Assembly: GCF_035917335.1 (NCBI RefSeq)
Contig: NZ_CP109067.1
Location: forward strand, 1,056,501-1,120,500
Length of the DNA stretch: 64,000 nucleotides
Direction of reading: 5' to 3'
Source: Micromonospora sp. NBC_01813
Lineage (GTDB): Bacteria; Actinomycetota; Actinomycetes; Mycobacteriales; Micromonosporaceae
Each line of letters starts with the position of its first letter. Within the stretch, counting starts at the first letter, position 1. A program made the position numbers and the translations under genes. This document shows positions 1-64,000 of this stretch, in pieces. The notes beneath the pieces were generated by a model. It was not told the DNA's origin. It saw only the letters and a program-made list of their open reading frames with translations, and did no database searches.

Positions 1-1
1 C

Positions 2-682
2 GAGCAACGACGCACGCTCCTGGCGCTCGCGGAGGTCAGCAAAGTCAAGGGTTGGTTCCATCCCTACTCCGACATTCTGCCAACCAACTTCGACATATAC
101 ATCGGACTGGAACAAGCAGCGTCCGCGATCATCGCCTACGAATCCGAGCGAGTACACGGCCTCCTACAAACGGAGGACTACGCCCGAGAAATGCTACGCA
201 TCCCGGGAACCGACGGACGCATCCGGGACAACGCCGAGATCGAACGCCGCGTACAAGTCCGAATGAGACGACAACAGATTCTAACCCGAGACATCGAACC
301 GACACACATAGAATGGATCGTCGGCCAATCGGTCCTGCTGCGCCCCACCGCCTCCCCGGCAGTGATGGCCAAACAGCTCCTGCACATCATCACACTCAGC
401 GAGCTTCCCAACGTCTCGGTGTGCGTCGTCCCCTTCGAAGCGGGACTACACCAGGGAATCGTGACCGGGCCGTTCGCGATGCTACGGTTCGCCGACAACT
501 CCGAGCCACCGACCGTCTACGTGGATGGATTCATGGGACACCTGCTCGTCAACAAGCCGGCAGAGGTCGACCGATTCGAATCAGTCATCACCGCTATCCG
601 CAGCTGCGCCCTCAACAAAACCGCATCCAAGAAGATCATCCACCAAAGAGCCAAGGAGCTATCCGACTCCCGGGTCGCATGA
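2..682 (+). CDS. XRE-family regulator, DUF5753 domain (5' end cut by window)
   Basis: The frame is open from base 2 to a TGA at 680-682, giving 226 visible residues; the N-terminal helix-turn-helix should lie left of the window. The visible part is a DUF5753 ligand-type domain: a W-F-H-P-Y motif near residue 18, then 'HGLLQTEDYAR' at residues 52-62, the usual signature of the family. In streptomycetes and relatives such proteins are XRE regulators that are often paired with small DUF397 proteins; no DUF397 gene follows here. Codon choice (ATA, AGA, CGA) is more A-rich than in genes further right, which may mean the left end of the window was acquired. The 184 bp that follow hold no gene I can support. 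Role in the neighbouring peptide cluster is only inferred from position. Confidence 0.8.
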   Translation, partial: EQRRTLLALAEVSKVKGWFHPYSDILPTNFDIYIGLEQAASAIIAYESERVHGLLQTEDYAREMLRIPGTDGRIRDNAEIERRVQVRMRRQQILTRDIEPTHIEWIVGQSVLLRPTASPAVMAKQLLHIITLSELPNVSVCVVPFEAGLHQGIVTGPFAMLRFADNSEPPTVYVDGFMGHLLVNKPAEVDRFESVITAIRSCALNKTASKKIIHQRAKELSDSRVA

Positions 683-866
683 TTGAGGCGATTTGTTTTC
701 TCCGGCAGGCCCGTGCTGGCGTCGACGACAGCGGACTCGACCATTAGTATCGATTAACGTCTTGGATCCTCGATACCGCCAAAGTGGGCCGAACTTCCAA
801 CTGGATGAGGGATATCATGCAGGTGGATAGGGCATGTTCGGCAATCGATGTCGGTGACGCATTGGA

Positions 867-2192
867 TCACACAGCAAGAACCTCAGCCAACCATCGTGCG
901 GCTGGTGCCGAGCGCAGGTTAGCGGGGACGCTACGGTAGAGATCGACGGCGCGGCGGCGGGTAAGGCCTGTTTGGTAGCGGACTGGAATGTCTACGAGGG
1001 TTGCGACCGCAGCCTGACACGCGTCCAGGGTGTGGCCGTCGCGGTGTTGGCAGGTCGCCGCGTCGAGGCGCAGCAAGGTGCGGGTCAAGGTACTGGTAGG
1101 TGCGGAGAGGGCGAGTGCGTGAGCTTGGCTTTCTCGTGCGCGACGCGTCTCGCCGAGGGCAGTCATCGCGTGGGAGAGGTGGACGTGGTGCTTCTGCTCA
1201 CAGTGGCCGAACCAGGTGTCAGCGCGTTGGTCCTCGGGGAGCGTGTCGGCCAGGCGGTCGGCGTCGCGGAGTGCCGCCGTGGCTTCTTCGCGGCGACCGC
1301 TCAGTGCGTAGGCGCGGCCGGTGACGGCGGCGGCGAGAGCTGCGGCGGCGGTAGGAGTCGCTCCGGCTATGTGCCTGGCTTGTTCGGCGAACGCGGCTGC
1401 TGCTTCGGGTGCGCCGAAGTTCAGCGGGACCATGGCTTTGCGGGCGAGTATCCAGGCGTGTAGTTGCCTGTCGCCGGACTCCTGTGCGGAGCGGGCGGCG
1501 GTGGCGAACCAGGCGTTCGCCTCACGCTGGCTGCCGAGGTCGTGCAGGACGACGGCAGCCATGCCGCCGAGTTGGCCCATGATCCGAGTTAGTGCGGTGC
1601 GGGCGGCAGCGGGTTGAGGTCGCTGTAGCAGGGGAACCACGTCGCTGAAGTCGGCGATTAGGTCGGCTAGGACGTCGGTCGGCGCGCGGCCTCCGTAGCC
1701 GTAGCTGTGCTGTTCCGTGGTGGCTTCCAGCCGGGCGATGTCGGCGGGGCCGGCACCGGCCAAGGCGTTGTCGGCTTTGCCCAGCAGATCGGTGAGCTCG
1801 GTGAGTGGGGCGGCGGTCAATCCGGCAGCGAGGGCGGAGCGCAGTAGGTTTCGTCGATGCATGGATTCATCCTCCATCGCTGGGCGTGGTGTGACAGGGG
1901 CGTCACTCTCCCAGGATCGCGCGGCCAGGCCCATCATGGCACCGGGGATGCGTAACCCATCGGCGATGCGCTCGACGGTGTCGAATGCGGTGATCTGTGC
2001 TTCGCCCCGGGCGATCAGGCTGATCCGGTCGGCTTTCAAGCCGGTAGCGGCGGCGATCGCGTTCCAGCTCAGTCCAGCCTTCTTCGCGGCGGCGAAGACC
2101 GTGCTGAAGGTTCGGGCGCGTAGAGCCTGCACCACGACGGGGTCGTGAAGCAGTCGGCGGGGAAGCATTCGAGCTGACGCAGACGAGTCCAC
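867..2192 (-). CDS. XRE-family transcriptional regulator with TPR-like C-terminus
   Basis: The N-terminal 80 residues form a helix-turn-helix of the XRE type ('LSWNAIAAATGLKADRISLI' is the recognition region). The rest is Ala-rich and helical, like the TPR-type sensor domain of many actinobacterial regulators (about 441 residues in all). I chose the GTG at 2192 because GAGGAG sits four bases upstream; an in-frame TTG at 2204 and an ATG at 2168 are alternatives. The gene is divergent from the peptide precursor gene, with 162 bp between the starts, so it is the most likely local regulator of the RiPP-like cluster. A twin-arginine-like region following residue 100 ('MHRRNLLRSALAAGL') is often seen in this protein group and is not taken as a real export signal. 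The cognate ligand is unknown. Confidence 0.8.
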   Translation of the reverse strand: MDSSASARMLPRRLLHDPVVVQALRARTFSTVFAAAKKAGLSWNAIAAATGLKADRISLIARGEAQITAFDTVERIADGLRIPGAMMGLAARSWESDAPVTPRPAMEDESMHRRNLLRSALAAGLTAAPLTELTDLLGKADNALAGAGPADIARLEATTEQHSYGYGGRAPTDVLADLIADFSDVVPLLQRPQPAAARTALTRIMGQLGGMAAVVLHDLGSQREANAWFATAARSAQESGDRQLHAWILARKAMVPLNFGAPEAAAAFAEQARHIAGATPTAAAALAAAVTGRAYALSGRREEATAALRDADRLADTLPEDQRADTWFGHCEQKHHVHLSHAMTALGETRRARESQAHALALSAPTSTLTRTLLRLDAATCQHRDGHTLDACQAAVATLVDIPVRYQTGLTRRRAVDLYRSVPANLRSAPAARWLAEVLAV

Positions 2193-2340
2193 AGGGCTCC
2201 TCAAGGGCCGCGCAGGTCGATCGATGGACTATACCGCCGACAAGCCTTTGTGGGTGACCCCCCGTAGTGGTGCCCCCATCGTAGGGTTACGCGCTGTGGG
2301 TGGGGTGAGGTGTAGTGACTCTCGTCATTGCAAGCCTCGT

Positions 2341-2347
2341 AGGAAGG
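2341..2347 (+). promoter_or_regulatory. Ribosome binding site of the precursor peptide gene
   Basis: AGGAAGG lies seven bases before the ATG at 2355. It is the best support that the 57-codon reading frame is translated. Confidence 0.6.
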
Positions 2348-2354
2348 TAGATCG

Positions 2355-2528
2355 ATGATCCCCACCAGCACCACGGCCCCTGCGGCCAGCCCGACCCCCC
2401 GTGGCTCCGATCAGGTCCGGCAGTACGCCTCTGTGGCAGCGGCGACGCTCGCGCTGGGCTGCAAGACCTACTCGGGCACCGTCGCCCAGGGCAGCGGTGG
2501 CGTGCCCGCCGTGACGTCCGCGAGGTAG
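2355..2528 (+). CDS. Putative RiPP precursor peptide (57 aa)
   Basis: This short frame has a good ribosome binding site and ends at a TAG at 2526-2528. The peptide starts with a Thr/Ser/Pro/Ala-rich stretch (residues 1-16), has a charged bridge 'RGSDQVRQY' (16-24), a hydrophobic Ala/Leu segment (25-34) and then 'GCKTYSGT' (35-42) followed by a Gly/Ser/Val/Thr tail that ends in Arg57. It has a single Cys (36), a single Lys (37) and two Tyr (24, 39). A short peptide of this kind directly ahead of a SPASM radical SAM enzyme is the usual layout of RiPP loci, so I read residues 1 to about 30 as leader and the rest as core. Where the core begins, which residues are modified, and whether the tail is removed cannot be seen. 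It matches no precursor family that I recognise by sight. Confidence 0.7.
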   Translation: MIPTSTTAPAASPTPRGSDQVRQYASVAAATLALGCKTYSGTVAQGSGGVPAVTSAR

Positions 2529-2564
2529 ATCCACCCCGCTACAGCTCGGACATCGAATCGAGAT

Positions 2565-2601
2565 GGCTGCCGGCCCGCGAACCCCACGCGGGCCGGCAGC
2601 C
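2565..2601 (+). terminator. Hairpin between precursor and maturase genes (partial terminator/attenuator)
   Basis: A perfect 15-bp stem (2565-2579 pairs with 2587-2601) encloses a seven-base loop. No T-run follows. It sits between the precursor stop and the maturase start, where RiPP operons often use a leaky terminator or RNA-stabilising hairpin to make more precursor than enzyme. Confidence 0.65.
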
Positions 2602-2618
2602 CCAGCTTGGGAGGCCTG

Positions 2619-2771
2619 ATGACGTCATTTCCCCCTGTGCTGCGGTTGGCGGACATGCGGTTGCGGCACGAGCACTTCGGCGCCCTCGCGTGGACTACCA
2701 CCCAGCCCCGCCGCTTCTGGAGTTGCCGAGCGCGGCTGCCATGGTCGCGCTGCTGGCCCGCGAGCCGTTGA
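2619..2771 (+). other. Frame-shifted 5' end of the SPASM maturase gene
   Basis: An ATG at 2619 has a strong site (GGGAGG, 2609-2614) five bases upstream and begins a 50-codon frame that stops at 2769-2771. Its residues 13-25 read 'MRLRHEHFGALAW', which looks like the first strand of SPASM peptide maturases. The conserved enzyme, however, continues in the next frame from about 2690. Adding one base at about 2691-2693 (a G in the TGG) would join them smoothly as 'GALAW' then 'DYHPAPPLLEL'. This is either a real frameshift mutation or a sequence error. Confidence 0.6.
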
Positions 2772-3847
2772 CCCCGCAGTTCCCGCCGCAGGCACAGACC
2801 GCGCTCGCCGACCGTTTCGGCCTTGACCAGTCCCGGTGGACCACGACCGTCGGTGAACTCCACTCCGCGGGCGTCCTTACCTCCGCCGCCGGCTTGCTGG
2901 CCGAGCCGGTGACCGAGGCACGGGTTCATGCGGTAGCCGATGAGACCCAGGCGGCGCGGCCGACGTCTCCGGTGCTCAAGCCGTTCTGGGTCCATCTACA
3001 ACCATTCACGATTTGTAACCAAACGTGCCTGCACTGCTACTGCTCCGGCGGTCCGAAAGCGGACCCGTTCCTGCTGTCTCTAGACCAGTGGCACGAGATC
3101 ATTCGCCGGCTCGACGACTACGGCGTGCTGGACATCTACATCACCGGCGGCGAGAGCTTGCTCCTGCCCGGATTCTTCGACCTGGCCGCCGACATCATCA
3201 GCCGAGGGTTGGGCTTCGGGGTGTCGACCAACGCCACCGTGCTCGGCGGCGACCGGCTGGAGCGGCTCCGCGAGTTGGGGGCGTCCCCGGTACAGGTGTC
3301 GCTGGACGGTGGGCAGGCCGCGACGCACGAGATGATCCGCAACGCGCCCGGCTCCTGGGACAAGACCCTCGCAGGGATCCGTGCGATCGGCGGGTTCACC
3401 GAGGTCGTCATCAACACGGTGGTCAACCACATCAACCTGCGGGAGTTGGAACAGGTCGTTCAGGTCGGGCTTGGCGGCGGCGTGCGCCGGTTCAAGTTCT
3501 TCCCGCAGAAGCCGGTAGGACGGTCCAACGCGGCGGTGACCTTGGACGACGCCACGATCCTGACCGTACTCCTACCGGAATGCCGGCGGCTGGCTGAAGC
3601 GTATGACGTCGAGATCGAGACGATCAGCCCCACCGAGGGGTGCGGCAGCGGCAGCATCGGCTTCGCCGTCGACCAACGCGGTGACGCCTACCCGTGCATC
3701 TTCGGGGTGGAAAACCGGTCCCTGCGGGCCGGCAACCTCCTGACCGACGATCTGGAGACGATGTGGTTCGGCTCGGCGGTGTGGGAGCAGTTCCGCGGTG
3801 AACCGAGCACCCCCTGCCGGCGCTGCGAGTCGTCATGCCCGCGGTGA
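2690..3847 (+). CDS. Radical SAM/SPASM peptide maturase (N-terminus apparently frameshifted)
   Basis: The protein has the radical SAM cluster motif C109-x3-C113-x2-C116 ('CNQTCLHC') followed by the usual 'ITGGE' strand, and a C-terminal SPASM/twitch region with Cys in 'GCGSG', 'YPCIFG' and 'CRRCESSC' for auxiliary Fe-S clusters. Enzymes of this group use S-adenosylmethionine to install C-C, C-S or C-O crosslinks or epimers in precursor peptides in the cytoplasm; the adjacent small peptide is the obvious substrate. From the GTG at 2690 it has 385 residues, but the better ribosome binding site lies at the ATG 2619 in another frame, so about 24 N-terminal residues are probably lost or hidden by an indel. 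The stop overlaps the next start by 13 bases, so the two radical SAM genes are translationally coupled. Confidence 0.8.
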   Translation: MDYHPAPPLLELPSAAAMVALLAREPLTPQFPPQAQTALADRFGLDQSRWTTTVGELHSAGVLTSAAGLLAEPVTEARVHAVADETQAARPTSPVLKPFWVHLQPFTICNQTCLHCYCSGGPKADPFLLSLDQWHEIIRRLDDYGVLDIYITGGESLLLPGFFDLAADIISRGLGFGVSTNATVLGGDRLERLRELGASPVQVSLDGGQAATHEMIRNAPGSWDKTLAGIRAIGGFTEVVINTVVNHINLRELEQVVQVGLGGGVRRFKFFPQKPVGRSNAAVTLDDATILTVLLPECRRLAEAYDVEIETISPTEGCGSGSIGFAVDQRGDAYPCIFGVENRSLRAGNLLTDDLETMWFGSAVWEQFRGEPSTPCRRCESSCPR

Positions 3848-4881
3848 CTGATTCGAGCCGTCCGAGGGTACTCGTGTGGGCACCGACTCTGTACGAGTCC
3901 GGATTCAAACAGCGCCACGTCGACGGAGACGCCCTCGCGGTACAGGCGTCCCTACGCGCCGCCGACTACGACAGCGTCCTGCTGGACGCCTACTACAAGG
4001 GCAGACTCGCCGCGACGCTCGCCGACACCCTCGCTGATGCCGCCGGCATCACCGGCTTCGACGTGCTTGTGGTGCACCTGTTCACCTCTGACGCGTACGG
4101 GCCCCGGCTGCGTCGCATCGCCGACGAGCTGGTGGCCGCACGGCTGCGGCACCCCCGGTTAACTGTCATCGGTTTCGGCCCCTTGGCGGTGTCAGCCGCA
4201 GGCGAGCTGATGGCGCACGGGGCGGTCGACCACGTCGTGGCCGGTCCTGCCAGCGCGACGCATAGCCCGTTCGTCGCGAAGCTCCTCGCGCACCTGTATG
4301 CGCACCTGGCGACGTACACGTCGCTGCGGTCTCTCACCGCCGAGGATCTGCCGTACGGCCCCGACGCGGTGGTGTCGGTGGCGGCCAGCCGAGGCTGCCG
4401 ATCCCGCTGTACGTTCTGCGCCTACAACGCCGATCTGCCCGGCGGCGGTTGGCGGGACCTGCCGATGGCCCCGGTAGTGGCCGACGTCGTCCACCTGCAC
4501 AAGATGACCGGTGCGACGGCCTTCGCGTTCAGCGACTCCGACTTCGGTGGCACTCGCAGCGAATGCGCACGCCGTGCCGTCGAACTACGCGACGGCCTGC
4601 GAGTCGCCGGCCTTACCGGCAGGCTCACGCTCGCGATCAGCGTACGCGCGGAAACCCTCGACCCCGCCACGGTCGGCGTCCTGGCCGACGCCGGGGTACG
4701 CAGCATGCTCATCGGCGTGGAGTCGTTCAACCCAGACACCCTGCGCCGGATCTACGGCAAACGTCAGGATCTGCTCCACCTACGGAAGGTGGTCGCCGCC
4801 GCAGACGATGCCGGGGTGACGACGGTCGCCAGCTACATCCTGTGGCATCCCTGGCAAACCCTCGACGGGCTCCGCGACGAA

Positions 4882-4885
4882 CTAG
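4882..4885. repeat. Target-site duplication, left copy (CTAG)
   Basis: CTAG immediately precedes the left inverted repeat. The same four bases follow the right inverted repeat at 5908-5911. The target is palindromic. Confidence 0.75.
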
Positions 4886-5907
4886 ATGATCGATTCCAAG
4901 GGGTCAGTGGTCGAACGCGGTCAGGGATCGCAGGATCGGTTGGCCGGTGTGCCAGTTGTGCCAGATCGCGGCGGTCAGAGCGAGGACGCGTTGCATGATC
5001 CGGACGGCGACGCCGGTGATGGTCCGGCCGCCGTGTTGTTCGAGGTCGAGTTGGCCTTTGAAGGTCTGGTTGACTGATTCGATGGTCTGCCGGACGGCGC
5101 GTAGCAGGCCGCGGCCGGGTCGTGAGGGCTCGGTGCGGTACGCGGGTCGTACGACGGTGACGCCGTTGTCGTTGAGCCAGGTTTCGGTGTCGCGGTCGCG
5201 GTAGCCCTTGTCCACGACCAGGATCACCCCGTCGGGGTGGTGGAACATGCCGGGTTGCAGGGTGACCAGGTCGACGAGGACTTCACGTTCGTCGGTCTTG
5301 GCGTTGGTGAGGGCGAACGCGACCGGCAGTCCGTGGACCGTGGTGACCAGGTGCAGGCGCAGTCCCCAGAACAGTCGTGAGTGGGAGGCGCAGTAGCCGT
5401 AGCCGGCCCAGCCGGCCAGGTCGGACCGTTGCACCGTCTCGCGGGACGTGCCGCACGGCACGGGTGTGGAGTCGGCGATCCGGATCGGGTGCCGCCACAG
5501 GTCGGTGTCGGTGGCCAGCGCCGCGATGAAGTGGGCCAGTTGGGTGGTCAGCGCTCGTAGCCGCTTGTTGTAGCCGGGCTGTTTGGGCAGGTGGGGGAAC
5601 AGATGGATGATGGATTTGTGGGCGTAGCGGATCCAGCGGGTCTCGTTGTGGTAGCCGAGTAGTGCCTGCATCACTGACACCGTGATGAGTTCGGCGTCGG
5701 TGATCCGGGCGGTGATGCCGACCGCTGGACGCCACCGGTTGAGGTGTGGGGACGCCTTCAGTTCGTCGTCGATCCTGACGTACAGTGCGGTCGCGAGGGT
5801 GTCCAGATCGACGTGCACGTGGCCTCCATGGTCTCGCTGCCTAGGCAACGTTGATCATGGATGCCCTCGCGTCTGCTTGCTACCCCGTATCCCTTGGAAT
5901 CGATCAT
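4886..5907 (-). mobile_element. IS982-family insertion sequence, 1022 bp
   Basis: Perfect 17-bp terminal inverted repeats (4886-4902, starting ATGATCGATTCC; complement at 5891-5907) bound one transposase gene. CTAG target duplications lie on both sides. Size, single reading frame and transposase type fit the IS982 family. Exact ends are fixed by the restored reading frame of the host gene after removal. The element is complete, so it may still be mobile. Confidence 0.85.
4904..5818 (-). CDS. IS982-family DDE transposase
   Basis: The 304-residue protein starts with 'DLDTLATALYVRIDDEL', the typical opening of IS982 transposases, and carries 'SGYNKRLR'-type ('PGYNKRLRAL') and 'GYCASHSRLFWGLRLHL' motifs. 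Candidate catalytic acids lie in 'IADSTPVPC', 'LVVDKGYRDRD' and 'QTIESVNQ' (DDE). I chose the GTG at 5818 because GGAGG precedes it; a TTG at 5848 is also in frame. Length is normal for the family and there are no stops or shifts, so it looks intact. It runs antisense to the radical SAM gene it disrupts. It has no part in the peptide pathway. Confidence 0.85.
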   Translation of the reverse strand: MHVDLDTLATALYVRIDDELKASPHLNRWRPAVGITARITDAELITVSVMQALLGYHNETRWIRYAHKSIIHLFPHLPKQPGYNKRLRALTTQLAHFIAALATDTDLWRHPIRIADSTPVPCGTSRETVQRSDLAGWAGYGYCASHSRLFWGLRLHLVTTVHGLPVAFALTNAKTDEREVLVDLVTLQPGMFHHPDGVILVVDKGYRDRDTETWLNDNGVTVVRPAYRTEPSRPGRGLLRAVRQTIESVNQTFKGQLDLEQHGGRTITGVAVRIMQRVLALTAAIWHNWHTGQPILRSLTAFDH

Positions 5908-5911
5908 CTAG
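5908..5911. repeat. Target-site duplication, right copy (CTAG)
   Basis: Second copy of the four-base duplication; joining it to the left flank gives an unbroken reading frame in the interrupted radical SAM gene. Confidence 0.75.
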
Positions 5912-6238
5912 ACGCCCTGGACCACTTCGGTCGGCACCGAATCCCGCACTTCATGGCCCGTAGCCGATTGGAGGTCATCCCCGGCACCATCATCGAACGG
6001 CAGATCGCCACCGACGGGCTGCTCGTCACCGCGCCCTTCCACCGCGCCTTCACCATCGCGGATCCGGCCGCCGCCGCCGTCAACCATGAACTCACCAACT
6101 GGTACTCCACGACCGCAGCGCCGGTGCTCGCCGGCCTGCACGAAGCGGAGCCCGGCAGTCTGAATCAGCTCGCCGAACTCAAGATCGCCGAGTGGGCCTG
6201 GCTCACCAACGCTGTCACCAACAGAGAGGCCGCCGGCC

Positions 6239-7984
6239 ATGGGTGATCTGCTGCTGGGTGTCCACGGCGGAGCCAACGCCACCGCAGCCATCGCCGTCAA
6301 CGGGCACCTCGCCCACTGCGTGCAGGAGGAGCGGCTGACCGGGATCAAGGGATACATGGGCTTTCCACACCACGCCGTCGCCGCCTGCCTACACGAGGTC
6401 GGCGCCGATCCCTCCGACATCACCGAAGTTGTATACGGCAGCCGTTCCGGACCCGTCGACCACTGTCCCCGAGACGAATGGCTACACCGACTCGCCGGCT
6501 TCCACCAGCAGCCGCAGCCGGCCACGACAGACACGGAGGCGGCCCTGGTAGCCGCCACAGCCGGCGCGCTACCGCAGCGAGTTACGGCCATGCTGCACCA
6601 CGGCGGCATCACCGCAGCCCGGATCACTTACGTCGACCACCACACCGCCCACGCCGCCGCCGCATACTACGGACTACGCACCGACCCCGACCGCCCCTAC
6701 CTCGTGCTGACCTGCGACGGATTCGGTGACGGTGCCTGCGCGACCGTCTCCACCTGGACAGCCGGCCAGCGCACCGAGATCGCGCGCACCGACATGCGCA
6801 ACTCGCTCGGCCTGCTGTGGTTCTGGTTCACCCATGCCGCCGGGTTCACGCCCCACGAGGACGAGTACAAATTGATGGGCATGGCCCCATACGCCCGTCC
6901 CTCCCGGGCCCGGGAGGTGGCAGACATCCTGCACGGGTACCTCAGCCTGGACCCCAGCGGCCTGCACCTGCGCCGGACCACAGCACTCAGCATCGAACGC
7001 GCCTGGCCCGACATCGAGCAACGACTACGCGGCCGGCGATTCGACGACCAGTTCGCAGGCCTACAACTGTTCACGGAAGACTTGCTCACCCGATGGGCCC
7101 GCAACGCCGTCACCGCCACCGGCGTCCGAAACGTCCTCGTCGGCGGCGGCGTGTTCATGAACATCAAGGTCAACCAGCGCATCGCAGGCCTGGACTGCGT
7201 GGACACCTTCGCCGCGTTCCCATCCTGTGGGGACGAAAGTCTCCCGATTGGGGCCCTGTACCACCACCTCGCCGTGGTACAGGGCCACCGGGCCATTGGG
7301 CCGCTATCCGACTGCTACCTCGGGGACGACATCACTCCCGACGAAGCACGCCACGCGGTAGCCGGCACCGGCCTCTACCTACACGAGCCCGACCACATCG
7401 ACGACGTCCTTGCCAAGCTACTGGCCGACGGGAGAATCGTCGCGCGCTGCGCCGGTCGCATGGAATACGGTGCCCGAGCCCTCGGCAACCGGTCCATCCT
7501 CGCGAATCCGGCCGACGCCGACGCGCCACGACGCCTGAACCAACTCATCAAGCAACGAGACTTCTGGATGCCGTTCGCGCCCGCGATCCTCAACAGCCAC
7601 CAGCACCGCTACATCCGCAACCCCGACCAGCTGCGCAGCCCCTACATGATGCTCGGCTTCGACATCCAACCCGATGCGGCCACCGACATGATCGCCGCGA
7701 TTCACCCCGCCGACCTGAGCTGTCGGCCTCAGATCGTCGACGACGACAGTCCCACCGGGCTCGCCGCGATCCTGCACGCCTACCATGCCCGCACAGGCAG
7801 AGCCGCGCTGCTCAATACGAGCCTGAACCTGCACGGCCGACCCATCGCCCGCACCGCAGCAGACGCCGTCGATGTGCTCCTAAACTCCGACCTGGCGTAC
7901 CTCCAGCTCGGCCCCTACCTCGTCACGAAGCACGCACCGACATATCAAGGCTCATCGCAATATCCACCGCTTGATCAGGGGTGA
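6239..7984 (+). CDS. O-carbamoyltransferase, NodU/CmcH/TobZ family
   Basis: This 581-residue protein has both parts of the family: an N-terminal Kae1/YrdC-linked ASKHA-type domain with the iron-binding set H134-H135-x2-H138 ('DHHTAHAAA') and 'DGFGDG', and a C-terminal part with 'EYGARALGNRSILA' and 'LNTSLNLHGRPIA'. Known members move a carbamoyl group from carbamoyl phosphate via carbamoyl-AMP onto a hydroxyl of a sugar or antibiotic. In this operon the acceptor could be a Ser, Thr or Tyr hydroxyl of the modified peptide, or a hydroxyl made by the radical SAM enzymes; that is inference. The ATG at 6239 overlaps the preceding gene by eight bases. The 3' end overlaps the convergent pentapeptide gene by 62 bases. 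Confidence 0.88.
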   Translation: MGDLLLGVHGGANATAAIAVNGHLAHCVQEERLTGIKGYMGFPHHAVAACLHEVGADPSDITEVVYGSRSGPVDHCPRDEWLHRLAGFHQQPQPATTDTEAALVAATAGALPQRVTAMLHHGGITAARITYVDHHTAHAAAAYYGLRTDPDRPYLVLTCDGFGDGACATVSTWTAGQRTEIARTDMRNSLGLLWFWFTHAAGFTPHEDEYKLMGMAPYARPSRAREVADILHGYLSLDPSGLHLRRTTALSIERAWPDIEQRLRGRRFDDQFAGLQLFTEDLLTRWARNAVTATGVRNVLVGGGVFMNIKVNQRIAGLDCVDTFAAFPSCGDESLPIGALYHHLAVVQGHRAIGPLSDCYLGDDITPDEARHAVAGTGLYLHEPDHIDDVLAKLLADGRIVARCAGRMEYGARALGNRSILANPADADAPRRLNQLIKQRDFWMPFAPAILNSHQHRYIRNPDQLRSPYMMLGFDIQPDAATDMIAAIHPADLSCRPQIVDDDSPTGLAAILHAYHARTGRAALLNTSLNLHGRPIARTAADAVDVLLNSDLAYLQLGPYLVTKHAPTYQGSSQYPPLDQG

Positions 7985-8558
7985 TGATCGCCTCTAGTAA
8001 CGTAACCTCACGAGGATCGAACGCCGTCAACACGCTGCCCCGCAGATCCGCGCGGGTGAAATCCGCCTCGCGAAGGCCCGCGCCGGACAGATCCACATCG
8101 CGCAGCACGACCCCCTGACACCGCGCGCCACTCAGATTCGCCCCACGCATCCTTACGCGGGTGAACTCGGCGGTGCCGAGGTCCGCGCCTAGTAACTCGA
8201 CATCCGACCAGTCGCCGCCCTCCACCTCCAGACCAGACAGATCACACCGGTCGAACATCGACGCGGTGAGTGTGCAATTCGTCAAAGACGCATCCCACCA
8301 ATTGCAGCCGGCAAACCGGCAATCCTTGAACGTCGAACCGACAAGCTTCGTACAGTTGAAACGAACAGCGGTGAAGGTACAGGACTCGAAGAAGCAGTCC
8401 TCAAGCGTCGCCTCACACAGGTCGACCTCCCGGATCGCGGCCCCCTCGTACCGCAACCCCACAAACCTCGCGGGCCCGTCCGGAGCCGATATCGGTACCG
8501 GCCAGTCACCATTTCCAACTACCCTCCGTGACGCCGGTGCCCGCCGCCCTGTCCTCAT
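7923..8558 (-). CDS. Pentapeptide-repeat protein (candidate immunity protein)
   Basis: From about residue 30 to 190 the 211-residue protein follows the A(D/N)Lxx five-residue rhythm: 'FTAVRFNCTKLVGSTFKDC', 'ANLSGARC', 'ADFTRADLRGSVL'. Such repeats fold into a right-handed square helix that can mimic DNA; Qnr, MfpA, McbG and AlbG are members that protect DNA gyrase. The gene overlaps its upstream partner by four bases (ATGA), so the two are co-translated. Its position next to a RiPP-like cluster makes self-protection a fair guess, but many pentapeptide-repeat proteins have no known role. There is no signal peptide. Its coding DNA is less GC-rich than the enzymes further right. Confidence 0.75.
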   Translation of the reverse strand: MRTGRRAPASRRVVGNGDWPVPISAPDGPARFVGLRYEGAAIREVDLCEATLEDCFFESCTFTAVRFNCTKLVGSTFKDCRFAGCNWWDASLTNCTLTASMFDRCDLSGLEVEGGDWSDVELLGADLGTAEFTRVRMRGANLSGARCQGVVLRDVDLSGAGLREADFTRADLRGSVLTAFDPREVTLLEAIITPDQAVDIAMSLDMSVRAS

Positions 8559-9256
8559 GCGTCATCACCCTCGATACGAATGCCCACCGCAGCTGCGAGC
8601 CCGTAAGAAAGGCTCATCAGATCCGTGTGATGCACAACAGCGCCCCGCCAACTCGACAGATCACCAACACCTGCCAGGTCGCAGCCACGAAACCGGGCAC
8701 CGTCCATATCGGCATGATGGAACACCGCACTGGTCAGATCGCAGTTCCGGAACGTTGCTCCCCGCAGGTCGGCATTCGTAAAGTCGGCGCTGGTCAAGTT
8801 GCATCCCTCGAACACCACCGCGTCGAACGCGGTCATCCTCCACGCTGACAAATCCGCACGACACTCGGTGATGGTGACGTCCCGCACCAAGCCGTCAGCC
8901 CAGGTCAGACCGGTCGCCCGGCATTGCGCTATTCGCGCCCTCGTCATACTGCCGCCGTCGGCGCGCACATTAGCCAGGCTGGAGTCTGTGAAAAGGCAGT
9001 CGGTGAACGCGACCTGGTCCAGGCGGCAGCCGGACAAGTCGGCACCTCGGAAACGGCACTGCGTGAACGCCAGCGAATCAGCCTCCTGTCCTGCCAGGCT
9101 CAAACTGTAGAACGCTCGACGTTCAAGCTCCGACTCGGACTCTAACTCTGCGGATTCAAACAGCTCCAGTTCAGGCGGCGGCAAAGGACTTCGAGGCTCC
9201 CTCGCTCTACGCGGGGAGACGGAAGCACGCTTGGCAGGGGTGCGCCGCGAAGACAT
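8555..9256 (-). CDS. Pentapeptide-repeat protein, upstream partner
   Basis: The 233-residue protein has a basic, Ser/Arg/Pro-rich N-terminus (residues 1-30), an acidic Glu/Ser/Leu segment (30-50) and then a run of pentapeptide repeats with Phe or Leu at the centre ('CRFRGADLSGCRL', 'ADFTNADLRGATF', 'CDLTSAVFHHADM'). It begins at an ATG at 9256 and shares four bases with the next gene. The paired arrangement suggests the two proteins could work together, for example as a heteromer, which is unusual since Qnr-type proteins are homodimers. Function is inferred only from fold and neighbourhood. Confidence 0.72.
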   Translation of the reverse strand: MSSRRTPAKRASVSPRRAREPRSPLPPPELELFESAELESESELERRAFYSLSLAGQEADSLAFTQCRFRGADLSGCRLDQVAFTDCLFTDSSLANVRADGGSMTRARIAQCRATGLTWADGLVRDVTITECRADLSAWRMTAFDAVVFEGCNLTSADFTNADLRGATFRNCDLTSAVFHHADMDGARFRGCDLAGVGDLSSWRGAVVHHTDLMSLSYGLAAAVGIRIEGDDA

Positions 9257-9339
9257 GCCCTACACCCTAGCCTCTTGCTCGTATGGACACGTCACCGCAG
9301 ATGGCGGCAAAAGGCGAGGTCCACTCGCGTCCAACGGGA

Positions 9340-9381
9340 GCCGACTCGGTGGGCAGTACCCGGTGAGCATCCCGAGTCGGC
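9340..9381 (-). terminator. Hairpin at the end of the isochorismatase-like gene
   Basis: Ten-base arms (9340-9349 and 9372-9381) pair perfectly and an inner GGGxACCC stem is possible. It ends exactly at the stop codon of the hydrolase gene. Confidence 0.5.
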
Positions 9382-10058
9382 TAGCCGGTGCCGGTGCCGC
9401 TCCAGATCGCGATCACCTGTTCGCTGGTGGTCCAGTCCTCCGGTGCCAGCATGGCGCGGAAGGCGGGTTCGCAGGCCGCGGTCAGCTCCGCGTTGTTGTT
9501 GGCGACGCAGTCGGCCACCACGATGGTGAAGTAGTCCCGCTCGATCGCGTCCCGGACGGTGGACTCCACGCAACCGGTGCCGGCTATTCCGGTGGCGACG
9601 ATGCCGCGGATGCCGCGGCTGCGGAGCAGGTTCTCCAGCGGGGTGCCGACGAAGGCGCTGCGCCGGGTCTTCTCGAACACGGCGTCGCCGGGTTGCGGGG
9701 CGAGTTCGTCGACGATCTCCCAGCCCCAGGTTCCGCGCATGCAGTGCAGCGGATCGAATCCGTACCGCAGATTGTCGGCGAGCCAGACCGGCGAGGCGAG
9801 CGACCCGTCCGGTTCCTGCGCCACCCGGCAGTAGAGCACCGGTACGCCGGCGGACCGGGCCGCTGCGGCGAGTCGGGCGATCGGGGCGACCACGCCTTGG
9901 AAGCCGGTCACCATCGGCTTGCCGAACGCCTTCGCACAGTGGCCGTCATCGTGCACGAAGTCGTTCTGCATGTCGACGACGAGCAGCGCCGTGCAGGTCG
10001 GGTCGATCTTGTCGGCCAGGCGGTCGGGCAGGACGTGCCCGAGGTAGGTGCGGGCCAT
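9381..10058 (-). CDS. Isochorismatase-family cysteine hydrolase
   Basis: The 225-residue protein has the isochorismatase-like fold: catalytic Asp in 'LLVVDMQNDFVHDDG' (near residue 25), a Lys in the 'KTRRSAF' strand and the nucleophilic Cys in 'GIAGTGCVESTVRDA'. Members hydrolyse isochorismate, nicotinamide, N-carbamoylsarcosine, ureidoacrylate or biuret; the substrate here cannot be told by eye. The ATG at 10058 was chosen because AGGGAG lies seven bases upstream; a longer frame to 10166 reaches into a terminator hairpin and is not likely. It stands alone between the pentapeptide pair and the xylanase gene, both on the same strand but separated by hairpins. Confidence 0.85.
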   Translation of the reverse strand: MARTYLGHVLPDRLADKIDPTCTALLVVDMQNDFVHDDGHCAKAFGKPMVTGFQGVVAPIARLAAAARSAGVPVLYCRVAQEPDGSLASPVWLADNLRYGFDPLHCMRGTWGWEIVDELAPQPGDAVFEKTRRSAFVGTPLENLLRSRGIRGIVATGIAGTGCVESTVRDAIERDYFTIVVADCVANNNAELTAACEPAFRAMLAPEDWTTSEQVIAIWSGTGTG

Positions 10059-10165
10059 CGGGGGCTCCCTGAGACGTCGAGGCCAAGCAATTGCTTGGTT
10101 GTTCCTGATGTTATGCCGCGCCCGCCGGGCTGGCAACGGTGTCGACGACGGTCCCAGGTCGACCA

Positions 10166-10209
10166 CGAGGGCCGTACCGGCCGTCCTTCGACGGCTGGTA
10201 CGGCCCTCG
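10166..10209 (-). terminator. Terminator downstream of the xylanase gene
   Basis: A 13-bp outer stem (CGAGGGCCGTACC at 10166-10178 and its complement ending at 10209) with further inner pairing lies 50 bases after the xylanase stop. Confidence 0.75.
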
Positions 10210-10258
10210 TCCAGGGTCCGGTCCGGTCACCCGGATCGCGGTGCGGTCCCCGTCCCGG

Positions 10259-13200
10259 TCACCAGGTGGCGCAGTAGCCGACGCTGAACGTGCTCGCACC
10301 GGCCTTCAGGGTCTTGTTCCAGGCCACCCCGTTGATCCGATAGGTGTCGCCAGCGACGTGGTCCCGCTCGAAGTTCCACGCGGTGTAGATGTCGCCTTCG
10401 AGGTCGACGACCCCGACCCACTCGACCGGCTGGTCGGATCCGTTGGTGGCGACGATCTCGGCGCAGTAGCCGCCGCCGCTGTCCGAATCCCACTGGGTGA
10501 ACCGGCGCACCGTGATATCCACGTTGGAGTCCGAAACGAGTCGGCCGACCCCCCACCGGGCGGTCGTCTGATAGCCGATGCCGTCGGGCTCCGCCCAGTT
10601 GCGGATCGCGGTCCGCGCACCGTCGGCGGCATCGTTGACCTGGAAGTCCAGGCCGTGGAACGTACCGAGACCGCCGTACTCCAGCAGACTGATCGCCGCC
10701 TCGACGGTGTAGCCCGCCTCGGTGCGGACCGTCGCGCTCTGCAGGCGGGCCGCCTGGAATCCCTCGTCACCGGTGCCGAAGGAGACGACGTTGTCGGCGT
10801 TGACCCGCACCTGCATGTCGTCGTAGCGGTAGGGGCCGTTCTTGACGTTCCCGGCGTCGACGTAGATCTCCACCGAGTCCTGCGTCCACGGGTCGGAACC
10901 GGAGACGTCCACCACCGGGTCGGCCACCTCGGCCAGCACGTACAGCGTCTGGTCCCGCCACAGGGTACGGACGGTGGCGACCGCGCCACCGGTGCCGGAG
11001 ACCTCCTTGTCGGTGGTGACCGCGCCCGCGTCGGCCCATCCGGCGTCCACGGTGCCGTCGATCACCGGTGCCATCGCGGCCTGCTTCACCTCCAGGTAGG
11101 ACAGCTCCTCGATCAGGGTGAGCGTGCCCACCGCGCCCGGAGTGTTCCAGCCGGCGGTGGTCCCGTCGACACTGACCTGCACGTCGAGGGCGAGCGTGTC
11201 CCCCTCGGCCGCGTCCGCCAGTGGCAGGTGCGCGACGATGTCGTACCCGCCGGCTCGTTCGGTCGCCACGGCCGGCACGTCGCCGGAGCCGTCGCGGTCC
11301 ACCCGGTACGTCGTACCCTCCAGCACGAAATCGACCCCGTCACCGGCGTCGGCCGTACCGTCGGAAACAGTCACGAAGGCCGTCAGCTGCTCGGTCGCCC
11401 ACCGCAGTTGGAACCCGGCCACCTCCTCCACCTGGTGCAACGGCAACTTGCTCCACTCCAGCGCCGAGGTGGCGCCGGGAGCCAGGGCGACGTCCCCGGC
11501 GAAGACGTTCGCGGTCCGCAGCCGGGCCGGCAGCTCGGCGTCGACCGCGCCGTAGTACGCCGGCTTGGCCTGGAAACCGTCGTTGAAGATCAGCGGCGCG
11601 CCGTTGCCGGAGCGCCACGACCGCCCGTCGTTGAGCCCCCAGACCGTGACGACGAACAACTCGTCGGTGTACGCCCGGAAGATCCGGAACGCGTCGCGGT
11701 AGAAGTAGCCCTGCTCGATCAACCGTGCCTCGGTCACCGGAGTGCCGGTGGTGACGTCGAGCTCGGTGACCGCCTGAGTCAACGGCAACTCGGCGAACGT
11801 CTCCAGCGCCGCCTCCAGGCTGCTCGCCGGCGTGGCGAGCGACACGTGGAACTGGTGACCCACCCCGTCGATCGGTACGCCCCGGTCGAGCAGCCGCTGC
11901 ACCAGCGCCTTGTACCGGTTCTGCTTGCCGCTCTGCTCGGTGTTGTAGTCGTTGATGAACAGGGTGACCGGGTCGGTGCCGGGCACGGCGTACTCGTCGT
12001 TGAACGCCTCCTCGGCGTACTGGAACGACAGGTCGATGAACTCCTCGCCGAGGATCCGGTACCACTCGCTGCGCCGGAGGCCGTCGGCGTATTCGCCACT
12101 GTCGCTGACCACCTCGTTGACCACGTCGAAGGCGTTCAACGGGTTCGTGTCCGAGCCGAACTGCCCGTACCGCTGGCTGAGCGACTCGGCGACCGCGAAG
12201 ATGTGCTGGCGCATCCGGTCCCGGAGCACCTGCTGGTCGGCTGCGGACGTGGTCAACGGCTCACCGGCCGCGTCCTGGAACATCCACTCCGGAGTCTGGC
12301 TGTGCCACACCAGCACGTGCCCGTACATGCCGAGGTTGTTGGCCTGGGCGAAGTCCATCATGGCAATCGCCTGGTCGTGCGGCCGGAAGTTGCGCTCGTC
12401 GTCGTACCACGCCTCCGGCTTCATGTGGTTCTCCGCCGTGATGTTGTTGAAGTGCCGGGTCAGCAGCTGTGCGGAAACCCCGACCGTCTCGCGGCTGTCG
12501 ATCGCGACCCCCACCGGGAAGTCGGTGGTCTCGTGGATTGCGGTCAGCTCCTCGACCACCGGCGGGTCCGGCACCCGGACCACGACGTCGTCGAGCAGGA
12601 AGTCACTGGTGTTGCCGGCGACGTCCGCACCCTGCCAACTGGTCTCGAAGTACATGAACGCGGTGTCGAAGGCCGGTGCGGTGAAACTCGCGGTGACCTC
12701 GGTCCAGCCGCCGTTGCCGACGGTCCCGAACTGGGCGAGGGTGCTGAACGACTCGCTGCCGCCCGAGGTGGTGGCCAGACTCAACCAGATCTCGTCGACC
12801 GGCTGACCGTCGGCGAAGCGCAACCACGCGGAGAGTTCGTAGCCGACACCCGCCTCGAACTCGGCGGTGACGTCCCGGCCGATGCCGGCACCCTGGTTGA
12901 CCCGGTCGGTGACCAGCGCGGCCGCCGCGCCGTCGTGGGCGATGTCGGTGAGTTCCACCGTCGGCGCACCCGGGCCACCGTCGCGTGGCTGCCAGCCGTC
13001 GAGGCCATCCTCGAAGTCGGTGTCGACGACGATGGTGCCCGGCGGCGGGCCGCCGGGTCCGTCGCTCGGCTTGGTGACCGAGATGTCGTCGACCAGATAC
13101 GTCGCGGTGGCCTCGGCCGCCTCCAGGTAGACCTGGTAGTCGGCCGGGTCGGCGTCGGCCGCAACGGTGAACTCGCCGGTCACCGTGGTCCAGCCGTCGG

Positions 13201-14065
13201 CGGTGATCGTGGTGTCGCCGATCCAGGTGTAGTCCGGCTTCATCACGAACCGGAAGCCCGAGGAGTCCGGTCCGTCCGGTGCCAGTCGGGCGCGCAGGGT
13301 GAAGGTGTGGGTGACGCCGGGGGAGTAGATGCCGGCGGGGCTCTGCAGCCCGTCGAATCCCTCGGAGCGGTCGCTGACCTGCAGGACCCTGCCGTCCTCG
13401 TCGTCCAGCACGGTGAGGGTGGGTTCGCCGCTGGCGGTCCAGGTGCCGGTGCTGCCGTCCTCGAAATCGACGGCGGTGACCGTGACGACACCGGGCACGG
13501 CGTCGGGGGCGGTGACGAGTACGTCGTCGAGCAGGAACGGGGTGGTCTCGGCCGCCTCGACGTACACGGTCGCCGAGGTCAGACCCGCCGGCATCGTGTA
13601 CGAGCCACCGATGCGTACCCAGTCGTCGGCGGTTGTGGTGACGTTGTCGCCGATCCAGGTGTACGTGTTCTCGCCGCCGTCGGCCGGGGTGGCCTCGACG
13701 GTGAAGTGGATGCCGGCGGACCCTTCGGTGCCGGCGGGCAGCTTCGCCCAGGCCGTCACCGAGTAGGTGACGCCGGGGGAGAACAGCTCGGTCGCGCTCG
13801 TCGCCGGGCCCTGCCAGTCGGCTGTCCGGCCGGTGGCCGACAGGCTGGCGGAGCTGTCGCGGCCCTCGTCGCTGATGGCGAGACTCACGTCGCCGCGAGG
13901 GCTCCACGGGGCGTACGAGCCGGACTCGAAGTCGTTGGCCAGGACGACGGTCTCGGCGGCGGCCGACGGGGCGAGGGCTATCGAGGCGACGAGCGTTACC
14001 GCGCCGACCGCAGCGATCGCGGCCAGCCGGCGGGGTCGGTGAAACGAGTGGTATCTGAGGCGCAT
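10259..14065 (-). CDS. Secreted multidomain endo-1,4-beta-xylanase, GH10
   Basis: A 1268-residue exported enzyme that cuts the beta-1,4-xylan backbone. Order: Arg-rich signal peptide ending near 'PSAAAE' (1-38); three CBM4/9- or CBM22-type jelly rolls, each opening with 'DFE(D/S)G' (about 40-185, 195-340, 350-505); GH10 barrel (about 510-860) with acid/base E651 in 'DVVNEVVS' and nucleophile E768 in 'VTELDVTT'; a linker domain; a CBM9-like module starting 'VIDGTVDAGWADA'; and a C-terminal CBM2-like domain with paired Cys and exposed Trp. The ATG at 14065 has CAGGGAG just upstream; a GTG at 14080 is in frame but would put that site inside the gene. It is monocistronic, with a terminator after it. 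No CebR-type operator was seen upstream. Confidence 0.92.
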   Translation of the reverse strand: MRLRYHSFHRPRRLAAIAAVGAVTLVASIALAPSAAAETVVLANDFESGSYAPWSPRGDVSLAISDEGRDSSASLSATGRTADWQGPATSATELFSPGVTYSVTAWAKLPAGTEGSAGIHFTVEATPADGGENTYTWIGDNVTTTADDWVRIGGSYTMPAGLTSATVYVEAAETTPFLLDDVLVTAPDAVPGVVTVTAVDFEDGSTGTWTASGEPTLTVLDDEDGRVLQVSDRSEGFDGLQSPAGIYSPGVTHTFTLRARLAPDGPDSSGFRFVMKPDYTWIGDTTITADGWTTVTGEFTVAADADPADYQVYLEAAEATATYLVDDISVTKPSDGPGGPPPGTIVVDTDFEDGLDGWQPRDGGPGAPTVELTDIAHDGAAAALVTDRVNQGAGIGRDVTAEFEAGVGYELSAWLRFADGQPVDEIWLSLATTSGGSESFSTLAQFGTVGNGGWTEVTASFTAPAFDTAFMYFETSWQGADVAGNTSDFLLDDVVVRVPDPPVVEELTAIHETTDFPVGVAIDSRETVGVSAQLLTRHFNNITAENHMKPEAWYDDERNFRPHDQAIAMMDFAQANNLGMYGHVLVWHSQTPEWMFQDAAGEPLTTSAADQQVLRDRMRQHIFAVAESLSQRYGQFGSDTNPLNAFDVVNEVVSDSGEYADGLRRSEWYRILGEEFIDLSFQYAEEAFNDEYAVPGTDPVTLFINDYNTEQSGKQNRYKALVQRLLDRGVPIDGVGHQFHVSLATPASSLEAALETFAELPLTQAVTELDVTTGTPVTEARLIEQGYFYRDAFRIFRAYTDELFVVTVWGLNDGRSWRSGNGAPLIFNDGFQAKPAYYGAVDAELPARLRTANVFAGDVALAPGATSALEWSKLPLHQVEEVAGFQLRWATEQLTAFVTVSDGTADAGDGVDFVLEGTTYRVDRDGSGDVPAVATERAGGYDIVAHLPLADAAEGDTLALDVQVSVDGTTAGWNTPGAVGTLTLIEELSYLEVKQAAMAPVIDGTVDAGWADAGAVTTDKEVSGTGGAVATVRTLWRDQTLYVLAEVADPVVDVSGSDPWTQDSVEIYVDAGNVKNGPYRYDDMQVRVNADNVVSFGTGDEGFQAARLQSATVRTEAGYTVEAAISLLEYGGLGTFHGLDFQVNDAADGARTAIRNWAEPDGIGYQTTARWGVGRLVSDSNVDITVRRFTQWDSDSGGGYCAEIVATNGSDQPVEWVGVVDLEGDIYTAWNFERDHVAGDTYRINGVAWNKTLKAGASTFSVGYCATW

Positions 14066-14239
14066 GAAGGCTCCCTGCACGGACGTACGTACGTGTGGTC
14101 GGTGCCTGGTGAATCGCGCCAGCAGATCCAGACGTGGAAATGTTAGCTGGGTCCCGTCGGCCCGTCGACACCTGGTGCGAACCCGCCGCCCGGCACCGCA
14201 CCGGGGCTCGACCGGCAGCCGCCGACCGGCCGGGCGGGC

Positions 14240-14872
14240 TCAACAGTTGTTACTGGTGAGCGTCACGGTGTATTCGTAGTCGTCGTGGGTGATGCCCGAC
14301 GGGAGACCGTCGAAGTAGGCCTCGACCTTCTGCCAACCCCGACGCTGCTCGTAGTGCAGATGCGGCGCGCCGGAATTGCCGGTGCTGCCGACCAGTCCGA
14401 TCTGTTGGCCGGCGGCGACCTGTTGGCCGACGCTCACCATCGGCGCCTCCAGCAGGTGCAGGTACTGGGTCTCCCACCGACCGCCGTGATCGATCTTCAC
14501 CCAGTAGCCGCCGCCGCGGCCCCGTGGGCCCTGCGGGTTCTGCTCGGTCCGCCCACCCAGCGATCCGTTGACGCCCGAGACGGTGACCGTGCCGGCGGCG
14601 GAAGCGAGCACCGGGCGGCCCCAGGAGTCGCCCCCGGTGGGGAACAGGTCGACGTCGTAGTCGTCGTGGCCGGGATAGGTGCCGAGCTGCCAACTCTCTC
14701 CGCACGGCACCGGAAGTTGGAACAGCGGGCGTGGTCCGGGCTCGCGCAGCATCGGCACGCCGACGGTGACGGCGATCCCGACGGCGACGACCGCCGCGAC
14801 GCCGAGTGCGAAGCGCAGAGTGGGGCCGCTGCGTCGGCGGCGGGTCCCACGTGGCGGCTGGCCGATGCTCAC
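14240..14872 (-). CDS. M23-family peptidase with N-terminal membrane anchor
   Basis: The 210-residue protein starts with a basic stretch and one membrane segment or signal anchor (about 20-42), then an LytM/M23 fold. Zinc ligands are visible as H and D in 'GHDDYDVD' (near residues 69-75) and as the paired His of 'PHLHYE' near residue 176; 'GSTGNSG' precedes them as usual. Intact M23 enzymes cut peptidoglycan cross-bridges, but this actinobacterial subtype is often annotated only as M23 metallopeptidase and its target is not known. It follows the M14 peptidase gene on the same strand with about 110 bases and a hairpin between them, so it is probably separately transcribed. Confidence 0.85.
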   Translation of the reverse strand: MSIGQPPRGTRRRRSGPTLRFALGVAAVVAVGIAVTVGVPMLREPGPRPLFQLPVPCGESWQLGTYPGHDDYDVDLFPTGGDSWGRPVLASAAGTVTVSGVNGSLGGRTEQNPQGPRGRGGGYWVKIDHGGRWETQYLHLLEAPMVSVGQQVAAGQQIGLVGSTGNSGAPHLHYEQRRGWQKVEAYFDGLPSGITHDDYEYTVTLTSNNC

Positions 14873-14921
14873 CTCGCGAGCATGGCAGAACCCGGCAACG
14901 GGTCGCCACGGTCACCGCAGG

Positions 14922-14958
14922 CGTGACGGCCGTGGCAGCAGGTGCCACGGCCGTCACG
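14922..14958 (-). terminator. Terminator downstream of the M14 carboxypeptidase gene
   Basis: Perfect 16-bp arms (14922-14937, 14943-14958) with a five-base loop, 23 bases after the carboxypeptidase stop. Confidence 0.8.
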
Positions 14959-14980
14959 GTGCACGTCGTCCGGTTTCCGA

Positions 14981-17425
14981 TCAGCTGTCGGAGATGATCG
15001 CGAATCCCCGGTTCCAGGTCTTCGAATCGACGTCGTCCGGCCGGTAGGCCCGCTCGATGTTGCCGGCGGAGTCGACCGAGAACCAGGAGATCTTGGTGCC
15101 GTACGGCACCGTCAGGGTCTCCGCCCCCTCCCGGATGCCGGCGGAGGCGTAGAGCGTCGACTCGAACGTCGGCTTGCTGTCGTCCAGCGTGTAGAACACC
15201 GCCGCCGGCTCGCTCACCTCGAACTGGATGTCGACCATTCCGGTGGTCGCGCTGGGCGCCGTGACCAGGCTGCTGGTCGGTCGCTTCAGATCCTTGTCGT
15301 AGTCCCGCGCGACCTTCATCAGCTCGACCAGCCCGTTGGAGTACTCCATGGTCTGTTCGTGCGCCTCGGTCCAGGTCGGCTGGAAAGAGGTGCCCACCTC
15401 GAAGTTCCACGCGTAGATGCCGTACTTGTACCAGAGCATGTCGCCGGAGTTGCCGGCGGCCGAGTAGAGCACGTCAGAGATCGGGCCGGTCCGGGCCGGG
15501 GTGACCGCCAGGTTCCGGTGCCGCTTGATCGACGTCAGGATCCGCGACGAGGCACCCCAGAAGAACGACTCCTCGGCCAGGGTCGGCCGGGGTGCGGAGG
15601 TCCGGCCCGGCGTGGCGTACGAGCCGGGTGACCACATGAAGTAGTTGCCGGAGGAGTGCAGGTTCATCGAGAACTTGATGTTGGCCCGGCTGGCCAGCCA
15701 GTCCAGGTTCCTGTTCTCCGGCTCGGAGAGCTCGCTCGGGCCGGCGAAGACGTCGCTGGTGCAGCTGGTGGAGGCGCCCGAGTAGCCGTCGAAGAGGCTG
15801 TACTCGGTGTAGTTGCGGTTGTTGTCCACGCCCCAGGAGTTGCGGGCCAGCGCGTCGGTGGTGCCGCCGTCGGCGCAGTGGTTGGTCATGTTCCGTCGCT
15901 GGGAGGCGAAGTCGTAGAAGGAGTAGTGCCCGCCGTCCGGGTTGATCGACGGGGCGATCCAGATGTCCAACGTACGCAGCAGTTGTTTGGTGTTCTCGTC
16001 GGTCTGGTGGTTACGCAGCAGCCGCTCGGCGGTCTCGATCGTGACCAGCGGGGGCACCCACTCCCGGGCGTGCTCCTGTGCGTAGGCGAGCACACCGGTG
16101 CGGGAACCGTCGCGGTACTTGCCGATGCGCAGCGCGTACACCGGATGCGGGTCGCGTGAGACGGACTCCGGCGCGCTGAGGTTGTCCGACAGCGGTGTCG
16201 GTGCGGCCGGTGCGACCACGCCGTCGCCGACGCTGCCCCGGTAGGTGTAGGCCTTGACCAGGCCACCCGCGCTGGCGTTGATCGCCGCGGCGACCTGTGC
16301 CGCGGTGCTGGTCCGGGTGCCCGCGCTGTCGGTGCCCAGGCTGACCCGGATCGCCGGGCCGGCGACGGTGACCTCGAGGCTCTGGTCGGCGGCGCCGGGG
16401 TCGACCATCTCGACGGTGAGGTCGTTGCCGCCCTCGTGACCCCAGGCGTGTGAGTCGACCGCGACCCGGTTGGCGGTCGCCGCGCCGAGCACCACCTGCG
16501 CCTTGCGTCGGTAGCCGTTGGTCTTGTACGGCAGTTCGACGACCTCGGCCAGGTGCGGGAACTCGTCGGCGAGCGCCTTGATCCGGTCGTACAACTCGGT
16601 CGGGGTGAGATAGCTGGTGACGAAGTCCTTCTGGTAACCCGGGCCCTCGGGGGCTTCATCGGAGATCGGCAGCCATTCTTTGACCTGGACCTGCGCCACG
16701 TCACCGGTCGGGCTGACGATCTGGATCCGGTCGGGTCGGGCGCTCACCGTGGCGGCTCCCCGGTGGTAGAGGTAGACCCCGGCGTCGACGAAGCGCGAGA
16801 TGGTCTGGCTGCCTCCGGAGCCCAGCTCGGTGCCCGGACCGCTGTCGCGGGTGACGGTCAACGAGCTGCCGACGGTCTGTCCCTGGGCCCACTTGGCCTC
16901 GACCGACAGCACCTGGCTGGTGCCGGAGGTGTAGTAGTCGGCGCGGATGATTTTCACATCGGAGGTGGCGGCGCTCTGCTCGACGCGGGCGGTGAACGCC
17001 TCGTTGGCCGCCTCGTTCGCGGCGATGATCGCCTCGCGCTCGGCGATCCGGGCATCGGTGTCGGCCGCGTCGTGCAGGGTCGCGCCGATCTCGTAGCCGA
17101 GGGTCCGCAACCCGTCGAGCTCGTTCGGCGTGACCACGGCGTGCACCACGATGCCGGCGGCGGTCTGGGAGACATGGTGGTCGAGGTCGACCCCGGTCGC
17201 CACGAGCCCGTCGAGCTCGTCGCGGTCGGCCACGACGACCTCCACGACGCTGGCCTGCTCACCGGCGAAGCGTTCGAGGACCGCGTGGACGGCGTTGTCG
17301 TCAGTGGAGTCGGGGACGTCGGTGGGCACGGCGGTGGCCGGCCCGGCCAGGAGGACGACGGCGGTGGCCGCGGCGGTGGCCGCAGCCAGGTGTCGACGCC
17401 ACTGCGGCAGTCGGGATGGGTCCAT
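14981..17425 (-). CDS. Secreted M14 zinc carboxypeptidase
   Basis: An 814-residue exported metallopeptidase. A signal peptide (1-35, 'LLAGPATAVPT') precedes a long N-terminal region without a clear family (40-300). The M14 catalytic domain spans about 295-715: zinc ligands H452 and E455 in 'QEHAREWVPP' and H590 in 'NLHSSGNYF', with catalytic E676 in 'AWNFEVGTSF'. A C-terminal chitobiase-like or Ig-like domain (about 725-814) contains 'FYTLDDSKPTF'. Members remove C-terminal residues from peptides outside the cell. The ATG at 17425 was chosen because GAAAGG stands eight bases upstream; a GTG at 17452 is in frame. Monocistronic. Confidence 0.9.
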   Translation of the reverse strand: MDPSRLPQWRRHLAAATAAATAVVLLAGPATAVPTDVPDSTDDNAVHAVLERFAGEQASVVEVVVADRDELDGLVATGVDLDHHVSQTAAGIVVHAVVTPNELDGLRTLGYEIGATLHDAADTDARIAEREAIIAANEAANEAFTARVEQSAATSDVKIIRADYYTSGTSQVLSVEAKWAQGQTVGSSLTVTRDSGPGTELGSGGSQTISRFVDAGVYLYHRGAATVSARPDRIQIVSPTGDVAQVQVKEWLPISDEAPEGPGYQKDFVTSYLTPTELYDRIKALADEFPHLAEVVELPYKTNGYRRKAQVVLGAATANRVAVDSHAWGHEGGNDLTVEMVDPGAADQSLEVTVAGPAIRVSLGTDSAGTRTSTAAQVAAAINASAGGLVKAYTYRGSVGDGVVAPAAPTPLSDNLSAPESVSRDPHPVYALRIGKYRDGSRTGVLAYAQEHAREWVPPLVTIETAERLLRNHQTDENTKQLLRTLDIWIAPSINPDGGHYSFYDFASQRRNMTNHCADGGTTDALARNSWGVDNNRNYTEYSLFDGYSGASTSCTSDVFAGPSELSEPENRNLDWLASRANIKFSMNLHSSGNYFMWSPGSYATPGRTSAPRPTLAEESFFWGASSRILTSIKRHRNLAVTPARTGPISDVLYSAAGNSGDMLWYKYGIYAWNFEVGTSFQPTWTEAHEQTMEYSNGLVELMKVARDYDKDLKRPTSSLVTAPSATTGMVDIQFEVSEPAAVFYTLDDSKPTFESTLYASAGIREGAETLTVPYGTKISWFSVDSAGNIERAYRPDDVDSKTWNRGFAIISDS

Positions 17426-17559
17426 TTTCGTACCTTTCACCTGCGTTGCCACTGATCAGGGGTGGGAACAGGGCGCTCTACCGTGCGTCAGGGTGACAGG
17501 TCGACTACAGAGATCAACTGGTTGGCTCATCCTTGACGGCACCATCTCGATCTGTCAAT

Positions 17560-17593
17560 GGATCCGTGGCCCAACCGGATCCGTGGCCCAACC
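17560..17593. repeat. Perfect 17-bp tandem duplication
   Basis: GGATCCGTGGCCCAACC occurs twice with no spacer (17560-17576, 17577-17593), between the carboxypeptidase start and the end of the next gene. It could be a replication slippage product. It contains a BamHI-type site and no clear operator symmetry. Confidence 0.8.
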
Positions 17594-17618
17594 AGCAATC
17601 GGCGGCGGGCGTAGTGGC

Positions 17619-18755
17619 TCAGGCCTGATTGGAGCCGTCGGCCACTGCCGACCGAAGACGTTCACAGGCCGGCCCGGCGGCGCTGAGCAGCCGCTCGGTG
17701 GCGTCCGCCGGCAACCCACGCTCAGCCGCGCTCCAGCCGATCCACGCGGTGGCGACCTCCGGCAGGACCCTGCCCACCGCCGGATCGGCGGCGGCTGCAG
17801 TGGCCAGGGCGGCCAGACCGAGCACGGCGAGCACCCGTCGGGGACCCAGGTGCAACGGATGGCATGCCGCCTGTTCGACGAACTGTTCGACAAGCAGGTC
17901 CACGGCCTGGCGCGTCGGCTCGCCGCCGGCAAGTCCGGCTGCGGCGTCCGAAGCAAGGAACGTCTGCTTCAGCAGCTCGATCTCCACAGTGCTGGGAAAA
18001 ATCTCTGGCGGCGACGGGACGTCGCTCAATCCACGGGCGCGGGCCAGCGTCAAGGCCCGCATTTTCCGGTACGTCGAAGGTAGGGGGGTGAGGTTGTACT
18101 CCGGCATCTCCGCGATCTCGTCCGAGGTGGCCACCGCGTCCTCGAGGAGGCGTCGGGCCATCGCCGGATCGAGTGCCTCGCTGACCATCCCGTCGTCGCC
18201 GCCGTTGACATCACGCAGGATGTCCAGCATGGATGCGACCCGCAGGCCTAGGGTCAACTCCCGGAAGCGACCACCCCCGATCGTCCGGTCGATCACCGCG
18301 AGCACGCCGTGCTCGTCGGCGCCGTCGTACGAGAAGGTGGCGAGGACGATCGCGGTCTCGCCGAAATGATCGTGGGCCCACCAGCAACCTTCCATCCGGA
18401 CGTGGCCGATCGTGGCGGCCCACGGTGGCTCGGGATGACCCTCGCGAACGAGCCTGTCGGCGTGCGCCCGGGCAAGCTCGCGCTGGGTGTCGACCGGGCT
18501 CATCGCCTGGAAGCCACGCAGCGCCGCGACCGCCGTAGGTGTCTGCCGTCGCCCCAACTCGTCGATGATCCTGGCGTCGTCCTGCACGGCGTCGGACATC
18601 CGGGGTCCGAACCCCTCTGCGTTCTCGTGGGCGAGCAGTTGGGTCATACTCTGTTCCACCGACCACGGCGATTCGCGGCGTACCAGCGAGAAGTTCCATT
18701 CGATGAAGTCCGCGCCGGCCGTGGCGCGACTGGCATCTCGATCTAGTTCACCCAT
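17619..18755 (-). CDS. Protein of unknown function (378 aa)
   Basis: I do not recognise this protein. It is soluble, without signal peptide or membrane segment. The N-terminal two thirds mix charged helices with 'IGHVRMEGCWWAHDHFGETA' and 'AVIDRTIGGGRFRELTLGLR', which look like strands of an alpha/beta or tandem-barrel domain; the last 130 residues are helical and Ala-rich. Related proteins are common in streptomycetes as hypothetical proteins, as far as I can judge from the sequence style. I chose the ATG at 18755; an upstream TTG-type extension to 18800 would cover a palindrome (18758-18770) that touches the start codon and may be an operator. Divergent from alr. Confidence 0.65.
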   Translation of the reverse strand: MGELDRDASRATAGADFIEWNFSLVRRESPWSVEQSMTQLLAHENAEGFGPRMSDAVQDDARIIDELGRRQTPTAVAALRGFQAMSPVDTQRELARAHADRLVREGHPEPPWAATIGHVRMEGCWWAHDHFGETAIVLATFSYDGADEHGVLAVIDRTIGGGRFRELTLGLRVASMLDILRDVNGGDDGMVSEALDPAMARRLLEDAVATSDEIAEMPEYNLTPLPSTYRKMRALTLARARGLSDVPSPPEIFPSTVEIELLKQTFLASDAAAGLAGGEPTRQAVDLLVEQFVEQAACHPLHLGPRRVLAVLGLAALATAAAADPAVGRVLPEVATAWIGWSAAERGLPADATERLLSAAGPACERLRSAVADGSNQA

Positions 18756-18757
18756 TG

Positions 18758-18770
18758 TGCGATTGTCGCA
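18758..18770. promoter_or_regulatory. Palindrome next to the 18755 start codon
   Basis: TGCGA-TTG-TCGCA has five-base arms and begins three bases from the start codon of the unknown gene. Candidate operator only. Confidence 0.35.
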
Positions 18771-18840
18771 GCAGACTGTCCGGATTGCGACCACAAGCAT
18801 TGACCCGTGGCACTGGTTGTCGGCGTACTTGAGCTTCCGG

Positions 18841-18852
18841 GTGCAATTGCAC
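18841..18852. promoter_or_regulatory. Perfect 12-bp palindrome in the divergent alr promoter region
   Basis: GTGCAATTGCAC lies midway between two divergent genes. A perfect AT-centred palindrome is rare in this DNA and is a candidate regulator site. Confidence 0.4.
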
Positions 18853-18932
18853 TTTTCTGGCAGGTGGTCACTTGCTCACCACGCGCTTCCGGTGGCGTGT
18901 CGGGCCAGGTCATGGCCCGGTCGTGGTCAGCG

Positions 18933-18960
18933 TTGCCGCCGTCGTGGCCAGCGGTATAGT
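18933..18960 (+). promoter_or_regulatory. Candidate vegetative promoter of alr-ddl
   Basis: TTGCCG (18933-18938) and TATAGT (18955-18960) are 16 bases apart, a fair match to the main sigma factor consensus. The alr start is 86 bases further on. Confidence 0.5.
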
Positions 18961-19045
18961 GGCGCCGCGCCGCCGACAGGAGCACCACTTCGACCTGCAG
19001 GGATGTAGTCACCCCTGGTAGTTGTTTTGCCCACGGGAGGGATCA

Positions 19046-20242
19046 GTGCCGGACGAAGGACCCCGCCTCGGTCCGCACACCGTGGTGACGCCCGACCGCG
19101 CACTCGCCGAAGCCGTGGTCGATCTGGCGGCCATCCGGGGGAACGTGCGCACCATCACGGCGGTCGCCGAAACCCCCTTACTCGCGGTAGTGAAGGCGAA
19201 TGGTTTCGGTCACGGCACCTTCGAGGTGGCGCGGGCGGCGCTCAGTGCCGGTGCGACCTGGCTCGGTGTCACCTCGGCCGCGGAGGCGCTCGCCGTGCGG
19301 TCCGCCGGGATCGGTGCCCCCGTGCTGAGCTGGCTGCACCGTCCCGACGAGGATTTCGCGGCGCTGATCGCCGCGTCGGTGGACATCGCGGTATCAACCG
19401 GACCGCACCTGGACGCGGTCGCCCGGTCGGCCCGTGACCTGGGCTCGCCAGCGGTGGTCCAGCTCAAGGCCGACACCGGGCTGTCCCGTAACGGCGCGGT
19501 GAGCGCGGACTGGTCGGACCTCACCAGCGCCGCCCGCAGGTACGAGGTCGAGGGGACCGTCCAGGTCCGGGGGGTCTGGTCACACCTGACCAACGCCGAG
19601 GTGCCCGGCTGCCCGAGCATCGCCCAGCAGGTCGCGGACTTCGAAGAGGCGGTGCAGGTGGCCCGGCGTGCCGGTCTGGACCCAGCGCTGCTGCACCTGG
19701 CGAATTCGGCGGCGGCGCTGACCGCCGCCGAGACCCGCTATGACCTGTGTCGGATCGGCATCGCGCTCTACGGGGTGCACCCGTCGCACAGCACCCTGAC
19801 CAGCGCCGTCACCCTGCGCCCGGCGATGACCCTGCGGTCCACCGTGGTCAACGTGAAGCGGGTGCCGGCGGGCACCAGTGTCTCCTACGGACTGCGTCAC
19901 GTCACCGACCGGTCCACGACGTTGGCTCTGCTGCCGTTGGGGTTCGGCGACGGGCTGCCCCGCACCGCGGAAGGGCGCGCGGCGGTACAGTTGGGCGGCG
20001 CGCGGCGGCCGATCGTCGGTCGCATCGCGATGGACCAGTGCGTGGTCGACGTCGGCGACCTTCCGGTGGCGCTCGGCGACCCGGTCGTCGTCTTCGGTTG
20101 CGACGACGACGCGGTGCCCGACGCCGCCCCGTCCGTGGCGGACTGGGCGCGCTGGGCCGGCACCAACCCGCACGAGATCCTCACCGGGATCGGCGCCAGA
20201 GTGGCACGCAGGTACGTCAACACGGAGGCAACGATCGTATGA
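19046..20242 (+). CDS. alr: Alanine racemase
   Basis: The 398-residue protein is a PLP enzyme that converts L-Ala to D-Ala for peptidoglycan. The PLP lysine is in 'LLAVVKANGFGHG' (near residue 42), a change from the more common 'KANAYGHG'. The barrel is followed by the C-terminal beta domain with the catalytic Tyr in 'SVSYGLRHVT' and 'GRIAMDQCVVDV'. The GTG at 19046 has GGAGGG close upstream; a TTG at 19022 is less likely. The stop overlaps the start of the D-Ala-D-Ala ligase gene by four bases, so D-Ala formation and use are coupled. A promoter-like pair lies at 18933-18960. Whether this is the only alr of the genome cannot be seen. Confidence 0.93.
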   Translation: MPDEGPRLGPHTVVTPDRALAEAVVDLAAIRGNVRTITAVAETPLLAVVKANGFGHGTFEVARAALSAGATWLGVTSAAEALAVRSAGIGAPVLSWLHRPDEDFAALIAASVDIAVSTGPHLDAVARSARDLGSPAVVQLKADTGLSRNGAVSADWSDLTSAARRYEVEGTVQVRGVWSHLTNAEVPGCPSIAQQVADFEEAVQVARRAGLDPALLHLANSAAALTAAETRYDLCRIGIALYGVHPSHSTLTSAVTLRPAMTLRSTVVNVKRVPAGTSVSYGLRHVTDRSTTLALLPLGFGDGLPRTAEGRAAVQLGGARRPIVGRIAMDQCVVDVGDLPVALGDPVVVFGCDDDAVPDAAPSVADWARWAGTNPHEILTGIGARVARRYVNTEATIV

Positions 20243-21297
20243 GCATCCGGATAGCCGTCCTGTCGGGTGGCCGCAGCGGTGAGCACGAGGTGTCCCGGCG
20301 CTCGGGCGAAAGCATCGTCGCCCACCTCGACCCGGCCACCTACCAGGTCACCCAGGTGCTCATCGGCCGGGACGGGAGCTGGTCGATCGACGGCGAGCCG
20401 GCCACCCTGCCGGCGGCGTTGTCGATGCTGTGCGACCAGGACGTGGTCTTCCCCGCCTTCCACGGCCCCTACGGCGAGGACGGCACGGTCCAGTCGATGC
20501 TGGAGTGGCTGGACGTCCCGTACGTCGGCAACGGGGTCCTGGCCAGCGCGGCCGGCATGGACAAGGCGATGACGAAGACGTTGCTCGCTGCGGATGGTCT
20601 GCGTACCGCCGCCGCGGTGACGCTGCGGCCCGGCGACGAGCTCTCGCAGGAGGACCAGTGGCGGCTGGGGCTGCCGGTCTTCGTCAAGCCCGCGCGGGCC
20701 GGCTCCAGCCTGGGCGTGTCCCGCGTCGAAAACTGGTCGCAGCTGCCCGCCGCGCTCGACAAGGCCCGGCAGGTCGACGAGAAGGTCCTGGTGGAGCAGG
20801 CCGTGTCCGGTCGGGAGATCGACGTGGCCGTTCTGCAGTACCCCGACGGTCGGGTCGTGGCCGGACCGCCGTTGGAGATCGTGGCCGACGCCGCGTTCTT
20901 CGACTACGACGCCAAGTACGACGGCAGCGCCGTGTTCCACATCCCGGCCGCCCTGGATTCGGTCACCACCCAGCTGCTGCAGGACCGGGCGGTACAGGCA
21001 TTCCAGTCACTGGGCTGCCGTGGCCTGCTCCGGGTCGACTTCTTCCTCCCCGGAGCCGCCGTGGTAGCGTCGCGAGTGGATGGTCTCGGGTCGCAGGTGG
21101 ATGCTGCCGATGGGTCTGCCCCGATCGAGCCGGTGGTCAACGAGGTCAACACCTTCCCGGGTTTCACCAACGCCTCCCAGTACCCGCGGATCTGGCAGCA
21201 GGCTGGCCTTGGCTTTCCGCAGTTGCTCGACATCCTGATCGAGGGTGGGCGCACCCTGCCGACAGCGGGCACGCCGGTCACGTCGGGCCAGGTCTGA
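20239..21297 (+). CDS. ddl: D-alanine--D-alanine ligase
   Basis: This ATP-grasp enzyme (352 residues) joins two D-Ala for peptidoglycan precursors. Visible are 'VLSGGRSGEHEVS' (N-terminal substrate loop), 'FPAFHGPYGEDG', 'VKPARAGSSLGVS' (ATP lid) and the metal-binding 'VVNEVNTFPGFT'. The omega-loop has Tyr ('FFDYDAKYDG'), which in this family fits D-Ala rather than D-Lac as second substrate. An extra loop of about 20 residues rich in Val, Asp and Gly (around residues 276-295) interrupts the end of the third domain; it is not common in Ddl proteins. The ATG at 20239 overlaps alr. The acyltransferase gene follows after 66 bases. Confidence 0.93.
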   Translation: MSIRIAVLSGGRSGEHEVSRRSGESIVAHLDPATYQVTQVLIGRDGSWSIDGEPATLPAALSMLCDQDVVFPAFHGPYGEDGTVQSMLEWLDVPYVGNGVLASAAGMDKAMTKTLLAADGLRTAAAVTLRPGDELSQEDQWRLGLPVFVKPARAGSSLGVSRVENWSQLPAALDKARQVDEKVLVEQAVSGREIDVAVLQYPDGRVVAGPPLEIVADAAFFDYDAKYDGSAVFHIPAALDSVTTQLLQDRAVQAFQSLGCRGLLRVDFFLPGAAVVASRVDGLGSQVDAADGSAPIEPVVNEVNTFPGFTNASQYPRIWQQAGLGFPQLLDILIEGGRTLPTAGTPVTSGQV

Positions 21298-21363
21298 CGA
21301 CTCCGGTCGGTCGGGGACCGCGCAGGTACCCGCCCCCGCCCCTACAGAACAGCGAGTCCAGGC

Positions 21364-22497
21364 ATGAGACGGCTGTACGAACTCGACCTGCTGAGGATTC
21401 TGGCAGCCGTCTTCGTCGTCATCTTCCATTACACCTTCACCGGATGGATGCAGGGCCACACCTCGCTGGCGTTTCCGACCTTCGGTGAGGTCGCCCGGTA
21501 CGGCTATCTCGGTGTCGACCTGTTCTTCATGATCAGCGGGTTCGTCGTCCTGCTGAGCGCGTGGGGCCGGCGGCCCAGCAAGTTCGTGATCTCGCGGATC
21601 GTGCGTCTCTACCCGGCCTTCTGGTTCGCCGTCACCCTCACTGCCCTGGTCAGCGTCCTGTCGGGCGCGTTCCCGGTCAGCCTCTGGCAGTATCTGGCGA
21701 ACCTCACGATGGTGCATCCGGCGCTCAACGTGGCAGACATCGACGTCGTCTACTGGACGCTCTGGGCCGAGATCCGGTTCTACGTGGTGGTGTTCGTCCT
21801 CGCCTGTATCGGGTTGACCCGCAGAAGGGTGCTCAACACCCTCTGGGGCTGGCTGGCGCTGACCGGCCTGCTGCAGGCAGGTCTGCTTCCCTCGGTCGCT
21901 GAGGTGCTCCTGCAGACGACGTTCGCCCACTACTTCATCGCCGGGATGGCGTTGGGGCTGGTCCACCGGTTCGGGATGACCTGGGAGCTGGCCGCGATCC
22001 TGGTGCTGTCGTACGCGAACGCCCTCTACCGGGGGATCGGGTTCGCCGGCGACGTCGCGGACCGGTACGAGGTCCCGTTCCATCCCTGGGTCATCGTGGT
22101 GGTGATCTGGCTGATCTATCTGGTGATGCTGCTGGTCGCGCTGGGGGTCACCACACCGGTGGGCCGCCCGTGGTTCTCCGTCGCCGGATCCCTGACCTAT
22201 CCGCTCTACCTGGTGCACGGCAACGTCGGCTTCGTGATACTGGCCTGGTTCGGGGAGTTGTTCGCACCGTCGCTGGTGCTGCGCTGGGTGCTGGTGCTGG
22301 GCCTCGTCGGGGCCATGGCGGCGTTCGCGTACGGAATTCATCTGCTGATCGAACGTCCGGTGGCGTCGCGACTGAAGCGGGTCCTGGAAGCCGCCGCGCG
22401 GGTCCTCCCGGGATCGGGCAAGGCCCCGGGCGGACCGCCCGGCCCGGCGAACGACCAGCGGGTCGAACGGGACCCGGCGCCGGCCGGCGGGCGGTGA
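21364..22497 (+). CDS. Acyltransferase-3 family membrane protein
   Basis: A 377-residue integral membrane protein with about ten hydrophobic segments. The N-terminus 'LYELDLLRILAAVFVVIFHY' holds the Arg and His that define the acyltransferase-3 (OafA/NodX/ExoZ) family. Such proteins move acetyl or other short acyl groups onto sugars of surface polysaccharides, glycolipids or antibiotics. The C-terminal tail from about residue 345 is Pro/Gly/Arg-rich and probably disordered in the cytoplasm. It lies 66 bases after ddl in the same direction, so it may be read from the same promoter; a role in modifying a cell-wall glycan would fit, but the acceptor is unknown. Confidence 0.88.
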   Translation: MRRLYELDLLRILAAVFVVIFHYTFTGWMQGHTSLAFPTFGEVARYGYLGVDLFFMISGFVVLLSAWGRRPSKFVISRIVRLYPAFWFAVTLTALVSVLSGAFPVSLWQYLANLTMVHPALNVADIDVVYWTLWAEIRFYVVVFVLACIGLTRRRVLNTLWGWLALTGLLQAGLLPSVAEVLLQTTFAHYFIAGMALGLVHRFGMTWELAAILVLSYANALYRGIGFAGDVADRYEVPFHPWVIVVVIWLIYLVMLLVALGVTTPVGRPWFSVAGSLTYPLYLVHGNVGFVILAWFGELFAPSLVLRWVLVLGLVGAMAAFAYGIHLLIERPVASRLKRVLEAAARVLPGSGKAPGGPPGPANDQRVERDPAPAGGR

Positions 22498-22589
22498 ATC
22501 CGACCCCGTACGGGTGGCAGTCGGGCCGGTGCTGCTGAACTTCATCTGGTGGAAACCCAGCGACCCTCTGTCGTTGGTAGTGTCCCGCC

Positions 22590-24827
22590 ATCTTCGACGA
22601 CATTGATCCGTTCATCGGCACGGCCGCGACCGACCTGCCTCGGCCGGCGGGGCTTGCTGCCACCTGGTGGTGGCCCAAACCCCAGGTCGGCAACACGCAC
22701 CCGGGTGCCACCTCACCGCTGGGCATGGTGTCCGCCTGCGCGTACTCGGGTGCCTACCCGACCGGGTACGGGCGGTACGCGAAGAACACCGAGGGTGTGC
22801 CGGAGGAGATGTTCGACCAGTTGCAGGCATCCGGGTTCACCCACTTCCAGCAGTCCGGCACGGGTGCGATCCGCAAGTACTACAACTATGTCCGGGTCAC
22901 CCCGATGCTCCAGCCACTCGACGTACTCGGTCAGGCCTGGCCACTGCACGACGAGGTAGCCTCGGCCGGCTACTACGCCGCGACCCTGGACACCGGGGTG
23001 CGCTGTGAGATCACCGTCGGCGAGAAGGTCGCGGTGCACCGGTACACCTTCCCGGAACACCACAGCGCCCGCGTGGTGATCGACCTTTCCTGCGGGGGAC
23101 TGGACATCGAGATCGGCCGCACCGTGCCGCTGCGGGCACAGGTGGAGAGCATGGGCCATGGTCGGGCGCAGGGCACCGTCGTGATGGAGGGCGTGCCGCT
23201 GTCGGTCTACCTGGAGGTGGACAGCCCGGGCTGGCGTCAGATGCTCTGGTACGACCGGCGCCTCATCGCCGGCGGCACCCGGCTGGACTTCGACAGCATC
23301 CGGCACACCACGCTACGACCGTTCGGCATGTTGTTCATGGGGCCGGCCGTGGCCGGGCAGACCGTCGAGGTCCGCCTGGGTTTCTCGCTGCGCGGGTGCG
23401 ACCAGGCCCGGCAGAATCTGGAACGGGAGTGCTGGCCGGCGCAGCCCGGATTCGACACGGTGCGGACCGCGACCCGGGTCCGCTGGGCCGACCACATCGA
23501 CCGGGTCCAGGTCGAGGGTGGTACGCCGGCCAGGCGGACCGTGATGGCGACCGCGCTCTACCACTCGTTGATCAAGCCGTGCGTCGCCGACGACGAGAGC
23601 CCGTTCTGGCCGACCTCCGGGCCGTACGCGTTCGACATCTGCACGATGTGGGACATCTACAAGACCCAGTTGCCGCTGCTCGCGGCGATCGTTCCGAACC
23701 GGGCGACCGACCTGCTCGAGTCGCTGATCCGGGTCTGCGAGGAGGAAGGCAACTTCCCGATCGGGTACCGGATGGCCCGGGGCGCCGACCGATTCTTCCG
23801 CCAGGCCAGCGCGCTGGCACACACCGCCCTCACCGACGCGCACACACTCAGCCGGCCCGGCATCGACTGGAGTTGGGCCCTGGTGCACATGGTCGACGAC
23901 CTGCGTCGGCTGTACGGCGAGGACTTCTTCGAGCACGGAGTGGTGCACCCGATCAGCCACACCCTCGACCTCGCGTACGCGCACCACTGCACGGCGCGGG
24001 TGGCACGGGCGTTGAACGACCAGCGCCTCGCCGACGACCTGCAGCGGCGCGCCCAGCAGTGGGTCAACGCCTTCGACCCGGCCACCGGCCTGCTGCGTGA
24101 CTCGGAGTACTACGAAGGCGGCAAGTGGAACTACTCGTTCCGGCTGCTGCACGACATGGCCGCGCGGATCGGGTTGGCCGGCGGCGATGCGGCCTTCACC
24201 GCGATGCTCGACCGGTTCTTCGGCTTCGACGCGGCACCGGTGACGCAGCCCGGCCGGCGTCCGACGCAGGCCGAGATGCTCGCCGGGTACGCCCTGAACC
24301 GGTTCGAGGGGCTGAACAACGAACCGGACATGGAGGCCCCGTGGGCGTACCACTACGCGGGTCGGCCCGATCGCACCGCCGAGGTCGTACAGTCGGCGCT
24401 GACCTGGCAGTTCGGCACCGGGGCGGGCGGGCTGCCCGGCAACGACGACTCCGGCGGGCTCAGCTCCTGGTACGTGTGGGCGTCGCTGGGGCTGTTCCCG
24501 GTGGCCGGGCAGAGCCTGTTCCTGATCAACGCCCCCGCGTTCGACCGCTCCGTGCTGCGCGTCGGCGACGAGGAGCTCGTCATCGAGACCAGCGGTCACC
24601 GCGAGACACCGATCGGTGCCGACGGCATCGTCGGCGACCCTGCACCGCAGTACGTCCAGTCGGCGACCTTCAACGGTGCGCCACTGCACACCACCCACCT
24701 GAGCGCCGCCGACGTACACCGTGGCGGGCGCCTGCACCTACGGTTGGGTCCACGGCCGTCCGGCTGGGGATGCGAAAGCCGCCCACCTTCCCTGTCCGAA
24801 CCCCGGGTTCCCAAGGAAGCGCCATGA
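22590..24827 (+). CDS. GH92 alpha-mannosidase-type hydrolase (start unclear)
   Basis: The catalytic core carries family 92 hallmarks: 'DPFIGTAA' and 'NTHPGATSPLGMVSAC' at the N-terminus, 'CTMWDIYKTQLPLL', 'FEGLNNEPDMEAPW' and 'GNDDSGGLSSWYVWASLGL'. GH92 enzymes are calcium-dependent exo-alpha-mannosidases. There is no signal peptide, so it acts in the cytoplasm or leaves by another route. The start is a problem: the conserved N-terminus is in frame from 22590, but a TAG lies at 22578 and no ATG, GTG or TTG occurs before the ATG at 22725, which would cut off the conserved 'DPFIGT' strand. Either a rare ATC/ATT start (22590 or 22602) or a one-base indel upstream is needed. The stop overlaps the glycosyltransferase start by four bases. 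Confidence 0.85.
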   Translation: MFDDIDPFIGTAATDLPRPAGLAATWWWPKPQVGNTHPGATSPLGMVSACAYSGAYPTGYGRYAKNTEGVPEEMFDQLQASGFTHFQQSGTGAIRKYYNYVRVTPMLQPLDVLGQAWPLHDEVASAGYYAATLDTGVRCEITVGEKVAVHRYTFPEHHSARVVIDLSCGGLDIEIGRTVPLRAQVESMGHGRAQGTVVMEGVPLSVYLEVDSPGWRQMLWYDRRLIAGGTRLDFDSIRHTTLRPFGMLFMGPAVAGQTVEVRLGFSLRGCDQARQNLERECWPAQPGFDTVRTATRVRWADHIDRVQVEGGTPARRTVMATALYHSLIKPCVADDESPFWPTSGPYAFDICTMWDIYKTQLPLLAAIVPNRATDLLESLIRVCEEEGNFPIGYRMARGADRFFRQASALAHTALTDAHTLSRPGIDWSWALVHMVDDLRRLYGEDFFEHGVVHPISHTLDLAYAHHCTARVARALNDQRLADDLQRRAQQWVNAFDPATGLLRDSEYYEGGKWNYSFRLLHDMAARIGLAGGDAAFTAMLDRFFGFDAAPVTQPGRRPTQAEMLAGYALNRFEGLNNEPDMEAPWAYHYAGRPDRTAEVVQSALTWQFGTGAGGLPGNDDSGGLSSWYVWASLGLFPVAGQSLFLINAPAFDRSVLRVGDEELVIETSGHRETPIGADGIVGDPAPQYVQSATFNGAPLHTTHLSAADVHRGGRLHLRLGPRPSGWGCESRPPSLSEPRVPKEAP

Positions 24828-26098
24828 TCATGCCTGATCGCCGTCTCGTCATCGTCGTGCGAGCCGACCCGGTCATCTGCGGCCACTCGGGCGAGGCCCG
24901 TAACCTCGCCGAGGTCGCACTCACTCGAGGGTTCACCGACGTACGGCTGCTGACCTGGCCGATACCGACGCTGCAGGCCGCCGGGCTGCCACTCAAGCCG
25001 TTGGACCGGCTGCTGCCGTACAGCCCTGGAATAACGGTCGAGCGGCCGGAGCCGGTGGGGGACTACCGGGTGCCCGACGGCAGGCACCTCGCCGGTCTCA
25101 CCGGTCGCCTCGTCGAGCTGCTCGCCGAGGGGGTTCCCACCACCTGCCTGTCGATGTACCTGGTGCCGCACACGACGGTGGTCAACGATGCGGTGACCGC
25201 GGTGCGGGCCGCCGGGTTCACGACGCAGGTGCACACCGTCGCGAAGGCGGTCGGCTCGGACGTCACCAACGTGATCGCGTCCTGTCTGCGAGACGGCCGG
25301 TTCGGTGCCGCCACCGTCCTGTTCACGACCTTCCTGGCCAGCGACGAGCTGGTCGCCGTGTCGGAGTACACCCGGGACGAGATCGTGGCGTCGGCGGAGC
25401 AGGTCGACGCGCACTGCGGCACCAGCTTCGCCGAGCAGTGCCGTCGGCGGGTGACGGTGAGCTACCCGCCGATCGACACCTCGGCGTACCTCGATCTGGA
25501 TCCGGCGGCGGTGGACGAAGCGCTCGCCCGCCGTGGCCTGCGGCGGGGCGGTTACCTGCTCTTCCTGTCCCGGGTGGCCCGGGCCAAAGGCATCTACGAC
25601 CTGGTGATCGCGTACGGCCAGATGCGGTGCCGCGACCAGGTCGAGTTGGTCGTGGCGGGCACCGGACCGGCGCTGGAGCACGTCCAGGCGATGTCCAAGG
25701 AGGACGACAAGATCACGTTCCTCACCGACGTGGACGACGACGAGAAGCCGCTGCTGATGGCCGGCTGCGCGGCGTACGTGTTGCCGACCAAGCCCGAGCC
25801 CGACTTCGTCGAGACATTCGGCATCGCCCTGGCGGAGAAAATGCTCGCCGGCGGCGGGCCGATCGTGACGACACTGACCGGCGGCACCGGCGAAGCGGTC
25901 GGTGACACCGCGGTCATCGTCGAGGCCGGTGACATCGCTGCCCTGGCCGACACGGTGGACCGGGTGGTCCTGGAGATGTCTGCGGCCGAGAAGCTCGATC
26001 TTGAAGTGCGGGCCAGGGCGTATGCCATGTCGTTCGACCGGGGCGCGGTCTTCGACGGGCTGTTCCCTGCCCCGGAGCCTGCCGTCATGGCCGACTGA
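24824..26098 (+). CDS. Glycosyltransferase, GT4-like
   Basis: The 424-residue protein has the GT-B pattern: N-terminal half with 'HSGEARNLAEVAL' and 'LVAVSEYTRDEI', and a nucleotide-sugar-binding C-terminal half with 'LLFLSRVARAKGIYDLVIAY', 'LVVAGTGPALEHV' and the acidic motif 'FVETFGIALAEKML'. Such enzymes are usually retaining. The ATG at 24824 has AAGGAAG upstream and overlaps the GH92 stop (ATGA), so the mannosidase-type hydrolase and the transferase are made together; they may serve the same mannose-containing glycan. Acceptor and donor are not known. A strong two-way terminator follows. Confidence 0.85.
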   Translation: MIMPDRRLVIVVRADPVICGHSGEARNLAEVALTRGFTDVRLLTWPIPTLQAAGLPLKPLDRLLPYSPGITVERPEPVGDYRVPDGRHLAGLTGRLVELLAEGVPTTCLSMYLVPHTTVVNDAVTAVRAAGFTTQVHTVAKAVGSDVTNVIASCLRDGRFGAATVLFTTFLASDELVAVSEYTRDEIVASAEQVDAHCGTSFAEQCRRRVTVSYPPIDTSAYLDLDPAAVDEALARRGLRRGGYLLFLSRVARAKGIYDLVIAYGQMRCRDQVELVVAGTGPALEHVQAMSKEDDKITFLTDVDDDEKPLLMAGCAAYVLPTKPEPDFVETFGIALAEKMLAGGGPIVTTLTGGTGEAVGDTAVIVEAGDIAALADTVDRVVLEMSAAEKLDLEVRARAYAMSFDRGAVFDGLFPAPEPAVMAD

Positions 26099-26111
26099 CC
26101 AACCGGTCGGG

Positions 26112-26154
26112 GCTGCTCCGCCCCGGGTCCAGACCTGCGACCCGGGGCGGCAGC
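26112..26154. terminator. Bidirectional terminator between convergent genes
   Basis: A long GC-rich hairpin (arms about 16 bp with a two-base bulge) lies between the glycosyltransferase stop at 26098 and the end of the convergent small gene at 26176. Confidence 0.75.
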
Positions 26155-26175
26155 GCGCCGTTGCGGTTGCCGTGG

Positions 26176-26442
26176 TCAACCTGGCGTCGGTGGCTGGTCG
26201 GCGCCGTTGGCCAGGTGCAGTGAAAGCTCCTGGACGAGGTCGTCCATGCTCTGTCCGGTCTGGGCACGCACCAGGCCGAGCGCCAGATCGGCCAGCAGAT
26301 AGAAGCCGAGGGTCTTGGCCTGCTCGGTCGGGAACGCCGCCAGTAACCGCTCGGCTCCGTCGCTGTCGCCACGACGGTGCGCGGCGATGACGCCGGCGGC
26401 CCGTTGGACCACTTCGGCGGTGCTGGACACGGGGTGGTCCAC
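26176..26442 (-). CDS. Small conserved-looking protein of unknown function (88 aa)
   Basis: An all-helical 88-residue protein ('VVQRAAGVIAAHRRGD', 'LGFYLLADLALGLVRA') without membrane segment or signal. It follows the superoxide dismutase gene on the same strand with only three bases between, so it is probably in the same transcript. I cannot assign a family; the pattern resembles small helical proteins that are often found beside housekeeping genes in actinobacteria. No function is proposed. Confidence 0.55.
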   Translation of the reverse strand: MDHPVSSTAEVVQRAAGVIAAHRRGDSDGAERLLAAFPTEQAKTLGFYLLADLALGLVRAQTGQSMDDLVQELSLHLANGADQPPTPG

Positions 26443-26445
26443 GAG

Positions 26446-27060
26446 TCAGATCACGGGTGTGGTGGCGCGGGCGGCGTCGAACCGGGCGGCGACGTCCGCC
26501 CAGTTCACCAGGCTCCAGAGCCGGTCGACGTAGTCCGGGCGGACGTTGCGGTACTGCAGGTAGTAGGCGTGCTCCCAGGCGTCGAAGACCAGGATCGGCG
26601 TACTGCCCTGCCCGACGTTGCCGTGGTGGTCGTAGACCTGCTCGATGATGAGCCGCTGGCCGAGCGGCTCCCAGGCGAGCACCCCCCAGCCGGATCCCTG
26701 CACGCCCTTGGTGGCTGCCGACAGTTGTCCGGCGAACGCCTCGAACGAGCCGAGGTGCTCGTCGATGGCGGCGGCCAACTCGCCGTCGGGGCGGTCGCCG
26801 CCGTCGGGGGAGAGGTTGTTCCAGAAGATCGAGTGCAGGACGTGGCCGGAGAGGTTGAACGCGAACGTCTTCTCCAGGCCGACCAGGGTGGTGTAGTCGC
26901 CCTTCTCACGGGCCTCGGCGAGTTGGTCGAGGGCGTCGTTGCTGCCCTTGACGTACGCGGCGTGGTGCTTGCTGTGGTGCAACTCCAGGATCTCGCCGGA
27001 CATGGCCGGTTCGAGTGCGCCGTAGTCGTACGGCATGTCGGGCAGGGTGTACACGGCCAT
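26446..27060 (-). CDS. sodF: Superoxide dismutase, Fe/Mn family (SodF-like)
   Basis: The 204-residue enzyme turns superoxide into hydrogen peroxide and oxygen in the cytoplasm. Metal ligands are in '[12 protein letters not shown]', '[15 protein letters not shown]' and '[12 protein letters not shown]'. From memory of the family, its N-terminus '[16 protein letters not shown]' and '[19 protein letters not shown]' closely match the streptomycete iron enzyme SodF. The ATG at 27060 follows GGAGGAAGC. A Nur-like box at 27099-27115 fits nickel-dependent repression as known for sodF in streptomycetes that also have a nickel enzyme. Which metal is bound cannot be read with certainty from the sequence. 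Confidence 0.92.
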
Positions 27061-27098
27061 CGGGCAGCTTCCTCCGTCTTGACGCACATCTTCTGCTG

Positions 27099-27115
27099 TT
27101 GCCACTATCTTGCAA
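27099..27115 (-). promoter_or_regulatory. Nur-like operator upstream of sodF
   Basis: TTGCCA-CTATC-TTGCAA on the plus strand differs at one base from the Nur consensus tTGCaa-N5-ttGCAA. It lies 39 bases before the sodF start codon. Confidence 0.6.
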
Positions 27116-27224
27116 CATCGTCGGACGGTTGTCCTGCCGGCGGCGAGGTTTCGGCGGGATCGCGAGCGTGACGCATCTCGCTGGGCATGGCCAGCCGACC
27201 ACGTCCGGGGTTATCGTCACGCTG

Positions 27225-27402
27225 CCGTGGTGCTCGGGAAGACCGGTGCGATACCGGAGCGGCCCTCGCCACTGTGATCGGGAGTCGACGGCCAACCACC
27301 GTCCGAAGTGCAGCTATGGCACGCCGGGCGGGGTCACTGGGCAGCTGCCTGGGAAGGCCGGTCGTCGACGCACCTCCCGTCAGCCAGGAGACCGGCCACG
27401 GC
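27225..27402 (+). ncRNA. Cobalamin riboswitch upstream of the B12 importer
   Basis: The conserved core 'GGTGCGATACCGGAGCGG' followed by 'CGCCACTGT' (27245-27275) and the B12 box 'CAGCCAGGAGACCGGCC' (27381-27397) are both present with the correct spacing and order. The expression platform should lie between here and the ATG at 27443, so that bound cobalamin lowers translation or transcription of the importer. Confidence 0.88.
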
Positions 27403-27442
27403 AGAGCAGACCCGTCCACGAGGTGTTGGAGAGGTGGTCCCG

Positions 27443-28459
27443 ATGCGCGTGTCCGCGCCCCGGTACTGGTTGACCTGGCGTACCGTCACGGCGGCGGCCG
27501 CAGCGGCCGTCGTCGTTCTTTCCGCCGGTTGCGGCAACCCGGAATCCCCGCAGGTGACGGCACCGGCCGACCCGGCCGAGGTGAGCAACTGCGGGGTCGA
27601 TGTCGAGGTCGACGTTGCCGAGCCGCCGTCGCGGGTGGTGACGATGAACCAGCCGGCAACCGAGATCATGCTCGCGCTCGGCCTGGCCGATCGGCTGATC
27701 GGCACCGCGTACCTCGACGACGACATCCTGCCCGAGTACGCCGCCGCCTACGAGTCCGTTCCCGTCATCGCCGACGAGTACCCGTCCAAGGAGATCCTGC
27801 TGGCGGCGGAGCCCGACTTCGTGTACGCCTCGTTCGGCAGCGCGTTCGGCGACGAGGCGGCGGGGGACCGGGCCGCGCTCGGTGAACTCGGCGTGGGCAG
27901 CTACCTGTCCCCGGCCGGCTGCCCGGCTGACGTACGGCCGTCGCCGTTGACCATTGAGCACGTCTTCGGCGAGATCCGCGACATCGCGACGATCTTCGGC
28001 GTCGTGGACCGGGCCGATGCCCTGATCGACGACCAGCGGAGCCGGATCGAGGCGGCCGTCGCCGGAGCCGGCGACGTTTCCGGGGTGTCGGTGCTGTGGT
28101 GGGACGGCGGCACCGACGCGCCGAGCCTGGGGGCCTGCTGCGGTGCCCCCAACATGGTCATGTCGGCGGTCGGCGTCAGCAACGCCTTCGAGGACCTGAC
28201 CGGCAGCTGGGGCGAGACCAACTGGGAGACGGTGATCGAACGGGATCCGGGGGTGATCGTGCTGATCGACGCTGCGTGGAGCCCGGCGGCGGAGAAGCGC
28301 TCCTACGTCGAGAGCAGCGTCGCGCTGCGCGACGTGCCGGCCGTGGCCGACGGCCGGTTCGTGGTCATCCCGTTCTCGGCGACCGCGGCCGGGGTCCGCA
28401 ACGTCGCCGCGATCGAGCTGCTCGCCACCGGTGTCGCGGCACTCGCGGTGAGCAGCTGA
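27443..28459 (+). CDS. btuF: Cobalamin ABC importer, substrate-binding lipoprotein
   Basis: A 338-residue lipoprotein: signal segment with lipobox 'LSAGC' and Cys30, then a class III periplasmic-binding fold ('PSRVVTMNQPATEIMLALGL', 'EPDFVYASF', 'GSWGETNWETVIERDPGVIV'). By sequence alone it could be a siderophore binder, but the cobalamin riboswitch directly upstream makes B12, a cobinamide or another corrinoid the best ligand. The ATG at 27443 has GGAGAGG before it. The permease GTG starts three bases after its stop. The operon order is binder, permease, ATPase, CbiX-like/ferredoxin gene. Confidence 0.85.
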   Translation: MRVSAPRYWLTWRTVTAAAAAAVVVLSAGCGNPESPQVTAPADPAEVSNCGVDVEVDVAEPPSRVVTMNQPATEIMLALGLADRLIGTAYLDDDILPEYAAAYESVPVIADEYPSKEILLAAEPDFVYASFGSAFGDEAAGDRAALGELGVGSYLSPAGCPADVRPSPLTIEHVFGEIRDIATIFGVVDRADALIDDQRSRIEAAVAGAGDVSGVSVLWWDGGTDAPSLGACCGAPNMVMSAVGVSNAFEDLTGSWGETNWETVIERDPGVIVLIDAAWSPAAEKRSYVESSVALRDVPAVADGRFVVIPFSATAAGVRNVAAIELLATGVAALAVSS

Positions 28460-28461
28460 CG

Positions 28462-29523
28462 GTGCCTGGCGTCGGTGACCCACCGCCGCAGGCAGTGGGT
28501 GCACGTCGTGGCCGCGTCGTCGCGACGCTGATCGGCGTACTGGTGGCGGCGCTGCTGGTGTCGGTCGGCGTCGCGGTGACGATCGGACCGGCCGATCTGG
28601 ACCTGCCGACGGTCTGGGCGGTGATCGCCGACCACCTTGGCTTCGGCCCGTCCGGAGTCCCGGTGCTGCGTGACCACATCGTCTGGCAGTTGCGGCTGCC
28701 ACGGGTGCTCACCGCAGCGGTCGTCGGCGCTGGCCTGGCGATCGTCGGAGCGGTGATGCAGACACTCACCCGCAACCCACTCGCCGACCCGTACCTGCTC
28801 GGGGTCTCCTCGGGTGCCTCGCTCGGCGCGGTGGGCGTCATCGTGCTCGGGTTGGGTTCGGGTGTCTGGGCGCTGTCGGCGGGCGCGTTCGCTGGCGCAC
28901 TCGGCGTGTTCGCCCTGGTCATCGTGGTGTCCAGCCGCCGCGCCCAGTTGGCGCCGACCCGGATGGTGCTGGCCGGGATCGCCATCGGGCAGCTCTGCGC
29001 GGCAGTGACCTCGTTCGTCATCATCTGGGTCGCCGATCCACACGCGACGCAGGAGATCACCTTCTGGCTGTCGGGATCGTTGGCCAGATCCGGCTGGACG
29101 CCGTTGGCCTACGCCGGTGGCGTACTCGCGGCGGTGCTGCTGGTCTTCACCGCCCACGCCCGGACCCTCAACGCGTTCGCGTTCGGCGACGACGCGGCGG
29201 CCACCCTCGGCGTGCAGGTGACCCGCACCCGCTGGCTGCTGCTGACCTGCGCCGCCCTGCTGACCGGAAGCCTGGTCGCGGTCAGCGGTGCCATCGGGTT
29301 CGTCGGGCTGATCCTGCCGCACGCGGTCCGGTTCCTCACCGGACCAGACCACCGGTACGTGCTGGCGGTGGCCGTCCTCGTCGGAGCGATCTTCCTGGTC
29401 TGGGTCGACACCGCGGCCCGGACGGTCTTCGACCCGAGGGAGGTGCCGGTCGGGGTGCTCACCGCGATCCTCGGCGTGCCCGCGTTCGTCCTGCTGCTAC
29501 GTCGTCGGGAGGTCCGCGGCTGA
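28462..29523 (+). CDS. btuC: Cobalamin ABC importer, FecCD-type permease
   Basis: A 353-residue membrane protein with about ten hydrophobic segments and the FecCD/BtuC signatures 'RLPRVLTAAVVGAGLAIVG', 'TRNPLADPYLLGVSSGASL' and 'GAIGFVGLILPHAVR' (the last is the loop that contacts the ATPase). It forms the channel of the importer as a dimer. The GTG at 28462 is the first start after the btuF stop. Its last base overlaps the ATPase start codon (TGATG). The substrate is taken from the riboswitch context rather than from the permease itself. Confidence 0.88.
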   Translation: MPGVGDPPPQAVGARRGRVVATLIGVLVAALLVSVGVAVTIGPADLDLPTVWAVIADHLGFGPSGVPVLRDHIVWQLRLPRVLTAAVVGAGLAIVGAVMQTLTRNPLADPYLLGVSSGASLGAVGVIVLGLGSGVWALSAGAFAGALGVFALVIVVSSRRAQLAPTRMVLAGIAIGQLCAAVTSFVIIWVADPHATQEITFWLSGSLARSGWTPLAYAGGVLAAVLLVFTAHARTLNAFAFGDDAAATLGVQVTRTRWLLLTCAALLTGSLVAVSGAIGFVGLILPHAVRFLTGPDHRYVLAVAVLVGAIFLVWVDTAARTVFDPREVPVGVLTAILGVPAFVLLLRRREVRG

Positions 29524-30290
29524 TGCTCGAGGTCGTCGACGTCTCCTGGTCGGTCCGGCAGGCCCGGATCATCGACCGGATCAGCGCCACGGTGCCCCGC
29601 GGCAGTCTTGTCGGACTGCTCGGACCGAACGGTTCCGGCAAGAGCACTCTGTTGCGTACGATCGCCCGGCTCGTCGTGGCGGACGACGGCCGAATCCTGA
29701 TCGACGGCCGGGACGTCGCCGCCATGCGGCGGGCAGACCTGGCCAGGAAGGTCGCGATGCTGGAACAGCAGGCCGCGACCGATCTCGACCTGACCGTGTT
29801 CGAGGTGGTGCTGCTCGGCCGCACCCCGCACCGGCGGTCCCGGTGGAGTGACACCGACGCCGACCGGGTCGTCGCGCTGTCCGCGCTGGACCGGGTCGGA
29901 CTCGCCGACCTGGTCGACCGCCGGTGGCACACGCTGTCCGGTGGTGAACGTCAGCGCGTACAGCTCGCCCGGGCCATCGCTCAGCAACCGGATCTGCTGC
30001 TGCTCGACGAGCCGACCAACCATCTCGACATCCACCACCAGTTGCGGTTGCTGCACCTGGTGCGTCGGTCCGGCGTCACCACCCTGGCCGCCCTGCACGA
30101 CCTCAATCTCGCCGCGATGTACTGCGATGTTCTCGTCGTACTGAGCCGGGGCCGGGTCGCTGCGGCGGGTGCGGTCGCCGACGTGCTCACTCCCACGTTG
30201 CTGCGCGACGTCTTCGAGGTCACCGCCGAGGTGGCCGTCCATCCGGCCACCGGCCGGCCGACCCTCACCTTCCACCCGCCGGCCGAATGA
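29523..30290 (+). CDS. btuD: Cobalamin ABC importer, ATP-binding protein
   Basis: A 255-residue ABC ATPase: Walker A 'GPNGSGKST' (near residue 36), signature 'LSGGERQRV', Walker B 'LLLLDEPTNHLD' and the switch His in 'LAALHDLNLAA'. Sequence class is that of FecE/FepC/BtuD. It powers uptake through the permease just upstream and is translationally coupled to it. The stop overlaps the ATG of the next gene (ATGA), which links the importer to the ferredoxin-type gene. Confidence 0.9.
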   Translation: MLEVVDVSWSVRQARIIDRISATVPRGSLVGLLGPNGSGKSTLLRTIARLVVADDGRILIDGRDVAAMRRADLARKVAMLEQQAATDLDLTVFEVVLLGRTPHRRSRWSDTDADRVVALSALDRVGLADLVDRRWHTLSGGERQRVQLARAIAQQPDLLLLDEPTNHLDIHHQLRLLHLVRRSGVTTLAALHDLNLAAMYCDVLVVLSRGRVAAAGAVADVLTPTLLRDVFEVTAEVAVHPATGRPTLTFHPPAE

Positions 30291-30954
30291 CCGATTCACA
30301 GCTTCCCGATCAAGGGCGGACCGCCCATGTCCTGCTGGTAGCCCGTGCCGTCACCCACACCGGTGGTCAGGACAGCGTCCGCCGGCTCGCCGCCGCCACG
30401 GCCACCGCGTTGGCAGAGACGGATCGGCCCTGGCCGGTGGATGCCTGCTTCCTCGATGGCGAACAGCCCTCCCTGCACGACGCACTCGACCGGGCTTGCC
30501 GATCCGGTGCCTCGTGGATCGTGCTGGTGCCCACCCACGTCCCGCCCGACCGGTACCTCGACACGTGGCTGCGCCGGGCGGTCGCCCCGGCCCGTTCCGT
30601 AGCCCGGCGTGGTCGACTGTCACCCGGCACCGTCGACAGGCGCTGGTGTGCCGGGGACCGCGATGCAGCGCCTACGGCGCCGGCGAGGTCGCCACCGCGC
30701 TCACCCGCCAACTCGACCACGACGGATTCGGCGACGACGATGTCCTGGTCACGACGACCGGTTGTCTGTTCCCGTGTAACCTCGGCCCACTGATCGTCGT
30801 CCAGCCGGACGACATCTGGTACACGAACGTCGATCCCGGGTTGGCCGTCCGGATCGCCGCCGAGCATCTCGGCGGCGGTCGTCCCGTCGACGACCCACGG
30901 GCGATCCGGGACCGCGGCCAGCACCGGCCCACCGACGACCAACCAGGGCGGTAG
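30287..30954 (+). pseudogene. CbiX-like/2Fe-2S ferredoxin fusion gene, frameshifted
   Basis: The first part reads in one frame from the ATG at 30287 to about 30580 ('HVLLVARAVTHTGGQ', 'WIVLVPTHVPPDRYLDTWL'), which resembles the sirohydrochlorin-chelatase (CbiX) fold, although the usual metal-binding His of 'LLVGHGS' is missing. The second part is in the next frame, from about 30590 to 30954: 'RSPAWSTVTRHRR', then a thioredoxin-like 2Fe-2S ferredoxin with 'CRGPRCSAYG' and 'GCLFPCNLGPL'. The junction lacks the residues I would expect between the two domains, so a small deletion with a frameshift is likelier than one missing base. It overlaps btuD and lies under the same riboswitch, so the intact gene probably serves corrinoid or cobalt handling. 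Confidence 0.6.
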
Positions 30955-30956
30955 CG

Positions 30957-30996
30957 CGCGTCGGGCGCGGGGCGGTACCGCCCCGCGCCCGACGCG
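30957..30996. terminator. Perfect 40-bp palindrome, bidirectional terminator
   Basis: Two 19-bp arms with a TA centre and no mismatch lie between the convergent btu operon and the ThuA/DUF1080 gene. The almost loop-free form could also fold as a cruciform. Confidence 0.8.
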
Positions 30997-31002
30997 ATCG
31001 GG

Positions 31003-34000
31003 TTACAGCGTCCGCAACCGCACGTTGCGGAACTCCATCACATCGCTGGTGCCGTGGTTCTGCAGGCCGATGAATCCACTGACGAACTGGCGGAGGTCCG
31101 TCGACGGGTCACCGGAGCGCGACGACTGCTTGCCCGGGATGTTGTCGAACACGCTGATCGTCACCCCGTTGCGGATGATCGTGTAGCGCTGCCCGACGAC
31201 CCGGATCTCGTAGTCGTTCCACTCGTCCTTCGGCGTCGGCCGGGCCTGCTCCATGTTGTTGGGCTGGAAGTTGTAGACCGAGCCGGTCTTCTGCGTCTCC
31301 CCGGTGGTGCCGTCGTAGAGCTGGATCTCGTGACCGCAGTAGATCGCCACCCAGGCCTGGGAACTGCGGGCCGAACCGATCGTGCCGCAACTGCCCTCGG
31401 GCCGTTCGTCCACCGGCACCGTCGGGTCCGGGAACCGGACGAACACCCCGCTGTTGGCCCGGACCGTGCCCGGCGACACGTCCTTGAACTGCACCCGCAG
31501 CGAGTAGTCGGCGAACTCCTCCTTGCCGTACCAGAGCAAGCCCAGTCCGCCGGAGGTGCTGATCGAGCCGTCCGGCAGGAGCTTGAAGGTGCCGCCGGGA
31601 GCCTGCCGCCAGTCGGCCAGCGAATGGCCGGTGCCGTCGAACAGCGACTGGTAGCCGGCGGTCCGGCCGATCGGCGAGTCCGCCCCCGCCGCCCGCAGCG
31701 TCGCCGCCTGGTCGTCGTCGAGCACCTCGTCGTCGGTGAGCTGCGCCAGCACCTCGTCGAGGTGACTGGTGAACGACCCCTGGTTGGGCCACTCCCGCTC
31801 ATCGTCGATCAGGTCGTTGACCGTGCACCCGGCCGCCGCCGTGTTGTTGGGTACGCCGGTGTCGGCGTCCAGCAGCCAGACGGTGTCCCTGGCGTCCGGG
31901 GCGTCGCATCCGGTCTCCACGACCACCGTGTGCTCGGCCACCTCGCCGTCGGCGTAGGTGACCTTCACCTTCGCCTCGAACCGGCCGTGCGTACGGTAGG
32001 TGTGCGTCGGATGCGGCTGGTTCGAGGTCCGGTTGCCCTCGCCGAAGGTCCACTCCCAGGCGACACCGCCGACCCGATGGCTGGAGAAGGCCACCGTACG
32101 GGGGTCGCTCGGGTCGGGCACCCGGGCTGAGGCGTCCTGCGGGCCGGGGGTCGGCGCGCCGCCGTCGTAGACGATCCGGATCAGCTTCTGGTTGCCGTGC
32201 AGCGTGAAGAAGCCGCCGCCGTAGTCCAGCAGGTAGAGCGCCCCGTCCGGGCCGAACTTCGCGTCCATCCAGGACTGTAGCTGGGTGCCGCCGCTGCCAC
32301 CCGGAATGATCGCCCGCAGGTCCTCACCGAAGGCCGGCGCTCCCTGGTCGGGCACCACCGCGGGGTCGACGGTGACCGCCACCCGGTTGCCGGAGTTGGA
32401 CTGGTCACCGATGAACCACTTGCCGTCCCAGTACGCCGGCCAGGCGACCGTGCTGGCCGGGTCGACCTCGGAACGGTGGTAGGTCGGTCCGTCCATCACG
32501 GCCTGGCCGCCACCACGCAGGTACGGACGGGTGAAGGTCTCCTCACCCGGGACGTACGACGGCAGGCCGCTGCCGTCGGTGCGGGTCGGATACACCGGCC
32601 CGCCGCCCTGCGGCGAGTACCAGATCATGCTGTCGCGGACCGGCGGGAGGTCCACCAGGCCGGTGTTGCGTGGCGAGGTGTTGCGCGGGTTGGCGCAGTC
32701 GTACCAGCCGGTCAGCACCGTGGCGTCGTCGTTGCTGCGGTCGCGGTACGGCTGCCCGTTGCCCATGCAGTACGGCCAGCCCTGGTTGCCGGCCGAGGTG
32801 ATGATCGTGGCGTGTTCGTACTTCGCCGGCCCCAGTTCGGGGTTGGCGGCGCTGGCGTCCGGGCCGACCCAGGCGGCGGTCAGCCAGTTGTTGACCGGGT
32901 CCCAGGCGATCCGGGACGGGTTGCGTACCCCCATGACGTAGATCTCCGGGCGGGCCTTGCCGCCGCCACCCTCCTCGCCGGTGAACAGGTTCCCCGGCGG
33001 GACCTGGTACGTCCCGTCCGGCTGTGGGGTGATCCGCAGGATCTTGCCGTTGAGGTCGTTGGTGTTGCCGGCCGTGCGCCGGGCGTCCTGGAACGAGACG
33101 CCGGCGTACTCCTGCGTCCAGTTGTTGCCGGAGTAGCCGCTGGAGCCGCCGGAGGAGTTCGAGTCCCCGGTGCCGACGTACAGGTTGCCCTCGTTGTCGA
33201 AGGTCATCCCACCACCGGCGTGGCAGCAGCTGTGGATCTGGGTGTCCCAGTTGAGCAGGTCTTCGCGGGTGTCCTGGTCGATGGTGGCGCTGTCGTGGTC
33301 GTAGGTGAAGCGGGAGATGGTCCGTTGGCCGATCCGGTTCTCCAGGTCGATCGACTCGTGCGGCATCCAGTAGACGTAGAACCAGCCGTTGTCGTCGAAC
33401 GCCGGGTCGAGGGTGATCCCGAGCAGGCCTTCCTCGTTCTTGACGAGTTCGCTGCCGCTGCCCCGGTTGCCCATCACCTCCAAAGTGGTCAGCAGCTTGA
33501 CCTGCTTGGTCTGCGGATCCCACTGGTGGATGGTGCCGCAACCCTTGCCGACGTCCGGGTTCGACCAGTCGGGGATCGCGCCGGAGGCGCAGGCACCGCG
33601 ACCGATGTAGAAGACCGTGCCGTCCGGGGCGATGGTCAGGCCGTGCGGTTCGCCGATCTGATCCATCTGACCGGTCTGGTTGGTGCCGGTCAGTCGCTCC
33701 ACCCGGTAGTTGGCGGCGATCGTCGCCTTGCAGTCGCCGCGTACGGTGCCGGCGGTCCACCGGATGGCGCCGAGGATGTGGTCGCGGAACTGCTGGTCCT
33801 GCGCCCAACTCGCCTCGGTGCGGCCCATGCCGGTGTAGAACGACCGGCCACCGTCGTAGTCGTGGCACCAGGCGACCGGGTGGAACGGCCCGTTGCCGCT
33901 GAGCCCAGGGTCGTAGCTGGACTCGTCGATCTGGGCGACGGTGTGTACCCGGCCGACCGGACTCGGGTCCCAGTTGATCCACTGGTCGGACCGGGTCCAG

Positions 34001-35016
34001 TTCAGCGGCAGGCTCTCGGTCGCCGGGTGGCCCCGGTCGATGACGTCGACCTTCGCCTGCTGCACCTGGGTCTCCGGTGCCGGGCCGGCCTCGGAGCCGA
34101 TCAACCAGAGCTCGGCCAGCTGGATCAGCGGCTCACCGCTGTTCGCCGTGATGTTCAGCCGGTAGTGCTGGTAGGCCACCGTGTTGTCGAAGGTGAACTG
34201 CCGGGTGAGAAAGCGCTGCGGAAAGGTCTCCCCGGTCCGCCGGTCCAGGTCGGTCCAGTCCTGCCCGTCGTTGGAGCCCTGCAGCGTCCAGTCCCGCGGG
34301 TCGCGGCCGGCGAAGTCGTTGGCGGAGGTGAGCGCGTACTGGCTGACCACCGTCGGTGCGGCCAGTTTGCCGGCCAGCCACCCCGTCGAGGTCCGGGTCA
34401 ACCACTTGGTGCTGGTCGAGCCGTCGAAGGCGTGCGTGGCGGTCTCGTTCGGCGGGTTGTTGCCGCTGGCGGTCGCCTCGACCACCGTTTCCGACGGCGG
34501 CAGGCTCGGCGCGGGTCGGGTGCCGAGCAGCCCGGTGAACCACTCCGAGCCGGGCTGGGCGTACGCGGCGTCGTGGACGCCGACGAAGCCGCCACCGCCC
34601 TTGACGTACGCCTGGAACGCCGCCTCCTGCGCCTCGTCGAGGGTGACGCCGGTGGTGGAGAGGAAGACGACGCTGCGGTAGCGGGCCAGGTTGTCCGGGT
34701 TGAACACGCTCGGGTCGTCAGAGGAGTGCACGTAGAAGCCGTGCTCGGAGCCGAGGTTGCGGATGACGTTCGTGGCCCGGCGTACCGGGTCGGCCTGTTC
34801 GGCCTCGGGGCCGTGGAAGACCAGGACGTTGACCACCCGGTTGCCCCAGGTCGGCGGCGGGGTGTAGGCCTGGCTGGGGGAGGCCGGGACGGCCAGCAGC
34901 CCGGCCAGCAGGGTGGTGGCGGCGGCCACCGCGGTGACGCGGCGGCGCCGGCTGCTTCGTTCGGGGACGGGAAGTGCGGGAGGTCGGGGGAATCTGAAAT
35001 GGCGTCTGTCGGCCAT
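31003..35016 (-). CDS. Secreted ThuA / F5-8C / sorbosone-dehydrogenase-like / PKD / DUF1080 fusion
   Basis: A 1337-residue exported protein. After the signal peptide (1-50, ending near 'SPSQAYT') comes a ThuA glutamine-amidotransferase-like domain (about 60-405) split by an F5/8-type C discoidin domain (about 180-310, 'DPRDWTLQGSNDGQDW'). Next is a six-bladed glucose/sorbosone dehydrogenase-like propeller (about 430-965, 'GEPHGLTIAPDGTVFYIG', 'EIYVMGVRNPSRIAWD'), a PKD domain ('WEWTFGEGN'), an unassigned 70-residue Cys-containing module ('GCTVNDLIDDE') and DUF1080, a concanavalin-like sugar-binding domain (1140-1337). It likely binds and oxidises or otherwise handles a sugar or glycan outside the cell. 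The stop precedes a strong palindrome; the laccase gene ends 50 bases upstream on the same strand. Confidence 0.85.
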   Translation of the reverse strand: MADRRHFRFPRPPALPVPERSSRRRRVTAVAAATTLLAGLLAVPASPSQAYTPPPTWGNRVVNVLVFHGPEAEQADPVRRATNVIRNLGSEHGFYVHSSDDPSVFNPDNLARYRSVVFLSTTGVTLDEAQEAAFQAYVKGGGGFVGVHDAAYAQPGSEWFTGLLGTRPAPSLPPSETVVEATASGNNPPNETATHAFDGSTSTKWLTRTSTGWLAGKLAAPTVVSQYALTSANDFAGRDPRDWTLQGSNDGQDWTDLDRRTGETFPQRFLTRQFTFDNTVAYQHYRLNITANSGEPLIQLAELWLIGSEAGPAPETQVQQAKVDVIDRGHPATESLPLNWTRSDQWINWDPSPVGRVHTVAQIDESSYDPGLSGNGPFHPVAWCHDYDGGRSFYTGMGRTEASWAQDQQFRDHILGAIRWTAGTVRGDCKATIAANYRVERLTGTNQTGQMDQIGEPHGLTIAPDGTVFYIGRGACASGAIPDWSNPDVGKGCGTIHQWDPQTKQVKLLTTLEVMGNRGSGSELVKNEEGLLGITLDPAFDDNGWFYVYWMPHESIDLENRIGQRTISRFTYDHDSATIDQDTREDLLNWDTQIHSCCHAGGGMTFDNEGNLYVGTGDSNSSGGSSGYSGNNWTQEYAGVSFQDARRTAGNTNDLNGKILRITPQPDGTYQVPPGNLFTGEEGGGGKARPEIYVMGVRNPSRIAWDPVNNWLTAAWVGPDASAANPELGPAKYEHATIITSAGNQGWPYCMGNGQPYRDRSNDDATVLTGWYDCANPRNTSPRNTGLVDLPPVRDSMIWYSPQGGGPVYPTRTDGSGLPSYVPGEETFTRPYLRGGGQAVMDGPTYHRSEVDPASTVAWPAYWDGKWFIGDQSNSGNRVAVTVDPAVVPDQGAPAFGEDLRAIIPGGSGGTQLQSWMDAKFGPDGALYLLDYGGGFFTLHGNQKLIRIVYDGGAPTPGPQDASARVPDPSDPRTVAFSSHRVGGVAWEWTFGEGNRTSNQPHPTHTYRTHGRFEAKVKVTYADGEVAEHTVVVETGCDAPDARDTVWLLDADTGVPNNTAAAGCTVNDLIDDEREWPNQGSFTSHLDEVLAQLTDDEVLDDDQAATLRAAGADSPIGRTAGYQSLFDGTGHSLADWRQAPGGTFKLLPDGSISTSGGLGLLWYGKEEFADYSLRVQFKDVSPGTVRANSGVFVRFPDPTVPVDERPEGSCGTIGSARSSQAWVAIYCGHEIQLYDGTTGETQKTGSVYNFQPNNMEQARPTPKDEWNDYEIRVVGQRYTIIRNGVTISVFDNIPGKQSSRSGDPSTDLRQFVSGFIGLQNHGTSDVMEFRNVRLRTL

Positions 35017-35067
35017 TCCTGCTCCTTACGGCGACCGGCGGGTGCGCCGGGTGGGGGACGGAAGTGG

Positions 35068-36366
35068 TCAGCTGTGGGTGCCGGCGTGGTGCTCGCCGGC
35101 CAGGACGTCGCCCGTGTCGGGGGCATCGTCGGAGCCGGCGTTGGCGTCGACGTCGAGTGGCAGTTGGTTGGCCACGTCCCGGTGGTGGTGCCCGCCCGGC
35201 GGCATCTGCCCGTTGGCGTCGAGGACGTGCAACGTCGTGGCCATGCCGAGGTCGGAGTGGAACTGCATGTGGCAGTGCAGCATCCAGTGCCCGGGGCCGA
35301 CGGAGTCACCGGCGACGATGGTGACACCGAACGAGTCGCCCGGACCGAGCGTCTTGTTGTCGATCACCGGGATCGAGTCGACGATCGCCTTGTTGTCGCC
35401 GGCCACCACCCCGGTCCGGGTGTCCGCCCAGGCGTGCCCGTGTACGTGCCAGGTGTGCATGTCGTCGCCGAGGCCGATCACGATGAACTCGACCCGTTCG
35501 CCGACCTTGGCGACGAAACAGGCCGGACCCGGCACCGGGTTGTCCAGGTCGCAGTCGTCGGCCGCCGCGCCGCGCCGGAGGTTGATCGACTGCCGGTCAC
35601 CGAAGGCGGTCACGTAGGTGCGGTCCGGCTGCGGGTCGCCCTGGCGCCGTACCACCAGGCCACCGAAGAGACCCGAGTTCAGCCCCTGGGTGCCGTGCGG
35701 GCCACCGACCACGTGGTCGTGGTACCACCAGTATCCGGCGGTCCCCGGCGACCCGGTGCGGCTGCTGCGCGGTTTCGCGTACCAGGTGTAGGTGCGCGAC
35801 TCGCCCGGTGCCACGTAGGAACCGCTGTGCACGGTGCCGTCCGAGTCCTGGGTGTACTTGACCCCGTGCACGTGCAACGACACGCCCAGCGGATGCGCGG
35901 GGTTGGTGCGCAACTGCGCGAGCGTCTCCGCCGTCACCTGGTTGTGCAGCGTGATCGCGAGGCACTCGCCCTCGATCATCTCCATCGTCGGGCCCGGGTA
36001 GGAGGCTGTCTCCGGCGTCAGGCCGTAGCCCAGCCGGATCTGGTTCGTCACCGGGTCACGGGGCAGCTCCACCGCGTACAGCTGCAGTTGGCGGTCGGGT
36101 GCCACGCAACCTTCCGGCGCCGCGCCGGCGGGTTGGGCGGCGGCGAGCTGGGTCGCGGCCTGGTTGGCGGCGACCCCTTTCATGGCGTACGCCGTGCCGG
36201 CGCTGGCGAATGTCACCGCCAGGACGGCCATGACCAGCAGCGCCCGGCTGGCGCCGGTGCTGAGCAGGCCTGCCGGTCTGCGAGGTTCGTCGATCGTTTC
36301 GGTGTCCAAGGTCGTGTCCTTTACGCGGCGCCGACCGGGATCGGCAGAGGGTGAGGGCTCACTCAT
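35068..36366 (-). CDS. Two-domain multicopper oxidase (small-laccase-like), membrane-anchored
   Basis: A 432-residue protein with a cytoplasmic N-terminus, one membrane segment or signal anchor (about 41-61) and two cupredoxin domains. All four copper motifs are visible: 'LHVHG' (H165, H167), 'YWWYHDH' (H216, H218), 'MHTWHVHGH' (H304, H307, H309) and 'HCHMQFHSDLGM' with H364, C365, H366, H370 and M375. The two-domain layout resembles the small laccases of streptomycetes, which are trimers that oxidise phenols. A His-rich tail (391-432) could help in copper uptake. The ATG at 36366 overlaps the stop of the upstream cupredoxin/DUF1080 gene (ATGA), so both are co-translated. Confidence 0.88.
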   Translation of the reverse strand: MSEPSPSADPGRRRVKDTTLDTETIDEPRRPAGLLSTGASRALLVMAVLAVTFASAGTAYAMKGVAANQAATQLAAAQPAGAAPEGCVAPDRQLQLYAVELPRDPVTNQIRLGYGLTPETASYPGPTMEMIEGECLAITLHNQVTAETLAQLRTNPAHPLGVSLHVHGVKYTQDSDGTVHSGSYVAPGESRTYTWYAKPRSSRTGSPGTAGYWWYHDHVVGGPHGTQGLNSGLFGGLVVRRQGDPQPDRTYVTAFGDRQSINLRRGAAADDCDLDNPVPGPACFVAKVGERVEFIVIGLGDDMHTWHVHGHAWADTRTGVVAGDNKAIVDSIPVIDNKTLGPGDSFGVTIVAGDSVGPGHWMLHCHMQFHSDLGMATTLHVLDANGQMPPGGHHHRDVANQLPLDVDANAGSDDAPDTGDVLAGEHHAGTHS

Positions 36367-38336
36367 GGCGTCAGCGGGGCGACCCGGACGTTGCGGAAGC
36401 TGACGATGTCGCCGGCTCCGTGTACCTGCAGCCCGAGGTAGCCCTCGGCGCGCTGCCGGCCGGCGCCGCCCGGATCGTCGGCCCGGGGCGGGTCGAATAC
36501 CAGCTCGGGAGTGTTGACGAACTCGTTGACCAGTTCGCCGTTGCGGAAGATCGAGTAGTGCTGCCCGACGACGCGGATCTCGTAGTCGTTCCAGGTGCCC
36601 TTCGCGGTGACTCCGGCGCCGTCGATGCCGACGCCGTCGAATCCGTACACCGATCCGGTCTTGTAGGGGTCGCCGTCGGTGCTGTCGAAGATCTGCACCT
36701 CGTGGCCGTACTTGATCGCCACCCATTCGGGGCGGGGCTCCGCCGGGTGCTGGTGCACCCGGGGGAACCGGACGAAGACGCCGCTGTTGGCACGGGCCTC
36801 GCCGGGTGCGTCGTCGCGCCACTGCAGCTTCATCGAGAAGTCGCCGTAGGTCCGGATCGGGAACCAGAGCATGCCGAGGCCGGCGACCGGTCGGCTGGTG
36901 ATCGATCCGTCGGCGTTGCGGGTGAATCCGCCCGCCCCGACGTGTTCCCACTGGGCGAACGACGCGCCCGAGCGGTCCAGGATCGACCGGTAGCCGAGCT
37001 GGCCGTCCGATTTGCCGACCGCGGAGAGGCTGGCTGTCTCGATCAGGGTGACCCGTTCGGCCTGGGTGACGACACCGCGGTCGCGCAGGTCCTTCGCGAC
37101 CGCCCGGACGTGCTGCATGAACTCGTTGTGGTTCAGCCAGTTCCGTTCGCTGGCGAGCAGGTTGTTGATCGTGCAGCCGGGGCCCACCTGCCGGTTCGGA
37201 ACCCCGCTGCTCAGCGTGCCCAGCCAGACCACCGACCGGGTGTCGAGTACGGGGCACTGCGGGTCGGCGCCACCGGAGACGACGGTGAAGGTGACTTCCC
37301 GCGCGTCCGAGGTGTTGCCGGCGAGGTCGGTGGCGCGGTGGCTCAGCGTGTGCTGGCCGGGCCGGCTCACGGTCACCGGTGCGGTGTAGGTGGTCCAGGC
37401 CGCTCCGTCGAGGGAGTGTTCGATGGTGTCGACGCCGGAGTCGTCGTCGGTGGCGGTGAGGGTGACGGTGGCCGTCCCGAGGTAGGCCCCGTCCTCGCTC
37501 TGGGCGCCGGACACGACCGCGGTCACCGTCGGCGCGGTGGTGTCCGGATCCGGCGGGTCCACCACGGTGAAGGAGATCGATCGGGGGTCGGCGGTGTTGC
37601 CGGCCAGGTCGGTGGCCCGGTAGCTCAACGTGTGCTGCCCCTGGTCGTTGACGGTCACCGGTGCGGTGTACGTGGTCCAGGCGGCTCCGTCGAGGGAGTA
37701 TTCGATGGTGTCGACGCCGGAGTCGTCGTCGGTGGCGGTCAGGGTGACGGTGGCTGCGCCGACGTAGGCCCCGTCGTCGTCGAGAGGGCCGGACAGCGAC
37801 GCGGTCGCTGTCGGCGCGGTGGTGTCGACGCCACCTTCGTCGCTGACGACGAGGACGCCGTTCATCGTGCCGTGTCCGGGGATGGCGCAGAAGTACCGGT
37901 AGGTGCCGGGGGTCAGCACCACCTCCATCGACCAGCGTCCACCGTTGGCGTCGAACGGGTCGGCCAGGATGTTGACGTCGACATCCTGGTTGTACGTGGG
38001 GTCACCGGTCTCGAAGGTCAGGGTGTGCTGCATCCCGGTGGTGTTGCCGGTCGCGGCGCTGTTCTCGAACACCAGGGTGGTCGGCCCGGCGGCGGCGGTC
38101 GCCGGCGCCTCTGTGTAGGACGAGACGTCGTTGCTCGCCGTCCAGGTGAGCACCTGGCTGTCGCGCTGCGCGGGCGGGGATCCGTCGGTGGGGCGCGCGC
38201 TGACCGGTACGGCGCCCAGAGTGGAGCTGAACAGGATGACGGCCGTGGTGGCCAGGGCGGTGATGGCTCGGCGTCGGCGGGTCGGTGGTCGGGTGCGGCG
38301 AGCGGGTTCGCCGTACCCGGTACGGGTGACTGGCAT
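36363..38336 (-). CDS. Secreted cupredoxin / Ig-like repeat / DUF1080 protein
   Basis: A 657-residue exported protein. After an Arg-rich signal peptide (1-48) comes a plastocyanin-like cupredoxin (about 55-170) with a His in 'MQHTLTF' and 'FCAIPGHGTM', so a type 1 copper site is complete. Two near-identical OmpL47-like or Ig-like repeats follow (about 175-265 and 270-360), then the same 70-residue Cys module seen in the 31003-35016 protein ('GCTINNLLASE') and a DUF1080 domain (about 455-657). It may hand electrons to, or dock a glycan for, the laccase made from the overlapping gene. I chose the ATG at 38336; a GTG at 38354 with AAAGGA upstream is equally possible. Confidence 0.82.
   Translation of the reverse strand: MPVTRTGYGEPARRTRPPTRRRRAITALATTAVILFSSTLGAVPVSARPTDGSPPAQRDSQVLTWTASNDVSSYTEAPATAAAGPTTLVFENSAATGNTTGMQHTLTFETGDPTYNQDVDVNILADPFDANGGRWSMEVVLTPGTYRYFCAIPGHGTMNGVLVVSDEGGVDTTAPTATASLSGPLDDDGAYVGAATVTLTATDDDSGVDTIEYSLDGAAWTTYTAPVTVNDQGQHTLSYRATDLAGNTADPRSISFTVVDPPDPDTTAPTVTAVVSGAQSEDGAYLGTATVTLTATDDDSGVDTIEHSLDGAAWTTYTAPVTVSRPGQHTLSHRATDLAGNTSDAREVTFTVVSGGADPQCPVLDTRSVVWLGTLSSGVPNRQVGPGCTINNLLASERNWLNHNEFMQHVRAVAKDLRDRGVVTQAERVTLIETASLSAVGKSDGQLGYRSILDRSGASFAQWEHVGAGGFTRNADGSITSRPVAGLGMLWFPIRTYGDFSMKLQWRDDAPGEARANSGVFVRFPRVHQHPAEPRPEWVAIKYGHEVQIFDSTDGDPYKTGSVYGFDGVGIDGAGVTAKGTWNDYEIRVVGQHYSIFRNGELVNEFVNTPELVFDPPRADDPGGAGRQRAEGYLGLQVHGAGDIVSFRNVRVAPLTP
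37330..37795. repeat. Two near-identical direct repeats inside the cupredoxin/DUF1080 gene
   Basis: About 165 bp at 37330-37495 and again at about 37615-37785 are almost the same on DNA level (for example GTCGACGCCGGAGTCGTCGT in both). They encode the two Ig-like domains and reflect a recent internal duplication or gene conversion. Confidence 0.75.
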
Positions 38337-38473
38337 GTCCGGCAGACCTTTCACGATGTCCTTTTTGGACAGTCGGGGATCCGGTGGGGTCCTGGTGGAT
38401 GCGAGATTGATGGGGGGACACGCCAGTCGGCGTGCTCCTGATCCCGGGGGTGCCACGGCCCGGCGAGATGCCG

Positions 38474-38504
38474 CCGTCGGGTGGGGGCCGTCCCCGCCCG
38501 ACGG
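38474..38504 (-). terminator. Hairpin downstream of the iron importer operon
   Basis: CCGTCGGG and CCCGACGG arms with an inner GGGG/CCCC stem. It lies about 220 bases after the end of the iron permease gene and ahead of the cupredoxin gene. Confidence 0.45.
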
Positions 38505-38547
38505 TGTCCGATCGGGGTGACCACGCCGCTGGTTACCTCACCGAAAC

Positions 38548-38560
38548 ACCTCAGTGAGGT
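38548..38560. promoter_or_regulatory. Palindrome upstream of the cupredoxin/laccase operon
   Basis: ACCTCA-G-TGAGGT, with a further ACCTCA half site just before it (38535-38540). Candidate operator for the operon that starts at 38336. About 390 bp separate that start from the iron permease gene; apart from this and the hairpin I see only a weak CTTTC/GAAAG inverted pair near 38617-38640. Confidence 0.35.
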
Positions 38561-38725
38561 CAGAGGCTAGCCGACTTAGGATCGAGGTGTCTACATCTTT
38601 CGGTGAACTGGCCTAGACTTTCATCGATGCAAACAGAAAGTAAACCTGCTGGTGTGGCCCGCCGGGAGCTACGTGCTGGCACCACATCGCACGGCGCTCG
38701 TCGAGGTGCTGCTCGTCCTACCTGG

Positions 38726-40861
38726 TCAGGCCCGGGACCGGGCGAGCAGATAGACGAAGTACGGGGCCCCGACCAGCGCCACGGCGAGGCCGGCCGGGAG
38801 TTGGGCCGGCGCGATCACGGTGCGACCCAACGCGTCGGCGAGGCCGAGCAGTCCCGCGCCGAGCAGCACCGCCACCGGGATCGTCCGGGCGTGCCGACCT
38901 CCGACGAGCGCACGGGCGGCGTGCGGGGCGACCAGGCCGACGAAGCCGACCACCCCGACCGCGGCGACACTCATCGCCGCGAGCACGGCGGCGACGGCCA
39001 GCACGGACAGCCGGATCCGGTTCAGACTGACCCCGACGATCCGTGGGGTGTCCTCGTCGACGGCCAGCAGATCGAGCTCACGCCGTGCGGCCAGCGCGAT
39101 CGGCAACGCCACCAGCAGGGCGAGCGCGACCGGCGTGACCTGATCCCAGTGCCGTCCGTACGTGGTGCCGGACAACCAGGTGTAGATCCTGGGCGTGTCC
39201 CACGGATTCGAGCGGACCAGCAGGTACGTCGTCAGAGCGGTCGATCCGTACCAGACGCCGATTCCAACCAGGACCAGCCGGTCGGTGTGCAGTCCGCCCC
39301 GCCAGGAGATCGCGTAGACGAGGCCGAACGCCACCAGCGCGCCGACCGTGGCGGAGGTGAGCATCACCGTGGTGCCGCCACCCCCGACGCCGGTCACCAC
39401 GACGACCGCGGCGAGACCGGCCCCGCCGGTGATGCCGAGGATCCCCGGTTCGGCGAGCGGGTTACGACACGTCGCCTGCACCAGGGAGCCGGACAGGGCC
39501 AGTGCGCCGCCAGCGGCGAGTGCCGCCGCGACCCGGGGTGCCCGCTCGTCGAGGGCGAACCTGATCATCGGTGATCCCTCGCCGGTCAGCCAGAGCGCGA
39601 TGTCCCCGGTGAGCAACCAGGTGTTGCCGGCCAGCAGGCCGAGCACTCCGGTGCCGGCGGTGGCCGTGGCGGCGAAGGCGAGAACGATCCAGAATCGTCG
39701 CCGGCCGCGCGGCCCGGCCGCCGCGCCGGGTGGCCGGCGGGTCGGACCCGAGTCCCGGACCCGGCGGGCGAGGACGACGAGCACGACGGCACCGACGGCG
39801 GTCGTGGCGACCCCGGTCGGGACCACACTCGCCCGTTCGGCACCCAACAGGGCGCGCACGGCGACGTCGGCCAGGAGCACCGACAGCGCTCCGACCAGTC
39901 CTGCGGCCGGCAGGAACACGGAATGTCGGTGCAGCGCGGGCACCGCTCGGGCCAGCAGCCGGGTGATCGCCGGCGCGGCGAGTCCGACGAAACCGATCGG
40001 CCCGGCCAGGGTCACCGCTGCGGCGGTGAGCAGCACGGCGAGGACGACTCCGATCATGCGGGTGGCGCGTACCGGTACGCCGAGCGCGGCGGCGGCGTCG
40101 TCACCGAGGCCGAGCAGGTCGAGCCGGCGGGCGATGAGCAGGCCGCCGACCGTGGCCGTCGCGACGACCGGAGCGGCCTGGCCGAACGCGGTCAGGCCGA
40201 GTTGACTCAACGAGCCGCTGCCCCACGCGAACAGACCAGTGGTCTCCTGCTGGAAGATGATCAGCAGCGCCGAGGTCGCCGACTGCAGGGCCATCGCCAC
40301 CACGGATCCGGCCAGCACGAGGCGGGTCGTCGAGGTCCGCGCCCCGCCGGACAGGCCGAGCACGAGGGCCGCCGCCAGCAGACCCCCGACGAAGGCGACG
40401 CCACCGGAGGCCCAGAGCGGCACGCCCAGCCCGAACGCCGCCACCGCCGTGACGGCCAGGTAGGCCCCGGCGGTGACAGCGAGCGTGTCAGGTGAGGCGA
40501 GCGTGTTCCGGGCCAGCGACTGGAACAACGCGCCAGCGATCCCAAGGGCGAAGCCGACCGCGATTCCGGCGGCCAGCCGGGGGATCCGGGAGCCGAGCAG
40601 GATGTCCCTGGCCGCCTTGGCCGATGCGGAGTCCTGTCCGGTCAGGGCCGTCAGCAGGTCACCGGGCCCGAGCCCCGAGGTGCCCTGGGTGAGATGCCAG
40701 CCGGCGGCGATCAGCAACGCCACGCCGAGCAGCACGAGTGCGCCGAGCGCGCCGAACAGGGCCCGACCGCCCGACCGCCCGGGCGGCGCGACCGCTGAGC
40801 GCGGCGCGCCACCCGGAACCGACCGGGCCACTGACTGCGGCCGTCGGCCGTCTGTCTGCAC
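38726..40861 (-). CDS. Iron-siderophore ABC importer, double-length FecCD permease (FhuB-like)
   Basis: A 711-residue membrane protein made of two FecCD permease halves in one chain (about 1-360 and 370-711), each with 'SRIPRLAAGIAVGFALGIAG' or 'ERAPRVAAALAAGGALALSG' and an 'IGFVGL' coupling motif ('GPIGFVGLAAPAITR', 'GVVGFVGLVAPHAAR'). Single-chain double permeases are typical of hydroxamate siderophore uptake (FhuB). The GTG start at 40861 lies five bases after the binding-protein stop. It is the last gene of the iron-box operon. Which siderophore is carried is not visible. Confidence 0.88.
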   Translation of the reverse strand: MQTDGRRPQSVARSVPGGAPRSAVAPPGRSGGRALFGALGALVLLGVALLIAAGWHLTQGTSGLGPGDLLTALTGQDSASAKAARDILLGSRIPRLAAGIAVGFALGIAGALFQSLARNTLASPDTLAVTAGAYLAVTAVAAFGLGVPLWASGGVAFVGGLLAAALVLGLSGGARTSTTRLVLAGSVVAMALQSATSALLIIFQQETTGLFAWGSGSLSQLGLTAFGQAAPVVATATVGGLLIARRLDLLGLGDDAAAALGVPVRATRMIGVVLAVLLTAAAVTLAGPIGFVGLAAPAITRLLARAVPALHRHSVFLPAAGLVGALSVLLADVAVRALLGAERASVVPTGVATTAVGAVVLVVLARRVRDSGPTRRPPGAAAGPRGRRRFWIVLAFAATATAGTGVLGLLAGNTWLLTGDIALWLTGEGSPMIRFALDERAPRVAAALAAGGALALSGSLVQATCRNPLAEPGILGITGGAGLAAVVVVTGVGGGGTTVMLTSATVGALVAFGLVYAISWRGGLHTDRLVLVGIGVWYGSTALTTYLLVRSNPWDTPRIYTWLSGTTYGRHWDQVTPVALALLVALPIALAARRELDLLAVDEDTPRIVGVSLNRIRLSVLAVAAVLAAMSVAAVGVVGFVGLVAPHAARALVGGRHARTIPVAVLLGAGLLGLADALGRTVIAPAQLPAGLAVALVGAPYFVYLLARSRA

Positions 40862-40866
40862 GGTGC

Positions 40867-41898
40867 TCAGTTGGTGAGGATGTCGACGTACGCGTCGAGA
40901 ACCTGCTGCGACGACCGCGGACCACCGAAGGTCCAGATGCCGGCCGGGAAGGCGTAGGCACGCTCCTCGGCGACCGCCGGCAGCGAGTTCCAGATGTCGT
41001 TGCGCTGCAACTCGGTCATCACCCCGCCGGCGGAGTCGACGGTGCCGGTGTGGAACAGCAGGGCGTCGCCGACGGTGGTCATGCCTTCGACGTCGGTCTG
41101 GCCGAGACCGTACACCGCGTCCACCTCACCGGTCCAGGCGTTCGTCAGCCCGACCGCTTCGCCCAGCTCCCCGATGAGTGATCCCTGCCCGAACGGCCGG
41201 ATGGCGACGTTGCCGCCCTGCACCCAGCCGTCGAAGTAGACGAAGTCGGTCTGCGGCAGGTCGGCTTCGGTGATCGCCTGGCGGGCGTCGTCGACGCTGG
41301 CCCGGAAGTCGGCGACGACCGCGTCGGCCCGCTCGGCGCGACCGACGGACTCGGCGATGAGGACGAAGGTGTCCACCATGTTCTGGACCGGGTCGGCGGT
41401 GTCCGCGCCCCTGGTCGCCAGTACGGGGATGTCGTACTCGGCCAGCTGGGTGATGACCGGGTCATCGACGGCGGTGGCCTCGACGATCACCAGGTCGGGG
41501 TCGGCGGCGAAGAGCGCGTCGAGATTCGGCTCGCCCCGGCCGCCGACGTCCGCGACCCCGTCGGGCAGCGTCTCGGCCGTGTCCCAGGTGCGGTAGCCCT
41601 CGGCGTCGGCGACCGCCACCGGGGTGAGACACAGGGTGAGCACGTCCTCGATCTGCTGCCATTCGAGTACGGCGACCCGCTTCGCCGGTGCGTCCAGACT
41701 GACGGTGCGCCCGAGCGCGTCGGTCACCTCGACCGGTTCCGTCGAGGTGGCGGTGGTGTCGTCGGCGCACTCCGCCGAGGCGTTCGCCGCCGGTGCGTCG
41801 TTGCCTGCTGTGCCGGGGTCGCTGGTGCCACAGGCGGCCAGCATCGCCGGGGCCACGACGGCGACGCCGAGCGCGGCCGCGATCGATCGGATTCTCAT
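40867..41898 (-). CDS. Iron-siderophore ABC importer, substrate-binding lipoprotein
   Basis: A 343-residue lipoprotein with signal peptide and lipobox 'MLAAC' (Cys22), then the FhuD/FepB-type fold: 'VEVTDALGRTVSLDAPAKRV', 'EPNLDALFAADPDLVIVEAT' and 'IWTFGGPRSSQQVLDAY'. Ferri-siderophore binding is likely from the DtxR/IdeR-type box upstream of the operon and the fused permease downstream. It lies between the ATPase gene (40 bases upstream) and the permease gene (five bases downstream), the same strand throughout. Confidence 0.88.
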   Translation of the reverse strand: MRIRSIAAALGVAVVAPAMLAACGTSDPGTAGNDAPAANASAECADDTTATSTEPVEVTDALGRTVSLDAPAKRVAVLEWQQIEDVLTLCLTPVAVADAEGYRTWDTAETLPDGVADVGGRGEPNLDALFAADPDLVIVEATAVDDPVITQLAEYDIPVLATRGADTADPVQNMVDTFVLIAESVGRAERADAVVADFRASVDDARQAITEADLPQTDFVYFDGWVQGGNVAIRPFGQGSLIGELGEAVGLTNAWTGEVDAVYGLGQTDVEGMTTVGDALLFHTGTVDSAGGVMTELQRNDIWNSLPAVAEERAYAFPAGIWTFGGPRSSQQVLDAYVDILTN

Positions 41899-41938
41899 GT
41901 GTTCGCTCCGAAGGTGTTGGGTGGTGGTGGGTCGGCGC

Positions 41939-42760
41939 TCAGCGCCGCCGCTTGTGGTGGTGTCGGCCCTGGGGCTCGACCCGGACCAGACCCGTCGTCG
42001 GGTCGATCGTGGTGTCGATCGGCAGTCCGTAGACCGCCGAGAGGTTGTCCGCGGTCAGCACCTCGGCCGCGGTGCCGACGGCGTGGATCCGTCCCAGGTG
42101 CAGCAGTACGACCTGGTCGGCCACGCTCGCGGCCTGGTTCAGGTCGTGCAGGACGACGCCGAGCGCCGTCCCGTGCCGGTCGGCGAGGTCGCGGACCAGA
42201 TCGAGGATCTCGACCTGGTAGCGCAGGTCGAGATGGTTGGTGGGCTCGTCGAGCAGCAGCACCCCGGTGTCCTGCGCCAGGCAGGTCGCCAGCCAGACCC
42301 GCTGCAACTCACCGCCGGAGAGCTGATCGACGGCGCGGGTGGCCATCGGGGCGATCCCGGTCAACTCCATCGCGTGATCGATCGCGGCGCGGTCGGCGTC
42401 GGTCAGTGCCGCGAACCGGCGCCGGTGTGGGTGCCGGCCGAACGCGACGACGTCGCGGACGTCCAGACCGGACGGGTGGGCCCGGGACTGCGAGAGCAGG
42501 GTGACCCGGCGGGCGAAGTCACGGGCCGACATCGGCGCAACGTCGATCGGTGCGCCGTCGTCGAGGCAGAGCGTGACCTGGCCGGCTCGGACCTTGTGCA
42601 GCCGGGCGAGGCAGCGCAGCACGGTGGACTTGCCGCTGCCGTTGGGGCCGATCAGGGCGGTCACCGTGCCCGGTGGTATCCGGATGGACACGCCATGGAC
42701 GACGACGCTCTGGTGGTAGCCGAGTACCAGTTCGTCGCCCTGCAGCGCGGTCGTGATCAC
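41939..42760 (-). CDS. Iron-siderophore ABC importer, ATP-binding protein
   Basis: A 273-residue ABC ATPase with Walker A 'GPNGSGKST', signature 'LSGGELQRV', Walker B 'GVLLLDEPTNHLD' and switch His in 'VVLHDLNQA'. It belongs to the FepC/FecE class. I chose the GTG at 42760: a longer frame to 42796 would place an iron box inside the coding region. The start codon directly touches that box, which leaves no room for a ribosome binding site and suggests a leaderless or near-leaderless message. It is the first gene of the three-gene importer operon. Confidence 0.88.
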   Translation of the reverse strand: MITTALQGDELVLGYHQSVVVHGVSIRIPPGTVTALIGPNGSGKSTVLRCLARLHKVRAGQVTLCLDDGAPIDVAPMSARDFARRVTLLSQSRAHPSGLDVRDVVAFGRHPHRRRFAALTDADRAAIDHAMELTGIAPMATRAVDQLSGGELQRVWLATCLAQDTGVLLLDEPTNHLDLRYQVEILDLVRDLADRHGTALGVVLHDLNQAASVADQVVLLHLGRIHAVGTAAEVLTADNLSAVYGLPIDTTIDPTTGLVRVEPQGRHHHKRRR

Positions 42761-42761
42761 G

Positions 42762-42780
42762 TTAGGCGAGGCTACCCTAA
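42762..42780 (-). promoter_or_regulatory. DtxR/IdeR-type iron box
   Basis: TTAGGCGAGGCTACCCTAA matches 16 of 19 positions of the consensus TTAGGTTAGGCTAACCTAA. It ends one base from the ATPase start codon, so iron-bound regulator should block transcription of the importer. Confidence 0.8.
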
Positions 42781-42822
42781 ACTGTGGCGAAGGCAAGTTG
42801 GTGTGACGTCGAAGACCACCGG

Positions 42823-43920
42823 TCAGCCGTCGGCCGCACCACCGGGATACGGGATCGGCTGGATGGCCGTCGCCTTGATGACCGCGGTGACCCGCCGACC
42901 GGGGCGCAGCTCGAGGTCGTCGCCGGTGGGGCGGGTGACATAGGCGGTCAGGCCGACACCCGCGTCGAGTCCGACGCGCAGCACCGGACCGGCGGGTTGC
43001 ACGGCGGTGACGATCGCGGGTAGCCGGTTGCGCGGACTGGTGGTTCGTCGTGGGCCGGGCAGTTCGAGAGCGATGTCGTCACCGCGGATACAGACGAGGA
43101 CCCCCTCGCCGACAGCCAGCGCGGGGTGTGGCGCGGCCCGCAGGGTCTGACCGGCGACCTCGACGTGCGTCAGATCGCCATGCTGGCCGGTGACCTTCCC
43201 GGTGAGGATGGTGTCGATGCCGACGACGGTGGCGACCTCTGCGGTGGCGGGTCGATTGAAGACCTCGTCGACGGGTCCGTGCTGGTGCAGCCGACCTTCG
43301 ATCATGACGGCGATCCGGTCGCCGAGGGTCATCGCCTCGGCCCGGTCGTGGGTGACGATCACCGCGGGTACGCCGGTCGCCAGCAGCAGCCGGCGCAGTT
43401 CGCCGCCCAGCCGCTCACGGGTAGGAGTATCCAGTGCGGACAACGGCTCGTCGAGCAGCAGCAGCCGGGGGGCGGGCGCGATCGCGCGGGCGAGCGCGAC
43501 GCGCTGCGCCTCGCCGCCGGACAGACCGATGGTCGCCCGGCCGAGCAGGTGGGCCGCGCCGGCGGCGGCGAGCGCCGCACGCACCCGGGCGGGCCGCTGT
43601 CGGCGCGGCAGGCGGTGCAGCCCGTACCCGACGTTTCCGGCCACCGACAGGTGCGGGAACAGCGCATGATCCTGAAACAGGTAACCGATCCGTCGGTGGC
43701 GGGTCGGCAGATGACGGCCGTCGGTGTCCCACGTCTGGTCGCCGAACTGGACAAGGCTGCCCCGCTCAGGCCGGTCCAGGCCGGCCAGGCAGCGCAACAA
43801 GGTGGTCTTGCCGGCGCCGGAGGGCCCGAACAGCACCGTGACCGGGGCCCGGTCGGTGTCGATGGCGAAGTCCACGTCGCAGACCTGCCGGCGAACCCGG
43901 GCAGTCAGGGTCGGGGCCAT
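42823..43920 (-). CDS. modC: Molybdate ABC importer, ATP-binding protein
   Basis: The 365-residue ATPase has Walker A 'GPSGAGKTT', signature 'LSGGEAQRV', Walker B 'LLLLDEPLSALD' and a C-terminal extension (about 285-355) with the TOBE/MOP-type fold that senses molybdate ('SPRNRLPAIVTAVQPAGPVL'). It energises molybdate uptake for molybdopterin enzymes. Its ATG at 43920 overlaps the permease gene by 16 bases. It is the last gene of the mod operon; the iron box of the next operon begins 43 bases before its stop on the genome map. Confidence 0.9.
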   Translation of the reverse strand: MAPTLTARVRRQVCDVDFAIDTDRAPVTVLFGPSGAGKTTLLRCLAGLDRPERGSLVQFGDQTWDTDGRHLPTRHRRIGYLFQDHALFPHLSVAGNVGYGLHRLPRRQRPARVRAALAAAGAAHLLGRATIGLSGGEAQRVALARAIAPAPRLLLLDEPLSALDTPTRERLGGELRRLLLATGVPAVIVTHDRAEAMTLGDRIAVMIEGRLHQHGPVDEVFNRPATAEVATVVGIDTILTGKVTGQHGDLTHVEVAGQTLRAAPHPALAVGEGVLVCIRGDDIALELPGPRRTTSPRNRLPAIVTAVQPAGPVLRVGLDAGVGLTAYVTRPTGDDLELRPGRRVTAVIKATAIQPIPYPGGAADG

Positions 43921-44579
43921 CGCGCCTCCCGATGCCGGCGCAGGCTGTAGACGGCGGTCAGCACCAGCAGCGCGAAACCGAGCATGGCCGCGCTCGTGCG
44001 GGTAGCCGTGGCGTAGTCGAACCCCTGGACGCTGTCGTAGATGGCGATCGAGACGGTACGGGTACTGCCGGGGATGTTCCCACCGACCATGAGCACCACC
44101 CCGAACTCACCGACCGTGTGGGCGAAGGTGAGCACGGCCGCCGTGGCCAGCCCGGCCTTGGACAGCGGCAGGACGACGCGGAACAACGTAGCGGCGCGGG
44201 TCCGGCCGAGCACCGCGGAGGCCTCCAACAGCCGTCGGTCCAGGCCGGCGAAGGCGGCGACCATGGGCTGTACGGCGAACGGCAGGCTGGACAACACGGA
44301 GGCGACCAGCAGGCCGGTGAAGCTGAACGCCAGCGTCGCGCCGGTGATCTGCTGCCACCACCGCCCGAACGGGGAAGCGGTGCCCATCGCGGTCAGCAGG
44401 TAGAAGCCCAACACCGTCGGCGGCAGCACCAGCGGCAGCGCCACCACGGCTTCCACCAGCACGGCGATCCGTCGGCGCGACATGGCCAGCCAAGCCGCCA
44501 CGGGCACGGCCAACGGCAGCAGGATCACCGTGGTGAGCCCGGCCAGGCGAAAGCTGAGCCAGATGGCTTCCCAGTCCAC
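43905..44579 (-). CDS. modB: Molybdate ABC importer, permease
   Basis: A 224-residue membrane protein with about five segments and the inner-membrane-component motif near 'EASAVLGRTRAATLFRVVLP'. 'PTVLGFYLL' near residue 57 is typical of ModB. It forms the channel for molybdate together with ModA and ModC. The GTG start at 44579 lies three bases after the modA stop. The C-terminus overlaps modC. Confidence 0.9.
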   Translation of the reverse strand: MDWEAIWLSFRLAGLTTVILLPLAVPVAAWLAMSRRRIAVLVEAVVALPLVLPPTVLGFYLLTAMGTASPFGRWWQQITGATLAFSFTGLLVASVLSSLPFAVQPMVAAFAGLDRRLLEASAVLGRTRAATLFRVVLPLSKAGLATAAVLTFAHTVGEFGVVLMVGGNIPGSTRTVSIAIYDSVQGFDYATATRTSAAMLGFALLVLTAVYSLRRHREARWPRP

Positions 44580-44582
44580 CGG

Positions 44583-45386
44583 TCAGGTTCCGGGCAGGTA
44601 GAAGCCGTACCGCTCGAGAATGGCCGTCCCGTCCTCGCCGGTGAGATAGTCGCGCAGCTGCTGCGCCGCGGCCCGGTCGGCGGCCGCGGCGAGGATCACC
44701 CCGCCCTGGTCCAGCCGGGGGAACGACTCCAGCGGCACCTCGGCGTGTACGCCCCGGTCGGCCAGTTGCGGTGCCAGCGCCAGGGACAGGGCGATCACCG
44801 CCGCGTCGGCGTTGCCGGTGAGCGCGAACTCGGCAGCCTGCGCGACGTTCTCGCCGAGTACGAGCCGGGGCTCGACCTGGTCGTAGACGCCAGTTGCGCG
44901 CAGCGCGGCGACGGCTGCCTCGCCGTACGGGGCATGTTCAGGGTTGGCGATCGCGACCTTGCCGACCGCGGGATCGGCGAGCGCGGCCAGACCGCCGGCC
45001 GGGTCCACTGCCGAGCCGTCCGCCGCCCAGACGACCAGGCGGCCGACGGCGTAGTCGAACACGTCCGCCGGCGCGGCCAGGCCGGCCTCGGCCAACTCGG
45101 TGGGGTACGCCAGGTCGGCCGACAGATAGACGTCGAACGGGGCACCGTTGCTGATCTGCTGGAAGAACGTGCCGGAGGAGCCGTAGGTGGTACGCAACGT
45201 CACCGGCGGCTCGGCCACGGCCAAGGCCGCGGCCACCTCCTCCAGCGCGAACTGCAGATCGGCGGCGGCCGCCACCCGCACGACGGCGGTCTCGCCGGTC
45301 GCCCGGGTCTCGCCGTCGCCGCCGCATCCGCCGACGGCCAGCGCCATGACCGCCACGACCAGGGCGGCCGTCCATCGCCGGGTCAA
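44583..45386 (-). CDS. modA: Molybdate-binding lipoprotein
   Basis: A 267-residue lipoprotein with lipobox 'AVGGC' (Cys21), then the ModA fold: 'VRVAAAADLQFALEEVA', 'TTYGSSGTFFQQISNGAPFDV' (oxyanion-binding Ser/Thr) and 'IANPEHAPYGEAA'. It captures molybdate or tungstate outside the membrane. The start is a TTG at 45386 that overlaps the stop of the TOBE regulator gene (TTGA). Downstream follow modB and modC. Confidence 0.9.
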   Translation of the reverse strand: MTRRWTAALVVAVMALAVGGCGGDGETRATGETAVVRVAAAADLQFALEEVAAALAVAEPPVTLRTTYGSSGTFFQQISNGAPFDVYLSADLAYPTELAEAGLAAPADVFDYAVGRLVVWAADGSAVDPAGGLAALADPAVGKVAIANPEHAPYGEAAVAALRATGVYDQVEPRLVLGENVAQAAEFALTGNADAAVIALSLALAPQLADRGVHAEVPLESFPRLDQGGVILAAAADRAAAQQLRDYLTGEDGTAILERYGFYLPGT

Positions 45387-45778
45387 CCGTGCTCACCCGC
45401 CGTGGTGATGACGACCGTGGTGGCCTTGACCACGGCCGTCGCCAGGACGCCGGGCCGCAGGCCGAGCTCCTCGGCGGCCTCGCGGGTCATCAGCGACACC
45501 AGCCGGAACCTCCCCGCCGCGACATCCACCCGAGCCATCAGTCCGTCCACCTTGACGTCGGTGACGATCCCGGGCAGCCGGTTGCGTGCCGACACCCGTC
45601 CGGGCTCGTCGGTCGCGGTCTGCTCGCGCGCGAACCCGGCCAGTGCCTGCCCGTCGACGATCTGCCGGTCGCTGCCGTCCCGGGTCGCCGGGAGCCGGCC
45701 CGAGGCGACCCAGCGGCGAACGGTGTCGTCGCTGACGCCGAGCAGCTCGGCGACTTCACTGATCCGATAGTGCGGCAC
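45383..45778 (-). CDS. Molybdate-sensing regulator: HTH plus TOBE domain
   Basis: A 131-residue protein with an excisionase/MerR-like helix-turn-helix at the N-terminus ('YRISEVAELLGVSDDTVRRW') and a single TOBE (molbindin) domain at the C-terminus (about 65-131, 'ARNRLPGIVTDVKVDGLMAR'). Such proteins are thought to bind molybdate and control mod genes. It starts at a GTG (45778), is the first gene of the mod operon and overlaps modA by four bases. The palindrome CCGCATCTGCGG 17 bases upstream could be its own operator. Confidence 0.85.
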   Translation of the reverse strand: MPHYRISEVAELLGVSDDTVRRWVASGRLPATRDGSDRQIVDGQALAGFAREQTATDEPGRVSARNRLPGIVTDVKVDGLMARVDVAAGRFRLVSLMTREAAEELGLRPGVLATAVVKATTVVITTAGEHG

Positions 45779-45794
45779 GAGAAGCAGAATACCT

Positions 45795-45806
45795 CCGCAT
45801 CTGCGG
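45795..45806. promoter_or_regulatory. Palindrome upstream of the mod operon
   Basis: CCGCA-TC-TGCGG lies 17 bases before the regulator start codon. Candidate autoregulatory site; not a classical ModE box. Confidence 0.4.
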
Positions 45807-45834
45807 TTCAGAAAGGCGGATGCTCCCGTACCCT

Positions 45835-45873
45835 CGGGCAGGCCCCCGCGACGGAGCGGCGAGGGCCTGCCCG
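45835..45873 (-). terminator. Terminator of metE
   Basis: Perfect 11-bp arms (45835-45845, 45863-45873) start 11 bases after the metE stop. Confidence 0.75.
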
Positions 45874-45883
45874 ACGACTCGGG

Positions 45884-48133
45884 TCAGCTGCCGCGGAGCT
45901 CCCGCGCGGCCGCCACCAGGTGCCGCAGCGAGGCTTCGACCTCCGGGTAACCGCGGGTCTTCAGGCCACAGTCCGGATTCACCCACAGCCGCTGCGCCGG
46001 CACCACCGCCACCGCCCGGCGCAGCGCCTCGACCATCTCGCCGGGCGCCGGCACCCGGGGCGAATGGATGTCCCAGATGCCCGGCCCGACGCCCCGGTGG
46101 TAACCGATCGCGGCCAGGTCGTCGAGGACCTCCATCTTCGATCGGGAGGCCTCGATGCTGGTGACGTCGGCATCCAGGGCGTCGATGGCGTCGATGACCT
46201 CACCGAACTCCGAGTAACACAGATGAGTGTGGACCTGTGTGTCGTCGGCGACACCACTGGTGGCCAGCCGGAACGCGCCGACCGCCCACTCCAGGTACAC
46301 CTTCTGGTCGACCCCGCGCAGTGGCAACGTCTCCCGCAGGGCTGGCTCGTCGACCTGGATCACGGTGATCCCGGCCGCCTCGAGATCAGCGCATTCGTCC
46401 CGCAACGCCAGCGCGACCTGATCGGCGGTGTCGGCGAGCGGCTGGTCGGTACGGACGAACGACCAGGCCAGGATCGTGACCGGCCCGGTGAGCATCCCCT
46501 TGACCGGCCTGCTGGTCAGCGACTGTGCGTAGCGGGACCACCCGACGGTCATCGGGGCCGGGCGGGCCACGTCGCCGTAGATGACCGGTGGGCGTACGCA
46601 GCGAGATCCGTACGACTGCACCCAGCCGTGGTCGGTCGAGGCGAACCCGTCGAGCCGTTCACCGAAGTACTGCACCATGTCGTTGCGTTCCGGCTCGCCG
46701 TGCACGAGCACGTCAAGACCGAGCCGCTCCTGCATCCGGACGACCCGTTCGACCTCGGCCCGCATCAGGTCGGCGTAGCCGGCCTCGTCGAGGACGCCAC
46801 GGCGCAGCTCCGCCCGGGCCGCGCGGAGCTCGGCGGTCTGCGGGAACGAGCCGATCGTCGTGGTGGGCAGCGGCGGCAGGCTCAGCCGCGCCTGCTGCGC
46901 GAGCGCCCGTTCGGCGTACGGCGATCGCCGCCGATCACCGGCGGTGAGTCCCGCGAGCCGCACCCGGACGTCGTGGTGTCGCCACTGGCCCGGTGCCGGC
47001 GGCAGCGGCGGCGGCAGGACGGCGGTGCCGTCGCGCAGCGCCCGGCCGAGCAGGACGACCTCGTCGATCTTCTGCCGGGCGAAGGCGAGCCGACCGGACA
47101 GTTGCGGATCGAGCCGGGTCTCCGCCGACAGATCGACCGGCACGTGCAGCAGCGAACAGGACGTCGACACGGCCACGTGATCGGCCAGCCGGGTGACCGT
47201 GGTGCCGGTCGAGATGGCTGCCCGTAGATCCGTACGCCAGATGTTGTGCCCGTCGACCAGGCCCGCGACGATGGTCTTGCCCCGCAGCGGGCCTGCCGCC
47301 GCGAGCCGGCCGAGGTTGCCCGATCCGGCGACGAGATCGAGGCCCAGCGCCTCGATGGGGGAGTCGAGCAGCGCCGGCAGGGCATCGCCGAGTTCCCCGA
47401 AGTAGGTGGCGACGAAGATCCGCGGCCGTCGGGCGACCTGACCGAGCCGGGTGTACGCCGCCCGCAGCGCTTCGATCTGCGCCGGCGTCCGGTCACTGAC
47501 GTAGCCGGGCTCGTCCAGCTGGACCCAGGCGACTCCGGCGTCGGCCAGCGACGTCAGGATGTCGGCGTAGACCTCGACCAGGTCGTCGAGGCGGTCGAAC
47601 GGGTCGAAGCCGGGCTCGGTCGCCTTGGCCAGCAGCAGCAACGTCGCCGGGCCGACCAGCACCGGGCGGGTGACGATACCGAGCTGCCGAGCCTGCGCGA
47701 ACTCCCGCAGCGCCTTGTCGGGATTCGCGACGAAGCCGGTCCGTGGCCCGATCTCGGGGACGAGATAGTGGTAGTTGGTGGCGAACCACTTGGTCAGCTC
47801 CAGCGCCGGTTCCGCGTCGACCCCTCGGGCCATGGCGAAATAGGTGTCCAGCTGCGACAGACCGAGCCGGCTGAACCGTTCGGGAACCGCGCCGACCGCC
47901 ACGACGGTGTCGAGCACCTGGTCGTAGTACGAGAACGTGTTGGACGGAATGGCGTCCAGTTGCGCGTCACGCAGCGTCCGCCAGACGTCCGACCGCAGCG
48001 CGGCCGCGGTCTGTTCCAGGGCGGTGGCGTCGATCGTGCCGGCCCAGTACGCCTCGACCGCGGTCTTCAACTCGCGGTTCGGGCCGATACGCGGATAGCC
48101 GAGCACGGTGCTCTGACCGAATGCGGTACTCAT
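45884..48133 (-). CDS. metE: Cobalamin-independent methionine synthase
   Basis: A 749-residue enzyme that moves a methyl group from 5-methyltetrahydropteroyl-triglutamate to homocysteine without B12. The N-terminal half starts '[19 protein letters not shown]'; the C-terminal half holds '[10 protein letters not shown]', '[12 protein letters not shown]' and the zinc ligands in 'HTHLCYSEF' and '[13 protein letters not shown]'. Length is normal. The ATG at 48133 has GGAAGG upstream. A cobalamin riboswitch upstream should switch the gene off when B12 is available, which implies a B12-dependent MetH elsewhere. Monocistronic with a terminator. Confidence 0.95.
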
Positions 48134-48261
48134 GGTGTCCTTCCCTCGCGGTGCGCGGCGACCACAGGGCGAGCAGGAAGGAAGGCGCGGCGCGTGACCG
48201 GCTTCCGCCCGACCCTCCCGCGGGGTCACCGGCGGCGCACACCGGCGGTGTGCGCGGTGCG

Positions 48262-48440
48262 GGCAGGTCTTCGGACTCGCGGGCGTGACCTGACGGTCGC
48301 CTACTGGCCGTCGCTTCCCAGACCGAGGTGGTCCAGTGCTCAAATGACGGCGGTCGTTCCCACTCACCGCTGCGGGGCAGTCCCGGTCTCACACCGGGTT
48401 CCCTCTTACGACGCCCCGACCGGATGGGGTCGGCGCGAAC
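48262..48440 (-). ncRNA. Cobalamin riboswitch upstream of metE
   Basis: On the minus strand the core 'GGGAACCCGGTGTGAGACC' and 'ACTGCCCCGC' (complement of 48372-48405) are followed by the B12-box-like 'GAGTCCGAAGACCTGCC' (complement of 48262-48278). This is the typical order and spacing. The remaining 128 bases before the metE start should hold the expression platform. Confidence 0.9.
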
Positions 48441-48580
48441 CAGCACCGTCGGCCATCCTACGGCTCGATGTCCAGCGGCGGCGGTAGGCCGGCAACCGGC
48501 GGTTCGACCGGTGGCGGTACGTTCCTGCGGCGCCGGCTCCACCGGTCGGCACCCGGGCCAGAAGTTCTCTGAGGAGTGAA

Positions 48581-48793
48581 GTGCGACGATACGTCGTGAC
48601 ACTGACGGACGGCACCAGCCGGACGATCAGCGCCGATCGGCATCGGTACGACGATGGTGCGATCGTGTTCGAGATCCAACGGTACGACGACAGCCTGCCC
48701 TCGCCGCGTCGCTGGCAGCAGGTCTGGGCGTTGCCGCAGGCGGAGCTCGCGGCGTTGGATCCGCCGGGTCTGGAGCCGGCACCGGCGGCCTGA
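48581..48793 (+). CDS. Small protein of unknown function (70 aa)
   Basis: A 70-residue acidic/basic mixed protein, 'RRYVVTLTDGTSRTISADRH' at the start, then 'ALPQAELAALDPPG' near the end. It could fold as a small beta-rich domain with a C-terminal helix. The GTG start has GAGGAG four bases before, and codon bias looks coding. It is divergent from metE and separate from the SulP gene. I know no family for it. The following stretch 48794-49163 (370 bases) holds no gene I can support, only a hairpin at 49006-49032. Confidence 0.6.
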   Translation: MRRYVVTLTDGTSRTISADRHRYDDGAIVFEIQRYDDSLPSPRRWQQVWALPQAELAALDPPGLEPAPAA

Positions 48794-49005
48794 ACCGACC
48801 CACGCCGGGCCGGTCCTGGTCTGGATTCGGTGTACAGCCGGAAGCCACCCTGGCTGCGGGCTGTCGGCTCGACATCGGCGTCCAGCCTTGCGCGGCGGCG
48901 GTGACGATCACCACGGCGGGTCTGGCCGGCTCACTACTCTTCCGCGAGGGTAGAGTCACCCGTGCCCGCCCGCCCGTGCGACGACCGCCGAGCGGTGGTG
49001 GGGCC

Positions 49006-49032
49006 GTTTCCCGGGCGACGACGCCCGGAAAC
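49006..49032. other. Hairpin in the 370-bp gap ahead of the SulP gene
   Basis: GTTTCCCGGGC pairs with GCCCGGAAAC around a six-base loop with one bulged base. It may end transcription of the small upstream gene or be part of the SulP leader. No T-run. Confidence 0.4.
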
Positions 49033-49163
49033 AGTCGGGTCATCTTCCCGGGCCATCGTGGGCGTGACGGATCTGCCGTCGCGATCGCCGGGATCGGCGC
49101 TGATTTGGTCGCTACCGCAAGTTACCTGCGCGCCCGGTGGCGTGCCTGATCGGAAAAGGCTGT

Positions 49164-50663
49164 ATGTCTGCGTTCTCTCCTGCGGTGTTTCGGCCGCGCC
49201 TGTCCCGCCCGTCGTGGCTGTCGCCGAAGGTGTTCCGGACCGAAGTCCTCGCCGGTCTGGTCGTCGCCCTGGCGTTGATCCCGGAGGCGATCTCGTTCTC
49301 GATCCTGGCCGGGGTCGATCCGCGGGTGGGGCTGTTCGCCTCGTTCACCATGGCCGTGACGATCTCGATCTGTGGTGGTCGGCCGGCGATGATCTCGGCC
49401 GCGACCGGGGCGATCGCGCTGATCGTCGCCCCGCTCGCGCGTGACCACGGGCTCGACTACCTGATCGCGGCGGTGATTCTCGGCGGCCTGCTGCAGGTGC
49501 TGCTCGCGGTGCTCGGGGTGGCCAAGCTGATGCGGTTCATCCCGCGCAGCGTGATGGTCGGTTTCGTCAACTCGCTCGCCATCCTGATCTTCGCCGCCCA
49601 GGTGCCGTATCTGATCGGCGTGCCGTGGCTGGTCTACCCGATGGTCGCGGTCGCGTTGGTGATCATGGTCGTGCTGCCGAGGCTGACGAAGGCGGTGCCG
49701 GCGCCGCTGGTGGCGATCGTGGTGCTGACCGTGGTGACCGTCGTCGCGGGCTTCGCGGTGCCGACCGTCGGTGACCAGGGCGCGCTGCCGGACAGCCTGC
49801 CGGTCCTCGGCCTGCCGCAGATCCCGTACACCGTGGCCACCCTGCAGGTGATCGCCCCGTACGCCCTGGGGATCGCCCTGGTCGGGCTGATGGAGTCGCT
49901 GATGACGGCGAAGCTGGTCGACGACATCACCGACACCGGTTCCAACAAGACCCGCGAGTCGTGGGGCCAGGGGGTGGCCAACATCGTCACCGGCTTCTTC
50001 GGCGGCATGGGTGGCTGCGCGATGATCGGCCAGACGATGATCAACGTAAAGGCCGCCGGTGCCCGGACCCGGTTGTCGACGTTCCTGTCCGGGGTGTTCC
50101 TGCTGATCCTGGTGGTCTCCCTGGGCGATGTCGTCGCCCGGATCCCGATGGCCGCCCTGGTCGCCGTGATGATCATCGTCGCGGTGTCGACGTTCGACTG
50201 GCACAGCGTCGCCCCCGCCACGTTGCGGCGGATGCCGTGGGGCGAACTTGCGGTGATGACCTTCACCGTCGCCGCGGTGCTGATCACGCACAACCTGGCG
50301 ATCGGTGTCATCTTCGGGGTGCTGACCGCGATGGTGATCTTCGCCCGTCGGGTGGCCCACATGGTCGAGGTGACCAGTGTGCTCGACCCGGACGAGACCA
50401 CCCGGATCTACTCGGTGCACGGTGAGCTCTTCTTCGCCTCCAGCAACGATCTCGTCCACCAGTTCGACTACGCCGGTGACCCGGACCGGGTGATCATCGA
50501 CATGAGCCACGCCCACGTCTGGGACGCCTCGTCGGTGGCCGCTCTGGACGCGATCACCACCAAGTACGCCAGCCGCGGCAAGACTGTCGAGATCATCGAA
50601 CTCAACCAGTCCAGCGCCCGGATCCACGGGACCCTCGCCGGTCAGCTCGGGGTCGGTCACTGA
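49164..50663 (+). CDS. SulP-family anion transporter with STAS domain
   Basis: A 499-residue membrane protein: SulP transport part (about 20-390) with '[20 protein letters not shown]' at the start and '[20 protein letters not shown]' in the middle, and a C-terminal STAS domain (about 400-499, '[14 protein letters not shown]'). Members carry sulfate, bicarbonate or other anions; proteins of this subtype are often close to BicA/YchM. The substrate cannot be told. The ATG at 49164 has GGAAAAGG ahead; an ATG at 49137 is also in frame. It is alone in its transcription unit, 160 bases before the polysaccharide locus. Confidence 0.88.
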
Positions 50664-50822
50664 GTCGTCGCGTGGGGTGACGGTCACGGTTCAGTCGGTC
50701 CCGGTGCCGGTCGGCGTAACTTTCCGCAGGTGTTCCCGTTGAGACCTGCGTGAAGTGGCCCTGTTTCCGCCGTTGGTGACGCCAACCTCGCGGGTGCGGG
50801 CAGGCGGACAGGAGTCCTTGGC

Positions 50823-51947
50823 ATGACCCGTGTGATGACGGTCGTCGGCACCCGGCCGGAGATCATCCGGCTCTCCCGGGTGATGGACCGGTTGGACCGC
50901 ACAGTCGACCACGTGCTCGTGCACACCGGGCAGAACTGGGACACGTACCTCTCCGAGGTCTTCTTCAAAGAGCTGCGGTTGCGCCCACCGGATCGCTCCC
51001 TCGGCGTCGACACCACCTCGTTGGGTCGGATGCTCGGCGGGGTGCTGGTCGGCGTCGAGGAGGCGATCACCGAATACCGGCCTGACGCCCTGCTGGTGCT
51101 CGGCGACACCAACAGCTGCATCGCCGCGTTGATGGCCCGCCGGATGCGGGTGCCGGTCTACCACATGGAGGCGGGCAACCGGTGCTTCGACCTCAACGTG
51201 CCGGAGGAGACGAACCGACGACTGATCGACCACGTCTCCGACTTCAACCTGGCCTACACCGAACACGCCCGGCGTAACCTGCTCGCCGAGGGCCTGCATC
51301 CGCGCCGGATCCTGCACACCGGCTCCCCGATGCGCGAGGTGCTGGAGCACTACCGGACGGACATCGCCGGCTCGACCGTGCTCGACCAGCTCGACCTGAC
51401 CCCCGGCGGGTACTTCGTCGTCAGCGCCCACCGCGAGGAGAACGTGGACCGGCCGGACCGGCTGCACCGGCTGCTCGACTGTCTGCGGGCGGTACGCGAC
51501 CAGTGGCGGCTGCCGGTGCTGGTCTCGACCCATCCGCGTACCCGTAACCGGTTGGAGGCGCTGGCCACCGATCCGGCCAGCCTCGACGGGATCACCTTCC
51601 ACGAGCCGTTCGGGCTGTTCGACTACGTGAGCCTGCAACGCGCCGCCCGGTGCACGCTGTCCGACAGCGGGACGATCAGCGAGGAGGCCGCGATCCTCGG
51701 CTTCCCGGCGGTCACCCTGCGGGAGTCGATCGAGCGGCCCGAGGCGCTGGACGCCGGGGGCATCATCATGACCGGCTTGGACCCGGCCGGGGTGATCGAG
51801 GCGGTCCGGGTCACCGTCGAGCAGGTGGCCGCCGGTGGGGTGCCGTGTCCGGCGGACTACCAGGTGCCGGACACCTCGCGGCGGGTGGTCGACTTCGTCC
51901 TGTCCACCGTCCGGCGCCACCACGAGTGGGCTGGGCTGCGCCGGTGA
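50823..51947 (+). CDS. fnlC: UDP-L-FucNAc-forming 2-epimerase (FnlC/WbjD/CapG-type)
   Basis: A 374-residue non-hydrolysing UDP-HexNAc 2-epimerase of GT-B fold: 'VMTVVGTRPEIIRLSRV', 'LVLGDTNSC', 'YHMEAGNRCFDLNVPEETN' and 'VVSAHREENVDRP'. The opening 'TRPEIIRLS' (rather than 'TRPEAIKMA' of WecB) matches the WbjD/FnlC group, which converts UDP-2-acetamido-2,6-dideoxy-L-talose to UDP-L-FucNAc. The partner enzymes FnlA and FnlB are encoded 11.5 kb away on the other strand (62445-64000), which supports the call. It is the first gene of a plus-strand block; the next start overlaps its stop by four bases. Confidence 0.88.
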   Translation: MTRVMTVVGTRPEIIRLSRVMDRLDRTVDHVLVHTGQNWDTYLSEVFFKELRLRPPDRSLGVDTTSLGRMLGGVLVGVEEAITEYRPDALLVLGDTNSCIAALMARRMRVPVYHMEAGNRCFDLNVPEETNRRLIDHVSDFNLAYTEHARRNLLAEGLHPRRILHTGSPMREVLEHYRTDIAGSTVLDQLDLTPGGYFVVSAHREENVDRPDRLHRLLDCLRAVRDQWRLPVLVSTHPRTRNRLEALATDPASLDGITFHEPFGLFDYVSLQRAARCTLSDSGTISEEAAILGFPAVTLRESIERPEALDAGGIIMTGLDPAGVIEAVRVTVEQVAAGGVPCPADYQVPDTSRRVVDFVLSTVRRHHEWAGLRR

Positions 51948-53158
51948 CGTTGCCGGCACCACAGGACGAGGCGGCGCCGCAGGACGGGGCGGTGCGGCTC
52001 GACACCACCGTCACCACGTACCGGATCCTCGCGACGGCCGCGGTGTTCGAGCCGGGCTTTCGCGGCGGCGGTCCGATCCGGTCGTTGAGCTTCATCCTGA
52101 AGACCCTGCCCGACGATCTCGACGTCACCCTGGTCACCCGGGACCGGGATCTGCACTCGTCGGTGCCGTACCCCGGACTGTCCGGTCGACTGTCGCGGCG
52201 CGACGCCCGCTCCGCCGTCTTCTACCTGAACCCGATCGACCCTCGGCACTGGGCGCGGCTGGCCCGGCACGTCCGGTCGCGCCCGGTCGACCTGCTGTAC
52301 GTCAACAGCCTCTGGTCGCCGTTCTCCGTGGTGGCGATCGTCGCGGTGGCTCTTCGTCTGCTGCGGGTACGGGCGGTCCTGCTCGCCCCGCGCGGCGAGT
52401 TGTCGCCCGGCGCCCTGGCCATCAAGCGGGGCAAGAAACGGCTCTTCCTGACGATGTGGGCGCAGGTGCTGCGCCGACTCGATGTGCGCTGGCAGGCGTG
52501 CAGTTGGCTGGAGGAGAACCAGATCCGGTCGAACATGCCGTGGGCGCGGGTGATGGTCAACGGCAACGAATGCCCGATCCCGGACCGGCCGGCTCCGCCG
52601 GTCGTGCCGCACGACGGCCCGCTGCGGCTGGTCTTCGTCGGGCGGATCTCGCCGATGAAGAACCTGGTGGTGGCGTTGGACGCGGTGGCGGGAGCGACCC
52701 GGCCGGTCCAGTTCGACGTCTTCGGCCCGCTGGAGGACGAACAGTACTGGGCGCGGTGTCGTCAGGTCATCGCCACGATGCCCGGCCATGTCCGGGTCCG
52801 GTACCGGGGTGAACTCGCGGCGGAACAGGTGATGCCGACCTTCAGCGGGTACGACGCCTTCCTCTTTCCGACGCTGGGTGAGAACTACGGCCACGTGATC
52901 CTGGAGAGTCTCGCGTCCGGCTGCCCGATCGTCTGCTCCGGCCAGACACCGTTCAGCGACCTGATCCGCGACGCGGGCGGTGTGGTGGTCGAGCCGGCGA
53001 CGGCGGCAGCGCTGGCCGGCGTCGTGGACCAGCTGGCTGACCGTACGCCGGCGCAACGCGCCGAGGCGAAGGAACTCGCCGGGCGGTGGTACCGGCGGTG
53101 GCGCCAGCAGACGCGGGAACTCAACGTGTTGGACCACGCCCGTCACTTCTGCGGCTGA
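51944..53158 (+). CDS. Glycosyltransferase, GT4-like (exopolysaccharide)
   Basis: A 404-residue GT-B enzyme. The N-terminal part has 'VFEPGFRGGGPIRSLSFI', usual for polysaccharide GT4 enzymes that follow FucNAc genes; the C-terminal part has 'LRLVFVGRISPMKNLVVAL', 'VFGPLEDEQYW' and the acidic motif 'FPTLGENYGHVILESL'. A GTG start at 51944 overlaps fnlC (GTGA), so both are co-translated. It might transfer L-FucNAc, but the donor is not readable. The first 22 residues are low-complexity. Confidence 0.85.
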   Translation: MTLPAPQDEAAPQDGAVRLDTTVTTYRILATAAVFEPGFRGGGPIRSLSFILKTLPDDLDVTLVTRDRDLHSSVPYPGLSGRLSRRDARSAVFYLNPIDPRHWARLARHVRSRPVDLLYVNSLWSPFSVVAIVAVALRLLRVRAVLLAPRGELSPGALAIKRGKKRLFLTMWAQVLRRLDVRWQACSWLEENQIRSNMPWARVMVNGNECPIPDRPAPPVVPHDGPLRLVFVGRISPMKNLVVALDAVAGATRPVQFDVFGPLEDEQYWARCRQVIATMPGHVRVRYRGELAAEQVMPTFSGYDAFLFPTLGENYGHVILESLASGCPIVCSGQTPFSDLIRDAGGVVVEPATAAALAGVVDQLADRTPAQRAEAKELAGRWYRRWRQQTRELNVLDHARHFCG

Positions 53159-53217
53159 GCGCGTCGGGCTGGGTACCGCCTCGTCACCTCTGCCGCCGCC
53201 GGATCGTTGGCTGAGGT

Positions 53218-53745
53218 GTGCGAGCGATCGTTCGACGAGTACTCGACCATCTGGCTGCCACCCGCGATCCCGAGGCGTTCGTCAGGTCCCTCGGGGTGAA
53301 CCTGACCGGGCGGGTCAGGTTCTACGGGGTGAGCCGGGCGATGTTCGGCTCGGAGCCGTGGCTGATCACCATCGGCGACAACGTCTACGTCACCTCCGAA
53401 GTGCAGTTCGTGACCCACGACGGTGGCACCCTGATCCTGCGCAAGGACTATCCCGACCTGGACTGGACGGCGCCGATCACCATCGGGAACGACGTCTACA
53501 TCGGGATGCGGTCGATGATTCTCGCCGGGGTCAACATCGGCAACCGGTGTGTCATCGGGGCCGGCTCGGTCGTCACCCGCGACATTCCGGACAACACGGT
53601 GGCGGCGGGGGTGCCGGCGCGACCGCTGCGCACCACCGACGAGTACCTCGAGCGGCTGCGGGCGAAGTCGCTGGGCATCGGACATCTTCCCGTCCCGGCC
53701 AAGCATGAGGCGATGAAGCGGATCTACGGGGTGACCACCGGTTGA
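53218..53745 (+). CDS. Hexapeptide-repeat acyltransferase (WbbJ/LacA-like)
   Basis: A 175-residue left-handed beta-helix protein: 'PITIGNDVYIGMRSMILAGV', 'IGNRCVIGAGSVVTRDIPDN' and 'VAAGVPARPLR' are the typical acetyl-CoA-binding turns. It likely O-acetylates a sugar of the exopolysaccharide. Start at a GTG (53218), 59 bases after the glycosyltransferase. It is convergent with the next gene, with only 13 bases between the stops, and no hairpin is obvious there. Confidence 0.87.
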   Translation: MRAIVRRVLDHLAATRDPEAFVRSLGVNLTGRVRFYGVSRAMFGSEPWLITIGDNVYVTSEVQFVTHDGGTLILRKDYPDLDWTAPITIGNDVYIGMRSMILAGVNIGNRCVIGAGSVVTRDIPDNTVAAGVPARPLRTTDEYLERLRAKSLGIGHLPVPAKHEAMKRIYGVTTG

Positions 53746-53758
53746 GGTCGGCCCGCCG

Positions 53759-55786
53759 TCAGGCCCGCCGGTAGGCGACCCGTGGCGGCGGGAACTGGTG
53801 CACCCCGCCGACCGTGATCGGGCCGAGGACGCCGACCGTGCCGGGCACCTCGTAGCCGAAGCGGTTCCCGGACATCGCCGCCGGGGAGGTGCCGAGGTTC
53901 AGCGTCGTGGCGCTGCCGACGCCACTGGTCCGCAGCGTCGGCGCGGTGGTGCCGGTGACCTGCCAGACCAGCCCGTACCAGTGCCAGCCGGCGGGTAGCA
54001 CCTTTGGCGTGCCCAGCAACGATTCCCTGACTCCGACCGCGGTGACGGCGAGTACGCCGAAGTCGGCGATCGGGCCGCGGGTCGCCGGTCTGCCGGTGGT
54101 CGGGTCGTGGGCGTACACGCCGTGGCGGATCACCCCGGTGCCGGCCGCCGTCACTTCGACGCATACCCGGTCGACGGGGGTGGTTTCGGCCAGATACACC
54201 GGAAACAGCAGGAGCCGTTGGAACGCGCCGGTGTAGGTGGTGGTCTGGGTGGGTCCGGCCAGCGGTAGGAAGTAGCTGCCGACCCCGTGCGTCGCCCCGG
54301 GCAGCGGTTGCGGACTGGCCTGGTCGGGCTCGGCACGCCACATCCCGTAGCCGGGGGAGACCGGTACGCCGTACGCGATGCCGTCGCTGGCGACCCGTTG
54401 TGGCACCGCGATGTTGGTCGGTCCGGCCGGTACCAGCATCCGGTACGCCAGCTGTGGTGCCGCCATCCGGGCCTGGGCGACGGTGCCGACCCGTTCGATG
54501 ATCACGAAGTCGTCGCTGCCGGTCGACACGACGATCTCGGTGGCTGCTGATGGCGGTGCGAGATAGCGCCGGTACGCGGTCCCGGTCACCGCCTGCCCGG
54601 GTGACAGGGTGCGACCCCAGACCAGTTGCGGGTAGTTCTTCTTCAGGCTGGAGCTGATGAACCAGCCCTTCGTCGTGGTGTACCGGGCCCGGATCGAGGG
54701 CTGTCCGTCGTCGAGTGGCAGCAGCCCGACGGCGATGCCCCACTGCTGCACGCCGGCGCTGCTGAGGGCCCACTGGGTCATGCTGGTCGCCGGCATCAGC
54801 GGGTCACGCAGCGTCGCCGGGGTGAAGTCGGTGAGCGCGGTGAGCGTGTCGATGTTCGCCCACGTCGACCAGTTCAGGGCGCCGGCCGTGCCGACGTTCG
54901 GCATGAACTGCCGGCGGCTGCCGCCGGCCGGCGCGGTCAGCGCCGCGCACTGGGTCACTCCCGCGTTGAGGTTGAACCGGTCCAGGGCGGTCACCGTCTG
55001 GGTGACCAGCAGCCCGTCGGTCGACCAGCGGTAGACGTTGTCGACCCGGCACAGCGATGGGATCCGCGACATGATCGTGGCGATCGGCGTGCCGATGTTC
55101 GCCTGCGCGGTGTCGATCATTCCCCGGTACGAGGGGATGACGTACGACTCCCGGATCCGTAGTTCCCGGCCGACGTTGCGCCCGTCGGGAACGGGTCGGC
55201 CGTCGAGTTCGACGACCACGGTGTGCGAGTGGGTGGCCGGGCGGATCTGCACGTCCGGGGTCAGCCCGGTGATCGGTACGGTGGTGCGGTTGGTGGCGCC
55301 CGCGACGTGGGTGAGCGCCGCCGCCGGCTTTACCCGTACCGCCTCGGCGATGCCGTCGACGATCGTGTACGGGTTGCCGAACAGCAGGCTGTTGGTGTTG
55401 ACGATGGCCAGCAGGGTGAAGACGCGGATGCCGTCGGTCCACCGCGAGCCCACGTCGGCGGTGGTCTTGCCGTGGCCGGTGACGGCGGTCTGGGTGCCGA
55501 CGTTGTAGCCGTGGTTGCCGCCGACGTACGACCAGCCGGTGTTGATCGGGCAGTTGTCGTCGGAGGTGTCGTGGATCCTGGTGCCGACGGCGGACATGAC
55601 CGGCCACACCTGGGCGTCGGTCGCGGTCGACGGCACCAGGCTGACCTGGGGCAGGCCGGAGTGCCACATGCCGACCATGCCCTGGGCGTAGGCCAGGTTG
55701 GCCGGCATGACCAGGTCCCGGGTGCCGTCGAAGCGGAACCTGATGGACATCAGGGCATTGGACCGGTAGACGATGAGATCGGTCAC
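53759..55786 (-). CDS. Large protein of unknown function with phage-tail-like C-terminal domain (675 aa)
   Basis: I do not recognise the family. The protein has no signal peptide or membrane segment. The N-terminal 220 residues are beta-rich with 'GWSYVGGNHGYNVGTQTAV' and 'ADVGSRWTDGIRVFTLLAIV'; the middle (220-420) carries 'WSTWANIDTLTALTDFTPATL'. The C-terminal 140 residues ('CVEVTAAGTGVIRHGVYA' ... 'LPAGWHWYGLVWQV') resemble a jelly-roll domain common in phage tail fibres and in carbohydrate-active proteins. It lies antisense within the exopolysaccharide locus. It might bind or cut the polysaccharide. The ATG at 55786 faces the epimerase across a 231-bp gap that holds an inverted repeat. 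High interest, low certainty about role. Confidence 0.6.
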   Translation of the reverse strand: MTDLIVYRSNALMSIRFRFDGTRDLVMPANLAYAQGMVGMWHSGLPQVSLVPSTATDAQVWPVMSAVGTRIHDTSDDNCPINTGWSYVGGNHGYNVGTQTAVTGHGKTTADVGSRWTDGIRVFTLLAIVNTNSLLFGNPYTIVDGIAEAVRVKPAAALTHVAGATNRTTVPITGLTPDVQIRPATHSHTVVVELDGRPVPDGRNVGRELRIRESYVIPSYRGMIDTAQANIGTPIATIMSRIPSLCRVDNVYRWSTDGLLVTQTVTALDRFNLNAGVTQCAALTAPAGGSRRQFMPNVGTAGALNWSTWANIDTLTALTDFTPATLRDPLMPATSMTQWALSSAGVQQWGIAVGLLPLDDGQPSIRARYTTTKGWFISSSLKKNYPQLVWGRTLSPGQAVTGTAYRRYLAPPSAATEIVVSTGSDDFVIIERVGTVAQARMAAPQLAYRMLVPAGPTNIAVPQRVASDGIAYGVPVSPGYGMWRAEPDQASPQPLPGATHGVGSYFLPLAGPTQTTTYTGAFQRLLLFPVYLAETTPVDRVCVEVTAAGTGVIRHGVYAHDPTTGRPATRGPIADFGVLAVTAVGVRESLLGTPKVLPAGWHWYGLVWQVTGTTAPTLRTSGVGSATTLNLGTSPAAMSGNRFGYEVPGTVGVLGPITVGGVHQFPPPRVAYRRA

Positions 55787-55817
55787 CTGGACACCTCCAC
55801 CGCGGGCTGTGCGACGA

Positions 55818-55877
55818 TGCTGTCACTGTGCGCCTTTTCGCAGGTGGAAGGCGGTTTGGGTCGGCTCAGTGACAGCA
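55818..55877. promoter_or_regulatory. Inverted repeat in a divergent intergenic region
   Basis: TGCTGTCACTG (55818-55828) and CAGTGACAGCA (55867-55877) are perfect complements 38 bases apart, between two divergent starts (55786 and 56018). Could be two operator halves or a leader hairpin. Confidence 0.45.
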
Positions 55878-56017
55878 CGATGAGCCGTTCGGTGGGTCCG
55901 GCGCGGACGGTGCGCCGATGGCACCCGCTTTTTCGGACAAATTCCGCTAATCACCCGTTACGGAAGTCCCCGGTCGCTCGATGTACAGGTCGTCGGGCCA
56001 CAGACCGAGGGGTTTCC

Positions 56018-56974
56018 ATGCGCATTCTGATCACCGGTGGGGCCGGCTTCATCGGATCGAACCTGGCTCGCGCCGCGCTGGCCGAGCCGGCCGTGAAGGA
56101 GGTCACCGTCCTCGACGACCTGTCGGTCGGGCTGCGCGGCAACCTCACCGGGCTGGACGTGGACATCGTCGAGGGGTCGATCCTCGATCCGGCCGCGTTG
56201 GACGCCGCCATGGCCGGCCGGGAGGCGGTGGTCCACCTGGCCGCGTTGCCCAGCGTGCCGCGCTCCCTGCGCGACCCGGTGGCCTCCCACCACGCGAACG
56301 CGACCGGCACCCTGATGGTCCTGGAGGCCGCGCGCCGGCACGACGTGGGCCACGTACTGGTCGCGTCATCGTCGTCGGTGTACGGGATGAATCCGGCGCT
56401 GCCGAAGACCGAGCTGACCTGGACCCGCCCGATGAGCCCGTACGCGGCCAGCAAACTCGCCACCGAGGCGTACGCCCTGGCCCATCAGGCATCGTTCGGG
56501 TTGCCGACGCTGGCCCTGCGGTTCTTCAACGTGTTCGGCCCGGGACAGCGGCACGACCACGCCTACGCGGCCGTCATCCCCCGGTTCGCGTACGCGGCGC
56601 TGCGTGGCGAGCCGGTCGTGGTGCACGGCGACGGCACCCAGTCGCGCGACTTCACCTACGTCGGCACGGTCTGCGACGTCATCCTCGACGCGCTGCGCCG
56701 ACGCGTGCACCACCGGCATCCGGTCAATCTCGCCTTCGGGGACCGGGCCAGCCTGCTCCAGGTCCTCGACGAACTCGAAGCGCTGCTCGGCCGGCCGGTC
56801 GCCCGCGACTACGCGCCGCCGCGGGTCGGCGACGTCGCGCACTCCCTGGCCGACGACGCCACCCTGCGGCAACTGTTCCCGGACGTGGTGCCGGTCGCCC
56901 GCCCGGACGGGCTCCGGGCGACCGTCGAGTGGATGACCCGGCGCCTGGACGTCGATCCCGCCCCACTGCGGTGA
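56018..56974 (+). CDS. NAD-dependent sugar-nucleotide epimerase/dehydratase (SDR)
   Basis: A 318-residue extended SDR enzyme: NAD-binding 'GGAGFIGSN' (7-15), 'VLDDLSVG', catalytic Ser in 'ASSSSVYG' and Tyr/Lys in 'SPYAASKLATE', then 'RFFNVFGPGQ' and 'VHGDGTQSRDFTYV'. The pattern is that of UDP-glucose or UDP-GlcNAc 4-epimerases (GalE/WbpP type). It supplies a sugar nucleotide for the surface polysaccharide. The ATG at 56018 begins a plus-strand block of four genes; its stop overlaps the flippase GTG by four bases. Confidence 0.88.
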   Translation: MRILITGGAGFIGSNLARAALAEPAVKEVTVLDDLSVGLRGNLTGLDVDIVEGSILDPAALDAAMAGREAVVHLAALPSVPRSLRDPVASHHANATGTLMVLEAARRHDVGHVLVASSSSVYGMNPALPKTELTWTRPMSPYAASKLATEAYALAHQASFGLPTLALRFFNVFGPGQRHDHAYAAVIPRFAYAALRGEPVVVHGDGTQSRDFTYVGTVCDVILDALRRRVHHRHPVNLAFGDRASLLQVLDELEALLGRPVARDYAPPRVGDVAHSLADDATLRQLFPDVVPVARPDGLRATVEWMTRRLDVDPAPLR

Positions 56975-58461
56975 CCCGGGCGGCGAACCGGGACCGCACC
57001 GTCACGGTGGGGATCGCGGCCGCGATGGCAGCCAAGGGGATCGGCATGGCCGCTCCGTTGGTCATCACACCGGCCTGCTTCCGGTACCTGGGCGAGCAGC
57101 GGTACGGCCTGTGGATGGCGGTCACGGCGCTCACCGCGATGGCCTGGTTCGCCGATCTGGGGCTCGGCAACGGACTGCTCACCCGCCTCAGCCACCTCGC
57201 CGACGACGTGCGGCAACAGGCCAGAGAGATCTCCAGCGCCTTCGCCACCGTCGGAGCCGTCGCAGTGGCTCTGCTCTGCGGGCTCGTCCTGGTCAACCCG
57301 CTGGTCCCGTGGGACAGGCTGCTCAACGTCGACGACCCGGCCGTAGCCGGGGAAGCGTCCACCCTGGTCCTGCTCTGCTTCGGGGCGTTCGCGGTCAACA
57401 TTCCGCTGTCCCTGATCCAACGCGTGCAGTACGCCGGCGGTCAGGTCGTGCAGAGCAGCGTCTGGCAGTCGGCCGCGGCGTTGGCCTCCATGACGGCGGT
57501 GCTGCTCGCCATCGCCGCGGGGTGGAGCCCGTTGGCGGTCATCGCCTGCGCGGTGCTGGTGGTACCACTGACCAATCTGCTCAACACCGTGGTCTACTTC
57601 GGGCTGCAACAGCCGGCGAAGCGGCCAGGTCCGACGCTCGTCCACCGGGCGACCGCCAGCGGGCTGCTCCGGCTGGGTCTGCGCTTCTTCGTGCTCACCA
57701 CGATGTCGTCGATCGCGCTCAACGTCGACAGCCCGTTGGTGGCCAACGTCCTGGGGCTCACCGTCGCCGCGCACTACGCGGTCGTGGTGAAGCTCTTCGG
57801 TGTCCTCTCGGTGTTCGTCGGGATCGTCGGGATGACGCTCTGGCCGGTCAACGGGGCGGCGCTGAGCCGAGGTGAGGTGGCCTGGGTACGCCGACACACC
57901 CGACGCATGGTGCTGCTGTACGGGTCGGTCGTCGGATCGATCGGACTCGTGTTGGTCGGCTGGGGTCATCAGCTGGTCGAGCTGTGGATCGGTGGGGTCG
58001 ACGCGGCGGCGGTCCCGGTGACCGTCCTGGCCGGGCTCGCCTGCTGGTCGTTGCTGGTGGCGGTCACGTCGCCGCTGATCCTGGTGCAGAACAGCATCGG
58101 CCTGCTCCGGCCGCAGTTCGTCGGCTGGGCGTCGTTCCTGGTGCTGGCGACCGGGCTCAAGGTCTGGGGCCTGCACCGCTTCGGTCTGGTCGCCGTGCCG
58201 GTGGCGGCCTGTGTCGCCTACCTGGTCACGATGGTGCCGGCGGTCGCCGTCGGATACCGCGGCGCGCTGCGCGCCAGCCAACCGCGTTCCGACCGGCAGG
58301 CCGCCGCTGCGGTGGACCGCAGCGTCACCGCCCCGGCGGACGGTGACGTGCCGGTCCCGGTTGGCGCTGACGTGCCCGTCCCGGCTGGCGGCGTGGTGCC
58401 CACGTCGGCGGACCGGGACATGCCGAGTGAAGGGAGACACCGTGTCCGGGTCGACAGTTGA
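56971..58461 (+). CDS. Polysaccharide flippase (Wzx/MATE-like)
   Basis: A 496-residue membrane protein with about 12 hydrophobic segments starting 'TVGIAAAMAAKGIGMAAPLV', and 'CFRYLGEQRYGLWMAVTALT' as in oligosaccharide flippases (Wzx/polysacc_synt family). It should move lipid-linked repeat units across the membrane. The C-terminal 55 residues are an unusual Val/Pro/Asp-rich tail with three imperfect repeats ('DGDVPVPVGADVPVPAGG'), probably cytoplasmic and disordered. GTG start overlaps the epimerase stop; the next gene starts 20 bases inside its 3' end. Confidence 0.85.
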   Translation: MTRAANRDRTVTVGIAAAMAAKGIGMAAPLVITPACFRYLGEQRYGLWMAVTALTAMAWFADLGLGNGLLTRLSHLADDVRQQAREISSAFATVGAVAVALLCGLVLVNPLVPWDRLLNVDDPAVAGEASTLVLLCFGAFAVNIPLSLIQRVQYAGGQVVQSSVWQSAAALASMTAVLLAIAAGWSPLAVIACAVLVVPLTNLLNTVVYFGLQQPAKRPGPTLVHRATASGLLRLGLRFFVLTTMSSIALNVDSPLVANVLGLTVAAHYAVVVKLFGVLSVFVGIVGMTLWPVNGAALSRGEVAWVRRHTRRMVLLYGSVVGSIGLVLVGWGHQLVELWIGGVDAAAVPVTVLAGLACWSLLVAVTSPLILVQNSIGLLRPQFVGWASFLVLATGLKVWGLHRFGLVAVPVAACVAYLVTMVPAVAVGYRGALRASQPRSDRQAAAAVDRSVTAPADGDVPVPVGADVPVPAGGVVPTSADRDMPSEGRHRVRVDS

Positions 58462-59692
58462 CGCGAGCGGCTACCGCCCACCCGGTCCCGCCGGCGGCCG
58501 GAGCGGCGGGCTGCGGGTCCTGCGGGTGGTCGGTGAGCTGAACTTCGGCGGCACCGAGATGCGTACGGCCGAACTGCTGCCCCGGCTGGCCGACGCCGGG
58601 GTGCAGGTGCACCTGGTGACGTTGCACGCCCGGGTCGGTCCGGGACCGCTGGCCCCGATGGTGCGCCGTCATGGCGGCTCGATCACCGCGATGCCGCTAG
58701 ACCTGCGGTTTCCCGGCAGGTTCCGTCGTCTGCTGCGCCAACTGCGGCCGGACGTGGTGCACGTGGACTGCGGCAACTTCTCAGGCGTCGTCCTCAGCCT
58801 CGCCGTGCTCGCTGGCGTACCGGGGCGGGTGGCGCACTTCCGGGGCGACGACAACCAGCCCCGGAGCCTGCGCCGGCGGGTCACCCGCTGGCTGTTCGGG
58901 CGGATGCTCCGGATGTCCGCCACGGACATTCTCGGGGTCTCACCCAGCTCGTTGACCTTCGGCTTCGGTCGGGACTGGGCCGACGATCCCCGCTGCCAGG
59001 TGGTCCTCAACGGACTCGACCTCGACCGGCTGCGCCAACCCGGCTTCGACGACCTGCGGGCCCTCGTCGGCGCCGGAGCGGACGGGCTGGTCTGTCTGAG
59101 CGTGGGCCGGGCCTCGCCGGAGAAACGACGGTGGCTCCTGCCGCCGATCGTGGCGGCCCTGGACGCCCGGGGCGTGACCGTGCACGCCGTACTCGTCGGA
59201 CCCGGCGACCCGGCCGACGATGCCCGGGTCCGTGCGGCGGCGGCCGCCGTCGGGGTCGCCGACCGGGTGCATCTGCTCGGCCCCCGCGACGACGTGGGCG
59301 GCCTGCTGCGACAGGCCGACGCCGTCGTTCACCCGTCCTGCCTGGAAGGGCTGCCCGGCGGAGTGTTGGAACCGGTCGCGTTGGGAATCGGCACCGTCGC
59401 CGCCGATCTGCCGGGCGTCCGGTACATCGGCGAGCACCTGCCGGGGGTGACCATCGTCGACACGGACGCGGCACCCCGGGCGTGGGCCGACGCGCTGCTC
59501 GCCGCCGCCGCGTACACCGCGACGACCGATCCCGCCGTGGCGGTCGACCGCTTCGGCCGCAGTGTCTTCGCCATCGACGCGGCGGTGGCCACGCATCTCG
59601 CGATCTACCGGCGTCGCGCGTCGACGCGTCGGCGGCCGGTTGTCGGCGTACCCAACAGCAGAGGTCGGCTGCCGGTCGACTCGGAACGGTGA
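58442..59692 (+). CDS. Glycosyltransferase, GT4-like
   Basis: A 416-residue GT-B enzyme: 'VVGELNFGGTEMRTAELLP' and 'PDVVHVDCGNFSGVV' in the N-terminal half; 'LVCLSVGRASPEKRRWLLPPI' and the acidic motif 'HPSCLEGLPGGVLEPVALG' in the C-terminal half. It likely builds the repeat unit of the exopolysaccharide at the inner face of the membrane. The GTG at 58442 has AAGGGAGA upstream and lies within the flippase gene end, so translation is coupled. The next gene starts six bases after its stop. Confidence 0.86.
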   Translation: MSGSTVDASGYRPPGPAGGRSGGLRVLRVVGELNFGGTEMRTAELLPRLADAGVQVHLVTLHARVGPGPLAPMVRRHGGSITAMPLDLRFPGRFRRLLRQLRPDVVHVDCGNFSGVVLSLAVLAGVPGRVAHFRGDDNQPRSLRRRVTRWLFGRMLRMSATDILGVSPSSLTFGFGRDWADDPRCQVVLNGLDLDRLRQPGFDDLRALVGAGADGLVCLSVGRASPEKRRWLLPPIVAALDARGVTVHAVLVGPGDPADDARVRAAAAAVGVADRVHLLGPRDDVGGLLRQADAVVHPSCLEGLPGGVLEPVALGIGTVAADLPGVRYIGEHLPGVTIVDTDAAPRAWADALLAAAAYTATTDPAVAVDRFGRSVFAIDAAVATHLAIYRRRASTRRRPVVGVPNSRGRLPVDSER

Positions 59693-59697
59693 GACAG

Positions 59698-60993
59698 ATG
59701 GATGATCAGACGATGGTGGTCGGCCAGCAGCCGACAGCGGCCGAACGAGCGGATGGCCGCACCGACCGGTCCGGTCGGTCCGACCTGGCCCGCCCGCTCC
59801 TGATCGGCGCGTACGCGTTTCCGCACGGCGACGCCACGTCGAACCGCCTGCTGCAGCTGGCCCGGTGTGCCGCCGATGCGGGCACCCGGACGCTGGTGGT
59901 GAACGACTGGCCCTGTGAGCTGGCCTATCCGCCGCCTGCGGGCGAGGTGGCCGGCGTCGACCTGGTCACCTTGCGGGTCCGCGGCGCGAACCGGCTCGCC
60001 CGGATGTCGGCGCGGGTGGCCCGCCCGGTCCGGGTGCTGCGGGCACTGCGCCGGTGCGACGTCGGCCGTGGCGACGTGTCGGTGGTGCTGCTGCCGATGG
60101 CCATGATGACCGTCGCCAACTGGGCGGTGCTGCGGCTCGCGCTGCGCTGCCCGGTGGTGGTGGACGCCAGCGAGCGGCACGACCGGCGCCAGTTCCGGCG
60201 CGGCTGGTTGACCCCGTACTACGCCCGGCACCGCTGGTCGACGTTCCTGGCGACGCGCCTGGTCCATCGGGCGACGGCGGTCTCCACGACGCTCGCCGCC
60301 TACCTGCGGCAGCACGGACTGGAGGTGCTGGTGGTGCCACCGCAGGTGGACTGCGACGAGTTCGCGCCGGCGCGTCCCCCGTCGCTGCGCGAGGGACTGC
60401 GGCTGCTGTACGCGGGCACCCCGGGCCGTAAGGACATGCTCGACGTGATCCTGCGTGGGATCGGGCAGCTCTCGTCGCACGACCAGCGGCGGGTCAGCCT
60501 CACCATCGCCGGTGTGTCCCGCGACGACGCCGCCGCGCGATCCGATCTGGATGTCGCCGTACTTGACGCGGTATCGGCCGACGTCACCTTTCTCGGCCGG
60601 GTTCCGCGCGACACCGTTCTGGCGCTGCTCGGCCGGTCGCACTTCTCGATGCTGGTCCGGCCGACGGGCGGCTACGCGGCCAACGGATTTCCGTCCAAGG
60701 TGCCGGAGAGCCTGGCCGCGGGTTGCCCGGTGATGCTCAACCACACCAGCGACCTGTCCAGCTACGTGCACGACGGGATCGAGGGGTTGGTGCTCGACGG
60801 CAACGGACCGGACGACGTCCGGCAGGCTATCGAGCGTGCGCTACGGCTGGGCGACGAGGACTGGGCGGCGATGAGCCGTGCGGCCCGGTCGCGGGCCCGC
60901 GACTCGTTCGATCACCGTGCCTGGCGCGACCGGGTGAGCGCCTTCGTGGCCCGCGGTGACGAGGACGGCCGCAGCCGGAGCAGTTCCGGCTGA
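59698..60993 (+). CDS. Glycosyltransferase, GT4-like
   Basis: A 431-residue GT-B enzyme. 'LLIGAYAFPHGDATSNRLL' is the opening; 'DASERHDRRQFRRGWLTP' and 'LRLLYAGTPGRKDMLDVIL' follow, and the C-terminal half has 'GGYAANGFPSKVPESLAAGCP' as the sugar-nucleotide-binding loop. It is more divergent than the two other transferases of the locus. Start at an ATG (59698), six bases after the preceding stop. Its last 82 bases overlap the end of the convergent polymerase gene, which is rare in bacteria and suggests that transcription is tightly co-ordinated or recently rearranged here. Confidence 0.83.
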   Translation: MDDQTMVVGQQPTAAERADGRTDRSGRSDLARPLLIGAYAFPHGDATSNRLLQLARCAADAGTRTLVVNDWPCELAYPPPAGEVAGVDLVTLRVRGANRLARMSARVARPVRVLRALRRCDVGRGDVSVVLLPMAMMTVANWAVLRLALRCPVVVDASERHDRRQFRRGWLTPYYARHRWSTFLATRLVHRATAVSTTLAAYLRQHGLEVLVVPPQVDCDEFAPARPPSLREGLRLLYAGTPGRKDMLDVILRGIGQLSSHDQRRVSLTIAGVSRDDAAARSDLDVAVLDAVSADVTFLGRVPRDTVLALLGRSHFSMLVRPTGGYAANGFPSKVPESLAAGCPVMLNHTSDLSSYVHDGIEGLVLDGNGPDDVRQAIERALRLGDEDWAAMSRAARSRARDSFDHRAWRDRVSAFVARGDEDGRSRSSSG

Positions 60994-62381
60994 CCGGCGG
61001 GTTTGTGGCTGCGGGAATCCTGGAGTCGGCGGGTGCGCGCGGCCCGATCGGCCGGCAGGTGCAGTAGCACCGCCGCCACGGCCAGCCAGAACACGTACGG
61101 GTAGGTCTGCCCGGTGCCGAAGATGGCCGATTCGGTGAGCTGGATCAGCAGCCCGGTGACGATGAGCCAGACCAGACCCGAGTTGGCTCGGCTCACCGGG
61201 GCACGTAGCGCTGCCTTCCCGGCGGCCAGCAGCAGCAACACCAGCGGTACGGCGGCGGCGAGGCCCAACTCCAGCAGCAGCTGGAGGTAGCTGTTGTGCA
61301 CCACGCCTACCCCGAAATCCAGGAGTTCGTCGTACCGGGCGAGTTCGGACAGGTGGTTGCGTGAGGCGTATCCGAAGCCCAGCGCGGGCCGGTTCTGCCA
61401 CCACAGGTCGATGGTCGCCTGCCACATCCCGGTGCGTCCGCTGGAAAGGTCGTCCTGGCCGGTGAACCGCCCGGCGACTTGCTGAATCCAGACGGCCCCG
61501 GCGACCGCCGGCAGCAAATTGAACAGGTACGCCGTGAGCAGTGCACCGGCCGCCACCGCCGCCAGCCGCAGCAGCGGGCCGAGCCCGTGTCGCAGTACGA
61601 CCCAGAGGGCACCGACGAGCACTGCGATGAGCCCGGTGCGTGATTGCGACAGCACGAGTAGCCCGGCGGCCGGCAGAATGCCGAGCAGGTCACCGCGCCG
61701 ACCTGAGTGCCGGTACGCCGCCCAGCCCAGCGGTACCGTCAGGGCGCAGACCATGCCGAGCATGTTGGGGTTGTTGTACACGCCTTCGAAGCGGGTGCTG
61801 CCAGAGATCGCGGGACCGAGGGTGCCGCCGATCAGCCCGTAGCCGAGGCTGACCACGGTGGACAGGGCGAGGACCACGTAGATGATCCGGAGGTCGGCCA
61901 TCATGACGTCGCGGTCCGGCCACCGACGTCGTACCACCAGGTGCACCAGCGCGGCCAGCAGGAGCAGTGCGACCCCGCGGGGCAGTGTCTCCATCGGGAC
62001 CACCGACCAGGTGACGCTCAACGTGGCGAGTCCGGCGATCGCCCACAACGCCGCGAGGAAGACTCGGGTCCACGGGTCGATCGACGTCTTCGGGCCGCTC
62101 GGCAGGCACAGTCCCCAGATGATCAGGGCACCGATGGCGACGAACCGCCAGTGGAAGCTCCCGTCGGCCAACGACACGATGTTGGACGAGGCACAGATCA
62201 GCAGAGCCATGGTCAGGGCCAGCAGCCACCGCCAGCCGTCCACCCCACGGGTGAAGACGGGCAGCAGGGCCAGCACCGCCACGCCGGCGATCAACGGATC
62301 CTCCACGGCGAGAACTGTGGTGGCCGCTACAAGACCGGCCGCGCCGACGAGAAGGCCCACCGGGCCCATTCGGTTCACCAC
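60912..62381 (-). CDS. O-antigen ligase/polymerase-like membrane protein (Wzy_C)
   Basis: A 489-residue membrane protein with about 11-12 hydrophobic segments and a large loop between segments 9 and 10 carrying the family motif 'LGFGYASRNHLSELARYDE' and the conserved His in 'GVVHNSYLQLLLELGLAA'. Such proteins polymerise or ligate lipid-linked repeat units outside the membrane. The last 40 residues are basic and probably cytoplasmic. It follows fnlB by 63 bases on the same strand, so it is likely the third gene of the fnlA-fnlB block. Confidence 0.85.
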   Translation of the reverse strand: MVNRMGPVGLLVGAAGLVAATTVLAVEDPLIAGVAVLALLPVFTRGVDGWRWLLALTMALLICASSNIVSLADGSFHWRFVAIGALIIWGLCLPSGPKTSIDPWTRVFLAALWAIAGLATLSVTWSVVPMETLPRGVALLLLAALVHLVVRRRWPDRDVMMADLRIIYVVLALSTVVSLGYGLIGGTLGPAISGSTRFEGVYNNPNMLGMVCALTVPLGWAAYRHSGRRGDLLGILPAAGLLVLSQSRTGLIAVLVGALWVVLRHGLGPLLRLAAVAAGALLTAYLFNLLPAVAGAVWIQQVAGRFTGQDDLSSGRTGMWQATIDLWWQNRPALGFGYASRNHLSELARYDELLDFGVGVVHNSYLQLLLELGLAAAVPLVLLLLAAGKAALRAPVSRANSGLVWLIVTGLLIQLTESAIFGTGQTYPYVFWLAVAAVLLHLPADRAARTRRLQDSRSHKPAGQPELLRLRPSSSPRATKALTRSRQAR

Positions 62382-62444
62382 GTGTTGTCCTTTGGCTTCC
62401 GGCGGCGGGCTCGCCGCCGGCGGTCAGATCGGATCGGTCCGCTG

Positions 62445-63440
62445 TCAGACCGGGACGTCCTGGCGGTCCAGCTCGGGGTGTCCACTGATCCAGCGGGTCC
62501 GGGCCGCGTGCATGGCCCGGATCATGTCCGGCCAGCTCGGCGGACGGTAACCGGTGAGCTGCGCGATCGGGTCGGCGCGCATCGACCGGTCACAGAAGAA
62601 CTCGTCGTCCGGGACCACCTCGCCCGGCCATCCGTACACCTCGGCGACCAGTTGGAGGAGGTCGTACTTCGAGATCGGCTCGGCGGCCACGTGGTGCAGT
62701 CCGGTCAGCTGGCCGTTCGGCAGGACCACCGTGCGCAGCAGCCTGGCGAACTCGACGGTCGTCACGCCGCTGTAGATCGCCCTGGTGAAGCCACGGACAC
62801 GGCCGCGCTGGGAGAGAAACCAGTCGACCAGGGAGCGGTTCGTGGTCAGCTCGTGTCCGATGATCGAGGTACGTAGGGTGAGCGCGGTGCCGGTGGCCAC
62901 CTCACCCAACAGCTTGGACCGTCCGTACAGGTCGGCCGGGTCCGGCAGGTCGGTCTCGACGTAGCCGCCGCGCCGGCCCGAGAAGACACAGTCGGTGCTG
63001 ACGTGGATCAACCGGCCGCCGATCCGCGCGCAGGTCTCGGCCAGCACGTGGGGCAGCAGCGCGTTGAGCGTCACGGTGGGCACGGCGTCCTGTACGTCAG
63101 GGCGTTGCTTGATGACCCCCACGCAGTTGATCACGACGTCGGGCCGCAGGTCGTGGAGGATCTGTCGGACCTGCCCGAAGTCGGTGGCGTCGACGTCCGG
63201 CGTGATCCTGGCGAGCAGGTCCGCCGGATAGAGGTGGGCCCGGTCGCCGATGACGCGGGCGAGTCCGTGGACGTCGAGCAACGGGTCGCTGCCGAGCTCA
63301 CGCAGGAGCGCGTGGCCGAGCATCCCGGTGGCGCCGAGCACGACGACCCGCTGGGCCGGTGGAGCCGCCTCGCGGTGGACGTCGCTTCGTCGTCGCGGTA
63401 CCCGGTCGTCGCGTTCGACACCGTCGGTCGCGGCGCTCAT
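62445..63440 (-). CDS. fnlB: UDP-4-keto-sugar reductase/epimerase (FnlB/WbjC/CapF-like, RmlD family)
   Basis: A 331-residue SDR protein of the RmlD-substrate-binding family: 'VVVLGATGMLGHALLRELG' (about 31-49), 'VVINCVGVIKQRPD', 'IHVSTDCVFSG' and 'DLYGRSKLLGEV' with Tyr and Lys. Next to FnlA and with FnlC in the same locus it fits the second step toward UDP-L-FucNAc, though proteins of this type are also annotated as dTDP-4-dehydrorhamnose reductase. The C-terminal cupin of CapF is not visible. The first 30 residues are a polar extension. The ATG at 63440 overlaps the fnlA stop by four bases. Confidence 0.78.
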   Translation of the reverse strand: MSAATDGVERDDRVPRRRSDVHREAAPPAQRVVVLGATGMLGHALLRELGSDPLLDVHGLARVIGDRAHLYPADLLARITPDVDATDFGQVRQILHDLRPDVVINCVGVIKQRPDVQDAVPTVTLNALLPHVLAETCARIGGRLIHVSTDCVFSGRRGGYVETDLPDPADLYGRSKLLGEVATGTALTLRTSIIGHELTTNRSLVDWFLSQRGRVRGFTRAIYSGVTTVEFARLLRTVVLPNGQLTGLHHVAAEPISKYDLLQLVAEVYGWPGEVVPDDEFFCDRSMRADPIAQLTGYRPPSWPDMIRAMHAARTRWISGHPELDRQDVPV

Positions 63441-64000
63441 GCCGGCACCGCCGCTGCCGCGTGGGCGTCGATCTGTGCCCGTACCTCGGGCAGGGTCAGT
63501 AGCAGCGACTCGATCTCGGCGATCGACAGCCGCCGGGCGTTGTGCGAGTTGAAGTCGGCGAGCCCGCCGCGGTCGACGTCGCCCTCGTCGAAGTAGAGGG
63601 AGTAGTTCAGGTCGCGGCTGTCCACCGGCACCCGCAGGTAGTCGCCCAGGTCCTGGGCGTGGGCCAGTTCCTCCCGGCTGGCGAGTGTCTCGTACAACTT
63701 CTCACCGTGCCGGATGCCGAGGACGTTGAACTTGGCCGGCACCCCGAACAGGTTGCACAACGACGTTGCCAGGTCGCCGATCGTGCAGGCGTCGGCCTTG
63801 CGGATGAACACGTCACCCGGTTGGCCGTGCCGGAAGGCGTGTTCCACCAGATCGACCGACTGGGCCAGTGACATGAGGAAGCGGGTCATCGTCGGCTCGG
63901 TCACGGTCGGCAGGCCGCCCCGTCGGATCTGATCGATGAACAGTGGGATGACCGAACCGCGGGAGTACATCACGTTGCCGTAGCGCACACAGCAGACCCG
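63437..64000 (-). CDS. fnlA: UDP-GlcNAc 4,6-dehydratase/5-epimerase, partial (FnlA/WbjB/CapE-type)
   Basis: Only the C-terminal 187 residues are in the window; the N-terminal NAD-binding half lies beyond base 64000. Visible are 'VRYGNVMYSRGSVIPLFIDQ', 'PTMTRFLMSLAQSVDLVEHA', 'DVFIRKADACTIGDLA' and 'GIRHGEKLYETLASREE', as in FnlA/CapE, which turns UDP-GlcNAc into the 4-keto-6-deoxy-L-sugar that leads to UDP-L-FucNAc. The stop overlaps fnlB (ATGA). With fnlB here and fnlC at 50823 the full three-enzyme pathway is encoded in one locus. Confidence 0.85.
   Translation of the reverse strand, partial: RVCCVRYGNVMYSRGSVIPLFIDQIRRGGLPTVTEPTMTRFLMSLAQSVDLVEHAFRHGQPGDVFIRKADACTIGDLATSLCNLFGVPAKFNVLGIRHGEKLYETLASREELAHAQDLGDYLRVPVDSRDLNYSLYFDEGDVDRGGLADFNSHNARRLSIAEIESLLLTLPEVRAQIDAHAAAAVPA

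What the first reader, a model, noticed from the sequence alone, without database searches (positions are those of the whole stretch)
2355..7984. RiPP-like cluster with precursor, SPASM radical SAM, B12-type radical SAM and O-carbamoyltransferase
A 57-residue peptide is followed by two radical SAM genes and a NodU/CmcH-type carbamoyltransferase, all overlapping. Seen directly: the Cys motifs, the HHxxH carbamoyltransferase motif and the overlaps. Known: SPASM enzymes modify peptides, and CmcH/TobZ proteins put carbamoyl groups on hydroxyls. Inferred: the final product is a crosslinked, perhaps methylated and O-carbamoylated peptide. I know no described RiPP class with this set. No exporter or protease is visible.
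Basis: partly seen in the sequence, partly recalled or inferred. Interest (0 to 1): 0.88.

Follow-up and report, generated by a model that had tools for sequence, protein, structure and literature searches.

The report
Radical-SAM peptide cluster with gyrase-type immunity
A small peptide gene, two radical enzymes, a carbamoyl-transferring enzyme and two probable self-protection proteins form a rare gene cassette that looks like the recipe for an unknown type of peptide antibiotic; the copy in this genome is broken, but intact relatives exist.

Summary
The cluster is real and conserved, but three things were missed. (1) This copy is damaged: an IS982-family element splits the B12-type radical SAM gene, and the SPASM gene's N-terminal piece is out of frame with the rest. 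(2) The cassette runs on past the carbamoyltransferase into two convergent pentapeptide-repeat protein (PRP) genes; PRP2's best Foldseek matches among solved structures are EfsQnr and AlbG, which act on DNA gyrase. (3) The conserved precursor residues are T-Y-S/T-G-T-V/I, not Cys36/Lys37.
I found ten distinct loci: seven Micromonospora-type, Pilimelia, a Hydrogenophaga MAG and a Candidatus Finniella MAG. All ten pair a precursor with both radical SAM genes; all eleven cores (two in tandem in Hydrogenophaga) carry TY[S/T]GT. Nine of ten have an adjacent carbamoyltransferase and PRP. The exception, Finniella, has no PRP match in its MAG but has an exporter and a peptidase.
Most likely this is an undescribed RiPP class: a TYSGT core altered by two radical SAM enzymes, carbamoylated in most lineages, with Qnr/AlbG-type PRPs as self-immunity, pointing to gyrase as target. 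Chemistry and target are inferred. The acceptor group is uncertain: the usual catalytic His of this carbamoyltransferase class is missing from its place in all nine enzymes.

The parts
867..2204 (-). Divergent HTH/TPR regulator, NsdA family
   Evidence: NCBIfam NF053720 147.9 bits, cut-off 75; present in 6 of 7 Micromonospora-type loci, no match in L046
2355..2528 (+). Precursor peptide, 57 aa
   Evidence: Homologue just upstream of the SPASM gene in 10 of 10 loci
2418..2465 (+). Conserved leader end, residues 22-37 (RQYASVAAATLALGCK)
   Evidence: pN/pS 0.31 over 21 pairs against 1.55 for the leader N-terminus; A30 invariant, S26, L32, G35 nearly invariant in the 10-row alignment
2466..2483 (+). 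Core motif TYSGTV, residues 38-43
   Evidence: T38, Y39, G41, T42 invariant in the 10-row alignment; TY[S/T]GT[V/I] in 11 of 11 cores, two in tandem in L031
2565..2601 (+). Conserved GC-rich hairpin between precursor and SPASM gene
   Evidence: RNAalifold on 7 intergenic regions: 21 pairs, -37.95 kcal/mol, only 1 pair with a two-sided change
2619..2717 (+). N-terminal piece of the SPASM enzyme, out of frame with the rest
   Evidence: Reads MTSFPPVLRLADMRLRHEHFGALAWTTTQPRRF, matching the N-terminus of the L026 and L028 enzymes
2690..3847 (+). SPASM radical SAM ORF as it stands (CNQTCLHC; SPASM cysteines)
   Evidence: Pfam; profile match covers positions 29-404 only, against 1-404 in G004 and five other genomes
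3835..4886 (+). B12-type radical SAM gene, 5' part (CRSRCTFC)
   Evidence: Pfam; one open frame in the other 9 loci
4882..5912 (.). IS982-family insertion element with 5-bp target duplication
   Evidence: NF033520 171 bits, cut-off 130; inverted ends; alignment to L026; 4 copies in genome
4904..5848 (-). IS982-family transposase
5908..6246 (+). B12-type radical SAM gene, 3' part
   Evidence: 96.4% identical over 112 aa to the C-terminus of the uninterrupted L026 protein; matched in all 9 other loci
6239..7984 (+). NodU/CmcH-family (class III) carbamoyltransferase
   Evidence: Pfam; best solved relatives NovN 1.1e-53, a carbamoyltransferase 7xb6, TobZ, GdmN
7923..8558 (-). PRP1, pentapeptide-repeat protein
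   Evidence: Pfam Pentapeptide 1.4e-24; best natural solved relative MfpA, after two designed solenoids; pI 4.69
8555..9256 (-). PRP2, pentapeptide-repeat protein
1..9401 (.). Right part of a ~17.2-kb genomic island
   Evidence: Empty site in G003 and G006

Best explanation
A mobile cassette for an undescribed class of ribosomally made, post-translationally modified peptide (RiPP). Shown: a short precursor with a conserved leader end and a TY[S/T]GT[V/I] core is encoded in all ten loci beside one family of SPASM radical SAM enzyme, whose predicted N-terminus is a strand-strand-strand-helix region that aligns with the N-terminal part of SkfB and SuiB, and one family of B12-type radical SAM enzyme. 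In 9 of 10 loci a class III carbamoyltransferase and one or two gyrase-inhibitor-like pentapeptide-repeat proteins are adjacent. Inferred: the SPASM enzyme grips the leader through its N-terminal domain and oxidises or crosslinks the core (not through Cys); the B12-type enzyme C-methylates or further rearranges it; the carbamoyltransferase adds a carbamoyl group to a core hydroxyl or to the freed N-terminus; a host or in-operon peptidase and exporter release the product; the PRPs shield the producer's DNA gyrase. In the window strain the pathway is very probably dead, since both radical SAM genes are broken.
Confidence: 0.78

Rival explanations
1. The product is a signalling peptide, not an antibiotic: the divergent HTH/TPR regulator senses it, and the PRPs act like HetL, which (recalled) protects a cyanobacterial cell from its own PatS peptide signal.
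Against: No match to the window regulator was found in L046, L027, L030 or L031; PRP2 is closer to EfsQnr and AlbG than to HetL; a carbamoyltransferase and two radical SAM enzymes are heavy machinery for a signal.
Confidence: 0.15
2. The carbamoyltransferase works on an amine (the N-terminus of the released core), not on a hydroxyl.
For: Of the two RiPP carbamoyltransferases reported as characterised (crocagin, std), the std enzyme acts on a Lys amine; the His that acts as base on hydroxyl acceptors in GdmN (H27) has no counterpart: window Ala12 aligns with His35 of 7xb6, and, counting back two residues from the printed matches, with residue 27 of GdmN and NovN; 9 of 9 cluster enzymes lack the His-Asp pair there.
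Against: Best solved relatives are O-carbamoyltransferases such as NovN, TobZ and GdmN; no conserved Lys in the core, four conserved hydroxyl residues; in 8 of 9 enzymes a His lies three residues upstream and could replace it.
Confidence: 0.35
3. The carbamoyltransferase and PRPs are chance neighbours; the true system is only precursor plus two radical SAM enzymes.
For: Finniella has just those three plus exporter and peptidase; the Hydrogenophaga carbamoyltransferase is only 27% identical to the window's and sits on the opposite strand.
Against: Both genes lie inside the block shared by seven Micromonospora-type loci and beside it in Pilimelia and Hydrogenophaga; only two carbamoyltransferase genes (E<=1e-5) and one to four PRP genes (E<=1e-6) were found in each of three genomes examined, so adjacency in separate lineages is improbable (my own arithmetic, about 1e-5 for PRPs in Pilimelia and Hydrogenophaga together; no call computed it).
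Confidence: 0.07
4. The peptide is matured to a small redox cofactor, like mycofactocin or PQQ.
For: The SPASM enzyme scores 93.8 bits to the mycofactocin maturase model (cut-off 265) and the core has a conserved Tyr.
Against: Far below the mycofactocin cut-off; sporadic distribution on a mobile island; PRPs and carbamoyltransferase have no evident role there.
Confidence: 0.05

Closest known systems
Crocagin and std RiPPs (carbamoyltransferase-containing)
   Same: RiPP pathways with a carbamoyltransferase; a 2026 preprint calls crocagin the only well-characterised earlier case and std the second (passages)
   Different: 'radical SAM' does not occur in the std paper; other precursors and other main enzymes: YcaO-TfuA and MNIO for std, CgnB/C/E for crocagin (passages)
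SkfB/SuiB-type SPASM RiPP maturases (sactipeptide, streptide)
   Same: Near-full-length fold match including the N-terminal region
   Different: 22% and 16% identity; core lacks a conserved Cys, and the Lys/Trp of streptide (the latter recalled); second, B12-type radical SAM enzyme and carbamoyltransferase present
Microcin B17 with McbG
   Same: Ribosomal peptide with a PRP immunity factor and gyrase target (passages)
   Different: Azol(in)e peptide made by another enzyme set; here radical SAM enzymes and a carbamoyltransferase
Speirobactin and albicidin
   Same: Gyrase inhibitors protected by a PRP (speirobactin's in its operon; AlbG for albicidin); speirobactin's cluster also has a carbamoyl transferase, and albicidin has an O-carbamoyltransferase Alb15 (reference title)
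   Different: Nonribosomal scaffolds

Membership tests
RiPP | Conserved precursor peptide encoded with its modifying enzymes | tested here: met
   10 of 10 loci
RiPP | Precursor is modified and cleaved to a mature product | not testable with these tools
   needs expression and mass spectrometry
SPASM radical SAM peptide maturases | CxxxCxxC motif plus SPASM domain with further Cys | tested here: met
   Pfam Radical_SAM and SPASM above cut-off in window, L030 and L031; invariant cysteines in six sequences
SPASM radical SAM peptide maturases | N-terminal RiPP recognition element | tested here: inconclusive
   Strands 8-37 then helices 38-83 in the L028 model; SkfB and SuiB alignments begin at residues 12 and 8, but the N-terminus is covered by few rows; no Pfam PqqD hit in two relatives scanned; domain not searched alone; this region is out of frame in the window
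Sactipeptides/ranthipeptides | Conserved core Cys forming thioethers | tested here: not met
   Cys36 in 7 of 10 precursors only
B12-dependent radical SAM enzymes | B12-binding domain plus radical SAM domain | tested here: inconclusive
   B12-binding Pfam 21 bits, cut-off 32.1; Radical_SAM 48.2 bits, cut-off 29.5; best solved relative is the apramycin oxidoreductase entry 6fd2
Class III carbamoyltransferases | Kae1-like and C-terminal domains, iron-site His/His/Asp/Asp | tested here: met
   Pfam both domains; HHxxH, CDGFGDG and SCGDES align to the corresponding stretches of NovN
Class III O-carbamoyltransferases | Catalytic His (GdmN H27) before the Asp of the first motif | tested here: not met
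   Ala12 aligned to His35 of 7xb6; two residues before the printed start of the GdmN match, i.e. residue 27; no His-Asp pair in 9 of 9 cluster enzymes, a His three residues upstream in 8 of 9
Gyrase-protecting PRPs (Qnr/MfpA/AlbG) | Right-handed pentapeptide beta-helix with C-terminal cap, acidic | tested here: met
Gyrase-protecting PRPs (Qnr/MfpA/AlbG) | Binds gyrase / protects from a poison | not testable with these tools
   needs assay
IS982 family | IS982-type transposase, inverted ends, target duplication | tested here: met

The most novel reading that the evidence does not exclude
A ribosomal gyrase poison, a second kind beside microcin B17, built from a TYSGT[V/I] core by a SPASM and a B12-type radical SAM enzyme, carbamoylated by a carbamoyltransferase with a displaced catalytic His, and paired with dedicated Qnr/AlbG-type self-immunity. 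It would be a cross-phylum, island-borne antibiotic class in Micromonosporaceae and Betaproteobacteria.
Probability: 0.4. Interest if true: 0.9.

Novelty: new variant of a known kind. Interest (0 to 1): 0.74.

Why it matters
Carbamoyltransferases are described as exceedingly rare in RiPP pathways (two cases, passages), and the gyrase-targeting RiPP in the review passages I saw is microcin B17. A compact precursor, two radical SAM enzymes, a carbamoyltransferase and built-in target-type immunity would give a testable route to a new gyrase inhibitor chemotype and to new radical chemistry on a five-residue motif. The self-immunity genes turn an orphan cluster into a hypothesis about its target. 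The enzymes could be assayed in vitro with peptides of about 57 residues.

Tried and rejected
Sactipeptide or thioether reading (Cys36): dropped because Cys is not conserved. L032 (22% identity, Clostridia) and L041 (viral contig, 25% over part) were rejected as unrelated radical SAM matches and entered no count. No closer relative in plasmids (290 records, none covering 80% of the query; 15 listed, at most 28.5% identity) or phages (6 records, at most 27.1%). Precursor search of 151 relatives: 53 had a match at E<=0.1; I tested 18 fetched weak hits (L008-L025) for TY[S/T]GT in or near the hit and only L013 (= G036, the Pilimelia locus) had it (one search had read minus-strand hits on the wrong strand and is superseded for this). 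The rest of the weak hits were not examined. Beyond the host family, 1 of 396 genomes drawn from the phylum (the own genome) and 1 of 399 drawn from the Hydrogenophaga MAG's family (itself) had a match at 1e-60. The 445-aa ORF beside the Hydrogenophaga PRP gave no Pfam or NCBIfam match and only two insignificant PDB matches, E 0.63 and 0.81. The carbamoyltransferase found elsewhere in the Finniella MAG lies beside a sugar-epimerase-like ORF (named by eye) and has the usual His-Asp pair; it is not part of the cluster. The Pilimelia LanB-like/FxLD-methyltransferase genes downstream look like a separate FxLD lanthipeptide locus. Hairpin covariation was weak, 1 of 21 pairs. PRP sequence similarity alone does not single out gyrase PRPs: unlinked PRPs also match Qnr/MfpA. 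No direct repeat of 12 bases or more was found between the island ends as searched.

A SPASM-gene dS of 0.327 between window and L026, against 0.06-0.10 for the other five genes, suggests recombination; not pursued. The B12 3'-piece query used was translated out of frame, so I use the in-frame comparison instead; one Pilimelia B12 query was out of frame too and is not used.
Full report
WHAT IS IN THE SEQUENCE. The window is bases 1,056,501-1,120,500 of a 7.63-Mb single-contig genome in the same family as Pilimelia and Micromonospora. The finding's parts are present: a 57-aa ORF (2355-2528), a SPASM radical SAM ORF (2690-3847), a B12-type radical SAM start (3835) and a class III carbamoyltransferase (6239-7984). 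The genome has one copy of the SPASM gene; two weaker matches elsewhere are 36% and 34% identical over part.

THE COPY IS BROKEN. The B12-type gene is interrupted by an IS982-family element (transposase 171 bits, cut-off 130). The uninterrupted relative L026 aligns to window 1-4886 and 5908-9380, the two pieces sharing five bases of L026. Inverted ends are 37 nt, 81% complementary. The genome holds four copies at 99-100% identity, this one included, which suggests recent movement. The 3' piece is 96.4% identical to the end of the L026 protein. In the SPASM gene the N-terminal residues MTSFPP...RLRHEHFGALAW... (from ATG 2619) lie in a different frame from the rest, while six of six Micromonospora-type relatives match the full profile without a stop. 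The part lost is the strand region of the putative leader-binding domain. The window strain probably makes no product; intact copies exist in relatives.

THE FAMILY. Searches: 3 of 151 relatives at E<=1e-30; 8 of 354 genomes of the family at 1e-60; 1 of 396 drawn from the phylum, the own genome; 1 of 399 drawn from the Hydrogenophaga MAG's family, itself; and five loci in one scan of genome contigs, of which L032 was rejected. After removing duplicates (L042 contains L028; L029 and L027 lie on contigs of the same length at matching places) there are ten distinct loci: window, L026, L028 (M. andamanensis), L043, L044, L045, L046, L027/L029 (Pilimelia terevasa), L030 (Candidatus Finniella MAG) and L031 (Hydrogenophaga MAG). 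The system is rare and patchy.

THE PRECURSOR. A homologous small ORF sits just upstream of the SPASM gene in 10 of 10 loci. In the ten-row alignment M1, A30, T38, Y39, G41 and T42 are invariant. All eleven cores read TY[S/T]GT[V/I]; L045 has TYTGT and L031 has two leader-core units in tandem. Of 18 weak precursor matches fetched from other places, only the Pilimelia one carries the motif. Cys36 and Lys37 are present in 7 of 10. The leader N-terminus drifts (pN/pS 1.55) and the leader end is constrained (0.31), over 21 pairs; the core itself gives 0.62 because of V/I and S/T swaps, and the whole precursor has a high dN/dS of 0.705. A strong hairpin lies between precursor and SPASM gene in seven of the seven Micromonospora-type loci; only one pair shows a two-sided change. 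It may set the peptide-to-enzyme ratio (inference).

MOBILITY. Window 1-9401 is the right part of an island of about 17.2 kb; G003 and G006 have the two flanks next to each other. The island's left part holds two transposase-like ORFs (recognised by eye) and one arm of an 895-bp inverted repeat, 99.6% identical, carrying a DUF5753-type regulator; the other arm runs into the window's left end. In G004 the flanking xylanase-like locus is at 3.0 Mb while the cluster is at 1.47 Mb.

HOW IT MOST LIKELY WORKS. The SPASM enzyme binds the leader and oxidises the core. Finniella retains the core and both radical SAM enzymes without adjacent carbamoyltransferase or PRP, so the TYSGT[V/I] motif is probably dictated by the radical SAM steps (inference). 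The B12-type enzyme adds a second change, plausibly C-methylation. The carbamoyltransferase caps the product. In Finniella an MFS transporter and an M3-family peptidase follow directly and show what export and leader removal could look like; the actinobacterial cassette leaves these to the host. PRPs protect gyrase. Precedents: speirobactin's operon has a PRP, a carbamoyl transferase and gyrase (GyrA) as target (passages); AlbG protects from albicidin (passages); carbamoylated albicidin is the better gyrase inhibitor (passage); McbG serves microcin B17 (passage).

WHAT IS KNOWN. Searches of the held library found no paper with 'TYSGT', none with 'carbamoylated', 'RiPP' and 'radical SAM' together, and no title or abstract start describing this set in the listings (15 of 78 listed). 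Most subscription papers are not held. A 2026 preprint (passages) calls carbamoyltransferases exceedingly rare in RiPP pathways, with crocagin and std as the two cases. I therefore file it as a RiPP by gene content, as a new variant (a probable new class), and not as a sactipeptide, azole peptide or mycofactocin-type system.

Noticed in passing
window 4882-5912; G000:C1 35327, 386112, 1901439: Four near-identical copies of one IS982-family element in the genome, suggesting recent transposition.
   Followed up: partly
L068 12196-13090 and L068 19272 to window 665 (G000:C1 ~1049195 and ~1056501): 895-bp inverted repeat, 99.6% identical, carrying DUF5753-type regulator genes around transposase-like ORFs in the island; G004 has a matching inverted pair.
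   Followed up: partly
window 2690-3847 vs L026: SPASM gene dS 0.327 against 0.06-0.10 for the other five genes in the same pair of genomes: possible allele exchange.
   Followed up: no
L031 5893-7230: 445-aa ORF after the PRP on the carbamoyltransferase side of the Hydrogenophaga cluster, without any Pfam or NCBIfam match or significant PDB match; possible extra enzyme.
   Followed up: partly
L027 912-5171: FxLD-system methyltransferase and thiopeptide-type/LanB-like gene downstream of the Pilimelia cluster: probably a separate FxLD lanthipeptide locus.
   Followed up: no
L030 8166-11826: Finniella cluster followed by MFS transporter, M3-family peptidase and, on the other strand, a formyltransferase-like gene.
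   Followed up: partly
L071 308-910 (G000:C1 ~6.46 Mb): Unlinked MfpA-like pentapeptide-repeat protein of the host chromosome, which could mask PRP deletion phenotypes.
   Followed up: no
window 10259-14080 (-): Large xylanase-like protein (named by eye) to the right of the island; its region is matched in 7 of 7 genus genomes.
   Followed up: no
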